From contig JAGQYE010000013.1 of assembly GCA_020436225.1 (NCBI GenBank), forward strand, positions 1-62,076: 62,076 nt of DNA, in the 5' to 3' direction. Below, one piece after another: positions 1-62,076 of the stretch. The notes below the pieces were generated by a model, which did not search any database, was not told the DNA's origin, and worked only from the letters and a program-made list of their open reading frames with translations. This stretch comes from Bacteroidota bacterium. GTDB taxonomy: Bacteria > Bacteroidota > Bacteroidia > Chitinophagales > JADIYW01. Position 1 is the first letter of the stretch. Each line of letters starts with the position of its first letter. The translations under genes were made by a program, and so were the position numbers.

Positions 1-101
1 GCAAAAAAATACAAACCGGCATTTTTGGAGCTGATATGCAAGTAGCATTAGTAAATGATGGTCCTGTTACTATACACATCGATTCTAAGCAACCGGAATA
101 A
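1..101 (+). CDS. dtd: D-aminoacyl-tRNA deacylase, C-terminal end (partial)
   Basis: The third reading frame is open from the window edge to a TAA at 99-101 and encodes the last 32 residues of a protein. The segment [19 protein letters not shown] is the conserved C-terminal region of Dtd, which hydrolyses D-amino acids off tRNA; the NDGPVT stretch lies at the active site in that family. The 5' part is outside the window. The last seven codons and the stop lie inside a 25-bp sequence repeated at 782-806, so the gene end coincides with the border of the RAYT unit. The reading frame is intact. No conflicting family came to mind. Confidence 0.85.
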
Positions 102-105
102 AAAT
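81..105 (+). repeat. 25-bp direct repeat, left copy
   Basis: These 25 bases, covering the last codons and stop of dtd, recur without mismatch at 782-806. The bases just outside differ on both sides (80 c versus 781 a; 106 g versus 807 t), so the identity is exactly 25 bp. The two copies bracket the RAYT gene with its two inverted palindromes, as a target-site duplication would. Confidence 0.9.
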
Positions 106-133
106 GAACATCAATTTTAGCAATGCCCCGCCC

Positions 134-157
134 TTGACGGGTCTTGTGACCCGTCAA
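134..157. repeat. REP-like palindrome, copy A
   Basis: A perfect palindrome with arms TTGACGGGTC and GACCCGTCAA around the loop TTGT. It is preceded by GCCC and followed by CTGCCATACCG. The same core occurs in the same orientation at 834-857 and inverted at 754-771. Palindromes of this type beside a Y1 transposase gene are the hallmark of REP/RAYT systems. Confidence 0.88.
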
Positions 158-179
158 CTGCCATACCGAGATTAGTAAT

Positions 180-695
180 TTATTCTTCATAGTGCGTTAA
201 AAAATCCCACTCATTCGTATTTAATTCATAAAATCTTGCACTCGAATATTTATATGCTTCTGGCAAACTACACAAACCTGCTTTTACCGGATTATTATGA
301 ATATAATCTAACTTTTGCAGAAACACTTCTTTTGTCCATAAATCTACACTCAAAGAATCCGGTTGCCAAATTCTAAATTTTCTATCTACATGATTTACTT
401 CCAATTTGTCTAACATTTCTGTTTTTTTATTATCAATTAAATAGAATTTAATTTTTTGCGCAGTAAATTTCAAGAAATCTCTTTGCACGTCTGATAATTT
501 ATATGGGTTTCTAATTCTCCAAATAATATGTAAATGATTATTCATAATAACAAAACAATATATAGTTACTCTTTTTTCTTTCACTAAAAATCGAATACTA
601 TTTATGATAATATCTTTTAACATATCTTCATTTAAAAGATGTATCCACTCGTGTATGGTTGCTGTAAAAAATTGTGGAAAATATTTTTCCTGCAT
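180..695 (-). CDS. REP-associated tyrosine transposase (RAYT, TnpA_REP/Y1 family)
   Basis: A 171-residue single-domain HUH nuclease of the Y1 transposase superfamily (IS200-like), which cuts and rejoins single-stranded DNA at hairpins. The metal-binding HUH motif is in MNNHLHIIWR (around residue 55), and the C-terminal half has the family signature YIHNNPVKAGL followed by YKYSSARFY. In related proteins the catalytic tyrosine follows the HUH motif; here candidates lie in the YIHNN/YKYSS helix region. Length matches family members of about 150-200 residues, so the gene appears intact. It lies between inverted palindromes that are its likely substrates. RAYTs are usually treated as domesticated single-copy genes; the flanking direct repeat here suggests movement. 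Confidence 0.9.
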   Translation of the reverse strand: MQEKYFPQFFTATIHEWIHLLNEDMLKDIIINSIRFLVKEKRVTIYCFVIMNNHLHIIWRIRNPYKLSDVQRDFLKFTAQKIKFYLIDNKKTEMLDKLEVNHVDRKFRIWQPDSLSVDLWTKEVFLQKLDYIHNNPVKAGLCSLPEAYKYSSARFYELNTNEWDFLTHYEE

Positions 696-753
696 TTGAA
701 TAAAGGTAAAATATTTAATTTGCTTTTTTAAAAAAGTAGAAGAGAGAAATCGA

Positions 754-771
754 ACGGGTCACAAGACCCGT
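754..771. repeat. REP-like palindrome, copy B (inverted)
   Basis: The core ACGGGTCACAAGACCCGT is the exact reverse complement of the core of copies A and C; the asymmetric loop (ACAA instead of TTGT) sets the orientation. It lies upstream of the RAYT start, so the gene is enclosed by an inverted pair. The outermost stem bases of copies A and C (TTG/CAA) are not matched here. Confidence 0.85.
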
Positions 772-781
772 CGAGGGCGAA

Positions 782-806
782 GATTCTAAGCAACCGGAAT
801 AAAAAT
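782..806 (+). repeat. 25-bp direct repeat, right copy
   Basis: Identical to 81-105, the end of dtd. Here it is not part of a gene: the codons would read IDSKQPE-stop without an open frame upstream. It marks the right border of the RAYT unit. Confidence 0.9.
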
Positions 807-833
807 TTATGCTTTTTTTTGCTTCCTACCGCC

Positions 834-857
834 TTGACGGGTCTTGTGACCCGTCAA
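834..857. repeat. REP-like palindrome, copy C
   Basis: Same arms, loop and downstream CTGCCATA as copy A, in the same orientation. It lies outside the direct repeat, so it probably stood downstream of dtd before the RAYT unit arrived. The rest of the gap to 1067 is very AT-rich and holds only a weak promoter. Confidence 0.88.
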
Positions 858-1005
858 CTGCCATAGTTAAATAATTTAAATACATAGTACTTTATACTGT
901 ACAAAAGGTTATTATAATCTTTTCCATTAGACAATTATAATACATTAATACTCAAACAATAAAATAATATTTTTTCATATTATGAAAATATTTCGTCTAT
1001 TAATA

Positions 1006-1036
1006 TTGACTAATTAATTATTTTAGTATATATTTA
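1006..1036 (+). promoter_or_regulatory. Possible promoter of the 1068 lipoprotein gene
   Basis: TTG at 1006-1008 and TATATTTA at 1029-1036 are separated by 20 bases, the spacing of Bacteroidota promoters, but the last base of the -7 box is A instead of G. Transcription would start near 1041, giving a short A-rich leader. Confidence 0.4.
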
Positions 1037-1067
1037 TCAAATTATATCAAACTTAAAAAAGAATAAG

Positions 1068-1682
1068 ATGAAACATTTAAAATTAATTTATGTATTAGCA
1101 ACCACTCTCTTGTTGAGTATCTTTGCTTCAGGATGTATCCCAAATTTACCCGTAGGAGGCATCCCAACTCCACAAGCACAAACAGACACTACTGTTGTAT
1201 ATCGCTTACTAAATAAAGTTGTAGTCGATTATAACCAAACAACAAACATAACTGAGGGAATTCCAATAGATATTGATAGTAATGGAGTAAATGACTTACA
1301 TTTTGATTCTTATAATGGTAATTATGGATATGGTACAGCAAATATATATAGTTACGAAGGAACAGAATTAGCAGATAAAAAGGATACTTCCGTAACTAAT
1401 AGCTTTAGATTTATCTTTAATGATGTGATAGATAACACGTATTTTGCAAGTAGTTGGCTTCCGTTCCATTCCGGTTATAATACAAATGGCAGTCAAACTT
1501 TAATTGCTGGCTTTAGACTAATACTTAATGATGGTCTTCATTACGGTTGGATACAATTAAAGAGAGATGTAACTTTTGGAGGAATACCACCTTGGACTAA
1601 AGCACAAACAATTAAACTAACTGTTATAAATTATGCCTATAAAAAAGCACCAAATGTTCCAATTCATGCAGGTAAATATTAA
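1068..1682 (+). CDS. Lipoprotein of unknown function
   Basis: A 204-residue protein starting with a type II signal peptide: charged MKHLK, a hydrophobic run, and the lipobox FASG-C at residue 23. The mature part begins with a Pro-rich linker and continues as a small beta-rich domain with GIPIDIDSNGVNDLHF near residue 65, which resembles a calcium-binding DxDxNG turn, and a late YGWIQL motif seen in secreted Bacteroidota proteins. I do not recognise a named family. It stands alone: a RAYT unit lies upstream and a strong terminator directly downstream. Likely exported to the cell envelope; function unknown. Confidence 0.7.
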   Translation: MKHLKLIYVLATTLLLSIFASGCIPNLPVGGIPTPQAQTDTTVVYRLLNKVVVDYNQTTNITEGIPIDIDSNGVNDLHFDSYNGNYGYGTANIYSYEGTELADKKDTSVTNSFRFIFNDVIDNTYFASSWLPFHSGYNTNGSQTLIAGFRLILNDGLHYGWIQLKRDVTFGGIPPWTKAQTIKLTVINYAYKKAPNVPIHAGKY

Positions 1683-1740
1683 TATAAATTACTAAAATTC
1701 TATAGTTATAAATTGACTAAAATAAAATGAAAAAAATTGA

Positions 1741-1772
1741 AACCACCAAATTATATTGGTGGTTTTTTTTAT
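1741..1772 (+). terminator. Rho-independent terminator after the 1068 lipoprotein gene
   Basis: Perfect 9-bp stem AACCACCAA / TTGGTGGTT (1741-1749 with 1756-1764), 6-nt loop, followed by eight T residues. It separates the lipoprotein gene from the nrd leader. Confidence 0.9.
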
Positions 1773-2069
1773 TTTCTTCCAAAACAATAAATTGTAATTT
1801 TTATCAATTTCCAAAAAATTTACAACATTTTTTCTTCACTAAACTTACACATACTTGTTGAAATTTTTCGATTGTGTTTACAACAAGATTAACTTCCTCA
1901 AACTCAAGCACATTTACATTATACACAAGTTGAATAAACAAATTGTGGAAAACATAAAAAAAAATTTTTAAGCTATTAAAGTAGCTTTAAGTAGTTAGAT
2001 AGGTAATAATTTTCAACGACCTTCTTCTCAAAAACACTATTTTTTTTAACTTTTTTAAATTACTGATAA
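1773..2069 (+). promoter_or_regulatory. Long AT-rich leader/control region of nrdBA
   Basis: About 300 bases without a gene. Three inverted repeats are visible: CTTGTTG/CAACAAG (1854-1860 with 1881-1887), CACAAGTTG/CAAATTGTG (1924-1932 with 1939-1947, one mismatch) and AAGCTA/TAGCTT (1970-1975 with 1982-1987). A DnaA-box-like TTATACACA lies at 1918-1926. I see no clear TAnnTTTG box and no convincing NrdR-box pair. The inverted repeats may be operators, but nothing in the sequence names the regulator. Confidence 0.4.
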
Positions 2070-3047
2070 ATGAGTACTTCTTTGACTCCCGAAAAAATAT
2101 TACAAGAAAGCGACAACCGTTTTGTATTGTTTCCTATTAAACACGATGCTATTTGGGCAATGTATAAAAAACACTTAGCCGCTCATTGGGTAACCGAAGA
2201 AGTAGATTTGAGTCAAGATATAGTAGATTGGGATAAAAAACTCACCAACAACGAACGTCATTTCATCAAACACGTATTGGCATTTTTTGCTGCCAGCGAT
2301 GGCATCGTTAATGAGAATTTAGTGGTCAACTTTATGCAAGATGTTACCATTCCGGAAGTGCGTTGCTTTTACGGCTTCCAAGTGGCCATCGAAAACATCC
2401 ACTCCGAAATGTATTCTCTATTAATAGATACGTTTATAAAAGACAACGAAGAAAAAGATAAACTCTTTAATGCCATCGAAACGTTAGATTGCGTAAAGAA
2501 AAAAGCAACTTGGGCATTGAAATGGATTGACACAGCTCCTTCTTTTGCTCATCGCTTAGTTGCTTTTGCTGCAGTAGAAGGCATTTTCTTCAGTGGCTCA
2601 TTTTGCTCTATCTATTGGTTGACCGATAGAGGCTTAATGAAAGGTTTCGGAAAATCAAATGAGTTCATCAGCAGAGACGAAGGTATGCACTGTGATTTTG
2701 CTTGCTTGTTGTATTCTATGTTAGAAAACAAATTGAGCAAAGAAGAAATCTATCATATTATATGTGATGCTGTAGAATGTGAAAAAATCTTTGTAAAAGA
2801 TTCTTTGCCGGTTTCGCTTATTGGCATGAATGAAAAATTAATGTGCGAATACATCGAGTTTTGTGCCGATAGATTAATTGTAGCATTAGGTTATCCAAAA
2901 GTGTATAACGCACAAAATCCTTTCCCATTTATGGAAAAAATTTCTACACAAGGAAAAACCAACTTCTTCGAAGAACGTCCTACAGAATACGTAAAAGCCG
3001 GAGTAGAATCAGGAGAGAAAAAATTTGAAACCGATTACGATTTTTAA
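2070..3047 (+). CDS. nrdB: Class Ia ribonucleoside-diphosphate reductase, small (radical) subunit
   Basis: A 325-residue R2 subunit that houses the di-iron centre and tyrosyl radical needed to make deoxyribonucleotides. The metal ligands can be read directly: D77, E108 and H111 (ENIHSEMY), E170 (AVEGIFF), and E204/H207 (RDEGMH). The radical tyrosine is Y115, four residues after H111, as in class Ia enzymes, so this is not a Tyr-less class Ic form. The acidic C-terminus (KKFETDYDF) matches the tail that docks onto the large subunit. nrdA follows after 69 bases in the same direction; the B-A order differs from the enterobacterial A-B order. Confidence 0.97.
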
Positions 3048-3116
3048 TTTTCTTAAGCTTTCATCTATTTATTAATTCAACTAACCAAAAATATTAACCT
3101 AAAAAAACTATAAATT

Positions 3117-5636
3117 ATGTACGTTATAAAACGCGACGGCAGAAAAGAACCGGTTCACTTTGACAAAATCACAGCACGCATTAGCAAACTTTCATTCGGA
3201 TTAAATTCTACTTTTGTCGTTCCTCACAGAGTAGCACAAGCCGTTATTCAAGGATTATATGATGGCGTTACCACAACCGAATTAGATGAGTTAGCAGCAC
3301 GCACCAGCGCAAATATGACGGTAGTGCATCCGGAATATGCTGTTCTTGCAGCACGTATTGCCGTTTCCAATTTACACAAAAACACCAAAAAGAATTTCTC
3401 TCGTATTATCGAAGAATTACATAATTATATCGACCCAAAAACAAAAACAAATGCACCTTTAATTGCTGATGATGTATATGAAATCATCATGCAAAATAGA
3501 GACAGACTTGATGCGGCTATCGTACATCATAGAGATTACAACTACGATTTCTTCGGATTTAAAACTTTAGAAAAATCGTATCTATTAAAGATGCATGGTA
3601 AAATTGTAGAACGACCGCAACACATGTTGATGCGCGTAGCTGTTGGTATCCACAAAAACGATATTGACGCAGCTATCCAAACCTACGATTTGATGTCGGA
3701 AAAATGGTTTACACATGCAACACCAACTTTATATAATGCAGGCACACCAAAACCACAACTTTCTTCTTGTTTCTTATTAACGATGAAAGATGACAGCATA
3801 AAAGGCATTTATGATACATTGAAAAACTGTGCGGAAATTTCTCAATCAGCCGGCGGTGTGGGTTTAAGCATCCACAATATCAGAGCAAAAGGAAGTTATA
3901 TTAAAGGAACAGGCGGCGAAAGCAACGGATTAATTCCAATGTTGCAAGTATTCAACTCTACCGCACGCTATGTTGATCAAGGTGGTGGAAAACGCAAAGG
4001 TGCTTTTGCTATTTATTTAGAACCATGGCACGCCGATATTTTTGATTTCTTGGATTTACGTCGCCCACATGGCAAAGAAGAAATGAAAGCCAGAGATTTA
4101 TTCTTCGCACTTTGGATTCCGGATTTATTTATGAAACGCGTAAAAGAAAATGGCGTTTGGTCGTTGATGTGTCCGAACGAATGTCCGGGTTTATGCGATA
4201 CTTATGGCGAAGAATTTGAAGCACTTTATACTAAATACGAATCTGAAGGAAAATTCAGAAAACAAATCAATGCACAAGAATTGTGGTTCCATATTTTAGA
4301 CAGCCAAACAGAAACAGGAACGCCATATATGTTGTATAAAGACCATGTCAATAAAAAATCAAATCAAAAAAATCTCGGCATTATTCGTTCCAGCAATTTA
4401 TGTACAGAAATTGTAGAATATACTTCACCTGATGAAGTTGCTGTATGCAACCTAGCTTCTATCAACTTAAGTAAATTTGTAAATCCAGAAAAAAGAACTT
4501 TTGATTTTGAGAAATTAAAAGACATTACTTATATCATTACCAAGAACTTAAACAAAGTAATCGATATTAATTTTTATCCGGTTGAAGAAGCACGCAGAAG
4601 CAATATGCGTCATCGTCCTGTTGGTTTAGGCGTTCAAGGCTTAGCCGATGTTTTCTTGATGTTACGTCATCCATTTGAAAGCGAAGAAGCCAGAATCTTA
4701 AACAAAAATATTTTTGAAACTATTTACTATGCTGCACTTTGTGCTTCTAAAGATTTAGCTAAAGTTGATGGACCTTACGAAACGTATAAAGGATCTCCAA
4801 TTTCTCAAGGTCAATTCCAATTTGATATGTGGAATGTAACACCAACCGACCGCTGGGATTGGGAAGCACTTCGTCAAGAAATTGCACAATATGGCGTACG
4901 TAATAGTTTATTGGTAGCACCAATGCCAACAGCATCTACTTCGCAAATTTTAGGCAATAACGAATGTTTTGAACCATATACATCCAACATCTACACAAGA
5001 AGAGTTTTAAGCGGACAATTCTTGGTAGTAAACAAACATCTTTTAAAAGATTTAATTCGCATTGGCGTTTGGAGTGAAGAAATGAAAAATGCTATTATCG
5101 CGAACAACGGTTCTATTCAATCTATCGATGGAATTCCACAAGACATTAAAGAATTATATAAAACTGCTTGGGAAATCAAACAACGCGCTATCATTGATAT
5201 GGCTGCCGACAGAGGTGCTTTTATCGATCAAAGTCAAAGTTTGAATTTGTTTATGGAATCACCGAATTATAAAAAATTGACATCTGCTCATTTTTATGCT
5301 TGGGAAAAAGGATTAAAAACAGGTATGTATTACTTGCGATCTCGTCCTGCTGTTGACCCAATTAAGTTTACAGTTGATGTGGAAAAAGTAAAACAAACTA
5401 CCGCAGAAGCAACCACTGCTAACAATACAGAAAAAGTAGCTGCTACAGTTGCCCCGATTTATGAGAATGTTGCCAACGCACAGCAAGAAATATTTACCGT
5501 AGCAGAACCAACGGTACAAGAAAAAACATTGGAAGAAAGAGCCGCAGAATTTGGCATGAGCGTCGATGAATTTGTAGCAGCACAAAAAGTGTGCTCCTTA
5601 GAAAATCCGGGCGAATGCGAAATGTGTGGAAGCTAG
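3117..5636 (+). CDS. nrdA: Class Ia ribonucleoside-diphosphate reductase, large (catalytic) subunit
   Basis: The 839-residue R1 subunit reduces NDPs with NrdB. An ATP-cone (about residues 1-95, starting [17 protein letters not shown]) predicts allosteric control by dATP. The catalytic set N427-C429-E431 lies in SNLCTEI, and C218 with C444 forms the disulfide-generating pair. The protein ends in the redox-shuttle motif CEMCGS, preceded by a low-complexity Thr/Glu/Val-rich linker (about residues 760-820), a flexible arm longer than in the E. coli enzyme. A strong terminator follows 32 bases after the stop, closing the nrdBA operon. Confidence 0.97.
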
Positions 5637-5667
5637 AAATGACTAACCAACTGGAATTCAAGCTTGT

Positions 5668-5698
5668 CCCGAACTAAAAAAGTTCGGGATTTTTTTTA
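5668..5698 (+). terminator. Rho-independent terminator of nrdBA
   Basis: Stem CCCGAACT / AGTTCGGG (5668-5675 with 5681-5688), 5-nt loop, then ATTTTTTTT. Confidence 0.93.
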
Positions 5699-5702
5699 GT
5701 TG

Positions 5703-5766
5703 AATGTCATTCCCTTGAAAAAGAATCTCAAGTCTGCAAAATCATCATTCTCACAATAATGACATT
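5703..5766. repeat. Intergenic element with 9-bp terminal inverted repeat
   Basis: AATGTCATT (5703-5711) and AATGACATT (5758-5766) are exact inverse copies enclosing 46 bases that include CCCTTGAAAAAGAATCTCAAG. The layout (GTCATTC ... GAATCTC ... ATGACA) resembles a type of intergenic repeat that I recall from many Bacteroidota genomes; this was not searched. The leader after it repeats TGAATTCT twice before the rhodanese start. Confidence 0.5.
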
Positions 5767-5843
5767 TTAAAAAATTTCCTTTAATATTGTATCTAAATAA
5801 TTCATCAATCTGAATTCTGAAATCTGAATTCTAAAATAAAAAT

Positions 5844-6164
5844 ATGGCACATCAAGATTTAGAACCAAAAGCATTTTTAGCAACCTTCAACGAACAAAAA
5901 GAAAATGCTGTTTTGTTAGATGTTCGTACAGCAGCAGAAGTTGCCGATGCAAGCATTGAAGGACATATTCACATCGATATACAGCAACCGGGTTTTATGG
6001 AAAAAGTGGCAGCTTTAGATAAAAGCAAAACGTATTTTGTGTATTGCAGAAGTGGCAACCGCAGTGGACAAGCCTGCAAATATATGACGACACAAGGTTT
6101 CGAGCATTTGTATAACCTCAAAGGTGGCATGATGGCTTGGATGGAAACCGACTTTGACGAATAG
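5844..6164 (+). CDS. Rhodanese-like single-domain protein
   Basis: A 106-residue cytosolic rhodanese fold. The active-site loop is CRSGNRSG with catalytic Cys68, followed by the conserved YNLKGGMMAW stretch. Single-domain rhodaneses transfer sulfane sulfur (thiosulfate or persulfide donors), but the substrate cannot be told from sequence. LLDVRTAAE is the usual N-terminal DVR motif. No signal peptide. It has its own leader of reiterated TGAATTCT words; the YdeI-like gene follows 55 bases later and may be co-transcribed. Confidence 0.9.
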   Translation: MAHQDLEPKAFLATFNEQKENAVLLDVRTAAEVADASIEGHIHIDIQQPGFMEKVAALDKSKTYFVYCRSGNRSGQACKYMTTQGFEHLYNLKGGMMAWMETDFDE

Positions 6165-6219
6165 AAATAACTGAATTTTATTTCCTTTTATTTAGAAACT
6201 ACAATATCACCAACAAGAT

Positions 6220-6792
6220 ATGCTTCCTATTTTTTTCAAAACTCAAAAAGAACTTCGCAAATGGTTCGAAAAAAATTACCTGAAAGAAACAGAAGCTTGG
6301 ATTGGTTTTTACAATAAAAAATCAGGCAACCAAAGCATTACTTGGCAACAATTAGTTGATGAAGAATTGTGTTTTGGTTGGATTGACGGCATTCGCAAAA
6401 AAATAGATGATGAGAGTTATTGTAACCGCATCACACCAAGAAGAAAAAACAGCCATTGGAGTCAAGTAAATATCAATCGAATCCAAGCATTAATGGAAGC
6501 CGGTTTGGTAAAAGAAGAAGGCAAAAAGGTTTTCCGAAATAGAAATATTTCCAAGCAAAAATTGTCGTCTTTCGAACAAAAAACGGTTGAATTGCCTACA
6601 GCGTTTAAAAAACAATTTCAAGCAAACAAAAAAGCTTGGCAATTTTTTGAGCAACAAAGCAATTCTTATAAAAAACAAGCAATTTGGCATGTCATCAGTG
6701 CCAAATTAGAAGAAACTAAGCACAGACGACTAAAACAACTCATTCAAGACAGCGAACAACAGCTTCGCCTTAATCAATTCCGAAGAAAATAA
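6220..6792 (+). CDS. YdeI/OmpD-associated family protein
   Basis: A 190-residue soluble, strongly basic protein. The N-terminal half has the motifs typical of this family: AWIGFYNKKSG, an ITWQQLVDEELCFGWIDG stretch and ITPRRKNSHWSQVN. The C-terminal half is a helical segment ending in KHRRLKQLIQ. Members are annotated as bacteriocin-protection or OmpD-associated, but the biochemical role is not established. No membrane segment or signal peptide. It lies upstream of the tRNA-like RNA gene, which has its own promoter. Confidence 0.8.
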   Translation: MLPIFFKTQKELRKWFEKNYLKETEAWIGFYNKKSGNQSITWQQLVDEELCFGWIDGIRKKIDDESYCNRITPRRKNSHWSQVNINRIQALMEAGLVKEEGKKVFRNRNISKQKLSSFEQKTVELPTAFKKQFQANKKAWQFFEQQSNSYKKQAIWHVISAKLEETKHRRLKQLIQDSEQQLRLNQFRRK

Positions 6793-6914
6793 ATCAACTA
6801 ATATTGTAAAATCGGAAATAAAAATGCCAACTTTTGAATTTACATTATATTATTTACAACAAATAAGCTTAATTAATGTAAAAAATGTAATAATTTATCA
6901 AATTGTATAAAAAA

Positions 6915-6946
6915 TTTGCACAAAAACAATCAATTACCTATCTTTG
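6915..6946 (+). promoter_or_regulatory. Consensus promoter of the tRNA-like RNA
   Basis: TTTG (6915-6918), 20 bases, then TATCTTTG (6939-6946), a full match to the Bacteroidota -33/-7 consensus. Predicted start is about 6951-6953, some 45 bases before the tRNA-like fold. The leader contains a small hairpin ACAAC-TCC-GTTGT (6969-6981). Confidence 0.8.
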
Positions 6947-6996
6947 TGTCAACAAGTTCTTTAATAAAACAACTCCGTTGTCAAAATACTTAAAAT

Positions 6997-7162
6997 TGTA
7001 AGGTGATGAAATTGGCAGCCATGCCCTCTTGTCTCGGGGGTGAGGAGTTCGAAACAAAGACAGCGTATAGCCGGTTAAGCCTTATATGGCCGACAGGGAT
7101 TGACCACCAAAACTTGCACTGTTCCTAATCGCCTTTTGGAGGTTCGAGTCCTTCTCTTACAG
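6997..7162 (+). ncRNA. tRNA-like RNA with a 97-nt variable region
   Basis: The ends fold as a tRNA. The acceptor stem is UGUAAGG (6997-7003) with UCUUACA (7155-7161), 7 pairs including one G-U. U8 is present, and the D-arm AUG/CAU has a class II (Leu-like) loop AAAUUGGCAGC with the GG pair. The anticodon stem is CCCUC/GGGGG with loop UUGUCUC (7029-7035), formally anticodon GUC. The T-arm is GGAGG/CCUUC with a perfect UUCGAGU loop (7143-7149). Position 21 is C instead of A, position 37 is a pyrimidine, and CCA is not encoded. Between anticodon stem and T-arm lie 97 nt (7041-7137), far more than the 10-25 of class II tRNAs. Within it GGUUAA/UUGACC (7073-7078 with 7100-7105) and GACAG/CUGUU (7059-7063 with 7119-7123) could pair. 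A consensus promoter and terminator flank it. Not tmRNA; the anticodon stem is closed, so not an anticodon-loop intron. Confidence 0.75.
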
Positions 7163-7167
7163 CAACA

Positions 7168-7201
7168 AAATCCGAATCAAATATGGTTCGGATTTTTTTA
7201 T
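7168..7201 (+). terminator. Rho-independent terminator of the tRNA-like RNA
   Basis: Perfect 9-bp stem AAATCCGAA / TTCGGATTT (7168-7176 with 7187-7195), 10-nt loop, then a T run. It begins only six bases after the tRNA-like fold, which supports a dedicated short transcript. Confidence 0.92.
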
Positions 7202-7267
7202 TTATACCCAATATATGGTATTCCCAAAAAAGAAAAAGTAGTATAATTTTAAACATAATTATACACC

Positions 7268-8056
7268 ATGAAAAACCTTTCAATTTTTCTTCTACTATGG
7301 TTAGGCATCTGCTTTTCTATACATGCACAAAACTATACCACTTTTAAGGGCGACAACAACAAATATGGCTATAAAGACAAAAACGGCAACATAGTTATTC
7401 CTGCACAATTCAAAATGGTACGAAATTTTAGCGATGGATTAGCTGGTGTTTATTTAGAAAACAAATGGGGTTTTATCGACACAAAAGGCAATCTCGTTAT
7501 TCCTTACCAATTTGAAGAAGTACATTCATTTAGTAACGGGCTGACAGGCGTTGCTGCCACCTCAAGCACGACAAAATATGGTTATACAATAAAGAAAAAA
7601 GAATGGGGTTTTATCGATAAGACCGGAAAGTTAGTTATCCCTTATCAATATTACTCTGTTGGAAATTTCAACGATGACAATACGGCGACATTTGGTTGTG
7701 ATGGCTATATCTTTGGTATTATTGACAATACCGGAAAAGAAATAAAACCATGCATATACTCTAACCTAGGTCCTTATTCAGGTGGACTTTGGATAGCTGC
7801 CATAAATAGCAAATTTGGAATGATTGACAATAAAGGAAATGAAGTTATTCCTTTTCAATATCAAGATATACTTCCATTTGATGAAGGGTTAGCCGGAGTT
7901 CGTCAAAACAATAAATGGGGGTTCATCGACAAAACCGGAAAATTAGTCATTCCGTTCCAATACGATTATGGTGCATGGTTTGAAAAAGGAAAAGCATTGG
8001 TAATTATTGGAGATAGAAAATTTTATATCAATAAAAAAGGACAAGAAATAAAATAA
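7268..8056 (+). CDS. Exported WG-repeat protein
   Basis: 262 residues with a cleavable signal peptide (MKNLSIFLLLWLGICFSIHAQ) and then six to seven WG repeats of about 35 residues. Each has the form K-W/Y-G-F/Y-I-D-x-x-G-K/N-x-V-I-P-x-Q-F/Y, for example KWGFIDTKGNLVIPYQF. The fourth repeat is degenerate (FGIIDNTGKEIKPC). Such repeats form beta-rich scaffolds in periplasmic or surface proteins; no enzymatic domain is present. It starts about 65 bases after the RNA terminator. Function unknown. Confidence 0.85.
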   Translation: MKNLSIFLLLWLGICFSIHAQNYTTFKGDNNKYGYKDKNGNIVIPAQFKMVRNFSDGLAGVYLENKWGFIDTKGNLVIPYQFEEVHSFSNGLTGVAATSSTTKYGYTIKKKEWGFIDKTGKLVIPYQYYSVGNFNDDNTATFGCDGYIFGIIDNTGKEIKPCIYSNLGPYSGGLWIAAINSKFGMIDNKGNEVIPFQYQDILPFDEGLAGVRQNNKWGFIDKTGKLVIPFQYDYGAWFEKGKALVIIGDRKFYINKKGQEIK

Positions 8057-8127
8057 GTCATTTTAAAAAAGCATTTTTATCTCATGTTTCAAGTACGCAT
8101 CATTTCAAATTAACACAATCTATTTTG

Positions 8128-8135
8128 TATCTTTG
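8128..8135 (+). promoter_or_regulatory. -7 box of purK, predicting a leaderless mRNA
   Basis: TATCTTTG ends six bases before the ATG at 8142. In Bacteroidota the transcript starts about 4-7 bases after this box, so the mRNA should begin at or next to the start codon. The -33 region is weak (TTTC 21 bases upstream). Confidence 0.6.
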
Positions 8136-8141
8136 CATTCA

Positions 8142-9287
8142 ATGCAAAACAACCCAACAATTGGTATTATTGGTGGCGGACAACTTGGAAAAATGTTTAT
8201 CGAAAATGCCTCTAAACTCGCCGTTTCCATTACTATTTTAGATAAAGATGCACATTGTCCGGCACACCACATCGCCAAGCAACATATCATAGGCAGCATT
8301 ACCGATGCAGATGCTATCCAAAAATTAGCCGATAGTTCTGATGTTTTAACTTGGGAAATTGAACACATCAACGTAGATAAACTCATCGACTTACAAGCAC
8401 AAGGCAAGCATATCATTCCCAACCCAAATATTTTAAAAATCATTCAAGATAAAGGCAAGCAAAAACAATTTTATCAAGCTCATCAGATCCCAACTTCACC
8501 TTTTTTTATAGCACAAAACAAGCAAGAAATTTTAGAGAAATTAAAAGAAACTAACTTTAAAAAAGTTGCCATTAAATCATGCACCGGTGGATATGATGGC
8601 AAAGGTGTTTTTATTGCTGATGTCGTTTCCATCCAAGAAAATCCAAATAGCATTCCATTCGATGATGCGGTAATGGTGGAAGAATTTGTTGAATGTAAAA
8701 AGGAATTAGCTGTATTAATAGCACGCGATAAACAAGGCAATCATGCAGTTTATCCGGCAATAGAAATGGAATTTTCAGAAAGTAATTTAGTTTCATTTTT
8801 GATTTCTCCGGCTGATATAAATTTGGAAACAGAGAAACAAGCACAACAAATTGCTATACAATGCGCAGATGCGTTTAACAGTGCCGGTTTATTTGCTGTC
8901 GAATTTTTTCTTACACAAGAGGATAGATTATTGGTAAATGAAATTGCACCTCGACCACACAACTCGGCTCATCATACTATTGAAGGATTTTATGCTTCGC
9001 AGTACGAGCAATTATTGCGCATTTTACTCGATAAACCGTTAGCCTCCACACAACCGATAATGCCATCTGCGATGGTCAATATTGTAGGCGACAAAACAGG
9101 AAAATATCAACTAAAACATCTAAACGAGTTATTGCAAATTGAAGGTGTTTATGTGTATGTATATGGAAAAGAAGAAAGCAAACCCAACCGAAAACTTGGA
9201 CATGTAACCATCATAAATCCAAACAGAGAAGAAGTTATACGATTAGCAGAAAAAGTGCGAACTTTGGTTGAAATAGAAATTTTATAA
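8142..9287 (+). CDS. purK: 5-(carboxyamino)imidazole ribonucleotide synthase
   Basis: ATP-grasp enzyme of purine synthesis that converts AIR, ATP and bicarbonate to N5-CAIR. From the ATG it has 381 residues, starting with the PurK motif IGIIGGGQLGKM. The ATP-grasp part includes KSCTGGYDGKGVF and, near the end, LLVNEIAPRPHNSAHHTIEG, the metal-binding and substrate signature. The open frame extends three codons upstream to a TTG at 8133, but the ATG gives the standard N-terminus and the upstream codons lie in the promoter box. purE follows 71 bases later. Confidence 0.95.
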   Translation: MQNNPTIGIIGGGQLGKMFIENASKLAVSITILDKDAHCPAHHIAKQHIIGSITDADAIQKLADSSDVLTWEIEHINVDKLIDLQAQGKHIIPNPNILKIIQDKGKQKQFYQAHQIPTSPFFIAQNKQEILEKLKETNFKKVAIKSCTGGYDGKGVFIADVVSIQENPNSIPFDDAVMVEEFVECKKELAVLIARDKQGNHAVYPAIEMEFSESNLVSFLISPADINLETEKQAQQIAIQCADAFNSAGLFAVEFFLTQEDRLLVNEIAPRPHNSAHHTIEGFYASQYEQLLRILLDKPLASTQPIMPSAMVNIVGDKTGKYQLKHLNELLQIEGVYVYVYGKEESKPNRKLGHVTIINPNREEVIRLAEKVRTLVEIEIL

Positions 9288-9358
9288 TAGACGTGAGACA
9301 GGAGATATGAGATACGAGAATCTCTACTCTCTAATCACTAACTCTCTAAATCTAAAAT
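9288..9358 (+). repeat. Word-built intergenic element, purK-purE
   Basis: The first half (9293-9320) consists of reiterated GAGA/GAGAT words and the second half (9320-9358) of CTCT/ATCT words without a single G, ending directly at the purE ATG. The halves are rough complements and could fold back. This is one of several gaps with this design. Confidence 0.5.
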
Positions 9359-9841
9359 ATGAAGAAAGTAGCAATAGTAATGGGCTCTGATAGCGACTCG
9401 CCGGTAATGCGCGATGCAGCAAAAGTGCTTACTGATTTCGGAATTGAATTTGAATATACAATTGTGTCGGCACATCGTACACCGGGACGGATGTACGATT
9501 TTGCACGCACGGCACACGAACAAGATTTTGCCGTAATTATTGCCGGCGCCGGAGGCGCCGCACATCTTCCCGGAATGATTGCCGCCTTATCGCCATTACC
9601 TGTCATCGGAGTTCCGGTGCAAAGCAAATCGCTCAATGGGTTGGACTCTTTATTATCCATAGTGCAAATGCCCGGTGGCGTTCCGGTGGCAACAGTTGCC
9701 ATCAACGGCGCAAAAAATGCCGGCATTTTAGCGGCACAAATCATCGCTTCTCATAATAATGAATTACAGAAAAAAGTAATCACTTATAAAAACCAATTAG
9801 AGCAAGAAGTGTTGGAAAAAACAAAAAATTTCAAACCTTAA
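9359..9841 (+). CDS. purE: N5-carboxyaminoimidazole ribonucleotide mutase
   Basis: A 160-residue class I PurE that moves the carboxyl group of N5-CAIR to carbon 4 of the imidazole, the step after PurK. Signatures in order: MGSDSDSPVM (phosphate and ribose binding), VSAHRTPGRM with the catalytic His, and AGAGGAAHLPGMIAAL. Length and presence of PurK fit the class I mutase and not the class II carboxylase. It ends four bases before the convergent tcdA stop, with no visible terminator. Confidence 0.96.
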   Translation: MKKVAIVMGSDSDSPVMRDAAKVLTDFGIEFEYTIVSAHRTPGRMYDFARTAHEQDFAVIIAGAGGAAHLPGMIAALSPLPVIGVPVQSKSLNGLDSLLSIVQMPGGVPVATVAINGAKNAGILAAQIIASHNNELQKKVITYKNQLEQEVLEKTKNFKP

Positions 9842-9845
9842 TCTT

Positions 9846-10562
9846 TCACAAATCTCGAATCACAACGCTGGCGCAAACGCCACCAAACGCTGCCGGCAAG
9901 TAAGAAATTGTGCCATACGCAGATTTCTTATAGTTACTTCCATCGGTTAAAATCAACGATTGCTTGGCTTGTATCTCACTTGAAAAAACAACTTTGATGC
10001 CTTTGTAAATTTTCTCTTTCTTTAATCGCTTGCGCACAGTTTTGACAAAAAAACAATTATACGTTTTCGATAAATCGGCAACTTGTATTTTGGTTGGATC
10101 TAATTTTCCGCCGGCACCGCCACTCATCACAATACGTTTTTTAAGTTTGTAGGAAGCAATTATCAAATTCAATTTTGGTGTAATACTGTCGATAGCATCA
10201 ATGATATAATCGTAGTCATGTAGTCCGACAATTTCATAAGCTTTTTCCGGTGTCAAAAATTCTTTGATAATATTCAGTTCTAATTCCGGATTAATATCTT
10301 TTAAACGCGCAGCCATCCAATCAGCTTTACTGAATCCATGTGTAGAAGCAAGTGCGGGCAATTGTCGATTTCTGTTGCTTGGATCCACCACATCGCCATC
10401 AACTATTGTCATTTTGCCAACACCGGCTCTCGCAATAAACTCAGCAGCAAACGAACCAACGCCACCTAAACCCACCACCAACACATGACTATTAATGAGT
10501 TTGTTTAATTTTTCTTCACCTATTAATGCGATTGTGCGTGAAAGCCATTGTTTATCTTGCAT
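9846..10562 (-). CDS. tcdA: tRNA threonylcarbamoyladenosine dehydratase (ThiF/E1-like)
   Basis: 238 residues of the E1-like ThiF/HesA superfamily. The nucleotide-binding loop VVGLGGVGSFAAEFIARAGVG starts near residue 29, followed by DGDVVDPSNRNRQ and the central DYIIDAIDSITPKL. The GGAGGKLDPTKIQVADLSKT block is typical of TcdA (CsdL/YgdL), which cyclises t6A to ct6A at position 37 of tRNAs. No CxxC zinc motifs are present, consistent with TcdA and not ThiF or MoeB. Convergent with purE and divergent from rnhB. Confidence 0.88.
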   Translation of the reverse strand: MQDKQWLSRTIALIGEEKLNKLINSHVLVVGLGGVGSFAAEFIARAGVGKMTIVDGDVVDPSNRNRQLPALASTHGFSKADWMAARLKDINPELELNIIKEFLTPEKAYEIVGLHDYDYIIDAIDSITPKLNLIIASYKLKKRIVMSGGAGGKLDPTKIQVADLSKTYNCFFVKTVRKRLKKEKIYKGIKVVFSSEIQAKQSLILTDGSNYKKSAYGTISYLPAAFGGVCASVVIRDL

Positions 10563-10579
10563 TTTTATTTTTTAAAATG

Positions 10580-10587
10580 CAAAGGTA
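10580..10587 (-). promoter_or_regulatory. -7 box of tcdA
   Basis: On the minus strand TACCTTTG matches TAnnTTTG and ends 17 bases before the ATG, giving a leader of roughly 12 bases. No -33 element is evident. Confidence 0.5.
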
Positions 10588-10679
10588 ATTAAGGATATTG
10601 TTATTCGTTAATTGTTCAGGAATAAAAAGCCTCATAAAATCAAACAACAAATGATAAATAACGCTTATCTTTCAACGAC

Positions 10680-11276
10680 ATGCTTCAACATTTTCCATCT
10701 GATAAAATAATTTGTGGTGTAGATGAAGCCGGACGCGGTTGCATTGCCGGTCCAGTGGTGGCGGCTGCGGTTATCTTACCTAAAAATTTCAGTAATGATT
10801 TCCTTAATGATTCCAAGCAATTATCCGAAAAACAACGCAACGAATTGCGACCAATTATTGAAGAAAATGCAATAGCATTTGGTGTCGGCATTATTGACAA
10901 TCATACAATAGATGAAGTGAATATTTTGCAAGCAACGTATTTAGCCATGCATCAAGCTATTGAAAAAATAAACAAGCAAATTGATTTATTAATTATAGAT
11001 GGCAATCGTTTTAAATCATATAAAAATATCGAGCATAAAACCATTATTAAAGGCGATGGAAAATATATTGAAATTGCGGCGGCTTCAGTATTAGCCAAAA
11101 CATACAGAGATGAAATTATGGAAAATTTATGCTTAGAATTCCCCATTTATCATTGGCAAAAAAACAAAGGTTATCCAACTATTGAACATCGAAATGCTGT
11201 AAAAGAAAACGGCAGTTGTATTTATCATCGGCAATCTTTTCGCTTATTAAAAGATGAGCAATTGAATTTATTTTAA
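10680..11276 (+). CDS. rnhB: Ribonuclease HII
   Basis: A 198-residue RNase HII that cleaves RNA in RNA-DNA hybrids and at single ribonucleotides. The N-terminal signature VDEAGRGCIAGPVVAAAV carries the catalytic D15 and E16; LLIIDGNRF gives the third acidic residue and ASVLAKTYRDEIM the fourth. GYPTIEHRNAV is the family's C-terminal motif. A TATCTTTC box (10666-10673, last base off consensus) ends six bases before the ATG, so the mRNA may be leaderless. Confidence 0.96.
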   Translation: MLQHFPSDKIICGVDEAGRGCIAGPVVAAAVILPKNFSNDFLNDSKQLSEKQRNELRPIIEENAIAFGVGIIDNHTIDEVNILQATYLAMHQAIEKINKQIDLLIIDGNRFKSYKNIEHKTIIKGDGKYIEIAAASVLAKTYRDEIMENLCLEFPIYHWQKNKGYPTIEHRNAVKENGSCIYHRQSFRLLKDEQLNLF

Positions 11277-11281
11277 ATGAA

Positions 11282-11309
11282 AGAAGCCCAACATACAAGT
11301 TGGACTTCT
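11282..11309. terminator. Hairpin between convergent rnhB and lipoprotein genes
   Basis: AGAAG-C-CCAAC (11282-11292) pairs with GTTGG-A-CTTCT (11299-11309) with one mismatch. There is no T run on either side, so terminator function is plausible only from its position between converging genes. Confidence 0.4.
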
Positions 11310-11370
11310 GATTTATGAAAAATATGGTTTTGTGATTATTGAATAATAATTGAAGTAATTTATTATTATA

Positions 11371-12720
11371 TTACTTTACAATGATACAATTCGCACTTGC
11401 GGAGTATGTACCATTTGTCAAATTTACAGAAACACCGTTCTTCCAATATTTAGCGATATTTTGAGCTCCATTATTTTCCCATCCAGATACATAAACATCA
11501 TTACCATACACTACAATTCCTGTTGCACCAGAAGATACAGTTGATAATTTTATTTCATTGCCATTTTTCCAATATTTAGCATACTGCGGTCCACCACCGG
11601 AATAATTTTCTTGTTCCCAGCCGGCTACATATACATCACTTCCGACTACATAAACAGCAGTTGCAACACCTGTTGAGTTATTGCCATCTGTTAAAGTAGT
11701 AGCTACCCCATTCTTCCAGATTGTAGCCATAGCTAATCCTGTAGTGGCACTGTTTTGGTTTCCTGCAACATATTTATCGCTTCCACTAACGAATAAAGCA
11801 TTTGCATAACTATGTTTGTCGTTATTCGGTATCGTATTGGCAGGAGAAAAACCATTGGTTGTTTCCCACGGTGAAAATCTTCCTTGAGAATTTCTGTAAT
11901 AACCTACTGAATAAGCATTATTACCATTTAGATAAATACCGGTACATTGTCCATTACCAAGAACTACAGTGGAAATAATCGGGTCATTTACTTTTATGGT
12001 TGTACCAGTTCCGTTACTCCAATATCTCGGGACATCGGATCCACTCACGATTTCCCAACCGCCAACATAAACATCATTGTCCTTTACGACAATACTATTA
12101 GCTGAAGAAGCATCTGTGCCAAGTATATTACTTGTGCCATTTTTCCAATACTTTGCTAATTGTAAATTTCCGCTATACTCATAACCTGCAGTGTATATAT
12201 CATCTCCTTGCAAGAAAATACTATTAACTGCAGCCGAATATGTTCCATCTGAAAGAGAAACTGCTGTTCCGTTTTTCCAATATTTAGCTATAGAAGCGTG
12301 ACCATTATTTTCATATCCGGCAACATAAACAGTAGGAACATAATTTATATTGAGATTTATAGTAGAACTCTTTGTGGCACCTTTGTTGTCCGTTGCTATA
12401 GCTTTTATATTGTGGCTTCCTTGCGTCAATGTTCCCTTTGCAATCAAAAAAGTATATGGAGAATCAGTTTTTGTACTACTGATTACATTATCAATATAAA
12501 ATTCTACTTTGGCAATAGTACCATCTGAATCGGAAGCAGCAATATTTACTGCTATACTATCAGTTGTTAAAAATGTTGCATTGTTTGCAGGCGATATAAT
12601 ACTACAAACAGGAATTTTGTTGCCATTGTTTGGGGTAGGAATATTGTCATCCTTACAACTTATAACAATAAGCGTAACTAAAATACTTATTATAATGTTG
12701 ATTGATTTTATTGTTTTCAT
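11371..12720 (-). CDS. Lipoprotein with Ig-like domain and KYWKNG repeats
   Basis: The likely start is the ATG at 12720, giving 449 residues with a lipoprotein signal (MKTIKSINIIISILVTLIVISC, lipid Cys about residue 22). A longer frame upstream lies in the neighbouring gene and lacks a signal. After a short linker comes a bacterial Ig-like domain of the type PVCSIISPANNATFLTTDSI ... DSDGTIAKVEFY (about residues 35-125). The rest is six or more repeats of about 45-50 residues, each with a VYVAGYE-like strand and A-K-Y-W-K-N-G, which suggests a beta-propeller-like fold. The upstream lipoprotein gene ends 10 bases before, so they form an operon. Function unknown; surface exposure likely. Confidence 0.78.
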   Translation of the reverse strand: MKTIKSINIIISILVTLIVISCKDDNIPTPNNGNKIPVCSIISPANNATFLTTDSIAVNIAASDSDGTIAKVEFYIDNVISSTKTDSPYTFLIAKGTLTQGSHNIKAIATDNKGATKSSTINLNINYVPTVYVAGYENNGHASIAKYWKNGTAVSLSDGTYSAAVNSIFLQGDDIYTAGYEYSGNLQLAKYWKNGTSNILGTDASSANSIVVKDNDVYVGGWEIVSGSDVPRYWSNGTGTTIKVNDPIISTVVLGNGQCTGIYLNGNNAYSVGYYRNSQGRFSPWETTNGFSPANTIPNNDKHSYANALFVSGSDKYVAGNQNSATTGLAMATIWKNGVATTLTDGNNSTGVATAVYVVGSDVYVAGWEQENYSGGGPQYAKYWKNGNEIKLSTVSSGATGIVVYGNDVYVSGWENNGAQNIAKYWKNGVSVNLTNGTYSASANCIIVK

Positions 12721-12730
12721 AGCTAATTTT

Positions 12731-14149
12731 TCAATGTGAATCATAAAAAACATTGGATTGCACCCATACATAAGAACCATGTCCTGTAGTATAATATCCA
12801 TAGCCGTTCCAATCTCCAGTAGCCGGCAATGATGTGTTGCCATCACCATTAGTATCACCACCACGGGCATCATCTCTATAGGATGTGAATATAACGGAAG
12901 CATCTATGTTTGCATTAGCTTTGTAATCACCTAAATCTACGCCGCCGGATGTTTGTCCAAATTTTAAGATTACATTTGGATTTATCTTTAAATAATCACT
13001 ACTACCAACGTATAACGATCCGTTTCCACCTACATTAAACACATACGGTACTTCTGTTTCACCATAAACAACGGTACGACCACCTAATCCTCCTCCATAA
13101 ACAAAAATGCCATTGTATTTATTTTTTTCGCTTGCATTATCTGGATTGTGATAACTATTGCTTGCGTCTAATCCATATTTTGCTTGAATAAAAATGGGTA
13201 TAGCATTATCATAAAAAATATTGTTGGTTAACACGCTTATACTTTCATCATTCATGGATCCACCACTGAATGCAGCCGTAGTATAAGAATTAGTGCCGTA
13301 AGTGTGAGCAATGGTGCAATGGTCGAATGTAAAATCATGTATATTTCCTGTGCCGGCATCTGCATAAACTACCCCATTTCCAGCACCACCACCGTACAAG
13401 AATTTGCAATATCTGAACAAAGAACCATGTTGGTCGCCGCGCATGGTTAACCTACCCCAATCTCCTTTACTTGGTGTAGATGCATTTCCATCACCGTTAT
13501 TATCACCGCAGTAAGAATCATCTTTATAAGATGTAAAGATAATAGGATTACTTGCTGTGCCATTTGCCGTAATTTTTGCATAGACTTCCATACCGCAATT
13601 AGCATCTTTAAATTTTATAATTGTGCCTGCTTCAATTACTAAAGGTGCGTTCACATTTACCCAAGTGCGCACCATATATACTTTACCTGCCACCCAAGTA
13701 GTAGGAACGTTGATATTTGAATTAATATCAACAGTATCACAGCTACTTGTACTTGCTCCTGTATTGATGACAACATCTGAGCCATAGGCAATGCCTTCGC
13801 TATTTTTTGCATAAGCTCTAACATGATATATATAACCTGCTGCAAACGGGGCTATATTAGTAGAAAACGTACCGACACCAGCTGCAATTGGTATTGTTAC
13901 ACCATCCGGATCATTTACAACAGGGTTAGTAGTTAATGCAATGGCAACGCCACATTCTGTTACGGAAGAGCTTCCTTGGTCTGTTACATTTCCACCTAAT
14001 GTATATGTTGAATCATCAACTTTTATAGGTGATGTTGTGGTTACGGAAGCGATGCCATCGGGTGTGCTATCTTCTTTAGTACAAGATGAAATAAGTCCTA
14101 TGCCAATAAGCAATATGGACAATGCTGTGTTTTTAATTGTTATTTTCAT
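12731..14149 (-). CDS. Lipoprotein with N-terminal Fn3-like domain and beta-helix-like body
   Basis: 472 residues with a lipobox at LISS-C23. Residues about 35-130 look like an Fn3/Ig-type domain common in Bacteroidota lipoproteins (ECGVAIALTTNPVVND ... YHVRAYAKNSEGIAYGSDV). The remainder contains two copies of a motif FTSYKDD ... GDNNGDGNAS ... P-x-x-GDW, at about residues 205-235 and 435-460. These are Asp/Asn/Gly-rich turns that may bind calcium, within a right-handed beta-helix-like context (IEAGTIIKFKDANCG). First gene of a two-lipoprotein operon. No catalytic motif recognised. Confidence 0.72.
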   Translation of the reverse strand: MKITIKNTALSILLIGIGLISSCTKEDSTPDGIASVTTTSPIKVDDSTYTLGGNVTDQGSSSVTECGVAIALTTNPVVNDPDGVTIPIAAGVGTFSTNIAPFAAGYIYHVRAYAKNSEGIAYGSDVVINTGASTSSCDTVDINSNINVPTTWVAGKVYMVRTWVNVNAPLVIEAGTIIKFKDANCGMEVYAKITANGTASNPIIFTSYKDDSYCGDNNGDGNASTPSKGDWGRLTMRGDQHGSLFRYCKFLYGGGAGNGVVYADAGTGNIHDFTFDHCTIAHTYGTNSYTTAAFSGGSMNDESISVLTNNIFYDNAIPIFIQAKYGLDASNSYHNPDNASEKNKYNGIFVYGGGLGGRTVVYGETEVPYVFNVGGNGSLYVGSSDYLKINPNVILKFGQTSGGVDLGDYKANANIDASVIFTSYRDDARGGDTNGDGNTSLPATGDWNGYGYYTTGHGSYVWVQSNVFYDSH

Positions 14150-14185
14150 ATTATTTGATTTTAAAAGTTATCTAATATTATTTTG

Positions 14186-14193
14186 CAAACTTA
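14186..14193 (-). promoter_or_regulatory. -7 box of the lipoprotein operon
   Basis: TAAGTTTG on the minus strand matches TAnnTTTG and lies 36 bases before the ATG at 14149. No good -33 element is seen. Confidence 0.45.
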
Positions 14194-14222
14194 TTTAGCA
14201 ATTGCTTATATTTTCTCCTTAG

Positions 14223-14259
14223 AATAGAGGATTTTGAGGAAAAATAAAAATCCTCTATT
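14223..14259. repeat. 13-bp perfect inverted repeat in a divergent promoter region
   Basis: AATAGAGGATTTT (14223-14235) and AAAATCCTCTATT (14247-14259) are exact inverse copies 11 bases apart. It stands between the divergent lipoprotein operon and the histidine-kinase gene, where a terminator would not be expected. It could be an operator or a structured 5' leader of the kinase mRNA. Confidence 0.6.
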
Positions 14260-14310
14260 TTCAGGATATTGTAATGATTTTAAATACTTTAATTTGTAGT
14301 AGCATATTTT

Positions 14311-16242
14311 ATGAAGAAAATTATTGCAATAATTAGTCTATATATTTTTATTTATCCTAACGTTTTTGGTAGTTCGCTGAATAGTTTAGTAAACATACTT
14401 CCAAAAATGAAAGATGATACTGCAAAGGTTAGGTTGCTATTGGATATTAATAAAAAATATTCGAACAAAGACTACGACAGTTTTTTTCATTATCTTGTTT
14501 TGGCTGATCAGCTTTCTAAGCAATTAAAAACTACTTATTTTGATTTTTACATTTACACCAATTATTCCGAGTATTACTATTATAAATACGATTATAAAAA
14601 CGCAATTGCTGCCGTAAAAAAAAGTAATAAAATTGCTTTAGAAAAAAAAGACAGCAAGCTGATTGCAAAAAGTTATAATAATCTTGCAGCTGTTTATAAT
14701 CATTTCGGGCAATATAGATTTGCCATAGATGCGATTTTAAAATGCTTGGATATTTCTGAAAGAAGCGGAGATAGTATCAGCTTTGCTATACGTAACTTAA
14801 CGGCATCTGCTACCTATTATTATTTGAATCAATATCAAAAATCAATTCAATACGCAGAGAAAGCAGTTTATTTCGGCAATATATTTAATAAACCTTATGC
14901 AATTGGAATGGGTTTGAACAATATAGCTTCCGGATATGCAAGTTTAAATATGCACGATAGTGCAATCATAATTTCCAAAAAACAATTAGACTACGCTAAA
15001 AAAGAAGGCGACATGGTGGTTATTAATTATGCACTAATCAATCTCTGTCATAGTTATTATTGCAAAAATAAAAGTTCAGAATTGGAATATTATTCCGCAG
15101 AGCTAAGAAAGTACAATGCCAATTATCCGGACAGTAACACATTAGCAGAAGCTTATGCCGCTTATGCACTCAATTCTATTTTGAAAAAACAATATGTTTC
15201 TGCAAAAGCATTATTAGATTCTGCAATATTTATAGCTCAACAAGTAGATGCTATTAGCACTTTTGAAAATATTTACAGAACATATTCAGCTTTATTTTAT
15301 TTGCAAGGTGATATCTCTAAAGCAGAATATTTTATTTTCAAACATGATTCTATAGTAGATAATCAAAATATAAAATCAATTAATTTCTATACAGAAGAAT
15401 TGAATACCATTTATGAAACTGAAAAAAAAGAAGTTCAAATAAAACTGCAAGAAGAACAAATTAAGCGAAAAAATACAATTAACTATATCCTTTTGGGTAG
15501 TTTGCTATCTGCCTTGTACATCCTATTTTTAATGTATCACATTTACAAAAACAAACAAATCATCCAACAACAACAAATTTACGAACTCGAAAAAGAGAAA
15601 CAATTACAAGCCACTGAAGCCATTTTAAAAGGACAAGAAGAAGAACGAAGTCGTATTGCTAAAGATTTACACGACGGGTTAGGCGGCTTATTATCAGGCG
15701 TAAAATATTCACTAAACAATATGAAAGAGAATGTTATTTTAAGTGCAGAAAATGCTTCATCATTTTCGCGCAGCATCGACATGCTGGATACAGGCATTCA
15801 AGAATTACGACGAATTGCACATAACATGATGCCAGAAAACCTAATAAAATTTGGTTTAGACACAGCATTAAAAGATTATTGCAATAGCATTTCAAAAACA
15901 AATGTCTTACAAATAAATTATTCTTCTTTTATGATGGATAATTTTAAAGTAGATGCTTCTGTAAGCGTTATCGTTTATCGCGTTATTCAAGAACTAATAA
16001 ACAATGCCATTAAACACGCCAATGCATCGCAACTAATTGTGCAATTGTCGAAAGATGAAAACTTGTTAAACGTTACTGTTGAAGATAACGGAAAAGGATT
16101 TGACACCACAGATATCCAAAATTTTAAAGGCGCCGGCTGGACGAACATTCACAACAGAATTAATTATCTTAAAGGGAAAATAGATGTACAATCTTCTGCA
16201 ACAGAAGGCACTTCTATCAATATTGAAATTCCATTAGTATGA
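14311..16242 (+). CDS. TPR sensor histidine kinase (NarX/DesK-type, HisKA_3)
   Basis: 643 residues: signal peptide or N-terminal anchor (1-20), a TPR-rich sensor region (about 60-350), a coiled stretch, one membrane helix (YILLGSLLSALYILFLMYHI, about 391-410), a second coiled coil, then the HisKA_3 domain with phospho-acceptor H454 in EEERSRIAKDLHDGLGG, and a HATPase_c domain (N-box ELINNAIKHA, G-box DNGKGFD). The TPR part is probably periplasmic. Its stop codon overlaps the next gene's start (ATGA), so it is translationally coupled to the cognate response regulator. Signal unknown; the divergent lipoprotein operon is a candidate target. Confidence 0.93.
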   Translation: MKKIIAIISLYIFIYPNVFGSSLNSLVNILPKMKDDTAKVRLLLDINKKYSNKDYDSFFHYLVLADQLSKQLKTTYFDFYIYTNYSEYYYYKYDYKNAIAAVKKSNKIALEKKDSKLIAKSYNNLAAVYNHFGQYRFAIDAILKCLDISERSGDSISFAIRNLTASATYYYLNQYQKSIQYAEKAVYFGNIFNKPYAIGMGLNNIASGYASLNMHDSAIIISKKQLDYAKKEGDMVVINYALINLCHSYYCKNKSSELEYYSAELRKYNANYPDSNTLAEAYAAYALNSILKKQYVSAKALLDSAIFIAQQVDAISTFENIYRTYSALFYLQGDISKAEYFIFKHDSIVDNQNIKSINFYTEELNTIYETEKKEVQIKLQEEQIKRKNTINYILLGSLLSALYILFLMYHIYKNKQIIQQQQIYELEKEKQLQATEAILKGQEEERSRIAKDLHDGLGGLLSGVKYSLNNMKENVILSAENASSFSRSIDMLDTGIQELRRIAHNMMPENLIKFGLDTALKDYCNSISKTNVLQINYSSFMMDNFKVDASVSVIVYRVIQELINNAIKHANASQLIVQLSKDENLLNVTVEDNGKGFDTTDIQNFKGAGWTNIHNRINYLKGKIDVQSSATEGTSINIEIPLV

Positions 16243-16856
16243 AGCCCATCAAATTATTTATAGTGGATGATCATTATATGATTATCGAAGGTATTGTCTC
16301 GATTATGCAACAAATAAAAGAGATTGATATTGTTGGCTACGCACAAAATGCTGATAGTTGTATGACATTCTTAAAACGAATTCAACCTGATGTCATTTTT
16401 TTAGATATTAATTTGCCCGACAAAAGCGGCATCGATATTTGTAAAGAAATAAAAACACTATATCCAGCCATAAAAATTTTAGCATTAAGCACTTTTAATC
16501 AAAATAGTTTTATCAATAGTATGTTGAACAATGGTGCTAACGGTTATCTATTAAAAAATGCGACTAAAGAAGAAATGTTAACTGCCATTCAAACGGTATT
16601 AGCACACAAACAATACTTATCTAAAGATGTTTCTGAAAACTTAAAAATCCAAACATCAAACTGTCCAATTCTGACGCGCAGAGAAAAAGAAATTTTAAAA
16701 TTAATTGCAGACGGAATGACCAGTGCAGAAGTTGGCAAACAACTATTTATCAGTGTTACTACAGTTGACACACATCGCAAGCACTTATTAGAAAAACTAA
16801 AGGTAAATAACACCACTTCACTTATAAAAACTGCTATGCAATTTGGCTTGATATAA
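16239..16856 (+). CDS. Two-component response regulator, NarL/LuxR family
   Basis: 205 residues: a receiver domain with the acidic pair near residues 10-11, phospho-acceptor D56 (VIFLDINLPDKSG) and the conserved Lys in YLLKNATKEE, then a LuxR-type helix-turn-helix (LTRREKEILKLIADGMTSAEVGKQLFISVTTVDTHRKHLLEKLKV). Overlaps the kinase gene by four bases. As a NarL-type activator it probably binds inverted repeats; the 14223-14259 palindrome upstream of the kinase gene is one possible site. Convergent with the acyltransferase gene 13 bases on. Confidence 0.95.
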   Translation: MKPIKLFIVDDHYMIIEGIVSIMQQIKEIDIVGYAQNADSCMTFLKRIQPDVIFLDINLPDKSGIDICKEIKTLYPAIKILALSTFNQNSFINSMLNNGANGYLLKNATKEEMLTAIQTVLAHKQYLSKDVSENLKIQTSNCPILTRREKEILKLIADGMTSAEVGKQLFISVTTVDTHRKHLLEKLKVNNTTSLIKTAMQFGLI

Positions 16857-16869
16857 TTCTGTACAGCAA

Positions 16870-17523
16870 TCAACTCCAACGTTCATCTAAAGCACATCTG
16901 TTTTGGTATTTTCCTAAATGCACTTTATCTTTATAATACGCCATTATTTCGCGCATATCTTTATCCATATCTCCCGAAGGATAAAATATCTTATCTATAA
17001 TTCCTTTCTTAATTTCAAAATCTAAATAACCTAAGGCTATCGGCACATTTGCTTTTATGGCAACATGATAAAAGCCGGTTTTCCATTGTGTACGTTTTCC
17101 GCGCGTACCTTCAGGCGTAATCACCATGCAAATTTTTTTCTCGTCTTTAATACTATTTGCCATGGCATCTACCAAGCTAATCCTTTTGGTGCTACCATCT
17201 TTCGGCGACCGATCAATCGGCGTTGCTCCTAAATAATACAACAACCAACTTAATGGCCAAAAAAACGCTTCTTTCTTTATTGCAATTTTTACGGGAATTT
17301 TTGCCAATACAAAAACTGCTTTTCCCAACACCATATCCCAAGCCGAAGTGTGCGGTGCTACTATCAACACACACTTATCTATCGGCAATATTACATCTAC
17401 ATCATACGTCCAACCTTTTACGTTTAGAATTAATTGAGAAATTATATTCAGCAACATATAGCTTTTTTTTGCAAAAATAAATGGAATACCATAAAAAATA
17501 CTCATCATAATCGAGTATTTCAT
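16870..17523 (-). CDS. Lysophospholipid acyltransferase family protein (PlsC-like), copy 2
   Basis: 217 residues with the acyltransferase HX4D catalytic motif (H58-TSAW-D63) and a second block TPEGTRGKRTQWKTGFYHVA that binds the glycerol phosphate in PlsC enzymes. A hydrophobic N-terminal segment fits membrane association. It is a paralogue of the gene just upstream (17544-18131), with matching blocks in the same order, so the pair arose by tandem duplication. Acyl donor and acceptor cannot be told from the sequence. Confidence 0.85.
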   Translation of the reverse strand: MKYSIMMSIFYGIPFIFAKKSYMLLNIISQLILNVKGWTYDVDVILPIDKCVLIVAPHTSAWDMVLGKAVFVLAKIPVKIAIKKEAFFWPLSWLLYYLGATPIDRSPKDGSTKRISLVDAMANSIKDEKKICMVITPEGTRGKRTQWKTGFYHVAIKANVPIALGYLDFEIKKGIIDKIFYPSGDMDKDMREIMAYYKDKVHLGKYQNRCALDERWS

Positions 17524-17543
17524 TCAAATAAAGTATAATTTAA

Positions 17544-18131
17544 TTAAGAAGAATAGCGCAAATCCACGCTAAATTTCTCCGGATGACAAGGTGTAATATC
17601 TTTATAAAATTCCATCATCGTGCGCATATCTTTTTCCAAATCAGTCGGATAAATAATTTTACCAATGCCTGCAACTTTATTTTTATAATCTAAATAACCC
17701 AACAAAATAGGCACATTTGCCATTTTTGCCGTATGCCAAAATCCGGTTTTCCATTCCGTACGTTTACTTCTTGTCCCTTCCGGCGTTACCATAATATGCA
17801 ACTCATCATTCTCATTAAATAAATTCACCATCGCTTCTACCATACTCGGTCTCGGATCGCCCGGTTTCTTTGGCGTTCTGTCAATGCCAATGCCACCCAT
17901 TCCAAGCATAATACTTTTAAACGGAAAGCGTATCCATTCTTTTTTTACAGTAAATTTTACAGGCAAATGCATCAAATCAAATGCGGCGCGGGCTATTACC
18001 AAATCCATATTTGCAGTATGTGGCGCCGCAATCACTATCGATTTTTTAAATTCTTTGATGGCTTCCGTTTGTAATTTCCAACCCAAAATTTTAAAAATAA
18101 AAACAAAAATCTTCCGTATCATAATACACAA
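17544..18131 (-). CDS. Lysophospholipid acyltransferase family protein (PlsC-like), copy 1
   Basis: 195 residues with H38-TANM-D43 (HX4D) and TPEGTRSKRTEWKTGFWHTA. It begins MCIMIRKIF; either Met is possible, and the second (18122) gives a more usual N-terminus. Twenty bases separate it from the second copy, so the two are probably one operon. Likely inner-membrane associated, acting in phospholipid or ornithine-lipid acylation. Confidence 0.84.
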   Translation of the reverse strand: MCIMIRKIFVFIFKILGWKLQTEAIKEFKKSIVIAAPHTANMDLVIARAAFDLMHLPVKFTVKKEWIRFPFKSIMLGMGGIGIDRTPKKPGDPRPSMVEAMVNLFNENDELHIMVTPEGTRSKRTEWKTGFWHTAKMANVPILLGYLDYKNKVAGIGKIIYPTDLEKDMRTMMEFYKDITPCHPEKFSVDLRYSS

Positions 18132-18190
18132 AGATGCACTATTTTTTTAAAATATTATTTGACGTTTCTCAAAACTCTTATTGATTATTT

Positions 18191-18306
18191 TTTGGGCGTT
18201 GCGCCGCCACGCCACAAATCTACGCTGGCGCCGCGCTATCCGCTGCAATGTTTTTTCCTGACGAAAATCAAAGCACAAAAAACATTTCCGCTTCTATCGC
18301 TAACGC
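18191..18306. repeat. GC-rich intergenic palindromic element
   Basis: In otherwise AT-rich DNA this patch reads TTTGGGCGTTGCGCCGCC, then GGCGCCGCGCTATCCGCTGC, then an inverted pair AATGTTTTTT / AAAAAACATT (18247-18256 with 18277-18286), and ends TTCCGCTTCTATCGCTAACG. The order GGGCGTT ... GCTATCCGCTGCAA ... inverted T/A arms ... CCGCTTCTAT ... CTAACGC matches a dispersed intergenic element that I recall from many Bacteroidota; this is memory, not a search. The rest of the gap to 18429 is a leader with TATCTTTA and repeated AAATCTG words. Confidence 0.55.
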
Positions 18307-18429
18307 AAAGTCAACGTACGTTAACCATCAAAAAATTTATAAAAATAGTTGCTATAACAACTAAATTGTTTATCTTTAATTGTGTAAATCATAAATCTGT
18401 ATTCATAAATCTGAAATCTTAATTCCATC

Positions 18430-19659
18430 ATGTCTGATTTTATTAAATCGTTTGAAGAAAAAGCACCCGAAATCATTTTTGAATGGAACGATACCAAAAC
18501 AGAAGCACAAGGTTGGCTAGTCATCAACTCCTTGCGAGGCGGTGCTGCAGGCGGTGGCACACGCATGCGTAAAGGATTAACTAAGCACGAAGTAACTTCC
18601 TTAGCAAAAACCATGGAAATCAAATTTTCTGTTTCCGGTCCGGCAATTGGTGGTGCAAAATCAGGTATCAATTTCGACCCAAACGATCCAAGAAAAAAAG
18701 GTGTTTTAGAACGTTGGTTTAAAGCCGTTGCTCCAATACTTAAAAGCTATTATGGCACCGGCGGCGATATGAATATCGACGAAATAGACGAAGTTATTCC
18801 GATTACCGAAGAATATGGCATTTGGCATCCGCAAGAAGGTATTGTAAATGGTCATTATCATCCAAAAGAACGCGACAAAATCAATAAAATCGGGCAATTG
18901 CGCGTAGGCGTTTCCAAACTCATCGAAGATGAAGATTATACGCCTTCCAAAAAAGCAGGCTATTTAGTTGCCGATATGATTACAGGTTTCGGCGTTGCCG
19001 AATCGGTAAAACATTATTATCAACTTTTTAAAAAAGAAGATATCAAAAATAAAAAAGCCACGATACAAGGTTTTGGAAATGTGGGTGCAGCAGCAGCTTA
19101 TTTCCTGGCACAAGAAGGCGTAAAAATCACCGGAATTATTGATATCACAGGCGCACTTATCGACGAAAAAGGACTCGACTTTGAGCGAATAAAATCCTTG
19201 TTTTTAAACAGGAAAAACAACAAACTCTACCATAAAAAATTGATGCCGTTCAAAAACGCACAAACAGCATTTTGGAAAACCAAAGCCGATATTTTTATTC
19301 CTGCGGCAGGCTCGCGATTTGTTACAGAAGATAATTTAGATGCTATGCTGAATGCAGGGATTGAAGTAATTTCTTCCGGTGCAAACGTACCGTTTAATGA
19401 TCCTGAAATTTTTTACGGGAAAATATTAAACAAAGCTGATGCCAACATTGCTGTCATTCCTGATTTTATTGCCAATTGCGGTATGGCACGTGTGTTTGCC
19501 TATCTTATGCATAAAAATGTAAAAATTACGGATGATGCCATTTTTCAAGATGTTTCAAAAACCATCTATCAAGCATTGTATAAGATTTATAAGAAAGATA
19601 AAAAGAAAAATTTTTTAACCAAAAAAGCATTGCAACTTGCTATTGAAGAGTTAAGTTGA
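18430..19659 (+). CDS. Glu/Leu/Phe/Val dehydrogenase family protein
   Basis: A 409-residue NAD(P)-dependent amino-acid dehydrogenase. The N-terminal catalytic domain has LRGGAAGGGTRM and the catalytic-lysine motif GGAKSGI; YGTGGDMNIDEIDEV supplies the catalytic Asp. The Rossmann part has IQGFGNVGAAAAYFL (about residue 216). Substrate preference (glutamate, branched-chain or phenylalanine) is not readable by eye. Its position just upstream of a phenylalanine/tyrosine degradation cluster suggests a role in amino-acid breakdown or ammonia release, but the gap to hmgA is 145 bases, so shared transcription is uncertain. Confidence 0.88.
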   Translation: MSDFIKSFEEKAPEIIFEWNDTKTEAQGWLVINSLRGGAAGGGTRMRKGLTKHEVTSLAKTMEIKFSVSGPAIGGAKSGINFDPNDPRKKGVLERWFKAVAPILKSYYGTGGDMNIDEIDEVIPITEEYGIWHPQEGIVNGHYHPKERDKINKIGQLRVGVSKLIEDEDYTPSKKAGYLVADMITGFGVAESVKHYYQLFKKEDIKNKKATIQGFGNVGAAAAYFLAQEGVKITGIIDITGALIDEKGLDFERIKSLFLNRKNNKLYHKKLMPFKNAQTAFWKTKADIFIPAAGSRFVTEDNLDAMLNAGIEVISSGANVPFNDPEIFYGKILNKADANIAVIPDFIANCGMARVFAYLMHKNVKITDDAIFQDVSKTIYQALYKIYKKDKKKNFLTKKALQLAIEELS

Positions 19660-19661
19660 TG

Positions 19662-19797
19662 AATTTGATAATTTGGAAATATGATAATTTGATGAGTAAA
19701 ATAATGAGCAAAATAACATAGCGTACATTAATTATTTCAAGTTTCAATTTTCACATAAGTGAATTATCAAATCAATACATTGTCAAATTATCAAATT
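19662..19797. repeat. Word-built intergenic inverted repeat, dehydrogenase-hmgA
   Basis: AATTTGATAATTTG (19662-19675), starting two bases after the upstream stop, is the exact inverse of CAAATTATCAAATT (19784-19797), which ends seven bases before the hmgA ATG. Both arms contain further degenerate copies of GATAATTTG / CAAATTATC. The same words recur after the GH1 gene at the window end (61960-61985). Confidence 0.65.
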
Positions 19798-19804
19798 AAA
19801 AATT

Positions 19805-20962
19805 ATGCCTATCTATCATCATCTCGGAAAAATACCGCAAAAACGGCATACTGTTTTCAAATCAGAAAATGGAAATTTTTATTACGAACAATTATTCGGC
19901 ACTGAAGGATTTCATGGACATTCGTCTTTATTATATCACGTACATCGACCAACTCAAGTAAAAGAAATTTTATCATCAAAAGATGTTACACCAAAAATTG
20001 CCATCGAAAAAAATATAAAAGCTTTACTATTACAAGGATTTCAAATTGAACCATCGGACGATTTTTTAGATAGCAGAAAAGATTTATTGGTAAACAGCGA
20101 TTGTGTAATTGGTTTGGCTGCACCACGCAAATCATTGACGACCTATTTCTATAAAAATGCGGATGCTGATGAAATGATTTTTATTCATAAAGGAAGCGGA
20201 ACACTTCGCACTTTTATGGGCAACATTCCATTTGAGTATGGCGATTATTTAATCATTCCGCGCGGCATGATTTATCAAATTGAATTTAATACAGATGAAA
20301 ATCGATTACTATACTTAGAATCGCATGCGCCCATATATACACCGAAACGTTATAAGAATTTATCCGGGCAATTATTAGAACATGCACCATTTTGTGAGCG
20401 CGATTTTAAATTGCCAGCAACATTAGAAACACACGATGAAAAAGGCGACTTCCTTATCAAAATAAAAAAACAAAATACACTGCACGAGTTTGTTTATGCT
20501 ACGCATCCGTTTGATGTGGTTGGTTACGATGGCTATAATTTTCCTTATGGTTTCAGTATACATAATTTCGAACCTGTAACAGGACGCGTGCATCAACCAC
20601 CACCGGTGCATCAAACATTTGAAACAAATACTTTGGTAGTTTGCTCTTTTTGTCCTCGTTTATACGATTATCATCCTTTGGCAATTCCGGCACCTTACAA
20701 CCATAGCAATATCGACAGCGACGAAGTGTTGTATTATGTAGACGGCGATTTTATGAGCAGAAATAATATTGAACAAGGTCATATCACATTACATCCAAAA
20801 GGAATTCCACACGGACCGGCACCCGGCGCGATGGAACGCAGCATCGGACAAAAAGAGACACAAGAATTGGCTGTAATGATTGACACGTTTAAACCTTTAA
20901 TGGTAACAGAAAACGCGATGAAAATTGATGATGGAAAATATTATAAAAGTTGGTTAGAATAA
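19805..20962 (+). CDS. hmgA: Homogentisate 1,2-dioxygenase
   Basis: 385 residues, cupin-type Fe(II) enzyme that opens the ring of homogentisate to maleylacetoacetate. Landmarks are the early GTEGFHGHSSLLYHVHRPT stretch, YGDYLIIPRGMIYQIEF in the N-terminal cupin half, HAPFCERDFKLP, and the C-terminal part HQTFETNTLVVCSFCPR and ITLHPKGIPHGPAPG with His ligands. It is shorter than the roughly 430-440 residue proteobacterial and animal enzymes, as in other Bacteroidota. First gene of the run hmgA-hpd-marR-fah-phhA. Confidence 0.93.
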   Translation: MPIYHHLGKIPQKRHTVFKSENGNFYYEQLFGTEGFHGHSSLLYHVHRPTQVKEILSSKDVTPKIAIEKNIKALLLQGFQIEPSDDFLDSRKDLLVNSDCVIGLAAPRKSLTTYFYKNADADEMIFIHKGSGTLRTFMGNIPFEYGDYLIIPRGMIYQIEFNTDENRLLYLESHAPIYTPKRYKNLSGQLLEHAPFCERDFKLPATLETHDEKGDFLIKIKKQNTLHEFVYATHPFDVVGYDGYNFPYGFSIHNFEPVTGRVHQPPPVHQTFETNTLVVCSFCPRLYDYHPLAIPAPYNHSNIDSDEVLYYVDGDFMSRNNIEQGHITLHPKGIPHGPAPGAMERSIGQKETQELAVMIDTFKPLMVTENAMKIDDGKYYKSWLE

Positions 20963-20986
20963 TTTGTTGAAATGATTTTTCCTTAA

Positions 20987-22147
20987 ATGGAAATTTCAAA
21001 AAATTATAGAATGGAAAAATTAGAAAAAATATTCGAAGGTGCACAAGATTTTTTGCCATTGCTCGGCACTGATTATGTTGAGTTGTATATTGGCAATGCT
21101 AAGCAAGCAGCGCATTATTATAAAACAGCTTTCGGGTTTCAATCGCTGGCTTATTCAGGTTTAGAAACCGGCGTAAAAGACAAGGCATCTTATGTATTAA
21201 AACAAGATAAAATCAGATTGGTATTAACAACGCCGCTTACTTCAGATTCTGTCATCAACCAACATATCGTAAAGCACGGTGATGGTGTAAAAATAATTGC
21301 ACTTTGGGTAGATGATGCCACTCAATCGTTTGAAGAAACGACTAAGCGCGGTGCCAAACCTTTTATGCAACCAACAATAGAAAAAGATGAATTTGGTGAA
21401 GTAGTGCGTTCCGGCATTTATACGTATGGCGAAACCGTTCATATTTTTGTAGAAAGAAAAAATTACAACGGCATTTTTTTGCCGGGATATCAAGCATGGA
21501 AATCAACCTATAATCCGGGAAGTGTCGGGTTAAAATACATCGACCACATGGTTGGAAATGTGGGTTGGAATGAAATGAATATTTGGGTAAAATGGTATGA
21601 AGACGTAATGGGTTTTGTAAATTTCCTTTCGTTCGATGATAAACAAATCCATACCGAATATTCAGCCTTAATGAGTAAAGTGATGAGCAATGGAAATGGT
21701 AGAATAAAATTTCCAATTAACGAACCAGCTGAAGGTGAAAAAAAATCGCAAATTGAAGAATACTTAGATTTCTATGAAAGTCAAGGTGTGCAACATATTG
21801 CCGTTGCTACTGACGATATCATTTCAACCATAACACAAATGCTGAAAAATGGTGTCGAGTTTTTATCGGCGCCACCACATACCTATTACGAAGATATTCC
21901 GAATCGTTTGGGTGCACATTTTCAGGAAATGAAAGAAGATATTTCTATATTAGAAAAATTGGGAATTTTAATTGATGCTGACGAAGATGGTTATTTGTTG
22001 CAAATTTTTACCAAGCCGGTACAAGACAGACCAACATTATTTTTTGAAATTATACAACGTATGGGCGCAAAAGGATTTGGAGCCGGCAACTTCAAAGCCT
22101 TATTTGAAAGCATAGAAAGAGAACAAGCAAAACGAGGGACACTTTAA
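20987..22147 (+). CDS. hpd: 4-hydroxyphenylpyruvate dioxygenase
   Basis: Up to 386 residues with two VOC (vicinal oxygen chelate) domains. It converts 4-hydroxyphenylpyruvate to homogentisate, the substrate of the upstream enzyme. The three iron ligands are visible: His in YIDHMVGNV, His in VQHIAVATDDI, and Glu in FFEIIQRMGAKGFGAGNFKALFESIE near the C-terminus. The first Met (20987) may be upstream of the true start; Met9 (21011) gives the usual N-terminus. Only 24 bases after hmgA, so co-transcribed. Confidence 0.95.
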   Translation: MEISKNYRMEKLEKIFEGAQDFLPLLGTDYVELYIGNAKQAAHYYKTAFGFQSLAYSGLETGVKDKASYVLKQDKIRLVLTTPLTSDSVINQHIVKHGDGVKIIALWVDDATQSFEETTKRGAKPFMQPTIEKDEFGEVVRSGIYTYGETVHIFVERKNYNGIFLPGYQAWKSTYNPGSVGLKYIDHMVGNVGWNEMNIWVKWYEDVMGFVNFLSFDDKQIHTEYSALMSKVMSNGNGRIKFPINEPAEGEKKSQIEEYLDFYESQGVQHIAVATDDIISTITQMLKNGVEFLSAPPHTYYEDIPNRLGAHFQEMKEDISILEKLGILIDADEDGYLLQIFTKPVQDRPTLFFEIIQRMGAKGFGAGNFKALFESIEREQAKRGTL

Positions 22148-22157
22148 AAAACAAAAA

Positions 22158-22199
22158 GTATATAGTAGTAAGTAGCAAGAAAATCTTATTACTTTATAC
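22158..22199. repeat. Word-built intergenic hairpin, hpd-marR
   Basis: GTATATAGTAGTAAG (22158-22172) and CTTATTACTTTATAC (22185-22199) form a 15-position stem with 13 Watson-Crick pairs, one G-T and one mismatch around a 12-base loop. No T run follows. The marR leader after it is nearly G-free. Confidence 0.65.
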
Positions 22200-22220
22200 A
22201 TTATTCTTAATACTAAAAAA

Positions 22221-22640
22221 ATGAACTTTAATTACGGATACATACTCGAATCAACAGCAAAGAAAATTAAATTAGAATTGCAACGCAAGTTCAATGAAAT
22301 TGGTGTAGATATTACCGTGGATCAATGGGTAGTTCTATTTGAATTGCACACGCACGGCACACAAAATCAAGTTGCTTTGTGCGAACATTGTTCTAAAGAT
22401 GCACCAACTATAACGCGCATCATCGACTTATTATTAAAGAAAGAACTCGTCAACCGTGATGGCTGTACTGAAGACAGAAGACGTTTTAATATTTCGCTCA
22501 GCAAAAAAGGGAAACAATTGATACAAAAATTACTTCCTGTCATCATCGAATTTAGAATAAAAGGTTGGCACGGATTAACAGAAAAAGATATCGCACATAT
22601 AGAACGCATTACCAATAAAATACAAGAAAATTTATCTTAA
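22221..22640 (+). CDS. MarR-family transcriptional regulator
   Basis: 139 residues with a winged helix-turn-helix: VDITVDQWVVLFELHTHGTQNQVALCEHCSKDAPTITRIIDLLLKKELVNRDGCTEDRRRFNISLSKKG. The DNA-binding wing motif DRRRF matches the family's DxRxx signature. It sits inside the tyrosine-degradation run, so it is the likely local regulator; MarR proteins usually repress and release on binding an aromatic ligand. Two cysteines (CEHC) in the HTH region are unusual and might make it redox- or metal-responsive; that is speculation. Confidence 0.9.
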   Translation: MNFNYGYILESTAKKIKLELQRKFNEIGVDITVDQWVVLFELHTHGTQNQVALCEHCSKDAPTITRIIDLLLKKELVNRDGCTEDRRRFNISLSKKGKQLIQKLLPVIIEFRIKGWHGLTEKDIAHIERITNKIQENLS

Positions 22641-22683
22641 TTTCTATGTGAACTTAGTGCCTAAGTGGTTTAAAAAATATAAA

Positions 22684-23922
22684 ATGACAATACAAGAACT
22701 CAATCAAAACAACGACCATTTTACCATACACAATTTACCTTATGGTGTCTTCTCAACGCCAACAAAATCGGCACGTGCAGGCGTTGCTATCGGAAATTAT
22801 ATTGTCGATTTGGCTAAACTATTTGAATTAAACTTTTTTGATGGTATTATAGCAACTAATGTTTTTGCTCAAGATGCGTTGAACGATTTTATTGCATTAG
22901 GCAAACATACACATCTAATTGTTCGACAAAAATTACAAACATTATTAAAGGAAGAAAGTCCATTTTTTCAAGAATATGCCAGCAATTTTATTTACAAACA
23001 ATGCGAAGCAAAAATGCATCTTCCGGTTCGCATCGGTGATTACACCGATTTTTATTCTTCTGAAGAACATGCCAGCAATGTAGGGAAAATGTTTCGACCA
23101 AATGCAGCACCATTAATGCCTAATTGGAAACACATGCCAATCGCTTATCACGGAAGAAGTTCTTCTATCATTACAACAAACACCAACATCAAGCGACCAA
23201 ATGGCCAAATTATAAAATCAATTCTTGAAGATGGCACACATGAAATTATTTATTCAGCATCTAAAACTTTAGATATTGAAATAGAATTAGGATTTATCAT
23301 CGGAAAGGAAAATCAGCTGGGAACATCAATAAATACAGGCGATGCCACCGATTATATTTTTGGTGTTGTATTGCTTAATGATTTTTCTGCACGAGATATT
23401 CAACGTTGGGAATATCAACCGCTCGGTCCATTCTTAGGAAAAAATTTCGCAACATCTATTTCTCCTTGGATTATTCCATACGAAGCACTTAAAGAATTTT
23501 TGGTAGATGCACCAACTCAATCGACGGAAGTATTGCCTTATCTACAAGAACAAAACAGAAAAAATTTTGACATAGAAATTACCTTTGAAATTGAAACAAA
23601 AGAAAAGCAAAAAGGAATAGCCGCAGTTACCAACTCAAAATATTTATATTGGACAGCCGAGCAACAAATTGCGCATCACACTGTAAATGGTTGTAATCTG
23701 CGTATTGGCGACATTTTTGGAACCGGCACCATTTCCGGAAAAGAAAAAAATAGTTTTGGTAGTTTGTTAGAATTAACTTGGAACGGCAAAGAAAAAATAA
23801 AAATTGGAAATGAAGAACGAACTTTTTTACAAGATGGCGACACCGTTATTCTTAGTGCTGTTTGTAAAAATGAAAAAATAAAAATCGGTTTTGGCGAGCT
23901 AAGAAATATGATAATGGAATAA
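22684..23922 (+). CDS. fah: Fumarylacetoacetase
   Basis: 412 residues from the ATG at 22684. A GTG-started frame reaches back to 22648, but the extra 12 residues lie in a low-complexity leader and NLPYGVFSTP is the normal Fah beginning. The enzyme hydrolyses fumarylacetoacetate to fumarate and acetoacetate, the last step of tyrosine breakdown. Signatures: ADFYSSEEHA-like DYTDFYSSEEHASNVG (catalytic Ca-Asp and His), LDIEIELGFIIG and NDFSARDIQRWEYQPLGPF, GTGTISG and FGSLLELTWNG. Maleylacetoacetate isomerase, needed before this step, is not in the window. Confidence 0.95.
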   Translation: MTIQELNQNNDHFTIHNLPYGVFSTPTKSARAGVAIGNYIVDLAKLFELNFFDGIIATNVFAQDALNDFIALGKHTHLIVRQKLQTLLKEESPFFQEYASNFIYKQCEAKMHLPVRIGDYTDFYSSEEHASNVGKMFRPNAAPLMPNWKHMPIAYHGRSSSIITTNTNIKRPNGQIIKSILEDGTHEIIYSASKTLDIEIELGFIIGKENQLGTSINTGDATDYIFGVVLLNDFSARDIQRWEYQPLGPFLGKNFATSISPWIIPYEALKEFLVDAPTQSTEVLPYLQEQNRKNFDIEITFEIETKEKQKGIAAVTNSKYLYWTAEQQIAHHTVNGCNLRIGDIFGTGTISGKEKNSFGSLLELTWNGKEKIKIGNEERTFLQDGDTVILSAVCKNEKIKIGFGELRNMIME

Positions 23923-23941
23923 TGAAAAAATGAAAAAAATC

Positions 23942-23968
23942 TTACTACTCACTATTTACTACTCACTA
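23942..23968 (+). repeat. Tandem 13-bp repeat in the phhA leader
   Basis: TTACTACTCACTA occurs twice (23942-23954 and 23956-23968), one base apart, directly before the phhA ATG. The 36 bases before the ATG contain no G. The word CTACTCACTACT resembles the complement of the AGTAGTAAG word in the hpd-marR gap. Confidence 0.6.
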
Positions 23969-23975
23969 CTATAAT

Positions 23976-24752
23976 ATGTTTGGCTTACAACAAGAATATG
24001 ATAAATATACCGAAGAAGATTTCTTGGTTTGGAAATTGTTGTTTCAACGTCAACGCGTTTTGCTGCAAAATATGGCATCAAACGAATTTATTGAAGGCAT
24101 GGATGAAATGCAATTTAACGAAGATAAAATTCCCGATTTTAAATATGTCAATGAAGTATTAGCTAAGTCAACCGGTTGGCAAATTGAAGTAGTGCCGGGC
24201 TTAATTCCTGACAAAGATTTTTTTGAATTGCTCGCCAATAAAAAATTTCCATCGTCCACTTGGTTGCGCAAATTAGAGCAGTTAGATTACTTGGAAGAGC
24301 CCGATATGTTTCACGATTGCTTTGCGCACATGCCATTGCTGGCCGAACAATTTTTCGTTGATTACTTGCAGGAACTTTCTAAAATTGCTTTGCGTTATAT
24401 TGACGATGCTTTAGCCATCGAGCTTATCGGACGCATTTATTGGTTTACGGTTGAGTTTGGATTAATTCAGCAACAAAATGGAATGCGCATTTATGGCGCC
24501 GGCATTTTATCTTCGAGTGGCGAAAGTATTTTTTGTTTGAGTGAAAAAGCTAACAGAAAATCGTTCAATGTAAAAGAAATTATGGAAATGCATTATTATA
24601 AAGATCATTATCAGGATAGATATTACGTCATCAACACGTACAAGGATTTATTTGATGCCATTCCGGATATAGATAAACTAATGGAACACGCATTAAAAAT
24701 CATTCCACATGATAAAACGATAAATGCAACGCCATTAGATTTTAAATTATAA
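23976..24752 (+). CDS. phhA: Phenylalanine 4-monooxygenase
   Basis: 258 residues, a pterin-dependent non-haem iron hydroxylase that turns phenylalanine into tyrosine. The iron ligands are the two His in MFHDCFAHMPLL (HDxxxH) and the Glu in FTVEFGL; YGAGILSSSGE is the following conserved loop. It is a bacterial-type single catalytic domain without an ACT regulatory domain. No pterin-carbinolamine dehydratase gene is nearby. It feeds tyrosine into hpd-hmgA-fah through an aminotransferase not in the window. Confidence 0.95.
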   Translation: MFGLQQEYDKYTEEDFLVWKLLFQRQRVLLQNMASNEFIEGMDEMQFNEDKIPDFKYVNEVLAKSTGWQIEVVPGLIPDKDFFELLANKKFPSSTWLRKLEQLDYLEEPDMFHDCFAHMPLLAEQFFVDYLQELSKIALRYIDDALAIELIGRIYWFTVEFGLIQQQNGMRIYGAGILSSSGESIFCLSEKANRKSFNVKEIMEMHYYKDHYQDRYYVINTYKDLFDAIPDIDKLMEHALKIIPHDKTINATPLDFKL

Positions 24753-24755
24753 ATA

Positions 24756-24911
24756 ATGAAAAAGCATACGCTTAAAAGAATAAAATCCAGCATTAGAAAA
24801 AAACAAATTAGCGATGGTTTTTTCGACGGACGTTTTGCACCCAAAATTCAACCCAACAAAAAGAAGCAACAGAATAAAAAACAATGCAGATTAAAAATTG
24901 AACTCGACTAA
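24756..24911 (+). CDS. Small basic protein of 51 residues
   Basis: An open frame filling the space between phhA (3 bases upstream) and the flavin reductase-like gene (3 bases downstream), in the same direction. It encodes MKKHTLKRIKSSIRKKQIS, then a short acidic-aromatic piece SDGFFDGRFAPKIQP, then a Lys/Gln/Asn-rich tail. About one third of residues are Lys or Arg. There is no signal peptide, membrane helix or Cys pair. The tight fit supports translation; the composition suggests RNA or ribosome binding, which is only an inference. No family recognised. Confidence 0.6.
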   Translation: MKKHTLKRIKSSIRKKQISDGFFDGRFAPKIQPNKKKQQNKKQCRLKIELD

Positions 24912-24914
24912 AAA

Positions 24915-25778
24915 ATGAAAACAATTATACCAAAAGAACGTTCGTTAAAAGAGATTTCTAATTTCCTAACTTCATCAATAATACCGCGACCGATTGCCTT
25001 TGTAAGCACCATAAATGCTGATGGTCAGCCGAATTTGAGTCCGTTTTCATTTTTCAATGCTTTTAGTTCCGACCCGCCAATTTTGGTTTTTTCTCCGGCA
25101 AAAAGTGCGCTTTCCGGCAAGCAAAAAGATACGTATCACAACATCAAAAATATTCCGGAATGTGTTATTCATATCGCCAACTATGCCATGACAGAACAAC
25201 TTTCTGTAACGAGTGGTTCTTATCCAAACGATGTCAATGAATTTATAAAAGGCGGATTTACAGAAGAAAAATCGACAATAGTAAAACCACCACGTATTAA
25301 AGAAGCGCCAGTAGCATTTGAGTGTAAAGTACAACAAGTAATAGAATTGGGCGACAAAGGTGGCTCGGGAAATTTAGTAATTTGTGAGATAGTTGCAATT
25401 CATATAGATGAAAATTTATTAGATGAAAATGGAAATGTAATTGCCGAAAAATTAGATCCGATTGCACGCTTAGGTTACAATTATTATGCACGATTGAGCA
25501 AAGACCATATTTTTGAAACACCAAAGCCTTTGCGTGCTTATGGCGTTGGCGTAGATGCTATTCCACAATGGATAAAAGACGAAAATGTATTAACGGGAAA
25601 TGAATTGGGCAAACTCGCCAGCATTGCCGAAATTCCGAACAAAGAAGACATACTACAAGATGCCGAATTAGTTGAGCTAATTACAGATTATAAATCACAA
25701 GGAATTTACGAGATAAAAAGGTTATTAGAAAACAACCAAATTAAAGAAGCTTGGTTAATCTTGTTGAATATAAAATAA
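24915..25778 (+). CDS. Flavin reductase-like / FMN-binding split-barrel protein
   Basis: 287 residues with the flavin reductase fold: RPIAFVSTINADGQPNLSPFSFFNAFSSDPPILVFSP binds FMN, and the middle carries VIHIANYAMTEQLSVTSGSYP. The final 90 residues (from PLRAYGVGVDAIPQWI) are a C-terminal extension beyond the core barrel. Members reduce or carry flavin and may partner an oxygenase. It closes the aromatic degradation run, but none of those enzymes needs reduced flavin, so the link is positional only. Ends four bases before the convergent yqeY gene. Confidence 0.85.
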   Translation: MKTIIPKERSLKEISNFLTSSIIPRPIAFVSTINADGQPNLSPFSFFNAFSSDPPILVFSPAKSALSGKQKDTYHNIKNIPECVIHIANYAMTEQLSVTSGSYPNDVNEFIKGGFTEEKSTIVKPPRIKEAPVAFECKVQQVIELGDKGGSGNLVICEIVAIHIDENLLDENGNVIAEKLDPIARLGYNYYARLSKDHIFETPKPLRAYGVGVDAIPQWIKDENVLTGNELGKLASIAEIPNKEDILQDAELVELITDYKSQGIYEIKRLLENNQIKEAWLILLNIK

Positions 25779-25782
25779 GAAA

Positions 25783-26235
25783 TTAAACACCTAACAAACT
25801 TTTTACCATTGCAGAAATGCGCGCACCTTCGGCTTGTCCGGCAACTTTTTTTGAAACCGCACCAATTACTTTTCCCATATCTTTAATTGATGTAGCACCG
25901 GTTTCTGTTATGGTGTTTTGCACGATTGCTTTTAATTCATCATCGCTCAATTGTTTTGGTAAATAAGTTGCAATAACGTCCATTTCTTCTTTTTCTTTCA
26001 CGGCTAATTCCGGACGATTTTCTTTCGTGAAAATTTCAAAAGATTCTTTCCGTTGATTGAATAATTTTTGCAAGATTTTTATTTCTTGTTCTGCAGAAAT
26101 TTCTCCTGTTGCACCTTTTTCAGTCTTGGCAATTAAAAATGCGGCTTTAATCGCTTTTATCGTGCGCACTTTTACTTCATTTTTTGAAAGCATCGCTTCC
26201 TTTAATTCGTTGTTGATATTTTGGTCTAAACTCAT
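25783..26235 (-). CDS. GatB/YqeY domain protein
   Basis: 150 residues, all-helical YqeY family: KEAMLSKNEVKVRTIKAIKAAFLIAKTEKG at the start and the C-terminal half VIATYLPKQLSDDELKAIVQNTI ... SIKDMGKVIGAVSKKVAGQAEGARISAMVK, which corresponds to the tail domain of GatB, thought to bind tRNA. Stand-alone YqeY has no firmly assigned function. The DUF4834 gene lies just upstream. Confidence 0.92.
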   Translation of the reverse strand: MSLDQNINNELKEAMLSKNEVKVRTIKAIKAAFLIAKTEKGATGEISAEQEIKILQKLFNQRKESFEIFTKENRPELAVKEKEEMDVIATYLPKQLSDDELKAIVQNTITETGATSIKDMGKVIGAVSKKVAGQAEGARISAMVKSLLGV

Positions 26236-26272
26236 TATTGTTATACGTTATAATTATTTACAGAATAAATTT

Positions 26273-26488
26273 TCACTTTACTTCTTCGTAGTCGATTAAT
26301 TCGGCATCATTAAATTTGGAATTTGATGTTGCTTGTTGTTGTGTTTGTTGTTGTTGATTTTGATAGATAGTTTGGCGAGAAGGTGCTTGATTAATTTCTT
26401 TATCTTCTTGATGAAATCCTTCCCAAATCATTTTAATGAGTTTGTAACCGGCAATAAAAATGATGATGTATTTAAAAAATCGAAACAT
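26273..26488 (-). CDS. Small DUF4834-like membrane protein
   Basis: 71 residues: one N-terminal membrane helix (FKYIIIFIAGYKLIKMIW), then a Gln-rich linker (QNQQQQTQQQ) and the short C-terminal motif FNDAELIDYEEVK. This arrangement, with the terminal IDYEEVK, is typical of DUF4834 proteins of Bacteroidota. Function unknown. Located 37 bases upstream of yqeY on the same strand. Confidence 0.75.
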   Translation of the reverse strand: MFRFFKYIIIFIAGYKLIKMIWEGFHQEDKEINQAPSRQTIYQNQQQQTQQQATSNSKFNDAELIDYEEVK

Positions 26489-26588
26489 GTTGTAAAAATA
26501 AAGTTTATCGTTACACTATAACGTTAAAAATCTGCAAAAAGTTCGATTAATACTATAGATTTGAATATTGTCGCAATTAATCCGTTGC

Positions 26589-28475
26589 TTAAATCAACTC
26601 AAAACTTCGGGCAACAAATTTAGTCAAGGCTTCGCCTTTCAACATATTTTGAGAGAGCAATGCTAAATCATATAATTGCTTAACATGTTTTTCTTGTTGT
26701 GTTGCATCTTCTTCCAACAACTTAGCATTAATAGGATGATTGGTGTTGATGACTAAATTCAGTTTTTCATCCATGCCACCAAACATAAACGGCGAACCGC
26801 CACCCATTTTTTGCATTTCCATCATACGGCGCATAAATTCATTTCTGGTAATCACAATCGGCGCATCTGTTGGCGATAATGCTTTCAATTCGATGTCGGC
26901 TTTTGTTTTTTCGATGTTGGTTTCAAACAAGGTTTTTAGTTTTTCTTCTTGTTCTTTTGTAAGCACCGAATCTGCTGTATCGTCTTTCGGAATTAAATTC
27001 GAAACGATATCGGCATCCACGCGTTTAAATTGAATTCTCTCTTTCTTATCATCTGTTGCAACGCCATTTTTCATTTCTATTTGTTGCATAAAATGATTGT
27101 CTATCATCGTATCCAATTTCACAATTTCGTATCCACGCTCTTTTGCTTGTTGGATATAGCTGTGTTGTTCTTCCTCGTCTGTCGTATATAGAATTACAAG
27201 ATTGCCATCTTTGTCGGTTTGGTTTGCAACAATTTTTTCTTTTAATTCTGACAAAGTATAGAAAGCGTTATCAATCGTTGGAAACAAAGCAAAGCTGTTG
27301 CTTCTTTCGTAAAATTTCTCATCGCTAATCATGCCATATTTCACAAACAAGCCAATGTCGCTCCATTTTTCTTCAAATTGTTTTCTATCGTTATTGAAAA
27401 TTTCTTGCAATTTATCCGACACTTTTTTAGAGATATGTTGGTTGATTTTTTTGACATTCGCATCGCTTTGCAAATAGGAACGAGAAACGTTGAGCGGAAT
27501 ATCCGGCGAGTCGATAACGCCGTGCAATAAGGTTAAATATTCCGGCACAATTTCACCCACATTATCTGTTACAAAAACTTGATTGCAGTACAACTGAATT
27601 TTATCTTTTTGGACTTCAAAATTCTTCTTCAATTTCGGGAAATATAAAATGCCGGTTAGGTTGAACGGATAATCAACATTTAAGTGAATCCAAAACAAAG
27701 GCTCTTCAAAATTCATCGGATACAATTCGCGATAGAAATTTTTGTAATCTTCATCGGTTAACGAAGACGGCGTTTTTGTCCAAGCCGGATTCGTGTTGTT
27801 GATGATTTCCGGTTCTAATGGTTTTTCAGCTTTCTTGTCGTCTTCACTTTGCCATTTAAAACCAAATTGAATTGGAACAGGCAAAAATTTGCAATATTTA
27901 TTGAGTAAAGATTTAATGCGATGTTCTTCTAAAAATTCTTTAGAATCTTCCGCTATGTATAATGTAATTTCTGTGCCTCTTTCTTGTTTGTCTGTTTCTT
28001 CTAAAGTAAACTCTGTTGAGCCATCACAAGTCCATTTTACTGCCGGTTCTTCTTTATATGATTTGGTATTGATTTCCACTTTTTCAGCCACCATAAATGC
28101 CGAATAAAAGCCCAAACCAAAATGTCCGATAATGGCATTTGAATCGGTGTTTTTTAATTTTTCTACAAACTCGCCTGCCGAAGAAAATGCAATTTGGTTG
28201 ATGTATTTTTTCACTTCGTCTGCCGTCATGCCTAAACCTTTGTCGGCAATTGTAAGTGTATTATTTTCTTTGTTGATAGAAATTTGAATAGTTAAATCGC
28301 CGAGGTCGCCTTTGGCTTCGCCTAATTGAGAAAGACCTTTGAGTTTTTTGGTTGCATCAACTGCGTTAGAAACTAATTCGCGTAAAAATATTTCGTGGTC
28401 AGAGTATAAGAATTTTTTGATAATGGGAAAGATGTTCTCCGTTTGCACATTAATTTTTCCAGTTTCCATTGTCAT
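26589..28475 (-). CDS. htpG: Molecular chaperone HtpG (Hsp90)
   Basis: 628 residues. The N-terminal GHKL ATPase has FLRELVSNAVDATKKL (residues about 25-40, catalytic Glu and Mg-binding Asn), DKGLGMTADEV and GHFGLGFYSAFMVA; the middle domain contains FWIHLNVDYPFNLTGILYFPK and NVSRSYLQSD; the C-terminal dimerisation part ends LVARSFELI-like. It shows no charged linker or MEEVD, as in bacterial Hsp90. The first or third codon (both Met) could be the start. Upstream is a long leader whose minus strand reads ATCTCATTTCTTAAATCTC, one of the reiterated-word leaders. Confidence 0.97.
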   Translation of the reverse strand: MTMETGKINVQTENIFPIIKKFLYSDHEIFLRELVSNAVDATKKLKGLSQLGEAKGDLGDLTIQISINKENNTLTIADKGLGMTADEVKKYINQIAFSSAGEFVEKLKNTDSNAIIGHFGLGFYSAFMVAEKVEINTKSYKEEPAVKWTCDGSTEFTLEETDKQERGTEITLYIAEDSKEFLEEHRIKSLLNKYCKFLPVPIQFGFKWQSEDDKKAEKPLEPEIINNTNPAWTKTPSSLTDEDYKNFYRELYPMNFEEPLFWIHLNVDYPFNLTGILYFPKLKKNFEVQKDKIQLYCNQVFVTDNVGEIVPEYLTLLHGVIDSPDIPLNVSRSYLQSDANVKKINQHISKKVSDKLQEIFNNDRKQFEEKWSDIGLFVKYGMISDEKFYERSNSFALFPTIDNAFYTLSELKEKIVANQTDKDGNLVILYTTDEEEQHSYIQQAKERGYEIVKLDTMIDNHFMQQIEMKNGVATDDKKERIQFKRVDADIVSNLIPKDDTADSVLTKEQEEKLKTLFETNIEKTKADIELKALSPTDAPIVITRNEFMRRMMEMQKMGGGSPFMFGGMDEKLNLVINTNHPINAKLLEEDATQQEKHVKQLYDLALLSQNMLKGEALTKFVARSFELI

Positions 28476-28612
28476 AATGTATTTAGATTTTGAGATTTAA
28501 GAAATGAGATTTTTTCTGATTTTAATTCAAAAGTTATTCCAATAAGGATTGGCTGACAAGTTGGCATTTTTCTTTTTTAGAATGGACGAATATTTAATTG
28601 AAAAACTTAAAA

Positions 28613-28642
28613 TTTGAAATAATTTTAACTATTTTATCTTTG
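28613..28642 (+). promoter_or_regulatory. Promoter of the kinase-like pseudogene
   Basis: TTTG (28613-28616), 18 bases, TATCTTTG (28635-28642): both boxes match consensus. Predicted start about 28648, ten bases before the GTG at 28659. The promoter has survived although the gene carries two stops. Confidence 0.7.
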
Positions 28643-28658
28643 AAAAAATTATAATTTT

Positions 28659-29339
28659 GTGAATAACGATAAAAATGAAATTTCTAACCAAGGCTCACAA
28701 GAAGAACACGGAAGGCGCAATGAAGATGCTGTCAGAAAGGAAGTTGCCCATCAACTTAGAAAAAGCGTTGATACAGTTAGAAAAGAACTCGAAAAACAAC
28801 AAATCATTTTCACAAATCACCAACAAGAAGATGTAGAAAAATCTTTTATTTTCAAGTATGCGAAAGCAAACAATCTGTGGATAGAAGATTTTTATTCACT
28901 TGGCACGCCTACAAATGCAGGCGGATATGAAAACACATTGGCATTAAATGAAACAAGTGGTTTCTTATATAAAAGCAACAATTTATTTAACGCAAAATTT
29001 TTAATCTCGAATTTATTAGAACAAATAAGATTACATAACGAGTTATTTCCAGAAACAAGTTATGAGATAGTTGGATTTACTTGATTTGAAAATGGTGCGA
29101 ATGGTGTTCCATAAATTGAAGTTATTTTAAAACAAATCTATGTAGATAATGCCGAGCAAGCTACTATGCAAGAAATCATTGAATTTATGATGTCGTTAGA
29201 ATTTAAACAAGTAGATGAAGCAAAGTTTAGCAATGGGAAATATATAGTTGCAGATTTATATCCACGAAATGTATTAAAAGATAAAGATGGATTTATTTAT
29301 GTGGTTGATGATATTGTTTATTGCAATACATCAAAATAA
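28659..29339 (+). pseudogene. Polyvalent-protein-kinase-like gene broken by two in-frame stops
   Basis: From the GTG at 28659 the frame runs 141 codons to a TGA (29082-29084), continues in the same frame to a TAA (29112-29114), and then another 74 codons to a TAA at 29337-29339. The pieces form one coherent protein: NEGGYENT-like NAGGYENTLALNETSGFLYKSNNLF, NELFPETSYEIVGFT, then IEVILKQIYVDNAEQAT and IVADLYPRNVLKDKDGFIYVVDDIV. The D-L-x-P-R-N-V-L and VDDIV blocks look like the catalytic and metal loops of a small kinase-like domain known from phage polyvalent proteins. The N-terminus (about 1-60) is charged and helical. Two substitutions, no frameshift: either a young pseudogene or stop recoding. 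Confidence 0.75.
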
Positions 29340-29345
29340 ATTATT

Positions 29346-30050
29346 TTATCGCGGATTGGTTGACCACACAGTAGCTTCCTGAATAAAACCGACATCGCGC
29401 ATTTCGAGCATAGAAACAATTAGATGTGCTATATCTTGTGCTTCTAATTTAGTGTTGTTGAAATCGCGTTTTGGACGACCAGAATTAACGACAAAATTGG
29501 TTTGCACTTCGCTTGGATGCACCATCATCACACGAATATTATATTGCCGAAGTTCATCTCGCCAACACTCTGTCATACCACGCAAAGCCCATTTTGAAGT
29601 AGAATATGCCGTTCCGTTTTGATGTCCTTTTAATGCAGATGTGGATGCTACATTAATGATATTTCCATATTGTTGCTCAATAAAATATTTTGCACATTCT
29701 CTGCCGCACAACATAGCACCAACTACATTGGTTTCCATTATATCTTTAAATTTATTCAAATCAATATTTTGTAATAAATCAAAATAACCAAAGCCTGCAT
29801 TGTTGATTAATGCATCTAATCCATTTAATTGTTTGATGGAATTTTTTACTAATTTGATGACATCTTTTTCATCAGTAACATCGGCAACAATTGGAATAGC
29901 ACCAATCTTCTTGGCAACTTCATTTAAAGTTTTTTTATTTCTTCCATTGATAACAACTTGTGCTCCTTTTTTAATTAATAATTCAGCCGTAGCCAATCCA
30001 ATGCCTGAACTTCCTCCGGTGATTAATATTTTAGAATTTTTTATTTTCAT
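29346..30050 (-). CDS. Short-chain dehydrogenase/reductase (SDR)
   Basis: A classical SDR of 234 residues from the ATG at 30050; a longer frame begins at 30092, but its extra 14 residues precede the normal start MKIKNSKILITGGSSGIG. The cofactor loop is GGSSGIG, the NNAG motif is INNAGFGY, and the catalytic set is S in VASTSALKG with Y-x3-K in YSTSKWA. The residues after the second strand (GRNKKT) suggest NADPH preference. Substrate unknown. It ends seven bases from the convergent pseudogene. Confidence 0.93.
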   Translation of the reverse strand: MKIKNSKILITGGSSGIGLATAELLIKKGAQVVINGRNKKTLNEVAKKIGAIPIVADVTDEKDVIKLVKNSIKQLNGLDALINNAGFGYFDLLQNIDLNKFKDIMETNVVGAMLCGRECAKYFIEQQYGNIINVASTSALKGHQNGTAYSTSKWALRGMTECWRDELRQYNIRVMMVHPSEVQTNFVVNSGRPKRDFNNTKLEAQDIAHLIVSMLEMRDVGFIQEATVWSTNPR

Positions 30051-30079
30051 AGTTGAGAAAAATTTGCATCTGAATTTAA

Positions 30080-30111
30080 TAAAAAAAAGCACGACAAAAA
30101 CGCCGTGCTTT
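30080..30111 (-). terminator. Terminator of the 30134-30658 gene
   Basis: AAAGCACG / CGTGCTTT (30086-30093 with 30104-30111) with a 10-base loop; on the minus strand it is followed by a run of T. It lies between the exported-protein gene and the SDR gene on the same strand. Confidence 0.88.
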
Positions 30112-30133
30112 AATTTTTACCCGAATTAATTAT

Positions 30134-30658
30134 TTATTTATCATCATAAGTATAAGCAATACCTTTTTTCAAGGCTTGTTTGCCATAAGAAAATGCACCT
30201 GAATTAGCATTATCCGAAGTCATATAAACAAAAGGACAACCCATTTCTGCTGCAGCTTCTAACATTTTTTTATTAGCACGTTTATCAGCACCGGCACCGG
30301 AAACATATCCTGAAAAATATCCGGATGTTTTTCCTTTTACTTCGCCTACTTTTTTCAAGCCAACAATTTCCGATTTATCTAAAAGTATTTCTACTTTTTC
30401 CCAATCATCTTTACTATTAACAACAATTTTTTCTGAAATATCTTCTACTCGACCACTTGAATATTGTATTTTTTCGATAGCTTTCTTTGTTAATGTTTGT
30501 TCTGCATCTTCTCCATCATACGTAAATATTACTTTGAAGTCATCTACTTTAATTACTTTTCCGTCAATGGTTTTTCCTCCATGCAAGAAGATTTTGTCTG
30601 ATGCAAATGCCACCATTACTGCAAATGCAAAGAATAGAGTTGTGAGTGTTTTTTTCAT
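30134..30658 (-). CDS. Exported protein of unknown function
   Basis: 174 residues with a signal peptide (MKKTLTTLFFAFAVMVAFA-S). The mature N-terminal part, with HGGKTIDGKVIKVDDFKVIFTYDGEDAEQTLTKKAIEKIQYSSGR, resembles the short beta-sandwich of Bacteroidota periplasmic proteins that carry KG-x-V-x-D-x-I repeats. The C-terminal part has a Gly/Ser-rich stretch (SGYFSGYVSGAGADKR) and then GCPFVYMTSDNANSGAFSYGKQALKKGIAY. No enzyme motif is visible. It has its own terminator downstream and a long AT-rich, unmarked gap upstream (30659-30920) shared with the SPFH gene. Confidence 0.6.
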   Translation of the reverse strand: MKKTLTTLFFAFAVMVAFASDKIFLHGGKTIDGKVIKVDDFKVIFTYDGEDAEQTLTKKAIEKIQYSSGRVEDISEKIVVNSKDDWEKVEILLDKSEIVGLKKVGEVKGKTSGYFSGYVSGAGADKRANKKMLEAAAEMGCPFVYMTSDNANSGAFSYGKQALKKGIAYTYDDK

Positions 30659-30920
30659 AGGATTGAATTTTTACTTTTATAAATTTATTTTATTAATTCT
30701 TTATTTTCAAAAATTATACCAAAATTATCCAATTGTATTCAAAATTAAATTATATCCCACTTTTTTTTATCCGTACTAACACGTAATTTTTTTCCAATAT
30801 CTAACAAATTTATGCTAAAATTGAAAATTATAATATTCAGAAATATTAGTATTTTGCGGAACTATTTCTTAAAATATCTTGTTTTAAATCATATTCTCTA
30901 ACCATAAAAAATTTATAATC

Positions 30921-31844
30921 ATGATGTATGCAATTTTAGGGTTAATCGTATTAACTGTCTTTTTATCGTTTGTTACTGTACAGCAAGGAACTGTTGCTGT
31001 TCTTACTGTCTTTGGGAAATATCGCAGAATATTAGGTCCTGGCTTAAACATGAAAATTCCATTTATAGAACAAATTTACAGACGTATTTCTATCCAAAAC
31101 CGCTCAGTAGAATTGGAATTTCAAGCCATTACTTCCGACCAAGCCAATGTTTATTTTAAAGCGATGTTGTTGTATGCTGTTTTAAATACTGAAGAAAATA
31201 CACTCAAAAATGTGGCATTTAAATTTATAGATGAACGCAATTTAATGCAAGCTTTAGTGCGCACTATTGAAGGTTCTATTCGTGGGTTTGTAGCTACTAA
31301 AAAACAAGCCGAAGTGCTTTCGTTGAGAAAAGAAATCGTTGAAGATGTGAAAGAACAAATAGATATGACTTTAGAAACTTGGGGTTATCACTTATTAGAT
31401 TTACAATTAAACGATATTACGTTTGATGAAACCATCATAAAGTCGATGGCGCAAGTAGTGGCATCTGCTAATTTAAAAGCCGCTGCAGAAAACGAAGGTC
31501 AGGCTTTATTAATTACAAAAACGAAAGCTGCTGAAGCAGATGGAAATGCTATCAAAATTGCTGCTGAAGCTGAGCGAACAGCCGCACAATTGCGCGGTCA
31601 AGGTGTGGCATTATTTAGAGAAGAAGTAGCAAAAGGTATGACATCGGCAGCTAAAGAAATGGAACAAGCTAATTTAGATACTTCCGTAATTTTATTTTCG
31701 ATGTGGACGGAAGCCATTAAAAATTTTGCAGAATACGGAAAAGGCAATGTTATTTTCTTAGATGGTTCATCAGATGGAATGCAAAAAACAATGAAAGAAA
31801 TGATGGCGATGAATACTCTGATGGATCCGAAATTGAATAAGTAA
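30921..31844 (+). CDS. SPFH/Band 7 (prohibitin/stomatin-like) membrane protein
   Basis: 307 residues: an N-terminal membrane helix (MMYAILGLIVLTVFLSFVTV), then the SPFH domain beginning QQGTVAVLTVFGKYRRILGPGLNMKIPFIEQIYRRI, an Ala/Glu-rich coiled coil (NLKAAAENEGQALLITKTKAAEADGNAIKIAAEAERTAA) and a short C-terminal tail. Such proteins form large ring assemblies on the inner membrane that organise membrane domains and proteases. No NfeD partner gene adjoins it. It has its own terminator. Confidence 0.9.
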   Translation: MMYAILGLIVLTVFLSFVTVQQGTVAVLTVFGKYRRILGPGLNMKIPFIEQIYRRISIQNRSVELEFQAITSDQANVYFKAMLLYAVLNTEENTLKNVAFKFIDERNLMQALVRTIEGSIRGFVATKKQAEVLSLRKEIVEDVKEQIDMTLETWGYHLLDLQLNDITFDETIIKSMAQVVASANLKAAAENEGQALLITKTKAAEADGNAIKIAAEAERTAAQLRGQGVALFREEVAKGMTSAAKEMEQANLDTSVILFSMWTEAIKNFAEYGKGNVIFLDGSSDGMQKTMKEMMAMNTLMDPKLNK

Positions 31845-31865
31845 ATTTTAATCTGAATATTTAGA

Positions 31866-31894
31866 AAAGAGACGCATGTGCGTCTCTTTTTTTA
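31866..31894. terminator. Bidirectional terminator after the SPFH gene
   Basis: Ten-bp stem AAAGAGACGC / GCGTCTCTTT (31866-31875 with 31880-31889), 4-base loop, T run on the plus strand and a shorter T run on the minus strand. It serves the SPFH gene and probably the convergent DUF2283 gene. Confidence 0.92.
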
Positions 31895-32131
31895 TTGTTT
31901 ACTATAGTTGGTAATAGTAATACTTTTTATAGAGCCATCATTGGTGTAATGAAACAAAATATTTGGTTTGTCTTCGTCCCAATCAGTATCAGCTGTAGGT
32001 TCATTTGGCAAAAATATAAAATACATTACATCTGCTGATTTATCATAATTTAAAACAGCGTTTTCGATGCCTAATTTTTGTAAATATGGCAATACTTCTA
32101 TGATGTTTTTTTTATCTATTGTTTGCGCCAT
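31892..32131 (-). CDS. DUF2283-like small protein (possible antitoxin)
   Basis: 79 residues. The core ENAVLNYDKSADVMYFIF ... ADTDWDEDKPNILFHYTNDGSIKSITITNYSK matches the DUF2283 pattern (Y-D-x-x-x-D-x-x-Y-I ... D-x-x-G-x-I-x-G/S-I-x-I). The acidic character fits an antitoxin. It overlaps the upstream gene by 16 bases, so the two are translated together. DUF2283 is often found beside small nuclease-like genes; toxin-antitoxin function is inferred from that pairing. Confidence 0.7.
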   Translation of the reverse strand: MAQTIDKKNIIEVLPYLQKLGIENAVLNYDKSADVMYFIFLPNEPTADTDWDEDKPNILFHYTNDGSIKSITITNYSKQ

Positions 32132-32421
32132 ATAATTTCTTTTTTTAAGAGTTTTTCCATTTTGTTTGTGAAATAAGCAGTTATAATAAATCCATCTTCT
32201 ATTTCTTCTTTGTAAACAACTACTAAAACTTTATTTTCATATTTATAAACAGCTGCCAAGAATTCTTCATTTGTGCCTTTGCAAATAAAATCAGGATAAC
32301 TTATAGCTTTCAACACTTCATCAATCTGATTCTCTAATTCTATATGTGCTTCTAAAATATGCTGCCATCGTTCATCTGTTAGTCTTATAACAACATTGTT
32401 TATACTTTTAGTTTCTTTCAC
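32116..32421 (-). CDS. Small nuclease-like protein (PBECR/RelE-like), possible toxin
   Basis: 101 residues. The pattern RLTDERWQHILEAHIELENQIDEVLKAISYPDFI ... VYKYENKVLVVVYKEEIEDGFIITAYFTNK resembles the nuclease-like domain of phage and toxin proteins (ERW-x-HI-x-x-x-H near the start, IITAYFT near the end). The two histidines and the ITAYFT strand are the likely active-site elements. It is first in a pair with the DUF2283 gene, overlapping by 16 bases. Name and activity are from recalled resemblance, so the toxin role is tentative. Confidence 0.62.
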   Translation of the reverse strand: MKETKSINNVVIRLTDERWQHILEAHIELENQIDEVLKAISYPDFICKGTNEEFLAAVYKYENKVLVVVYKEEIEDGFIITAYFTNKMEKLLKKEIIWRKQ

Positions 32422-32457
32422 TAATTTAAAGTTACATTTTTTTGTTAAAATGAATAG

Positions 32458-32742
32458 TTAATTAATGGAAATCAAATCTTTTTGAATGTATTTTACCAGC
32501 TTTGGATTTTTAAGGGCGCTTTCTGTAATCAATTCTGTTTTTATATTTAATGAATCTGAAATAGATTGTTCTAATTGAACTAATTGCAATAAGCTGATTC
32601 TAGTATTAAATTTTACCAATAAATCTAAATCAGAATTTTTGTTTTGTTCGCCACGAGCAAAAGAACCAAATACAGCTACCTTTTCCGGTTTGTACGGAGC
32701 CAGTATTTGTAAAATTTGTTCTTGTTGCTGTGTGCTAATCAT
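32458..32742 (-). CDS. Minimal nucleotidyltransferase (MNT/MntA-like)
   Basis: 94 residues of the DNA polymerase beta-like nucleotidyltransferase fold: VAVFGSFARGEQNKNSDLDLLVKF holds the GSxxRGE motif and the paired Asp metal ligands (DLDLLV). Proteins of this size usually pair with a HEPN toxin and inactivate it by AMPylation, but no HEPN gene adjoins. On its minus-strand side a TATCTTTA box ends four bases before the ATG, predicting a leaderless mRNA. The nuclease-like gene follows 36 bases downstream. Confidence 0.88.
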   Translation of the reverse strand: MISTQQQEQILQILAPYKPEKVAVFGSFARGEQNKNSDLDLLVKFNTRISLLQLVQLEQSISDSLNIKTELITESALKNPKLVKYIQKDLISIN

Positions 32743-32859
32743 ATAGTAAAGATAAGAGATTTTATGTTTAGTGTAATGTCGGGTTTTTATTTATTGAAAT
32801 TAGACAGCCCATTTTATGAGGCAGTATTTGAAAGAAAGACTAAGTATTGTTATAATTAA

Positions 32860-32888
32860 AAAGCCTCATGTTTAACACATGAGGCTTT
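32860..32888 (-). terminator. Terminator of the 63-residue protein gene
   Basis: Twelve-bp stem AAAGCCTCATGT / ACATGAGGCTTT (32860-32871 with 32877-32888) with a 5-base loop and a short T run on the minus strand, 16 bases after the gene's stop. Confidence 0.88.
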
Positions 32889-32903
32889 AAACTATATAAA
32901 TTA

Positions 32904-33095
32904 CTATTCATCATCAATATTGTTTCTTTTTTTTACAACATCAGAAACAACTTCTGTAACACCACCAACCACTTTAGATCCTTCACATGCCATTGTTTTT
33001 CCAATATCACAAGCTACATCTAAACCTACTGTGGCTAATTTTCCAAGTATGGCTAATGTGGCTAATACTTTGTCTGTTCCATTACTTTCTGCCAT
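32904..33095 (-). CDS. Small protein of 63 residues, unknown
   Basis: MAESNGTDKVLATLAILGKLATVGLDVACDIGKTM, then an Ala/Gly/Val-rich stretch and a charged tail KKRNNIDDE. The middle (residues 10-50) is an amphipathic or weakly hydrophobic helix region with two Cys. There is no classical signal peptide. A strong own terminator supports that it is expressed. The opposite strand also has an open frame of 63 codons here, but lacks a terminator and a sensible composition. The small size, Gly/Ala content and lack of homology recall a bacteriocin-like or membrane-active peptide; nothing firm supports that. Confidence 0.5.
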   Translation of the reverse strand: MAESNGTDKVLATLAILGKLATVGLDVACDIGKTMACEGSKVVGGVTEVVSDVVKKRNNIDDE

Positions 33096-33171
33096 TTTGT
33101 ATAGATTTTAATTGTTAATAATATCCTAATAACATGAAAACACAATGTAAAGTTCCTTGGCTCTTAAAAAA

Positions 33172-33426
33172 TTATTTTTTGATGACGTTGTATATTATTC
33201 CAACAAACAAAAAAACAAAAGCGATAAATCCAAATGAATAAATCCACATAATAGTGATATTATCATTAGAATACCCTTCAGCATTGACACCGACCATTAC
33301 ATGTCCTAACATTTTAACAAACAATGCTCCTTTAAAAATTACCTTGTCAAAATACGCCATTATTACCAATATAATAAATACTGTTGTTGTTTTAAAACAA
33401 AAACTACTAAATGAGAAATTAGACAT
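33172..33426 (-). CDS. Small membrane protein, unknown
   Basis: 84 residues with two hydrophobic segments: CFKTTTVFIILVIMAYF (about 11-27) and IMWIYSFGFIAFVFLFVGIIYNVI (about 59-82). A short loop between them carries KMLGHVMVGVNAEGYSND. A TATCTTTA box ends four bases before the ATG, so the mRNA may be leaderless. No family recognised. Confidence 0.55.
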   Translation of the reverse strand: MSNFSFSSFCFKTTTVFIILVIMAYFDKVIFKGALFVKMLGHVMVGVNAEGYSNDNITIMWIYSFGFIAFVFLFVGIIYNVIKK

Positions 33427-33467
33427 AGAATAAAGATAAGATAAAATTATAAATTAAACCAATCTAA

Positions 33468-36284
33468 TTACCTACTCAAGAACATACTCTTATCCTTGTA
33501 CAATTGTCTGAAATAAGGATCGAATAAATCTTTAATAAAATAAATGGCTTCACCAGTAGATTTCATTTCAGGACCGAGTTCTTTACTTACATTCGGAAAT
33601 TTATCGAAAGAGAAAACAGGCTCTTTTATAGCATAGCCATTTAGTTTTTCAGTAAAAGAAAAATCTTTTAATTTATGCGTGCCTAACATCACTTTGGTTG
33701 CCATATTCAAATATGGAATTTTGTATGCTTTGCAAATAAACGGTGTCGTTCTTGAAGCACGCGGATTAGCTTCTATCACATATACTTTATCGCCTTTTAT
33801 AGCAAACTGTATATTTATCAATCCACAAATTTCTAATGCTTTACACAATTTTTCTGTGTAATGTTTCATCGTTTCAATAATAATTGGACCAAGGCTATAT
33901 GGCGGCAATACAGAATTACTGTCGCCGCTGTGAATTCCTGCCGGCTCGATATGTTCCATCACGCCCATAATTTGCACATCTGTTCCGTCGTAAATGGCAT
34001 CAATTTCTGCTTCTTTTGCTCGGTCTAAGAAATGATCAATCAAAATCACATTATCCGGAATATCTTTCAATAAATTAATAACCGATGTTTCACATTCTTG
34101 GTCGTTGATGACGATTCGCATACGTTGTCCGCCCAATACATAACTTGGACGCACCAAAACCGGATAACCTACTTTATTGGCAACGGCTAAGGCTTCATCA
34201 GCATCTATTGCTGTTCCATAATCCGGATAAGGAATTTCCAATTCTTTCAACAAATCAGAAAAGCGACCTCTATCCTCGGCAATGTCCATATCATTATACG
34301 AAGTGCCAATTATTTTGATGCCTTTTTCATGTAATCTCTTAGAAAGTTTTAATGCTGTTTGTCCACCCAACTGCACAATCACTCCTTCCGGTTGCTCGTG
34401 TTCAATCAGCTCCCATAGGTGTTCCCAAAAAACAGGTTCAAAATAAAGTTTGTCTGCAATATCAAAATCGGTAGAAACAGTTTCCGGATTGCAATTTATC
34501 ATTATCGCTTCGTAGCCAACTTCTTTAATCGCTAATAAGCCATGCACGCAACAATAATCAAACTCGATACCTTGACCAATACGATTTGGTCCAGCTCCTA
34601 AAACAATAATTTTTTTCTTGTCAGAACGTGTACTTTCATTTTCTTCATCAAAAGAAGAATAATAATAAGGAGTTTGGGCTTCAAACTCGGCGGCGCAAGT
34701 GTCCACCATTTTATAAACGCGTTTTATGCCTAATGTTTTTCGTTTTTCATAAACAACATCTTCATCAATTCTTCCTAATAAAAAAGCTAACTGCGCATCA
34801 GCATATCCTTTTTTCTTTGCTGTTACGAGCAATTCTTTCGGAATATTATCGATATTATATTGTTGAATTTCTTTTTCCAACTTCACTAATTCTTGTACTT
34901 GCATCAAAAACCAATTATCGATGCCGGTTAGTTTTTGGATGGTATGCAACGGGACACCAAGCGATATAGCATCTTTAATTTTAAAAATTCTATCCCAACT
35001 TGGATGTTGTAAACTATCTAAAATTTCTTCCGTTTTAGATAATCCTTTTCCATCGGCACCTAAACCAATTTTATTATTTTCTAAAGATTGACAAGCTTTT
35101 TGTAAGGCTTCGGCAAAATTTCTTCCGATGCCCATTACTTCACCAACCGCTTTCATTTGTAAACCTAAGGTTGCATCACAGCCGTGAAATTTATCGAAAT
35201 TCCAACGTGGTATTTTTACTATGACGTAGTCTAATGCCGGTTCAAAACAAGCAGAAGTTGTCTTGGTAATTTGATTGTTAAGTTCATCTAAATTATAACC
35301 GATAGCCAATTTGGCTGCTATTTTTGCAATTGGATAACCTGTTGCTTTAGATGCCAATGCCGAAGAGCGAGAAACACGCGGATTGATTTCTATAACGATA
35401 ATTTCTTCTGTTTCCGGATTTACGGAAAACTGCACATTACATCCGCCGGCAAAGCTGCCCAATCCACGCATTAATTTTTGTGCTTGGTTGCGCATTTCTT
35501 GAAAAACCGGATCAGGTAAAGTCATTGCCGGAGCAACGGTAATCGAGTCGCCGGTATGAACACCCATTGGGTCGAGGTTTTCTACTGTACATATAATGAC
35601 AACACTATCGTTGATGTCGCGTAGCAATTCTAACTCAAATTCTTTCCAACCTAAAACTGCTTTTTCTACCAATACTTCGTGTACCGGAGAAGATTTTAGA
35701 CCATGTGCCAATGCTGCTTCAAAATCTTCAGCTTTATGTACAAATCCGCCGCCGGAACCGCCGAGTGTATAAGATGGTCGAATTACTAACGGAAAGCCGA
35801 TTTTTTGTGCGGCTTCTTTTCCCTCCAACATAGAATTGGCAATATAAGATGGCGCTACGCCTAAGCCTAAATCCACGCAATATTTTCTAAATGCTTCTCT
35901 GTTTTCGGTGGTTTCAATAACATTCAAATCGACACCAATCACACGCACATTATATTTTTCCCAAAGTCCGATTTCAGATGCCTCTTTGCAAAGATTTAAA
36001 GCTGTTTGTCCGCCCATCGTTGGTAAAACAGCATCAATCTTTCTTTCTTCTAAAATTTCTTGGATAGAATCAATTGTCAAAGGTTTTAGATAAATATGAT
36101 CGGCAGTAACTTCATCGGTCATTATTGTCGCAGGATTGGAGTTGATAAGCGACACTTCGATGCCTTCTTCTCTTAAAGAACGAGCTGCTTGTGAACCGGA
36201 ATAGTCAAACTCGCAAGCTTGACCAATAATAATAGGTCCGCTACCTATAATCAGTACCGATTTAATGGAATTATCTTTTGGCAT
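33468..36284 (-). CDS. carB: Carbamoyl-phosphate synthase large subunit (short form)
   Basis: 938 residues, two ATP-grasp synthetase units in tandem: carboxyphosphate half (SVLIIGSGPIIIGQACEFDYSGSQA at the start, RPSYTLGGSGGG) and carbamate half (IIVLGAGPNRIGQGIEFDYCCVH near residue 560, RPSYVLGGQRMRIV). It makes carbamoyl phosphate for pyrimidine and arginine synthesis with CarA, which is not nearby. The protein ends just after the second ATP-grasp unit (LFDPYFRQLYKDKSMFLSR) and lacks the C-terminal MGS-like allosteric domain of the roughly 1070-residue enzymes, a state that I recall as common in Bacteroidota. A TATCTTTG box lies 16 bases before the ATG. Confidence 0.97.
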   Translation of the reverse strand: MPKDNSIKSVLIIGSGPIIIGQACEFDYSGSQAARSLREEGIEVSLINSNPATIMTDEVTADHIYLKPLTIDSIQEILEERKIDAVLPTMGGQTALNLCKEASEIGLWEKYNVRVIGVDLNVIETTENREAFRKYCVDLGLGVAPSYIANSMLEGKEAAQKIGFPLVIRPSYTLGGSGGGFVHKAEDFEAALAHGLKSSPVHEVLVEKAVLGWKEFELELLRDINDSVVIICTVENLDPMGVHTGDSITVAPAMTLPDPVFQEMRNQAQKLMRGLGSFAGGCNVQFSVNPETEEIIVIEINPRVSRSSALASKATGYPIAKIAAKLAIGYNLDELNNQITKTTSACFEPALDYVIVKIPRWNFDKFHGCDATLGLQMKAVGEVMGIGRNFAEALQKACQSLENNKIGLGADGKGLSKTEEILDSLQHPSWDRIFKIKDAISLGVPLHTIQKLTGIDNWFLMQVQELVKLEKEIQQYNIDNIPKELLVTAKKKGYADAQLAFLLGRIDEDVVYEKRKTLGIKRVYKMVDTCAAEFEAQTPYYYSSFDEENESTRSDKKKIIVLGAGPNRIGQGIEFDYCCVHGLLAIKEVGYEAIMINCNPETVSTDFDIADKLYFEPVFWEHLWELIEHEQPEGVIVQLGGQTALKLSKRLHEKGIKIIGTSYNDMDIAEDRGRFSDLLKELEIPYPDYGTAIDADEALAVANKVGYPVLVRPSYVLGGQRMRIVINDQECETSVINLLKDIPDNVILIDHFLDRAKEAEIDAIYDGTDVQIMGVMEHIEPAGIHSGDSNSVLPPYSLGPIIIETMKHYTEKLCKALEICGLINIQFAIKGDKVYVIEANPRASRTTPFICKAYKIPYLNMATKVMLGTHKLKDFSFTEKLNGYAIKEPVFSFDKFPNVSKELGPEMKSTGEAIYFIKDLFDPYFRQLYKDKSMFLSR

Positions 36285-36300
36285 TTTTGGGAAAGTTTTA

Positions 36301-36308
36301 CAAAGATA
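36301..36308 (-). promoter_or_regulatory. -7 box of carB
   Basis: TATCTTTG on the minus strand, full consensus, giving a leader of about 10 bases. No -33 element at the usual distance. The gap to nadB (36285-36419) holds nothing else. Confidence 0.5.
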
Positions 36309-36419
36309 AGAAAAAACAAATTTCCTTTTGATGTAAATAATGATATGAAAACCTTAACAGATTTATGAAATCATTCAAGAATCAACAATAAACGAAGAAA
36401 GGTCTATTCTAAATGCTGA

Positions 36420-38015
36420 TTATAGCATTGTGCTGTCAGCAATTTTTGTGTGTTCAGGATAATCTGTCGTGTAATGCAAACCTCGACTTTCTTTGCGCAA
36501 CATGGCACAGCGCGTAACTAAATATCCGATTGTAATCATATTTCTCAATTCTAAAAGTTGAGGTGAAATCGTGGTGGTTTCATACAATTCTTCGGTTTCT
36601 TTAAACAAAAGATACAAGCGTTCTTGGGCGCGTTTTAAACGACCATTGTTGCGAACAATACCGACATAACTACTCATTATATCTTTCAATTCTTTAATAC
36701 TTTGTGTGATGATTACCATTTCTTTCGGGTCACTGGTGCCATCGGCATTCCATTGCGGGAATTGTGCTTCTGAGTCTTTTATGTTTGGAAGTTCTTTACA
36801 AATATCTTCAAAAATACGATGAGAAAAAACGATAGCTTCCAAAAGTGAATTACTTGCTAAGCGATTAGCACCGTGCAAGCCTGTATTGCTACATTCGCCG
36901 CAAGCATATAAATTTTTAATTGATGAACGACCAAATTCATCTACATTAATTCCTCCACAAGCATAATGTGCTGCCGGCACTACCGGAATCATATCTTTGA
37001 AAACATCGATACCAATGGATTTGCATTTCTCATAAATATTTGGAAAATGATGTAAGAAATTATCTTTATCCATGTGGCGACAATCTAAATACATGTGATC
37101 CTCTCCACTTTTTTTCATTTCATTGTCGATGGCACGCGCTACTATATCTCGCGGAGCTAAGGAACCACGTTTGTCGTAATTTGCCATTAAGTCGCTGCCA
37201 TCTTTCGTTCTTAGGATTGCGCCGTCGCCACGAACTGCTTCTGTTATAAGAAAATTTGGACTTACACCAGGTTCATATAACGCTGTTGGATGAAATTGGA
37301 CAAACTCTAAATTTGCTACTCGGCCTTTGGCACGATAAACCATTGCGATGCCATCTCCGGTAGCGATGCTTGGATTTGTTGTAGCTCGATAAATTTGTCC
37401 GAAACCGCCTGTAGCCAACACCACCATTTTACTTTCAATTTTCTCGATTTGGTTAGTTTCTAAATTCAACACGTAAACGCCATAACATTGAATATCTTTG
37501 GTAACGCGCGTAATTACTCTGCCGAGATGATGTTGCGTCAATAAATCAATTACAAAATGATGTTGAGAAATTTCGATGTTTTTTGCTTGATGAGCTTTTG
37601 CTAATAGAGAACGTTCCACTTCCCAGCCTGTAATATCTTTATGGTGCAACACTCTGAATTCTGAATGTCCGCCTTCTTTTCCTAATTTATAAGCACCATC
37701 TTCATTCTTATCAAATTTAGTTCCCCATTGTATGAGCTCATCCACACGTTGTCTGCCTTCTCGCACTACAATATCCACCACTTCTTCGTTACACAAACCA
37801 TCACCTGCTATTAAGGTATCTTGAATATGTTTTTCGTATGTATCATTTTCAAAATTAGTTACCACAGCAATTCCACCTTGCGCATATTGTGTATTACTAT
37901 CACCTTCGTTGGCTTTAGTAAGAATCAAGATTTTCTTTTCTGGAAATTTTTCTGCGAGTTTTACAGCTAAACTTAATCCGGCAATGCCTGAGCCGATGAT
38001 AACAATATCAGTCAT
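36420..38015 (-). CDS. nadB: L-aspartate oxidase
   Basis: 531 residues, FAD enzyme that oxidises aspartate to iminoaspartate in NAD synthesis. Motifs: IIGSGIAGLSLAVKLAE (FAD), NTQYAQGGIAVV, EFVQFHPTAL with the active-site HPT, GDGAILRTKDG, SLAPRDIVARAID, and GANRLASNSLLEAIVFSHR near residue 385. The C-terminal helical part is standard. nadA and nadC are not adjacent. A TATTTTTG box ends four bases before the ATG, predicting a leaderless mRNA. Confidence 0.97.
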   Translation of the reverse strand: MTDIVIIGSGIAGLSLAVKLAEKFPEKKILILTKANEGDSNTQYAQGGIAVVTNFENDTYEKHIQDTLIAGDGLCNEEVVDIVVREGRQRVDELIQWGTKFDKNEDGAYKLGKEGGHSEFRVLHHKDITGWEVERSLLAKAHQAKNIEISQHHFVIDLLTQHHLGRVITRVTKDIQCYGVYVLNLETNQIEKIESKMVVLATGGFGQIYRATTNPSIATGDGIAMVYRAKGRVANLEFVQFHPTALYEPGVSPNFLITEAVRGDGAILRTKDGSDLMANYDKRGSLAPRDIVARAIDNEMKKSGEDHMYLDCRHMDKDNFLHHFPNIYEKCKSIGIDVFKDMIPVVPAAHYACGGINVDEFGRSSIKNLYACGECSNTGLHGANRLASNSLLEAIVFSHRIFEDICKELPNIKDSEAQFPQWNADGTSDPKEMVIITQSIKELKDIMSSYVGIVRNNGRLKRAQERLYLLFKETEELYETTTISPQLLELRNMITIGYLVTRCAMLRKESRGLHYTTDYPEHTKIADSTML

Positions 38016-38019
38016 ACAA

Positions 38020-38027
38020 CAAAAATA
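38020..38027 (-). promoter_or_regulatory. -7 box of nadB, predicting a leaderless mRNA
   Basis: TATTTTTG on the minus strand ends four bases before the ATG at 38015, so transcription should start at or beside the start codon. The -33 region is weak. Confidence 0.5.
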
Positions 38028-38173
38028 GTATTTAGAAAGGAGTAAAGTGTATCTGTTAACGGATTTTTATAATTCACTTTGAAATTAAAGATAAATATCA
38101 ATTAAGACTTTTACTTATTTAACTGTATCAATATTTAAAGATAATGACATCGATTTTTTAGAATCTGTCTTTT

Positions 38174-39238
38174 TTATTTTTTTTTGATTTTGATGGAGAA
38201 AAGAATATAAGATAGTACGATAGCTAAAGCAAGCTCAAATAACATTAGATATAAATTTCCCCAGCTCTGTAAGAAATATGCCAATGTGATAAAAATGATA
38301 TTAACAATAACAAGTATTAATGTAGCTTGGAAATGAGAAAGACCTAAATCTATTAGACGATGGTGGATATGATTTCTGTCGGCTTCAAACGGCGATTTTT
38401 TATCTAAAATTCTGAGTGTAAATACACGCAACGTATCAAATAATGGAATAATCAATACAGCAATTGCCATTGCTGGTGCTGCTACTATATGAATGCCTTG
38501 TTCTCGTCCACTTAATAAAACCATTTCATTTTGTTCTATAAATTGTATGGCTAAAACAGCCGCCAATAATCCAATACTTAAGCTTCCGGAATCACCCATG
38601 AATATTTTGGCAGGTGTCGAATTATATTTCAAAAATGCCAAAACGGCTCCACTCATTGATGCTGCCAAAACAGCATAATCATAAAAACCATAATAAAAAA
38701 ACCAAGCACCAAATGCAAATGACATTAAAACACAAATACTTCCGGCAAGCATATTTATTCCGTCAATAATGTTGAATGCATTAATTATAAAAATGATGGT
38801 TACGATGGACAAAGCCATACTCACCGGCTCGCTGATATAAGAAAATCCAAACAAACCATACAAACTAGTTAAGCGTATATCGCCTAAAATAACCACGATA
38901 CTTGCGGCAAAAATTTGACCAATAAATTTTTTTGTTGCTACTAACTCTACGATATCGTCTTTTGCACCCAACATGAACATAAAACAAAGTGCTGCCAAAA
39001 TATAGCGCATTCCGTTAGATGGAAAAAATTTAGCAAACAAACACAAGCTTATCATAAATCCGGCAAAAATACCGATGCCACCTAATGTAGGAATTACATT
39101 TTGGTGTACTTTACGCTCATTCGGAGAATCAAATAGATGTTTAATATTGGCTATTTTAATAATAGACGGAATGAACATATACGTAAGAACGAATGAGGTC
39201 AACAATGCTGAAGCCAATTTCAGATAGTCGCTGTGCAT
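38174..39238 (-). CDS. Undecaprenyl-phosphate sugar-1-phosphate transferase (WecA/MraY-like, GT4 family)
   Basis: 354 residues with about ten membrane helices. The motifs of the polyprenyl-phosphate transferase family are present: GGIGIFAGFM, the acidic GAKDDIVEL, FNIIDGINMLAG, IFMGDSGSLSIG and the cytoplasmic HIHHRLIDLGLSH (HHRL). The last motif and NIIDG favour WecA-type over MraY. It attaches the first sugar phosphate to the lipid carrier for surface polysaccharide. It stands immediately upstream of nadB but more naturally groups with the glycosyltransferase and asnB before it. A TAACTTTG box lies 11 bases before the ATG. Confidence 0.9.
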   Translation of the reverse strand: MHSDYLKLASALLTSFVLTYMFIPSIIKIANIKHLFDSPNERKVHQNVIPTLGGIGIFAGFMISLCLFAKFFPSNGMRYILAALCFMFMLGAKDDIVELVATKKFIGQIFAASIVVILGDIRLTSLYGLFGFSYISEPVSMALSIVTIIFIINAFNIIDGINMLAGSICVLMSFAFGAWFFYYGFYDYAVLAASMSGAVLAFLKYNSTPAKIFMGDSGSLSIGLLAAVLAIQFIEQNEMVLLSGREQGIHIVAAPAMAIAVLIIPLFDTLRVFTLRILDKKSPFEADRNHIHHRLIDLGLSHFQATLILVIVNIIFITLAYFLQSWGNLYLMLFELALAIVLSYILFSIKIKKK

Positions 39239-39278
39239 AGATTATGTTTCAAAGTTAACAACATTTATTTAAAAAACG

Positions 39279-40436
39279 TTAAAAACTCAACAACTTTTCG
39301 AGTAATTTTTGGTATTGTTTTATCACTATTTGTTGGGAGAAAATACGCTCGGCGCGCACTCTTGCATTAATACCTAATGATTGTTTTTGCGTTTGTGGAA
39401 GATTTATAAATTTTGCTATACTTTGTTGAAGTGCTATGGCATTTTCTACTTCACAAATAAATCCGGTTTCATTATCTACAACGGCATCGCGGCAACCTGC
39501 AGTATCTGTGGTTATACATGGTTTTGCCATAGCCATACTTTCCAAAATAACACGAGGCATTCCTTCTCTATAAGATGGCAACACCACACAATCTGCTTGG
39601 CAAATAAATGGTCGTATATCTTTTTGATGTGGAATATAAATGATAATTTTCTCATTTACCCAATGCTCTAATTCTGCTTGTTTAATGGCAGTTGGATTAT
39701 CGTTGTCGATATCGCCGAGCAAAAGAAACTCCACATTTTTATGTTCCAGTAAGATTTGTTTTGCCGCTTCGATATATTCATAAACGCCTTTATCTTTCAA
39801 CAACCTGCCAATCATCAGAAAGCGAATTTTTTCTGTTGGAGTCGGATGAAAATTAATATCGCTTTTTTCTTGTTTACAAAAATCCGGATGGAATTTTTCT
39901 GTATCGATTCCTGAACCCGGAATTAGTTGTGTTTTTTCATGGTCGACTAATTTTTCCTCAATAAAAATTTTTAAATCATCTTTATTTTGAAACAACACGA
40001 CATCTGCTGTAGAAAACGCCAACTTATATAATTGATGTGCGATTTTGCTGACCCAATTTTCGTTTAAAAAAGTATAGCCTAATCCGGTAACTGTGCAAAT
40101 AGTTTTAGTGCCACTAAATTTTGCTGCCAGCGTTCCGTAAATGTTGGGTTTAATAGTGTATTGCAAAACCGCATCTAATTGATATTGACGATAAATTTTT
40201 CTGAGTTCATTCATCAATAGAAAATCTTTCCAAGGATTAGTGCCTTTGCGTGCTAATTGATTTACAGCAACAAACTCTATATTTTTTTCTTGTAATAATT
40301 TGGTGTAATCATCTTCAGGTGCAATTGCAATTACCTTATATCCATTAAGTTGCAGTTGCTCTATCAAACCCAAACGGAAATTGAAAATATTAAACGCCGT
40401 GTTGGCAACGATTCCTATTTTTTTGTTTGATGGCAT
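39279..40436 (-). CDS. Glycosyltransferase, GT4-type
   Basis: 385 residues with a GT-B fold. The N-terminal half starts GIVANTAFNIFNFRLGLIEQL and includes YTIKPNIYGTLAAKFSGTKTICTVTGLGYTF; the C-terminal half has FLMIGRLLKDKGVYEYIEAA and PSYREGMPRVILESMAMAKPCITTDTAGCRDAV, the EX7E retaining-transferase motif. It resembles WbpH/CapJ-type sugar transferases that extend lipid-linked oligosaccharides. Lies between asnB and the lipid-linked sugar transferase gene; probably one polysaccharide operon. Confidence 0.88.
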   Translation of the reverse strand: MPSNKKIGIVANTAFNIFNFRLGLIEQLQLNGYKVIAIAPEDDYTKLLQEKNIEFVAVNQLARKGTNPWKDFLLMNELRKIYRQYQLDAVLQYTIKPNIYGTLAAKFSGTKTICTVTGLGYTFLNENWVSKIAHQLYKLAFSTADVVLFQNKDDLKIFIEEKLVDHEKTQLIPGSGIDTEKFHPDFCKQEKSDINFHPTPTEKIRFLMIGRLLKDKGVYEYIEAAKQILLEHKNVEFLLLGDIDNDNPTAIKQAELEHWVNEKIIIYIPHQKDIRPFICQADCVVLPSYREGMPRVILESMAMAKPCITTDTAGCRDAVVDNETGFICEVENAIALQQSIAKFINLPQTQKQSLGINARVRAERIFSQQIVIKQYQKLLEKLLSF

Positions 40437-40485
40437 TTAATTTCTTTATTTGAATTTTTATGTTAGATTTTACAAATGACCAATT

Positions 40486-42381
40486 TTATTCCATATACTT
40501 TCTCCAAAAATTCTGGAAGACAATCAGCGCCCAAATTTGTGCGTGTACGTCGCCCGGATTATTGGAAAATAATTGTTGTTTGATATTTCTTATCACATCT
40601 ACATTAAATATATTTTGCTGTTGGATGTAATCATCGCTCAACCAATCATTCAAAATTTTATCTTTTAAATCGGTTCTGAACCATTGTAACAACGGCACTT
40701 CAAAACCTTTTTTTGGTCGGTTGTACAATTCTTTCGGCAAATAATTTCTAAACGCATCTTGTACAATTTTCTTTTTCATCTTGGCATTTATCTTGCTCGA
40801 AACCGGCAACGAAAATGCAAATTCAACCACGCGATAATCCAAAAATGGTGTTCGCACTTCTAAGGAATTGCGCATACTCATTCTATCTACTTTCGTCAGC
40901 ATATCATACGGCAAAACCATATTTACGTCTGCTAATAAATTATCATTTAATGTTCCATCATAAGAAACCAAAGAAGCATATTGCTGTCTTGTTTTGATGA
41001 TTTCTGTTAAAGCTGTGTCCACTTTATCGCCTAATAAATTTTCGACAAACTGCATATCGTTGATGCAACACCAGCGCCACCAACGCTCGTTCGGTGGTAA
41101 TTCCATTCCGTTGGCAAAGCGTTCTAATTGCCTGATTTTATTGCTGATTTTTCCACTGCGCGATTTCGGCAAAGCCGACCAAAGTGGTTGTAAAAGTTGA
41201 ATGATATTGGTTTTCCAATTATTGCTTCGTGCTTGCCATTCGCCGTAATGTTTATTATAGCCGGCAAATAATTCATCACCGGCATCGCCGGACAAAGCTA
41301 CTGTAACATGTTGCCGCGTATATTTCGATAAAATATTTACTAATAATGCCGATGAATCAGCGAAAGGTTCGTCGGTATAATCCAACAGCTCATGTAAACT
41401 CTGAAATAAATCTTCATTTTTTAATTTAAAAATGGTGTGATTGGTTTTAAAATGCTGGGCAACCAAATTGGCATATGGTGTTTCATCAAAAAAATCATTG
41501 CCTTCAAATCCGATAGAAAAAGTGTTTAGATTTTTGGTATGTCGAGCTGCCATAGCCGTAATCACAGACGAGTCGATACCACCACTTAAAAACGCGCCTA
41601 AAGGTACATCGGCGATTAAACGCAAGCGCACTGCATCGTCGAGCAAATCAACTAATTTTTTTTGTTGTTCTTCATAAGTTAATGGATTTTGCTCTGCCGT
41701 TGTTGCATGGTATGGAATGTTATACCACTTCTGAATTTTTATTTCTGCTGGACGAATGAAAACTTGATATCCGGGTTCTAAGCGTTGTATATTTTTAAAA
41801 ATGGAATTTTTGCCCGGAATATAATTGAGTTGAAAATACAAACTCGCTGCACTCCAATTGATTTCTTTTTGAATGGGAAATTGAAGCAGTGCTTTCAACT
41901 CCGAAGCAAAGAAAAGATAATCTTCGTCTTGGTAATAATATAAAGGTTTGATGCCAAATCTATCGCAAGCAATGAAGAGTGAATTATCTAATTTGTCGTA
42001 AATCGCAAAAGCAAAAAAACCATTGAGTTTATGTAAAAAATCTTTTCCAAAAACGATATAACTATTGAGCAAAACTTCGGTATCGGAATGTGTTTTAAAA
42101 ACGATGCCTTTTTGTTCTAATTCTTGTTTGAGAGTTTGAAAATTAAAAATTTCTCCATTAAAAATAATGGCATATCGTTCGGTGCTATCAAAAAGAGGTT
42201 GGTGTGCCGCTTCTGAAGTGTCGATGATTGATAAGCGCGCATGCACTAAGGCTGCATTGTTTATGGAAATAGAATTTTGAAAATCGGGACCTCGTTTATT
42301 AAGAGAAACGGCTGCATTTTGCAACCATTGTTGTTCTATTGTTTTATTTTTAAAAGTGTACGCACCGGCAATCCCACACAT
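40486..42381 (-). CDS. asnB: Asparagine synthase, glutamine-hydrolysing (AsnB type)
   Basis: 631 residues: N-terminal class II glutaminase with Cys2 (MCGIAGAYTF) and NGEIFNFQTLKQEL, then the ATP-pyrophosphatase domain with LSGGIDSS (GAFLSGGIDSSVITAMAA) and YDMLTKVDRMSM. In Bacteroidota polysaccharide loci such AsnB enzymes often amidate uronic acids in place of aspartate, and its place next to two glycan genes makes that possible here. The C-terminal region is full length. Confidence 0.93.
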   Translation of the reverse strand: MCGIAGAYTFKNKTIEQQWLQNAAVSLNKRGPDFQNSISINNAALVHARLSIIDTSEAAHQPLFDSTERYAIIFNGEIFNFQTLKQELEQKGIVFKTHSDTEVLLNSYIVFGKDFLHKLNGFFAFAIYDKLDNSLFIACDRFGIKPLYYYQDEDYLFFASELKALLQFPIQKEINWSAASLYFQLNYIPGKNSIFKNIQRLEPGYQVFIRPAEIKIQKWYNIPYHATTAEQNPLTYEEQQKKLVDLLDDAVRLRLIADVPLGAFLSGGIDSSVITAMAARHTKNLNTFSIGFEGNDFFDETPYANLVAQHFKTNHTIFKLKNEDLFQSLHELLDYTDEPFADSSALLVNILSKYTRQHVTVALSGDAGDELFAGYNKHYGEWQARSNNWKTNIIQLLQPLWSALPKSRSGKISNKIRQLERFANGMELPPNERWWRWCCINDMQFVENLLGDKVDTALTEIIKTRQQYASLVSYDGTLNDNLLADVNMVLPYDMLTKVDRMSMRNSLEVRTPFLDYRVVEFAFSLPVSSKINAKMKKKIVQDAFRNYLPKELYNRPKKGFEVPLLQWFRTDLKDKILNDWLSDDYIQQQNIFNVDVIRNIKQQLFSNNPGDVHAQIWALIVFQNFWRKYME

Positions 42382-42550
42382 TTCGGTTTACAATTTACGG
42401 TGTGTAATGTACGATTTTTATTTTTTACTTTATCCGCTGATTATTTGACAAGTACTTCGTGTTGCTTTTATTTATTTGATTCCAAACAGACTCTGCTTTG
42501 TTGATCTTATTCAGAGCCCACTGCGTGAAACTCTGCTGAGAAAGAAAACG
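42382..42550 (-). other. Word-rich gap before asnB
   Basis: The minus strand holds reiterated GCAGAG words, including CAGAGTTTCACGCAGTGGGCTCTG, whose ends CAGAG/CTCTG can pair, and a second GCAGAG 26 bases later. No open frame of useful length, tRNA or terminator is seen. It resembles the other word-built gaps in style. Confidence 0.35.
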
Positions 42551-43051
42551 CTATTTCAACTTTTGCATTTCATCCAGCATCGAAATATCATCCGGAGAAA
42601 TGATGTATTTGCGTTTGGTAGTTGTAATTAGAATTTGCTTGTCTAATCGCGAAGCAAACGACAAAGCCTTGCCATAATTGGGAATTAAATAATATCCGAT
42701 ATAGCCAAAGACGCCACCTGACGAAAATAATTTCAAACGTTTTAGCGGATTTACAGTATCTATCAACTTAATTTGTTGAATTTCATTTTTGGGAATTTCA
42801 ATTGTCGTGCAGGCAGTAACAATATGAATTGAAGAAGGATCTATCGAATAAAATTTTGGTTTAAAGAAATAGGTAATACCGCCTGCAATTGCCAATATTG
42901 CTACAACAATATACTCAATGATATTTGGTTGTTGATGTTTGCCGAAAAAATTATATAATGAAAGGGAAATAATGGTTGCAACTATTGCAAAAAACAATAT
43001 ACTTAAAAAAATTGAAAGCATATCGAATGACAAAGTGTATCTCTTTTCCAT
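42551..43051 (-). CDS. Membrane protein with bacterial PH-like domain
   Basis: 166 residues: two N-terminal membrane helices (MLSIFLSILFFAIVATIISLSLY and IIEYIVVAILAIAGGITYFF), then a beta-rich cytoplasmic part (FYSIDPSSIHIVTACTTIEIPKNEIQQIKLID ... KQILITTTKRKYIISPDDISMLDEMQKL). The second part fits the bacterial PH domain pattern of small membrane proteins. Function unknown. It is 47 bases downstream of nadK on the same strand. Confidence 0.65.
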   Translation of the reverse strand: MEKRYTLSFDMLSIFLSILFFAIVATIISLSLYNFFGKHQQPNIIEYIVVAILAIAGGITYFFKPKFYSIDPSSIHIVTACTTIEIPKNEIQQIKLIDTVNPLKRLKLFSSGGVFGYIGYYLIPNYGKALSFASRLDKQILITTTKRKYIISPDDISMLDEMQKLK

Positions 43052-43098
43052 ATTGTCAATTTTATTGATAAAAACACCAATTTTATCACAAAAAGTTC

Positions 43099-43977
43099 CT
43101 AACTATTTCTTGAATCTTCGCCCCAATTTAATTTCTCGCGAAGCGTAGCCAAGTAAGAACTTTCTGGCAAGCGCAGAAGTTTAAAATAGAAGTTGGCTTT
43201 GCGCACAGCCAATTGGAATGAGTTGTCGATATTGGCAAAACGTGAATCTATAGAACATAAAAAATTATTGGAGCGACATTCGACTTCAAACGAAAGTACT
43301 GTATCATCTGCAATGATAATTGGACGTGCATTTAGGTTATGCGGAGCAACCGGCGTTAATACAAATGTATCTGATGTAGGAAAAACAATCGGTCCGCCAC
43401 AACTCAAAGAATATGCTGTTGAACCTGTTGGTGTTGCTACAATTAAGCCATCAGCCCAAAAAGAATTTAAAAATTCACCATTCAAATACACATGCACCAC
43501 AATCATGGAAGACGAATCGGTTTTGTGAATGGTAAACTCGTTTAAACCAAAATTGACTTCACCAAAAAGTGGTTTATTCGTTTCTACACTAATCAAGGTT
43601 CTATCTTCGATGGTGTAAGTATTTTGGCGAATCGAATTCACCAACAACTTGATTTCTTCTTTATGAATATCTGCCAAAAAACCCAAGCGTCCCATGTTGA
43701 TGCCGGCAACAGGAATTTCACTGTTGCGCACTAATTGTAACGTATCTAACAAAGTTCCATCTCCGCCTAATGTAATCAGCAAGTCGATATTTTTTTGGAC
43801 ATCTTCTGCCGACTTAAACGTTTGGATTTTTTGTTTGGGTATTTTTCGTTTGACGTTTTTGTAATAGGCATCAAAAATCTGAAAAGGAATGTCGTATTGT
43901 TGTAGTAAAGCAATCAACTCAGAAACATACGGTGTATGTTCTTCTTTAAAAATGCGACTATAAATTCCTACTGTCAT
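43099..43977 (-). CDS. nadK: NAD kinase
   Basis: 292 residues; phosphorylates NAD to NADP. Diagnostic motifs are LITLGGDGTLLDTL (about residue 70, GGDG with the catalytic Asp), the NE/D region FGLNEFTIHKTDSSSMI, GLIVATPTGSTAYSLSCGGPIV, and the C-terminal FVLTPVAPHNLNARPIII. Length is normal. Together with nadB, a second NAD-metabolism gene in this window, though 5 kb away. Confidence 0.96.
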   Translation of the reverse strand: MTVGIYSRIFKEEHTPYVSELIALLQQYDIPFQIFDAYYKNVKRKIPKQKIQTFKSAEDVQKNIDLLITLGGDGTLLDTLQLVRNSEIPVAGINMGRLGFLADIHKEEIKLLVNSIRQNTYTIEDRTLISVETNKPLFGEVNFGLNEFTIHKTDSSSMIVVHVYLNGEFLNSFWADGLIVATPTGSTAYSLSCGGPIVFPTSDTFVLTPVAPHNLNARPIIIADDTVLSFEVECRSNNFLCSIDSRFANIDNSFQLAVRKANFYFKLLRLPESSYLATLREKLNWGEDSRNS

Positions 43978-43998
43978 CTTGTTTAAATTATTGGTTTA

Positions 43999-44038
43999 GT
44001 TATTAGTTATTAGGATTTAAAAGAAAATAACAAATAAC
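43999..44038. repeat. Word-built intergenic hairpin, POTRA gene-nadK
   Basis: GTTATTAGTTATT (43999-44011) and AATAACAAATAAC (44026-44038) are inverse copies with one mismatch in 13, 14 bases apart. On the transcribed minus strand one arm follows the POTRA gene's stop and the other precedes the nadK ATG. Confidence 0.6.
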
Positions 44039-44063
44039 CTATAACATCTATCCAACATTAAAC

Positions 44064-45488
44064 CTAAATCGGTTGTGTAAAATGTAAATATACGCCATTC
44101 TTTAAATATCTGTTTACGCTATATTCGATTCTGAAAAGATTAGAATTTGAAGTCACAAAATTCAATCCTATTCCATAACCGAATTGCCATTTATTTTTAT
44201 ATTGATTATTGAACGCGTAATTATTATCCCAAACATAAGCGGCATCAAAATAAGCAGACAAGTATAACTTGAGCGGCAAATAAGCTAAAGAGGAACGGAA
44301 AATTTGTGCTGTTTTTCCTTTAAACTTTTTGAGTTTGCTGTATTGAAAACTAAATACTCGAAACCGAAATTCATGTTTAAATAATAGGAAATGTTGACCA
44401 TCCAACACATTCAATTCGTAACCACGCACCAAGTTTTCGCCATAACCTAATGATTTTATCGGCTGTAAATTATAAGGTTGTTTTAATGGCCAAGATAATT
44501 GCCATTTTATCATGGATGCTGTTGAAAATCGTTGATATTTTTTCCATTGAAAATACTTACTGAATTGAAAATTAACGGAGGTCATTTTTGTTTTCATGAA
44601 CCCTAATCCGTAGTTGGTAAGGTTAGCTGTTAAATACCAACCTTGTGTTGGATAGGCTTTAATATTTCTATGGTCGGAAATAAATGTGTAGCCGATTTTA
44701 AAATATTGCTGTCGTTTATTGCCATCTGAAAAGTATTCAGGATTAGCCTGTAAAACAGTATCACTAACGGCTGTAATGCCATAACCTGTCGAAAAATAAT
44801 GTGTGTTGTATATGGCTTTGCGATACGAAACTTGCGCAGAAACTTCTATCTTTTGTTGTTGCCAACTTGAACCCAAATACATGTAAGCAAGTTTGTCGTC
44901 TAAGGTATTATACGCAATTCTTCGCGTGCGCAACATTGAAAAATACATGGATAATCCAACATTTTTTTTCCTGACATTTAATTGCGGAATGCTGTATCCG
45001 ACCTCTAATTTTTGGGCAAAACCAAAACTAATGGCTAATTGTAGTGCATCATTTCTGCCGGAAATATTGCCCCAATTAACTAACGCACCATACTGCAATC
45101 GTTTAAAGTCGTGATTATATTGTTTCCACCATTCCACAACGTTTCGGTCAACGAATTTGATAATAGGCAATGGAATTATCGTCCAACGTTCATGTACTTG
45201 TACAATAATATCCAAACTATCATCTTCCCAATTCTTGATATTCAGATTAACATCATTAAACAAACCGATGTTGAAAATATTTAAACGTTGATGCAATAAC
45301 GTAGAGTCCATATCCTTTGCAGGAAAAGAATCATTCTCGCGAATAGTCATTTCTCTCAAAATAACATAAGGCTTCGTTTTTTTATTTCCTTCAATTATAA
45401 TATTTCGAACTTTTACAAAAGAATTATCGCTTTGTGCATACATGCAACCACACCAACAAAGCAAGTATATAAACAAAAAATTTTTCAA
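44064..45488 (-). CDS. POTRA-domain outer-membrane beta-barrel protein (BamA/TamA-like)
   Basis: 474 residues with a signal peptide ending ...CMYAQ-S. One POTRA-like domain follows (VRNIIIEGNKKTKPYVILREMTIRENDSFP ... NIGLFNDVNLNIKNWEDDSLDIIVQVHERW), then a barrel of alternating strands ending in an aromatic-rich NSNLFRIEYSVNRYLKNGVYLHFTQPI. It has far fewer POTRA domains than BamA (five) and is half its length, closer to the short single-POTRA surface-antigen proteins of Bacteroidota. Likely an outer-membrane assembly or export factor; substrate unknown. Confidence 0.85.
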   Translation of the reverse strand: MKNFLFIYLLCWCGCMYAQSDNSFVKVRNIIIEGNKKTKPYVILREMTIRENDSFPAKDMDSTLLHQRLNIFNIGLFNDVNLNIKNWEDDSLDIIVQVHERWTIIPLPIIKFVDRNVVEWWKQYNHDFKRLQYGALVNWGNISGRNDALQLAISFGFAQKLEVGYSIPQLNVRKKNVGLSMYFSMLRTRRIAYNTLDDKLAYMYLGSSWQQQKIEVSAQVSYRKAIYNTHYFSTGYGITAVSDTVLQANPEYFSDGNKRQQYFKIGYTFISDHRNIKAYPTQGWYLTANLTNYGLGFMKTKMTSVNFQFSKYFQWKKYQRFSTASMIKWQLSWPLKQPYNLQPIKSLGYGENLVRGYELNVLDGQHFLLFKHEFRFRVFSFQYSKLKKFKGKTAQIFRSSLAYLPLKLYLSAYFDAAYVWDNNYAFNNQYKNKWQFGYGIGLNFVTSNSNLFRIEYSVNRYLKNGVYLHFTQPI

Positions 45489-45530
45489 GAATCAGATTTA
45501 TATATCAGCGCCAAATTAAGACGATTTTTT

Positions 45531-46139
45531 TTAAAAGAGATGAATGAGCATTAAACCTAAAACTTGACCAAACATTCCGACCATAAAGCCGGAATACACT
45601 TCTCTTAAGGTATGCGCTTGTAAATAAATTCTTGCTGACGCAATAGCACCACAAAGTAACACTGCACACAAAAAATAATTACTCATATCAATTGGAGAAA
45701 TAAACACTAACAATAAAATTGCTGTCAGTGCTCCGCCAATGCCAACCATATGCAAACTCAATTTATGAAATACATTAATTACAAATGTCATAAACAAAGA
45801 AGCAACTGTACCTAACATAAATATATGCACAACGATAGGATAGTTGGTTTTCTTCACTGCGAGATACGACCAAACATAAAAAATAATACAAGCAACTAAT
45901 GGTAATATGCGTTCTTTCTTATCCGGCATTTCAAAACTGTCGATAAAATCTAATTTTTTGAGTAACAAAATACTGATGGCAGGAAACATGAAAGTATTCA
46001 GCCAAATGATGGCAATACTTAATGGTTTCGACATTCCTGCGAAATAAAATGGATTGACATACAATAGCAATGCAACGTACCAAGTAGGAATTAGAAGTGG
46101 ATGAAAAATATAGGAAAGTATTTTGGAGATAATTTTCAC
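45531..46139 (-). CDS. Membrane protein, PAP2-like
   Basis: 202 residues with about six membrane helices. The C-terminal part ASARIYLQAHTLREVYSGFMVG resembles the third PAP2 signature (SRxxxxxHxxxD), with the final Asp replaced by Glu; the first signature is only loosely present (KKERILP). It may be a degenerate phosphatidic-acid phosphatase or undecaprenyl-pyrophosphate phosphatase relative. Catalysis is uncertain because of the substitution. Located between rpoN and the POTRA gene on the same strand. Confidence 0.6.
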   Translation of the reverse strand: MKIISKILSYIFHPLLIPTWYVALLLYVNPFYFAGMSKPLSIAIIWLNTFMFPAISILLLKKLDFIDSFEMPDKKERILPLVACIIFYVWSYLAVKKTNYPIVVHIFMLGTVASLFMTFVINVFHKLSLHMVGIGGALTAILLLVFISPIDMSNYFLCAVLLCGAIASARIYLQAHTLREVYSGFMVGMFGQVLGLMLIHLF

Positions 46140-46179
46140 GTAAGGTTTCTTTCTTTAGTTGATTAGTTTAATTGAAAAT

Positions 46180-47664
46180 TTATAATTCTTTACGCAAACG
46201 CGCCACCGGAATATTTAATTGTTCTCTATATTTTGCTACTGTTCTGCGTGCGATGTTATAGCCTTTTTCTTTTAATTGTTCCGTTAAATACTCATCGCTA
46301 TAAGGTTTCGATTTGTCTTCGGCAGCAATTAAACCTTCTAATATTTTTTTTACTTCGCGTGTAGAAACTTCTTCGCCTGTTTCTGTTTGCATACCTTCCG
46401 AGAAAAAATGTTTTAACGGAAAAACACCAAATTCTGTTTGGCAATATTTGCTATTGGCAACGCGCGAAATAGTGGAAATATCTAAATTTGTAATTTCTGC
46501 AATATCTTTTAAAATCATCGGGCGCAATTTTATTTCATCGCCGCTTAAAAAATATTCTTTTTGAAATTCTACGATGGTTTCCATTGTTACAAACAAAGTA
46601 TGTTGGCGTTGTTTGATAGCATCGATAAACCATTTTGCGGCATCAATTTTTTGTTTGATAAAAACGACAGCTTCTTTTTGTTTCTTATCTTTCATTGCGC
46701 CTTTGCCGTAAGATGTCAGCATTTCTTTAAATGAATCGCTGATGCGCAAATCCGGTGCATTTTTTCCATTTAATAAAACTTCTAATTCGCCGTTGTTATT
46801 TTCTACGGTAAAATCGGGAATAATAGATTGATGATTTACGGTTGACGTTACATCACTAGTTCCGCCTGGTTTTGGGTTGAGATGCAAAATAACATCTAAT
46901 GCATATTTTAGTTGTTCTTCATCTACATTAAGTTGCTTCATCAACTTATCGTAATGCTTTTTTGTAAATGCATCAAATTGTGTGTTGATAATTTCCAATG
47001 CCAATTTTACGTTGGCATTTTGTTCTTTTCGTTCTAATTGAATTTGCAAACATTCTTGCAGGTTTCTTGCTGCCACGCCCGGCGGATCAAAGCGTTGAAG
47101 TGTACGTAAAATCTCTTCCACTTCATTTATATCAGTTGTTAGATTTTTTTGAAAAGCTAAATCATCAACTATAGCATCTAAATCTCGGCGCAAATAGCCA
47201 TCATTATCGATGCTACCAATAAGTTGGTCGGCAATTTGCCATTCGTGTTCATTTAAATCTAACAAATTGAGTTGCTCATCCAAAAAATCGTGGAAGGTCT
47301 TTCCAACAGCAAACGGCATTTGCTTTTTCTCTTCTTTGCTGCCATAATCATCGCTGCCATCACTGTTATAATCGTAATCGTCTTTTGTATAATCTTGTAC
47401 ATCTAAATCATCTCCATAATCATCAGCGTCGTGGTCGTTATCATAATCGTCGCTGTCGTTATCGTTTATTTGTTCCGGCTCGGTTAAGTCTTCTTTTGAA
47501 TTATCAAAATCAGCCATATTTTCTTCTAATGCCGGATTTATTTCTAATTCTTCTTTGATGCGTTGTTCTAAATTGGCGGTTGGTACTTGCAATAACTTCA
47601 TCAACTGTATCTGTTGAGGCGACAGCTTTTGAAGCATTTTCTGTGTGAGTCGTTGGTGTAGCAT
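46180..47664 (-). CDS. rpoN: RNA polymerase sigma-54 factor
   Basis: 494 residues. The Gln-rich activator-contact region I (LTQKMLQKLSPQQIQLMKLLQVPTANLEQRIKEELEINPALEE) starts the protein; region II is a long acidic linker with many Asp (about residues 55-110). The core-binding region follows, and the C-terminal RpoN box ARRTVAKYREQL is intact with NIPVARLRKEL at the end. It needs enhancer-binding ATPases, none of which is in the window. The start fits the usual family N-terminus. Confidence 0.97.
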   Translation of the reverse strand: MLHQRLTQKMLQKLSPQQIQLMKLLQVPTANLEQRIKEELEINPALEENMADFDNSKEDLTEPEQINDNDSDDYDNDHDADDYGDDLDVQDYTKDDYDYNSDGSDDYGSKEEKKQMPFAVGKTFHDFLDEQLNLLDLNEHEWQIADQLIGSIDNDGYLRRDLDAIVDDLAFQKNLTTDINEVEEILRTLQRFDPPGVAARNLQECLQIQLERKEQNANVKLALEIINTQFDAFTKKHYDKLMKQLNVDEEQLKYALDVILHLNPKPGGTSDVTSTVNHQSIIPDFTVENNNGELEVLLNGKNAPDLRISDSFKEMLTSYGKGAMKDKKQKEAVVFIKQKIDAAKWFIDAIKQRQHTLFVTMETIVEFQKEYFLSGDEIKLRPMILKDIAEITNLDISTISRVANSKYCQTEFGVFPLKHFFSEGMQTETGEEVSTREVKKILEGLIAAEDKSKPYSDEYLTEQLKEKGYNIARRTVAKYREQLNIPVARLRKEL

Positions 47665-47788
47665 AAGTTAATTCTGCAAAAAATGTAAATGGACAATTTT
47701 CTACAAAAATAAGTTAGATTTCCTTATAATACTAACTATTAACAGATAATATGACGATAAGAAAATAAGATTAGAACCTGAAACGTTT

Positions 47789-48253
47789 CTATGGTTCAAT
47801 GAGAAACAAAGGTTGGTCGTATTCTATGGCTTGTGCATTGTCCACCATTACTTTAATTACTTTACCGGAAACTTCGCTCTGAATTTCATTAAATAATTTC
47901 ATCGCTTCGATGATACAAAGCACATCGCCTTTTTTTACTTTGTCGCCTACTTTTACGAATGGCTCTTTGCCTTCGCCTGCTGCGCGATAGAAAGTACCAA
48001 TCATCGGTGCTTTTATGGTTTGAAAATTTCCGGCTGAAGTTGATTCACTTTTTGTTTCTTTTTCTGTAGTAACAGTCGGTTGAGTTGTATTAGCTGCGCT
48101 TACTGGTGCTGAAACGACCGAAGTAACACCTTTAGAAGTAGCAAAATCTTTGTGTTTTATGGTAATTTTAAAATCGCCATCTTGCACTTTCAACTCACCT
48201 AAATTATTGTCGTTTAAAAGTTGAATTAGTTTTTTAATTTTCGCTAAATCCAT
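47789..48253 (-). CDS. accB: Acetyl-CoA carboxylase biotin carboxyl carrier protein
   Basis: 154 residues: N-terminal helical part (MDLAKIKKLIQLLNDNNLGELKVQDGDFKITIKH), a Ser/Thr/Ala-rich linker, and a biotinyl domain with K119 in CIIEAMKLFNEI. The biotinyl thumb segment (EGKEPFVKVGD) identifies BCCP of bacterial acetyl-CoA carboxylase. efp lies directly upstream, as often in Bacteroidota, but accC does not follow; rpoN comes next after an empty 124-base gap. A TATATTTG box ends four bases before the ATG. Confidence 0.95.
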   Translation of the reverse strand: MDLAKIKKLIQLLNDNNLGELKVQDGDFKITIKHKDFATSKGVTSVVSAPVSAANTTQPTVTTEKETKSESTSAGNFQTIKAPMIGTFYRAAGEGKEPFVKVGDKVKKGDVLCIIEAMKLFNEIQSEVSGKVIKVMVDNAQAIEYDQPLFLIEP

Positions 48254-48257
48254 GTAT

Positions 48258-48265
48258 CAAATATA
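48258..48265 (-). promoter_or_regulatory. -7 box of accB, predicting a leaderless mRNA
   Basis: TATATTTG on the minus strand ends four bases (ATAC) before the ATG; TTG lies 21 bases further upstream. Both elements fit, so accB probably has its own start and no leader, independent of efp, whose terminator lies between. Confidence 0.6.
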
Positions 48266-48314
48266 GAGATTAATTTGTTATTTCTACAATTTGAAAATGA
48301 AATCCATCAAACAA

Positions 48315-48341
48315 AAAATGCTCCCAAATTGGAAGCATTTT
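48315..48341 (-). terminator. Terminator of efp
   Basis: AAAATGCT-C-CC / GG-A-AGCATTTT (48315-48325 with 48331-48341), one mismatch, followed on the minus strand by a T run. Lies 22 bases after the efp stop. Confidence 0.85.
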
Positions 48342-48362
48342 AAATATATAAGATTGAAGTGC

Positions 48363-48926
48363 TTATTTTACACGTTCCATGTAAGCACCGGTTTCGGTGT
48401 TTACTTTTATTTTATCGCCAACGTTTACAAACAAAGGAATCATCACTTTTGCGCCTGTAGAAACAGTGCTTGGGCGCAATGTGTTAGTGGCTGTATCGCC
48501 TTTAATTCCGGGTTCTGCATAAGTAACTTCTACGATTACTGTTGACGGCAATTCGCAAGTTAACGGCATTTCATCTTCGGCACGAACTGCAATTTTTACG
48601 TTCATTCCTTCTTCCAAGAAATCGGGTGCATTGATGATATTAGAAGCAACAGAAATTTGTTCAAATGTTTCATTATTCATGAACGTAAACATTTCTCCTT
48701 CCAGATACAAATATTGATATTCACGATATTCCACGCGAACTTCATCTAATTTTGCACCTGCAGGAAATGTATTTTCCAATACGCGACCTGTAGTAACACT
48801 CTTTATTTTAGTACGAACGAAAGCGGCGCCTTTGCCGGGTTTTACGTGTAAAAATTCAACTACTTTATATATATCAGAGTTGAAGTTGATACACATTCCA
48901 TTACGGATATCTGATGTTGATGCCAT
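48363..48926 (-). CDS. efp: Elongation factor P
   Basis: 187 residues, tRNA-shaped factor that helps ribosomes through polyproline. The modified loop is HVKPGKGAAFVRTK (Lys at the tip, usual place of the family modification); C-terminal OB domains end TNTLRPSTVSTGAKVMIPLFVNVGDKIKVNTETGAYMERVK. An unmodified-loop family assignment cannot be made; no epmA/epmB-like gene is in the window. The gap to rpmF holds a word-built hairpin. Confidence 0.97.
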   Translation of the reverse strand: MASTSDIRNGMCINFNSDIYKVVEFLHVKPGKGAAFVRTKIKSVTTGRVLENTFPAGAKLDEVRVEYREYQYLYLEGEMFTFMNNETFEQISVASNIINAPDFLEEGMNVKIAVRAEDEMPLTCELPSTVIVEVTYAEPGIKGDTATNTLRPSTVSTGAKVMIPLFVNVGDKIKVNTETGAYMERVK

Positions 48927-48940
48927 TTATAGAGAATTTG

Positions 48941-48992
48941 AGATGTGAGATTTAAGAGTGGAAATTTCTTTCTACTCAAAAGCCTCATATCT
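48941..48992. repeat. Word-built intergenic hairpin, rpmF-efp
   Basis: Two 21-base arms (48941-48961 and 48972-48992) are complementary at 15 of 21 positions around a 10-base loop. The left arm contains GAGATT and GAGAT words, the right arm CTCA and ATCT words. On the coding (minus) strand one arm follows the rpmF stop and the other precedes the efp start. Confidence 0.55.
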
Positions 48993-49003
48993 ATTAGTCT
49001 AAA

Positions 49004-49192
49004 TTATTTTACGTATCCTTCGATTAATACTTTTCCGTTATAGTATAAATCATTACCTGAAACGTAAGCTCTGTGTGATAAGTGACTTTCTCCGGTTACT
49101 TTGCAAGTAATTACATTCGGAGCTTCCATTTTGTAATGTGTACGTCTTTTATCGCGTCTGGTTGTTGATTGTCTGCGCTTAGGATGTGCCAT
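49004..49192 (-). CDS. rpmF: Ribosomal protein L32
   Basis: 62 residues; starts [22 protein letters not shown], the usual L32 N-terminus. The zinc-binding Cys set is mostly lost: only NVITCKVTG keeps a Cys, so this is a Cys-poor (zinc-free) form. It follows the DUF177 gene by five bases, the standard pairing. Confidence 0.95.
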
Positions 49193-49197
49193 TGTTT

Positions 49198-49731
49198 TTA
49201 ATTTAAGTTGTCTTTTAATTTATTTAAACCTTCCCAACGTGGGTCTGCTTTTTTATTTTCTTGTTTCTTTTCCAAGATATTTACAATTTCTTTGTCGCAA
49301 TATTCCGTTTCGCCTGGTTTATCACAAACACGATGCACCGGAATAGAGACATGGATAATATCATAAAAGAGCGATGTAATATCTAAGTATTGATCATCTC
49401 TCGCCACAAAAATGATTTCTCTGTCATCGTCTGCTCTCCAATCTTCATCCATTTTATACTTAACATAAACAATTTGTGATGTGTGTATGCTTAATGGAAT
49501 TGGAGCCGTGCATCTGTCGCATTCACTCCAAATTGTTCCGTCGAAATCAAGTTCTATTACTAAAGGTTCTTGCCTATTGTCTAAGGTAACATTGACTTGC
49601 ACATCGCATTTTTCGATGAGTGCATCTTCAAAATTGGAAAAGAACTTTTCTGTCAGTTCATAAGTAAACTCATGAACGCCTTTTTTTAATCCGGCATGTG
49701 GTAAATAGTATTCTTGTAGTGAATCTGACAT
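49198..49731 (-). CDS. DUF177/YceD protein linked to large-subunit assembly
   Basis: 177 residues. The middle segment [25 protein letters not shown] carries the YceD CxxC, and [27 protein letters not shown] is the typical C-terminus (DPRWxxLKKL). YceD acts in 23S rRNA metabolism or L32 incorporation in other bacteria. It precedes rpmF by five bases in an operon. A TATCTTTG box (49764-49771) lies 32 bases before the ATG. Confidence 0.88.
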
Positions 49732-49908
49732 ACCTTTTCATTACATGATTTAAAAAAGGAATGCAAAGATAGCGATTTTTTCGAGAAATAAGAAATTTAG
49801 AAAATGAAAATTGTAAAAATTAATAGATTGATTATCAATATTATATCAATCAAAACTTATTACTATTTTGTTACTTTTGATTCTATTTAAGGCATCAACT
49901 AAGAAAAA

Positions 49909-50127
49909 TTAATTTAATAAAGTGGCTTTATATCCAGCTTTTTCAATAATAGTTACTATTTCCGTAGCTGAAATTCCTGAAGCAGTAACTGTGAGAATTT
50001 TATCTTTATTGGTGGTGTCAACTTGCCAAGAGATTATTCCTTGTTCATTATTTAAATATGGCGTTACGGTTGATACACAGCCTCCACAATTGATATTGGT
50101 TTTAAATTGATATTGTTTAGTTTCCAT
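49909..50127 (-). CDS. Heavy-metal-associated (HMA) domain protein, copper-chaperone-like
   Basis: 72 residues, single HMA fold (beta-alpha-beta-beta-alpha-beta) with the metal motif NINCGGCVSTV (C14, C17), preceded by Asn-Ile-Asn in place of the usual GMxC. It is 79 bases downstream of the copper ATPase on the same strand and would hand Cu(I) to it. No signal peptide, so cytosolic. Confidence 0.88.
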   Translation of the reverse strand: METKQYQFKTNINCGGCVSTVTPYLNNEQGIISWQVDTTNKDKILTVTASGISATEIVTIIEKAGYKATLLN

Positions 50128-50206
50128 TTTATTTCCTTTTATAGTACAAAGTTGAGTAAACTTACGCTAATGTGTTTTATACAATTCTTGGTTTATTTTA
50201 TAAAAT

Positions 50207-52624
50207 TTACTTTTTCCATTTTAATCGCAAACTATTGCTTACAACACTTACGCTGCTCAATGCCATTGCCGCTCCTGCAATCATTGGGTTTAATAGAAAA
50301 CCATTAATTGGAAATAAAATTCCTGCAGCAATAGGAATGCCAATTATGTTATAAATAAATGCCCAAAATAAATTTTGTTTGATGGTATTTACGGTTTGTT
50401 TGGACAAACGAATAGCTTGTGGAATTTTCATTAAATCAGAAGAAATAATAGTCATTTTAGCAACGTCCATAGCAATATCGCTGCCTTTGCCCATTGCGAT
50501 ACTCACATCTGCTGTTGCTAATGCTGTGCTGTCGTTGATGCCGTCGCCGACCATCGCCACTATTTTTCCTTGTTGTTGTAATGTTTTTACAAAATCAGCT
50601 TTATGTTGTGGCAACATCTCGGCTTTATACTGCGTAATTCCGGTTTGTTCTGCCACAGCTTTTGCTGTTGCTTCATTGTCGCCTGTCAGCATATAAATTT
50701 CTATGTCCATTGCTTGCAATTGTTGTATCGCAGTTGCTGATGTTGCTTTTATCTTATCGGAAATTGCAAAGATGGCTAATGCTCGTTTGCTGTCGACAAA
50801 CCAAATAACCGTCTTTGATTCTTGACTCCATTTTTCGGCTTTTTCTGTTAATATTTCTTCTACTTGAATTTGATTTTCGAGCATGAGTTTTTTATTCCCA
50901 ACAAAATAATTTTCGTTGTTATAAATTGCAGATGCGCCTTTTCCTGTAATGCTGTTAAAAGCTTCTATCGGTACTACTGTTGAATTGTTTAAATGTTGAA
51001 CAACAGCATTGGCTAAAGGATGCTCAGATTGGCTTTCTATACTTTTTAAAATAGCTTTTAAGTTTTCATTTTCATCTAACCAAAAAACATCACTTACTTC
51101 GGGTTTACCTTCGGTAATGGTACCAGTTTTATCTAAGATAAGTGCATTTATTTTCTTAGATAATTCTAAACTTTCGGCATCTTTTATTAAAATGCCGTTT
51201 TCTGCACCTTTACCAATACCAACCATTATTGCTGTAGGTGTTGCTAATCCTAATGCACACGGACAAGCAATAACCAATACGGTTACGGCAGTTAATAATC
51301 CTTGTACGATGCCGTTTTCTCCTCCCAAAAACCACCACAAAAAGAAAGTAATAATGGCAATAATAATTATACTTGGCACAAAAATTCCGGCTATATTATC
51401 TACTAACTTTTGAACCGGTGCTTTGCTGCCTTGTGCATCTTGAACCATTTTTATGATATGTGCCAACATAGTTTCTTTCCCAACTTTTTCTGCTCTAAAT
51501 TGGAAACTTCCTTTTTGATTGATGGTGCCGGCAAATACTTCGGCATTTTTTTCTTTTAAAACAGGAATAGGTTCACCGTTAAGCATGCTTTCATCTACAT
51601 AAGAAGAGCCCGACACAACTGTACCATCAACGGCAATTTTTTCGCCGGGTTTTACCAATATAATATCATCGATTTTTACTTCGTCAATATTGACAGTTTG
51701 TTCGCTTCCGTTTGCTTGGATAATGGTTACGGTTTTGGCCTGCAAACCTATCAACTTTTTAATGGCAGAAGAAGTATTGCCTTTGGCTTTTTCTTCTAAT
51801 AATTTTCCTAACAATATAAAAGCAATAATGACGGCGGCGGCTTCAAAATATACGTGTGCTTCTAACCCACGACTTTCCCAAAATTTGGGAAACAACATAG
51901 TAAACACACTAAACAAATACGCAATTCCGGTACTTAAAGCAACCAAAGTATCCATATTGGCGGAGCGATGTTTGGCTTGTTTCCACGCATTGATAAAGAA
52001 ATCTCTGCCGAGCCACCACACCACCGGCGATGCCAATACAAACATTATGTAATTAGCATACGGCATATTCATAAAAAACATTCCGATGATAACAACAGGC
52101 AAAGACAACACAATTGCCCATATCGTTTTGGTTTTTAATGCTTGGAATTTTTGGTTGTGAATAGACTCTAATGTTTCTTGTTGTTGCTGTTCTTCTTCTA
52201 CTAAAATATCATAACCTGCAGCTTGTATGGCCTGTTGTATTTTCTGAGCATTGGTCATGTTAGGCAAAAACTCAACCGTTAAATTTCCGGAAGCAAAATT
52301 TACGCTTGCGTTTACTACTCCATTTTCATTTTTTACTGTATGTTCTACACTTCCGGCACAGGAAGCGCACGACATACCTAACACAGGAAAATTAGCTTTT
52401 ATGGTTGTAACACCATAGCCCAAATTTTTAATGGCTTGAATTGCCGATGAAATAACTTCTTTCTTATCAACTGTAATAATTGCTCGGCGATTATTTAATT
52501 CTACTTTGTGTGATGCTATACCGTTTACTTGCGCTAATCCTTTATCTACAATAAGTGCGCAATGCTCGCTTTCTACATTTTCTAATGGCAGAAAAATCGT
52601 ATTACTTTCTTCATTATTTGCCAT
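50207..52624 (-). CDS. copA: Copper-translocating P1B-type ATPase
   Basis: 805 residues. N-terminal part has two HMA folds: the first (about 8-73) has lost its CxxC and keeps one Cys (EHCALIVDKGL); the second (about 77-142) has GMSCASCAGS (C86, C89). Then eight membrane helices, the CPC motif in ACPCALGLATPTA, DKTGTITEGKPEV with the phosphorylated Asp, HP locus SEHPLANAV, and GDGINDSTALATADVSIAMGKGSD. The P1B-1 motif set NxxYNxxxxP is present as NLFWAFIYNIIGIP. Exports Cu(I) from the cytosol. First gene after the HMA-AraC regulator. Confidence 0.95.
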   Translation of the reverse strand: MANNEESNTIFLPLENVESEHCALIVDKGLAQVNGIASHKVELNNRRAIITVDKKEVISSAIQAIKNLGYGVTTIKANFPVLGMSCASCAGSVEHTVKNENGVVNASVNFASGNLTVEFLPNMTNAQKIQQAIQAAGYDILVEEEQQQQETLESIHNQKFQALKTKTIWAIVLSLPVVIIGMFFMNMPYANYIMFVLASPVVWWLGRDFFINAWKQAKHRSANMDTLVALSTGIAYLFSVFTMLFPKFWESRGLEAHVYFEAAAVIIAFILLGKLLEEKAKGNTSSAIKKLIGLQAKTVTIIQANGSEQTVNIDEVKIDDIILVKPGEKIAVDGTVVSGSSYVDESMLNGEPIPVLKEKNAEVFAGTINQKGSFQFRAEKVGKETMLAHIIKMVQDAQGSKAPVQKLVDNIAGIFVPSIIIIAIITFFLWWFLGGENGIVQGLLTAVTVLVIACPCALGLATPTAIMVGIGKGAENGILIKDAESLELSKKINALILDKTGTITEGKPEVSDVFWLDENENLKAILKSIESQSEHPLANAVVQHLNNSTVVPIEAFNSITGKGASAIYNNENYFVGNKKLMLENQIQVEEILTEKAEKWSQESKTVIWFVDSKRALAIFAISDKIKATSATAIQQLQAMDIEIYMLTGDNEATAKAVAEQTGITQYKAEMLPQHKADFVKTLQQQGKIVAMVGDGINDSTALATADVSIAMGKGSDIAMDVAKMTIISSDLMKIPQAIRLSKQTVNTIKQNLFWAFIYNIIGIPIAAGILFPINGFLLNPMIAGAAMALSSVSVVSNSLRLKWKK

Positions 52625-52702
52625 GGTATTCCATTTTATAAGGCAAAATTGGACATTAAAAACAAGAAAAGGTTGTAAGTTTTTGGAATAGAGTTATAAG
52701 AT

Positions 52703-53266
52703 TTACACTTTGTCTAAAGGTTTGCGTTTGTTTTCTCGAATTTTCTTGAAATGGCTAGGTGTCAATCCGGTTACTTTTTTAAATTGATTGCTCAAGTATG
52801 CGACACTGGAATAGTTTAGACGAAAGGCGATTTCACTCAAAGAAAGTTCGTCATACACTAATAATTCTTTTACTTTTTCAATTTTTTGTGCGATAAAATA
52901 TTGCTCGATAGTTGTGCCTTCTATTTCAGAAAATAAGTTGGACAAATAAGTATAATCGTAGTGCAAGGTGTTGCTTAATACATCGGATAAATTTTGTTTG
53001 CTGTCGTTGTTTTGGATATGTACTTGTTCGATGATAATGTTCTTTATTTTTTCGATGATGCGCTCACGCTTGTCGCTGATTAATTGAAAACCTAAAGCGT
53101 TTAATCCATTTTCGATTTTAGTTTGTTGTGCTGTTGTTGGTGCATTTTCTAAAACAACTTCTCCAAGTGTAATAAACTTTACATTCAGGTTTGCTTTTTC
53201 CATTTCTTGTTGCACTGCCATGATGCATCTATTGCAAACCATATTTTTTATGTAGAGTGTGTGCAT
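52703..53266 (-). CDS. HMA-AraC fusion regulator of copper genes
   Basis: 187 residues in two parts: an N-terminal HMA-like fold with MVCNRC (C11, C14; about residues 1-65) and a C-terminal AraC DNA-binding domain (about 85-180; SLSEIAFRLNYSSVAYLSNQFKKVTGLTPSHFKKI). Metal sensing through a chaperone-type domain fused to an AraC reader is uncommon; the location 78 bases upstream of copA suggests it controls the copper genes. Only the HMA part can act as sensor, since no cupin domain is present. The closing segment RENKRKPLDKV is basic. Confidence 0.87.
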   Translation of the reverse strand: MHTLYIKNMVCNRCIMAVQQEMEKANLNVKFITLGEVVLENAPTTAQQTKIENGLNALGFQLISDKRERIIEKIKNIIIEQVHIQNNDSKQNLSDVLSNTLHYDYTYLSNLFSEIEGTTIEQYFIAQKIEKVKELLVYDELSLSEIAFRLNYSSVAYLSNQFKKVTGLTPSHFKKIRENKRKPLDKV

Positions 53267-53378
53267 CTCTTATCTTATTTAATTAAAATGGAAATTACAT
53301 CATATCAACATAAATGATGCATTTATGTTTGATTTTTCTTCGAGATATGTGTTCGAATTTTATTTCGTAATTACCGTT

Positions 53379-53963
53379 TTAAGTCAAGTCTATTTTATTG
53401 ATTTCAAACCAATCTTTGCGCATGCGTGTGTCTGATGTAAATTGCAATTGTTTGTCAATTTTTTGTTGCACATTTATAATAGAATCCGAAATCATTTTAT
53501 GTTCTATAATTTCATCTTCTTTAAATCCCATTTTATCTAAAATTGCAATGATTCTTTCTGAGCCAAATTTTTGCAACAAGACATCTTCCAACGAAGTATA
53601 AAAAATAACTTCGTTTTGTGATAAAGTTTCTACTAAATGTTGTTTGATATTATTTTCTATTTGAAAAGAAGGATGATGTTCCGCGAAAATAATGTGATAA
53701 TCCGAAATGTTTATTTTGTTTAATAAGGTAGATGCTTGTAACAAATAAACAGTTGGCGCTGCACTTTCTATTTCAGAGAATGCGATATTGTTTGCCTGTA
53801 AAATATTGATGAGTTGTTGTTTGGTATCTTCAAAATAATACAACAAGAGCACCTTTTTTTGTGCAAGTAAATTGACAGCTAATTTTTGATATTTAGCTTC
53901 TTCTGAACGGAAAATATAATCCGTAGTTTTTAGTACATTTTTCTTTTTAAAAAAATCAAACAT
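53379..53963 (-). CDS. Orphan SecA NBD2-like domain protein
   Basis: 194 residues. The C-terminal half reads like the second nucleotide-binding domain of SecA: VIFYTSLEDVLLQKFGSERIIAILDKMGFKEDEIIEHKMISDSIINVQQKID, matching the SLED...FGSERI...IEHKMI-SI...AQKK block. The N-terminal half (TDYIFRSEEAKYQKLAVNLLAQKKVLLLYYFEDTKQQLINIL) has the shape of the preceding helicase fold. Walker A, the preprotein cross-linking domain and the zinc tail are all absent, so it cannot be a translocase. Either a degenerate SecA remnant or a small regulator; no neighbouring sec genes. Identification by eye only. Confidence 0.65.
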   Translation of the reverse strand: MFDFFKKKNVLKTTDYIFRSEEAKYQKLAVNLLAQKKVLLLYYFEDTKQQLINILQANNIAFSEIESAAPTVYLLQASTLLNKINISDYHIIFAEHHPSFQIENNIKQHLVETLSQNEVIFYTSLEDVLLQKFGSERIIAILDKMGFKEDEIIEHKMISDSIINVQQKIDKQLQFTSDTRMRKDWFEINKIDLT

Positions 53964-54158
53964 AATATTTATTTTAGATGTAAAAGAATGGAATCAAATA
54001 TATCTAAACTACTTATAAAAAGAGCTTAAAAAATTTTAATAATTTGAGCCCTCTGTAGTTTTTCCTACAAGGAATACTACGTCAAAATAAAATCCTATAT
54101 TAAACTGATGCTAAATTCTCTTTGAAAAACACAACTTGTAATAAAAGAAGTAGATAAT

Positions 54159-54695
54159 CTATGCCAACTGATACACAGCACCTAAGTTTCTGCCTTCGCC
54201 GTCGTAGTCTAAGCCGTAACCGATAACAAACAATTCAGGAATAGTAAACCCGACATAATCAATTTTTATTGGTTTGATTTGTTTGGAAGGTTTATGCAAG
54301 AAAGAAACCAAAGCAACAGATGTTGGCTGCATGCCATTTATGTATGAAAGAAAAAAATCCATTGTTAAGCCGGAATCTACAATATCTTCTAAGATGATGA
54401 TTGCTCTATCTTTTATTTGAGTTTGTTTTAATGGCAATTCGACGTTGATTTTTCCGGTTGTTTCCATGCCGGCATAAGACGATAATTTCACAAACTCAAC
54501 TTCGCAAGGATAATTAAAATTTTTTAGGACGTCTGCAGCAAACATAAACGCACCACGAAGAATAACTACGAAAACCGGATGTTTATCTTGATATGTTTTT
54601 GCTAAATCGCTTACAATTTCTTGAATGCGTTGTTGAATTTCTTGTTCTGAAATGTATTGATGAAAAAGTTTATCTTTTATTTGGATTGTCAGCAT
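54159..54695 (-). CDS. hpt: Hypoxanthine phosphoribosyltransferase
   Basis: 178 residues, purine salvage enzyme. PRPP-binding site: AIIILEDIVDSGLTMDFF (D-I-V-D-S-G-x-T). Preceded by FVVILRGAFMFAADVL and followed by VALVSFLHKPSKQIKPIKIDYVGFTIPELFVIGYGLDYDGEGRNLG, the complete type I fold. A TAATTTTG box lies nine bases before the ATG. Complements the purK-purE genes found earlier in the window. Confidence 0.96.
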   Translation of the reverse strand: MLTIQIKDKLFHQYISEQEIQQRIQEIVSDLAKTYQDKHPVFVVILRGAFMFAADVLKNFNYPCEVEFVKLSSYAGMETTGKINVELPLKQTQIKDRAIIILEDIVDSGLTMDFFLSYINGMQPTSVALVSFLHKPSKQIKPIKIDYVGFTIPELFVIGYGLDYDGEGRNLGAVYQLA

Positions 54696-54725
54696 AGCTC
54701 AACGCAAAATTATACTGCTAAGCTA

Positions 54726-56186
54726 TTATTTTATTTTCAATTGTTGCCCTAATTGTATTTCATTTCCTTGCAAATTATTCCAATCTTTTATTTTGTCGAT
54801 GCTAACATTGTAACGTTTGGATATATTATACAAGGTATCGCCTTTTACTATAGTATGAAATTTTTCGTTGGAAGTGGTACTTGCAGATGTTGTATTTATG
54901 CTTGGATTTTCTTGTTTTATGCTTGGATTATTTTCCAAATCATCTTCCAATAATTTCGTTGGATTTTCCCAAATCAACAATCTATTGCTATCTATCAAGG
55001 TTCCTGTAGTTATTGCTGTTGTCGGGTAAATAGTGTCGCGTGCGCGCGTTATTGTATCATATACAACATTTTTTATAGGTACATTTTTTTCTATATTTTT
55101 TTGCTTGGAATTTTCTGTTCGCAAACTCGGTTTCTCTTTTATTTTTCCTTTTAAAACAATCGTTGATTTTGGTGTCGGTTCTTCGCCTATTTTTAGCTTA
55201 TTTCTCTTTAATAATGCAGAAAGTTGCACACCAAATTTCTGAGCAATGCTCCACATATTGTCCTCTTGTTTTACTTTATAGGTTGTTGTTTGTTTATTCT
55301 TTTTTTTCTTTGATTGAATAAAAATAGTTTGTCCGTTTACGATTGGCATTTCTTTTGTCATATCATTAAACAACCAAATATCTTCCACATCTAAATTCAT
55401 TAAATTGGCAATTAAATCAAGGGTTTCGCCTTTGTCTGTATAAATTTTTACAGCTTTTACTTTATTAATCTTAAAGACAGTTTTTTTTACTTTATAGGTT
55501 GGAATCGACTTTTCATTTTTTGGTTCTGCAGGCACTAATGTTTTCGTATCATCCAGTTTTATGGCTTCGTCGTTGAGCTCAATTGTCGTTTCTACTTCAA
55601 CTGGTTTTGTAGGAATATTCTGTTGATTATTTACAACGATATTATTATCCGATTTTGTCATTAAATAAGTTGGCAATGCACCTTCATCAAAGGCATTTAA
55701 CTGAAAATCTTCGATGAGTTTAATGAGAATTGCAGGATATTTTGGATTGGTAGCATAGCCGGCTTTTTTTAAGCCATAAGCCCAACCTTTATAATCGTTT
55801 TTATCTAACAAAAACAAGTCGGCATAACGTGGGCGATTCTTCAAGAAATCAGAATGATCGCGATAGGATTCTTCAACATTGTCGTACACTCTAAAACATT
55901 CATTCGGTGCATCGTCTGTGTATTTAAACGTTTTACCCGTCCATTCTGCTTTGCATTTTATGCCGAAATGATTGTTGGTATTTTGTGCGAGATAACTCTT
56001 GCCAAAGCCGCTTTCATGTATGCCTTGTGCTAATGTGATGCTTGCCGGAATACCGGTGCGTTGCATCTCTTCAATAGAAATATCTTTGTATTTTTTGATG
56101 TACTCAATTATTGCTGTCGTGTCGAGTGATTGTGCGTGCAGTGCAACAGAAGAAAGTAAAATCAGGAACGTAACTATTTGTTTCAT
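54726..56186 (-). CDS. Exported N-acetylglucosaminidase with LysM repeats
   Basis: 486 residues: signal peptide (MKQIVTFLILLSSVALHAQ), a glucosaminidase domain (about 20-165; SITLAQGIHESGFGKSYLAQNTNNHFGIKC ... CFRVYDNVEESYRDHSDFLKNRPRYADLF), then three LysM-type repeats at about 230-290, 300-345 and 440-486 (TIVKGDTLYNISKRYNVSIDKIKDWNNLQGNEIQLGQQL). Catalytic Glu is in GIHESGFGKS. It cuts peptidoglycan and binds it through LysM, so it acts in the periplasm during cell-wall turnover or division. Confidence 0.93.
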   Translation of the reverse strand: MKQIVTFLILLSSVALHAQSLDTTAIIEYIKKYKDISIEEMQRTGIPASITLAQGIHESGFGKSYLAQNTNNHFGIKCKAEWTGKTFKYTDDAPNECFRVYDNVEESYRDHSDFLKNRPRYADLFLLDKNDYKGWAYGLKKAGYATNPKYPAILIKLIEDFQLNAFDEGALPTYLMTKSDNNIVVNNQQNIPTKPVEVETTIELNDEAIKLDDTKTLVPAEPKNEKSIPTYKVKKTVFKINKVKAVKIYTDKGETLDLIANLMNLDVEDIWLFNDMTKEMPIVNGQTIFIQSKKKKNKQTTTYKVKQEDNMWSIAQKFGVQLSALLKRNKLKIGEEPTPKSTIVLKGKIKEKPSLRTENSKQKNIEKNVPIKNVVYDTITRARDTIYPTTAITTGTLIDSNRLLIWENPTKLLEDDLENNPSIKQENPSINTTSASTTSNEKFHTIVKGDTLYNISKRYNVSIDKIKDWNNLQGNEIQLGQQLKIK

Positions 56187-56219
56187 GTTTCAAAGATTGT
56201 TTGTCAGTTTTCGGATGAT

Positions 56220-56855
56220 TTATTTTTTACGGATGAGCATAATGCCATCTCGGATAGATACTATAACGTTTTCAACGCGATTATCTTGCTGAATTTTTTG
56301 GTTAAAATCCGCTAATTTTTGCGTGTCTTTATCTTTTTGTTGGTCGATAATTTTTCCGCTCCAAAGTACATTGTCGGCTAAGATAAAACCGCCACTGCGC
56401 ACTTTATCGAAAACCAAATCGTAATAGTTGCTGTAATTTTGTTTGTCGGCATCAATAAAAACCAAATCAAATGTTTCGTTTAGTTTTTCAATTTCTTGTT
56501 TTGCGTCGCCGATGATCTGAACAATTTTATTTTGCAAGTTGGCTTTCTCTATATACGATTTTACCAAGTCTTCTAATTCTTCATTAATATCTATCGTAAA
56601 AATTTTCCCGTTCTCGCTTAAACCTTCGGCTAAGCAAATGGTAGAATATCCGGTAAACGTCCCAATTTCAAGAATGCGATTTGGCGCAATCATTTGTGAG
56701 ATAAATTTTAAGAATTGTCCTTGTACTTTTCCGCTCAACATTCTTGGCATCAACACATCGGCAAAAGTTTTCCTGTTGAGTTGTTGCAACACTTCGCTTT
56801 CTTCTGTTGTGTGTTCGTCGATATAGCGTTCTATTTCCTCAGAAACTAAATGCAT
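56220..56855 (-). CDS. O-methyltransferase (class I SAM-dependent, CCoAOMT-like)
   Basis: 211 residues of the O-methyltransferase family: RILEIGTFTGYSTICLAEGL is the SAM-binding motif, KIFTIDINEEL motif II, FDLVFIDADKQNYSNYYDLVFDKVRSGGFILADNVLWSGKI carries the metal-binding Asp and catalytic region. It is likely Mg-dependent. The acceptor (catechol, caffeoyl or other) is not inferable. Divergent from nothing; 28 bases downstream of the biotin carrier gene. Confidence 0.92.
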   Translation of the reverse strand: MHLVSEEIERYIDEHTTEESEVLQQLNRKTFADVLMPRMLSGKVQGQFLKFISQMIAPNRILEIGTFTGYSTICLAEGLSENGKIFTIDINEELEDLVKSYIEKANLQNKIVQIIGDAKQEIEKLNETFDLVFIDADKQNYSNYYDLVFDKVRSGGFILADNVLWSGKIIDQQKDKDTQKLADFNQKIQQDNRVENVIVSIRDGIMLIRKK

Positions 56856-56883
56856 TTGTATTCATTAAACAGTCAACAAAAAA

Positions 56884-57387
56884 TTATTCCATTTCTATAA
56901 GCAATTGGTTTTTCTCAACGGCATCTTTTTTGTTTACTTTGATGTCTTTCACGATGCCGGTTCCGCTGGCTTTGATGATGTTTTCCATTTTCATAGCTTC
57001 TAATACCAAAAGGTTGTCGCCTTTATTGATAGTTTGACCTTTTTCTACCAAAATATCTAACACTAAACCCGGCATTGGCGCTTTTACGTTGTCCATTTTT
57101 TCGTTATCATCGGCAGACATACCCATTTTATCTAACAAAGCATCTAACTCAGTTTGCAAATTCAAATCGTAGATATTGTTGTTGACTTTAATGGAAAAGC
57201 GTTTGAGAGCATAATCGGCGTGAAGTATTTCTAAATTATGCGATTTATGATTTTCTAGAATATGAAATTTATTATCTAACAGTCGTACTAAGTCAATTTC
57301 CGTCGATTCTCCGTCTATCTTTATTTGTTGCTCATCCAATTCGATTTCGTGGGCAAGGTTTTCTTTGTAATAAACTCTATATTTCAT
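56884..57387 (-). CDS. Biotin carrier protein of an acyl-CoA carboxylase
   Basis: 167 residues: a beta-rich N-terminal part (MKYRVYYKENLAHEIELDEQQI ... LKRFSIKVNNNIYDLNLQTELDALLDKMG) and a C-terminal biotinyl domain with K133 in LLVLEAMKMENIIKASG. This layout is that of the biotin subunit of propionyl- or methylcrotonyl-CoA carboxylases and oxaloacetate decarboxylases, not of BCCP; no carboxyltransferase gene adjoins. A second biotin protein besides AccB. Confidence 0.88.
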   Translation of the reverse strand: MKYRVYYKENLAHEIELDEQQIKIDGESTEIDLVRLLDNKFHILENHKSHNLEILHADYALKRFSIKVNNNIYDLNLQTELDALLDKMGMSADDNEKMDNVKAPMPGLVLDILVEKGQTINKGDNLLVLEAMKMENIIKASGTGIVKDIKVNKKDAVEKNQLLIEME

Positions 57388-57420
57388 TTATATAAACTAT
57401 TTAGGCTATAAATTAGAATC

Positions 57421-57448
57421 TTGTATTAAAAAATATTCTCTACATTTG
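57421..57448 (+). promoter_or_regulatory. Promoter of the M1 aminopeptidase gene
   Basis: TTG (57421-57423), 17 bases, TACATTTG (57441-57448), a full -7 match. Predicted start near 57454, giving a 5' leader of about 100 bases. Confidence 0.6.
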
Positions 57449-57553
57449 ACCTCAAATTTGCCAAAATGTACAATACTCTATTTTATACTACGATATTAGG
57501 TATTTAAATTTGGGCAATCTGTTTCTTTTTTCAAACGATGTTAATAAGTACTC

Positions 57554-60067
57554 ATGCGTAAATATTGTTTATTCTTGGTAGCACTTTTGGTGTTAATTTC
57601 TTTAGATGCAAAACCTAAGAAGAAAAGAGGCGACAAAAAATTCCCGAAAATATTAGAAGAAGTTGTTGTTGCTCCTAAAAACCTGATAACCTCTTATAAA
57701 GGTTCGGAGACAAAGTATTTTGATTTATTACATACTAAATTGAATATCAAACCTATATTTAATAAGAAAGAATTGGTCGGAACGGCTGAGCTTTTAATCC
57801 GACCGCATTTTTATAACCAAAACAAGGTGGTTTTAGATGCAAAATATATGCAAATTCATTCTGTGGCTGTTAAAAAAAATTCAAAAAATCTTCCATTAAC
57901 ATTTGTATATGATACAACACAACTTACCATCACATTAGATACAATTTACACTCGTTTTGATTCGTTGACTTTGCTTATAAATTATACAGCCACTCCTTAT
58001 CAACAAGATAGTTTGCAAGTTGATGATGGACGAGGCATGTATTTTATTGATGTGGAAGATAAGAATCCATACAAGCCTATGCATTTATGGACACAAGGAG
58101 AAGAAGAATCTAATTCTTGTTGGTTTCCTACTTTTGATGCAACTAACCAAAAATCAAGTGAAGAAATATACGTGACTATCGACAAAAATTTGACATCACT
58201 TTCAAATGGGCTTCTTATTTCTTCTAAAGATAATGGCGATGGCACAAAAACCGATTATTGGAAGCAAGACAAACCACATTCACCGTATTTATTCTTCTTA
58301 GCTGTTGGCGATTTCTACAAAAGTGTTGACCATTGGCGAGACAAAGAAGTATCGGCATATACGTTTCCGAAATATAAAGATGCGGTTGCTGAAATCTTTA
58401 AAAATATGCCGGAAATGATGGAGTTCTTTTCCAATAAATTAGGTGTAGATTTTCCTTGGGATAAGATGGCAAACGTGATGGCATTCGACTATACGGCTGG
58501 CGCCATGGAAAATACATCAGCAATTATTTATTACGATAGATTATTATGCGACAGACAACAATTAGTAGATGGAGATTTTGATTGGATTATCTCACACGAA
58601 TTATTTCATCAATGGTTCGGCGATTTGGTTACGGCTGAATCTTGGGCAAATCTGACATTAAACGAATCATTTGCCGATTTCTCTGAAGCACTTTGGACAG
58701 AATACAAATATGGACAAACAGAAGCAGAAATATACAGAAATAAGTCAATGGGAAAATACCTGTATTCATCACATGTTTATGACGAGCCGATTATGAATTA
58801 TTATTATAATCATCCTCATGATTTGTTTGATAATATCAGATATGAAAAAGGTGGGATTGTATTGAATATGTTGCGCAATTATGTTGGCGATGAAGCCTTT
58901 TTTCTTTCGCTTCATAAATATCTAAATGAACATAAATTTGGCAATGCTGAACTCTCCGATTTGCGTAAAACCTTTGAAGAAGTTACAGGGAAAGATTTGA
59001 ATTGGTTCTTCACACAATGGTGGAATGAAAAAGGATTTCCTGTATTAAACATCACACACAAATATGATGCTACCAACAAAACTATTGCTTTAACCATTCA
59101 ACAAACTCAAAAAGGCACAGCCATTTTCAGAATCCCAACGAAAGTAAATATTTATATCAACGGAAAAATAGAAACAAAAATTATTGAAATCACTGACAAG
59201 ACAAATACATTCTATTTCCCGGCAGCAACAGCGCCGCAATTAGTCAACTTTGATGCCGATAAAGTTTTGCTTTGTGAGAAAACTGAAGATTTGAGTGAAG
59301 CTGAAAATATTTTTAAATATTATAATGCACCCAAAACAAAAGATAAATTAGAAGCCATAGAAGCATTAGCTCCAAAACTCAAAGGCAATTCAGCTATTCA
59401 AAATGTGTTTTATGATGCACTTCAAAATAAGAATTGGTATATCCGACTAAATGCTATTAATCTCTTAAAAGTAAATAGATTTTCTAATAGTCAAAAACTC
59501 TCCACAGCACTTCAAAATACAATTCAAACAGATACAAATCCGGAGGTTAGAGAAAAAGCACTCAATAAATATGTACAATTAGAAAGAGAAAAAAGTATTC
59601 CACTTTGTGAAAAAATCATAAGAACAGACTCTTCGTATAGCGTTATTGCCAACGCCTTAACACACTTAAATACATACGACAAAAACAAAGCATATACAGA
59701 AGCAGTAAAATGGAATTCTACAGAAAGCAGACGAATAATTGTTGCTTTATGTAATATTTACAAAGATACTACTGCCGACCAAATGGAATTCTTCAAGAAA
59801 GCGATTTGGTTAAATACACCTTACACATTTTATCCGAATTTCAAATCTTTCTCTCAATATTTGACGAATGTAAATCTGAATGATTTAGAAAAAGGAATAC
59901 TTTTTTTAAGCGACATTTATACCTACGAAGAATCTAACTATAATAAAGAAGGAGCAAAACAAGCTATCCAAAACTTGAAATCTTATTTTGCTGAAAAAGC
60001 AAAAAAAGACAAACAAGCCGACTTAAAACTTCAAGTGGTAAAAAAAGTAGGAAGAGCTGTTTTATAA
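57554..60067 (+). CDS. M1-family aminopeptidase
   Basis: 837 residues with signal peptide (MRKYCLFLVALLVLISLDA). The exopeptidase motif is GAMENTSAIIYYD, and the zinc site is H348-E349-x-x-H352 (SHELFHQWFGD) with the third ligand E371 (LNESFADF). The N-terminal beta domain, catalytic domain and a C-terminal HEAT-like part (KLEAIEALAPKLKGNSAIQNVFYDAL, about 590-800) are all present. It cuts N-terminal residues from peptides in the periplasm. Its 3' end overlaps the convergent gene by six bases. Confidence 0.94.
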   Translation: MRKYCLFLVALLVLISLDAKPKKKRGDKKFPKILEEVVVAPKNLITSYKGSETKYFDLLHTKLNIKPIFNKKELVGTAELLIRPHFYNQNKVVLDAKYMQIHSVAVKKNSKNLPLTFVYDTTQLTITLDTIYTRFDSLTLLINYTATPYQQDSLQVDDGRGMYFIDVEDKNPYKPMHLWTQGEEESNSCWFPTFDATNQKSSEEIYVTIDKNLTSLSNGLLISSKDNGDGTKTDYWKQDKPHSPYLFFLAVGDFYKSVDHWRDKEVSAYTFPKYKDAVAEIFKNMPEMMEFFSNKLGVDFPWDKMANVMAFDYTAGAMENTSAIIYYDRLLCDRQQLVDGDFDWIISHELFHQWFGDLVTAESWANLTLNESFADFSEALWTEYKYGQTEAEIYRNKSMGKYLYSSHVYDEPIMNYYYNHPHDLFDNIRYEKGGIVLNMLRNYVGDEAFFLSLHKYLNEHKFGNAELSDLRKTFEEVTGKDLNWFFTQWWNEKGFPVLNITHKYDATNKTIALTIQQTQKGTAIFRIPTKVNIYINGKIETKIIEITDKTNTFYFPAATAPQLVNFDADKVLLCEKTEDLSEAENIFKYYNAPKTKDKLEAIEALAPKLKGNSAIQNVFYDALQNKNWYIRLNAINLLKVNRFSNSQKLSTALQNTIQTDTNPEVREKALNKYVQLEREKSIPLCEKIIRTDSSYSVIANALTHLNTYDKNKAYTEAVKWNSTESRRIIVALCNIYKDTTADQMEFFKKAIWLNTPYTFYPNFKSFSQYLTNVNLNDLEKGILFLSDIYTYEESNYNKEGAKQAIQNLKSYFAEKAKKDKQADLKLQVVKKVGRAVL

Positions 60068-60637
60068 CTTGTGCACGATGGCAAATTGCTCAGCTTTTAA
60101 ATACTCAGATTGCGCAATTTGTAAAAGGATAAATTCAGCTTCCGGTTTTGAAATGCCGCGTGCAATGGTTACATGTTTTTCATTACTATCTAACTTAATT
60201 ACTGTACGTTGTTCATCTATCCAAGTGCCATTTCTATTTGCTTTATAAATTTCTATATCTGTTCTTAAATTAGAAATAGAATTTATAGCATAAAAATTTC
60301 GCCTATAAAAAAACACCAACGGCTTATCTGTAATAAAAAAATCTTTAGATAAAATTATCCGTTCTCTTCCAAAAAAAAGCCAAACAAAAAAACTGGCACC
60401 TGCCATTCCAAGCGCAAACCAGCCTACAATTCCTAATACTAACCCGAATCGATACCAAAAATGTTGTAAACTAATTTCTACACGAACCAGCACAAACAAA
60501 ACAAAAATCCACGCAAGTGTTGCTAATATCATCATAGCCAAAACCATCGCATTCTTTTTTATTGGAATGCGAATTTCTAAACGTTTTTTTGTCTGTTTTA
60601 CTTTAATTCTACTAATATCAATTTTTGCTGAAGTCAT
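60062..60637 (-). CDS. Membrane protein with PH-like C-terminal part, unknown
   Basis: 191 residues from the ATG at 60637; a TTG-started frame five codons longer (60652) is less likely because a TATTTTTG box (60650-60657) then ends 12 bases before the ATG. Two membrane helices (about NAMVLAMMILATLAWIFVLFVLV and FGLVLGIVGWFALGMAGASFFVWLFF) follow a basic N-terminus; the rest (IILSKDFFITDKPLVFFYRRNFYAINSISNLR ... IKLDSNEKHVTIARGISKPEAEFIL) is beta-rich and PH-like. No enzyme motif. Overlaps the M1 gene's end by six bases. Confidence 0.6.
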   Translation of the reverse strand: MTSAKIDISRIKVKQTKKRLEIRIPIKKNAMVLAMMILATLAWIFVLFVLVRVEISLQHFWYRFGLVLGIVGWFALGMAGASFFVWLFFGRERIILSKDFFITDKPLVFFYRRNFYAINSISNLRTDIEIYKANRNGTWIDEQRTVIKLDSNEKHVTIARGISKPEAEFILLQIAQSEYLKAEQFAIVHKL

Positions 60638-60728
60638 TACAAGTCTGCTCAAAAATACGATTATAATAAGATTTTGTAAAAAATACTGTATTCTTAATCC
60701 TATGCTAAAATGGAACTGTTATATTTCG

Positions 60729-60736
60729 TATTTTTG
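60729..60736 (+). promoter_or_regulatory. -7 box of the GH1 gene
   Basis: TATTTTTG matches TAnnTTTG, 41 bases before the ATG. No TTG at the usual -33 distance. Confidence 0.4.
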
Positions 60737-60777
60737 AAATGTTGGGTTTGAGTTTATCACTTTAAAAAATATATTCA

Positions 60778-61955
60778 TGAAATTACAATTTCCGGAAGGA
60801 TTTATTTGGGGAACTTCTACTGCTGCTTATCAAATAGAAACAGCATCAGAAAACACATGGAAAGGTTTGAAATGCCATGACGGAACTATATTTGACAAAT
60901 GTTCCCAACATGATTTACACAGAGACGAAGACTTAGAATATATTTGCCAACTCAGTAATGGTTATCGCATGAGCCACGATTGGGCAAAACTACAAAAAGC
61001 ACCTTTTGCCGAATTTGACCAAAAAGAAGTTGAACCATATTTGCGTTTTATGGAAGAATTGAAACGCAGAGGAAAACACATTATGTTGGTGTTGCATCAT
61101 TTCACTAATCCGTTATGGTTTGAGAAAGCAGGTGGCTGGGAAAAAGAAGGCAACCGAAAAATGTGGTTGGATTTTGTACAAAAAACTGTCGATACGTTTG
61201 GGCATTTGGTTGATACTTGGAACACATTTAATGAACCTAATGTTTATATTTCCAATGGTTGGCTAACGGGTGGATTTCCACCTTTTAAAAAAGCAAGATT
61301 GTGGACGGCAATAAAAGTTTTAAAAGAAATTGGCAGAGCACACGATGAAGCTTATGATATCATCAAAGCAAAATCGGCTGCTCCAATTGGCATTTCACAC
61401 AATACCGTAAAATTTGTCGGAGAGATTTTTCCCGGTCAAATCATCGCTAAAATTTTTGATTGGTGGTTTATGGAGTATTGCCACAATCATTTCTTAAAAG
61501 TAGATTTCCAAGGATTGAGCTATTATGCACGCATGCCTTTCCGACCTTTCCCTGTTGACAATATTTATTCGCCAGGAAAATTAGAAAAGTTGGGCAGACG
61601 CGTGGATTTGATGTGGGAATATGAGCCTAAAGGCTTTTATGAAGTTTTTCATCGCTATTGGAAAAAAACGCAAAAGCCGATTATCATTACGGAAAGTGGC
61701 GTGTGCACACATGACCCAAAATTCAGAATTGAAAGTATTAAAGAATATTTAGGTTGGGTGCACCAAGCGCAACAAGAAGGCATTCCAATTAAAGGTTATT
61801 TCCATTGGAGTACAATGGATAATCATGAATGGAATATCGGGCAATACTATCGTTTTGGTTTGGTAAGTGTTGACTTTGAAACCGGCAAACGCACCATGAC
61901 TGAAGCCGGCACTTTCTTAGGCGAAGTGGCTAAGAATAATAGTGTTGAAGTTTAA
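60778..61955 (+). CDS. Glycoside hydrolase family 1 (beta-glycosidase)
   Basis: 392 residues from the ATG at 60778, a TIM-barrel glycosidase. The start motif FPEGFIWGTSTAAYQIE is typical of GH1; the acid/base is E153 in TFNEPN and the nucleophile E306 in IITESG (the family usually has TENG, here TESG). The sequence between (VLHHFTNPLWFEKAGGWEKEG) binds the -1 sugar. It is shorter than the usual 440-480 residues, mainly in the insert loops, so the substrate range may differ. No signal peptide, so cytosolic. The gap after it holds a word-type sequence and the REP-like palindrome. Confidence 0.92.
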
Positions 61956-62008
61956 TTGATTTGATGATTTGGTAATTTGATGATTAGCATCTGTAAAAAA
62001 ACTTGCCT

Positions 62009-62059
62009 TTGACAGGTGTTTAGTTTGCGTAACATAGTGAAGCAAACGTCACCTGTCAA
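62009..62059. repeat. RAYT-type palindrome, variant with long loop
   Basis: Arms TTGACAGGTG (62009-62018) and CACCTGTCAA (62050-62059) enclose a 31-base loop that has its own stem GTTTGC/GCAAAC (62023-62028 with 62042-62047). It is preceded by GCCT and followed by CCACCATTCCG, matching the flanks of the palindromes beside the RAYT gene (GCC before, CTGCCATACCG after) with different core bases. Probably the edge of another element of the same system. Confidence 0.65.
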
Positions 62060-62076
62060 CCACCATTCCGTATATA

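Follow-up and report, generated by a model that had tools for sequence, protein, structure and literature searches.

A tRNA-like RNA family of Bacteroidota that co-occurs with GatCAB: a candidate non-decoding tRNA for asparagine formation

The non-proteinogenic tRNA-Gly of staphylococci is chargeable and withdrawn from translation, and its amino acid goes to the cell wall. In Deinococcus, Thermus, and Bdellovibrio, asparagine is formed with tRNA-Asn, a non-discriminating AspRS (ND-AspRS), and GatCAB, and GlnRS and AsnRS are present alongside (PMC4206432). Many bacteria keep GatCAB despite having both AsnRS and GlnRS; a published survey counts Bacteroidetes in this group and explains the retention by asparagine formation on tRNA-Asn (PMC4206432). 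Synthetase determinants are also found outside tRNAs: the tRNA-like leaders of E. coli thrS and of the yeast AspRS mRNA mimic synthetase anticodon determinants (PMC9976931).

We analyzed a window of 62,076 nucleotides from a Bacteroidota genome, meaning the whole stretch of DNA under study, in which a sequence-only reading had proposed a dedicated tRNA-like non-coding RNA, perhaps charged by a tRNA enzyme. Comparison across genomes supports this proposal and makes it more specific: the RNA carries AspRS determinants together with the base pair recognized by GatCAB.

Anatomy of the RNA and its family

The RNA gene lies on the forward strand. A promoter of the Bacteroidota type, read directly from the window, spans positions 6915 to 6946 (TTTGC at 6915-6919 and TATCTTTG at 6939-6946), and the leader contains a boxA-like antitermination sequence, AAGTTCTTTAA, at 6954-6964. 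The mature body, placed by the covariance model and by covariation, runs from U1 to G73-C74 (6997-7163). Its acceptor stem pairs UGUAAGG (6997-7003), with U1-A72 and G2-C71, with UCUUACA (7155-7161), followed by G73 at 7162 and C74 at 7163. The D-arm (7006-7022) is of the Leu type, with an AUG/CAU stem and a loop that holds A14 A15 and G18 G19. The anticodon arm (7024-7040; stem 7024-7028/7036-7040) presents the loop UUGUCUC (7029-7035), with the anticodon GUC at 7031-7033, U37, and C38. The variable region (7041-7137) contains U44 and an outer helix, GAGG/CCUU, and ends in UU with U48; within it lie a conserved internal loop and then an inner helix with side hairpins, including the UUGACCAC module. 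The T-arm (7138-7154) has the loop UUCGAGU, and an intrinsic terminator, a hairpin followed by a T run, stands at 7167-7199. On re-reading, the promoter, the tRNA-fold elements, and the terminator were all where the sequence-only reading had put them, and the variable region measured exactly the 97 nt that it had given. Its remark that CCA is not encoded needs dividing: C74 is encoded in 188 of 188 copies, and the statement stands for the remainder of CCA.

The flanking signals recur in the family. Promoter-like TTGC/TAnnTTTG pairs precede many homologs, and similar terminators stand after many of them. GTTCTT occurs within 100 nt upstream of 24 of 82 copies, against a mean of 2.9 (maximum, 9) in a Markov control and 2 on the reverse strand; we infer that this leader sequence has a boxA-like antitermination role.

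ARAGORN reports 0 tRNA or tmRNA genes in the window, and Rfam gives no match at the RNA locus, either at the gathering score or at permissive thresholds, with no tRNA match there even at an E value of 10. The only Rfam match in the window is a Flavo-1 RNA on the reverse strand (18225-18311; 49.4 bits, above the gathering score). On the same strand, at 180-695, a 171-aa frame resembles by eye a REP-associated tyrosine transposase. The folding energy of the single window sequence is unremarkable (z, 0.78), so the case for the RNA is carried by comparative data.

Homologs were found by DNA search in 15 of 41 genomes, the window's own genome counted. When 16 copies were aligned with MAFFT, blind to structure, 24 of 24 pairs of the cloverleaf and variable arm were standard in every sequence, and 12 pairs showed double-sided changes; slid controls of the same alignment were 50 to 64% paired. 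A set of 82 copies (80 distinct rows) had 99.5% of its cells paired, and double-sided changes appeared in 234 cells, compared with 65 in shuffles. Covariation is present in all helices, with 99.5 to 100% of their cells paired. Covariance-model scores are two-humped: true members, 109 to 200 nt long, lie between about 87 and 147 bits, and ordinary class II tRNAs, with lengths of 83 to 87 nt, reach at most about 62 bits on the same model. The window RNA scores 139.6 bits, the window copy itself being part of the model, and the next-best matches in its genome are tRNA-Leu genes at 41 to 49 bits.

The RNA is present in many families of the order to which the window belongs and in several more from other orders of the same class, and one family of another Bacteroidota class also carries it; the distribution spans Chitinophagales, genera of the Cytophagales/Sphingobacteriales type, and that other class. 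Among the matches listed from a pattern scan of named genomes are Chitinophaga, Terrimonas, Ferruginibacter, Neolewinella, Pedobacter, Mucilaginibacter, Algoriphagus, Cyclobacterium, Belliella, Dyadobacter, Spirosoma, and Fulvivirga. A planctomycetal match of the scan was rejected as a chance pattern match, the covariance model giving no match to it. The RNA genes are frequently in tandem, in arrays of 2 to 5 copies. Judged by conserved sequence and paired changes, the window RNA belongs to a genuine RNA family of Bacteroidota that had not been catalogued before. The covariance search that the sequence-only reading had suggested thus finds the homologous fold in related genomes, with compensatory changes in the outer helix of the variable arm. 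A match to an already described RNA class, which it had named as refuting, is absent from Rfam, and no earlier description was found in the open-access published papers searched.

The cloverleaf is complete, with the tertiary marks U8, A14, G18G19, A15-U48, and the T-loop. The D-stem AUG/CAU covaries (ACG/CGU, GUG/CAC, and UUG/CAA), and the Leu-like D-arm, A15-U48, and a variable-helix junction of 1 nt on the 5' side and 2 nt on the 3' side give the RNA a body of the tRNA-Leu type. To judge from these marks, it resembles a Leu-like body of class II that bears AspRS determinants and the GatCAB pair, and the conflict between an Asp anticodon and a Leu-type D-arm, pointed out from the window alone, is real and conserved among the copies.

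The variable arm also bears out the suggestion that it is novel: its 4-bp outer helix covaries (GAGG/CCUC, GAAG/CUUC, GGGG/CCCC, and GGUG/CACC), its internal loop has conserved strands (GRAAYAAA-type or GGAUAAA-like opposite CUAAYCG or CUAACYG-like), and its inner helix varies in length. The inner segment is self-closing in 150 of 159 copies, compared with 31% of shuffled sequences. The UUGACCAC hairpin module occurs in 58 of 188 copies, in several families and in long variable arms such as that of the window (7046-7131). The spliced insert offered as a further possibility is not supported, since the insert varies freely from about 30 to 115 nt, is absent from one relative, and has neither a ribozyme or intron hallmark nor conserved splice-like ends. 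That relative (genome G110, L272, 838-914, reverse strand) is 77 nt long and has U1-A72, G73, and the loop CUAUCUC, with A34; it lacks a variable arm and may be an ancestral or a reduced form.

Identity positions and decoding positions

Strong aspartate-identity determinants are G73, G34, U35, C36, and C38 (PMC9976931). The U1-A72 pair of tRNA-Asn is the one recognized by bacterial GatCAB, whereas tRNA-Asp has G1-C72 (PMC4206432). Both sets are kept in the family: U35, C36, and C38 are each present in 188 of 188 copies and G34 in 186, G73-C74 and G2-C71 are invariant (188/188), and U1-A72 is found in 187 of 188.

The decoding marks have a different fate. U33 is absent from 30 of the 188 copies, although the window copy has it, and position 37 is U in 167, C in 14, G in 7, and never A, so the pyrimidine noted there in the window is shared by 181 copies. 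Ordinary tRNAs of the same genome keep U33 and a purine at 37 in nearly all cases, and the genome has an ordinary tRNA-Asp (loop CUGUCAC, G1) and a tRNA-Asn. With the aspartate determinants and U1-A72 kept and the decoding marks lost, the RNA joins AspRS and GatCAB features on a decoding-poor body. Loss of U33 and of purine 37 is understandable, since asparagine carried by an RNA with an Asp anticodon would otherwise be inserted at aspartate codons. Two features of bacterial tRNA-Asp are not kept: position 10 is A, G, or U instead of G10, and U1-A72 replaces G1-C72. Both G1-C72 and G10 are tied to aspartylation in E. coli, and their absence counts against charging by AspRS.

Co-occurrence with GatCAB and genomic neighborhood

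Phyletic patterns were compared in 149 genomes of the window's order, which are not independent samples. All 149 have AsnRS and therefore do not need GatCAB to make Asn-tRNA(Asn); 99 have GlnRS, so that glutamine does not require GatCAB either and the enzyme looks redundant there. gatB is found in 90 of the 91 RNA-bearing genomes of the order. Of the 99 genomes with GlnRS, 75 have gatB, and 70 of these carry the RNA, whereas none (0) of the 24 that lack gatB does (P = 2e-18, the genomes not being independent). Collapsed to genera, this set has 49 with both, 16 with neither, 5 with gatB only, and 0 with the RNA only, and the product of the one-sided P values within families is about 1e-12. The 50 genomes without GlnRS show no association (20 with both, 1 with the RNA only, 27 with gatB only, and 2 with neither), as expected, because GatCAB serves a different purpose in them. 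Outside the order but within the same class, 15 genomes have both, 0 the RNA only, 4 gatB only, and 38 neither (P = 1.8e-10).

Five genomes with gatB and GlnRS were scored as lacking the RNA. One (G395) has, next to AsnC, a copy truncated by the end of the contig, another (G024) may be a contig break too, as its contig stops just upstream of asnC, and a third (G012) has only a gatB fragment. When the RNA-less genomes were searched for a diverged copy beside AsnC, only G395 had one.

Asparagine synthetases were also compared. AsnA occurs in 9 of the 149 genomes; three RNA-bearing genomes (G004, G005, and G200) carry it. AsnB was counted by NF006949 in place of TIGR01536, a misleading count of asparagine synthetase in that exopolysaccharide-type paralogs exceed its cut-off. 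At this curated level AsnB is found in 4 of 149 genomes, none of which has the RNA or gatB (P = 9e-4); three of the four pass the cut-off, and one (G429) falls marginally under it. Sixteen RNA-bearing genomes have neither AsnA nor any AsnB-like protein, and most RNA-bearing genomes also have AsnB-like proteins of uncertain role (TIGR01536). The synthetase distribution favors asparagine formation, although the AsnB-like paralogs and the three AsnA genomes blur the test. In the window, 41878-42381 on the reverse strand is part of a 633-aa frame for an AsnB-like amidotransferase of the exopolysaccharide type, which scores 162 bits with the AsnB model, far below the cut-off.

One protein cluster recurs beside the RNA gene: a regulator of about 155 aa at 29 of 46 loci, including loci of the other class, always upstream and divergent, about 100 to 240 bp from the RNA gene. 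At 75 further named loci with room for it, the regulator is in the same position in 48, and 1 more has an overlapping frame. Its best family is AsnC (161 to 166 bits; next family, 68 to 79 bits), which sets aside the other Lrp-type regulators, and its best structure match is 2cg4, E. coli AsnC. It does not reach the NCBIfam AsnC equivalog cut-off of 227 bits. By these matches the neighbor is AsnC-like and not the E. coli equivalog. In E. coli, AsnC is asparagine responsive and binds asparagine, and its gene is divergent from asnA; here, the position of asnA opposite the AsnC-like gene is occupied by the RNA gene. In the window genome, the AsnC ortholog sits elsewhere, away from the RNA gene. 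A phage or defense element was considered and rejected, the RNA gene having no conserved mobile or toxin neighbor.

Two single loci are recorded here. In genome G431 (L104, 7379-7536), aspS follows on the same strand 160 bp after the end of the RNA gene, with a terminator between them. In genome G401 (C1; L276), the RNA gene (1520132-1520303) is about 4.5 kb from gatB (1524841-1526268), which could be chance.

A candidate route to asparagine, its rivals, and known systems

The enzyme marks kept, the decoding marks lost, and the near-obligate co-occurrence with GatCAB together suggest an Asp-to-Asn carrier. From these patterns we consider it probable that the RNA is a dedicated non-decoding tRNA, charged with aspartate by AspRS, amidated to asparagine by GatCAB, and placed under AsnC control. 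Its anatomy suggests that a dedicated promoter would drive its transcription and that the transcript would be processed as tRNAs are. AspRS would then load aspartate through the conserved G34, U35, C36, C38, and G73, and GatCAB, recognizing U1-A72, would convert aspartate to asparagine on the RNA. The charged RNA would not read aspartate codons, given that neither U33 nor purine 37 is kept and that the variable arm is so large, and hence no asparagine would be misinserted. Asparagine might then be freed by hydrolysis or passed to an acceptor, or the charging state might be read as a signal. The divergent AsnC-type regulator, presumably asparagine sensing, would control the gene, as AsnC controls asnA in E. 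coli.

Two further points count against this explanation: no release step or acceptor enzyme for RNA-bound asparagine was found, and the same function could be filled by a non-discriminating AspRS together with tRNA-Asn. A more far-reaching form, to which we give slightly less than even weight, holds that the RNA is a tRNA-like carrier for amino acid biosynthesis only, loaded by AspRS and amidated by GatCAB, that yields free asparagine and replaces AsnA and AsnB across much of Bacteroidota; it would also account for why these bacteria keep GatCAB despite AsnRS and GlnRS.

Alternatively, the RNA could be a sensor or regulator, charged with aspartate that is perhaps amidated, whose charging state, or whose binding to AspRS, GatCAB, or AsnC, reports aspartate, asparagine, or nitrogen status rather than providing asparagine in bulk. 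The constant linkage to the AsnC-type regulator, the structured variable arm with its conserved internal loop and UUGACCAC module, and the RNA gene that adjoins aspS all agree with such a role. We nonetheless regard it as unlikely: tandem arrays and a boxA-like leader suggest an abundant, stable RNA, E. coli AsnC already binds asparagine by itself, and true AsnB is confined to RNA-less genomes. A donor of asparagine (or aspartate) to a cell-wall peptide, lipid, or peptide would likewise combine a non-decoding loop with intact synthetase determinants, yet no conserved transferase lies beside the gene, where AsnC is the only broadly conserved neighbor cluster, and we think this role distinctly improbable. 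Still less credit goes to a decoy or scaffold that binds AspRS and GatCAB uncharged, as a transamidosome scaffold or a sponge; retention of the determinants of both enzymes suits it, but an uncharged binder would have no obvious need for the invariance of G73-C74 and of the full acceptor end. An ordinary or suppressor tRNA reading GAC/GAU, as the formal anticodon GUC would allow, is hardly credible in a genome with a normal tRNA-Asp (loop CUGUCAC) and for an RNA with neither U33 nor purine 37 conserved and a variable region of 97 nt instead of up to about 25.

If the non-decoding tRNA for asparagine formation is real, a tRNA has left the genetic code to serve as a biosynthetic cofactor; were release of free asparagine shown, it would represent a new functional class among RNAs. 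A separate RNA that tracks GatCAB almost perfectly also makes the question of GatCAB retention directly testable with one gene.

The RNA shares something with each of several known systems. As in tmRNA, the RNA is tRNA-like, non-decoding, and presumably stable, but it has no tag frame or tmRNA layout and keeps a full anticodon arm; the judgment of the sequence-only reading that tmRNA does not fit agrees with the negative ARAGORN and Rfam results. Unlike the tRNA-like synthetase leaders, it has a gene to itself, complete with promoter and terminator, and is not part of an mRNA. Compared with the staphylococcal tRNA-Gly, the amino acid would be another one, the structure differs, and no transferase was found. 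The Leu-type D-arm, A15-U48, and the variable-arm junction are those of tRNA-Leu, whereas G73, the GUC anticodon, a usually far longer variable region, and the conserved internal loop set it apart from class II tRNAs. The closest parallel is the tRNA-Asn route, with which it would share charging by AspRS followed by amidation by GatCAB and does share U1-A72 and the presence of GlnRS and AsnRS alongside GatCAB. In that route, tRNA-Asn with anticodon GUU is both carrier and decoder, and a non-discriminating AspRS is required; here, the carrier would be a separate RNA with an Asp anticodon and lost decoding marks. The chemistry, each of the enzymes, and asparagine formation on tRNA-Asn are already known; a separate RNA for it appears neither in Rfam nor in the papers found.
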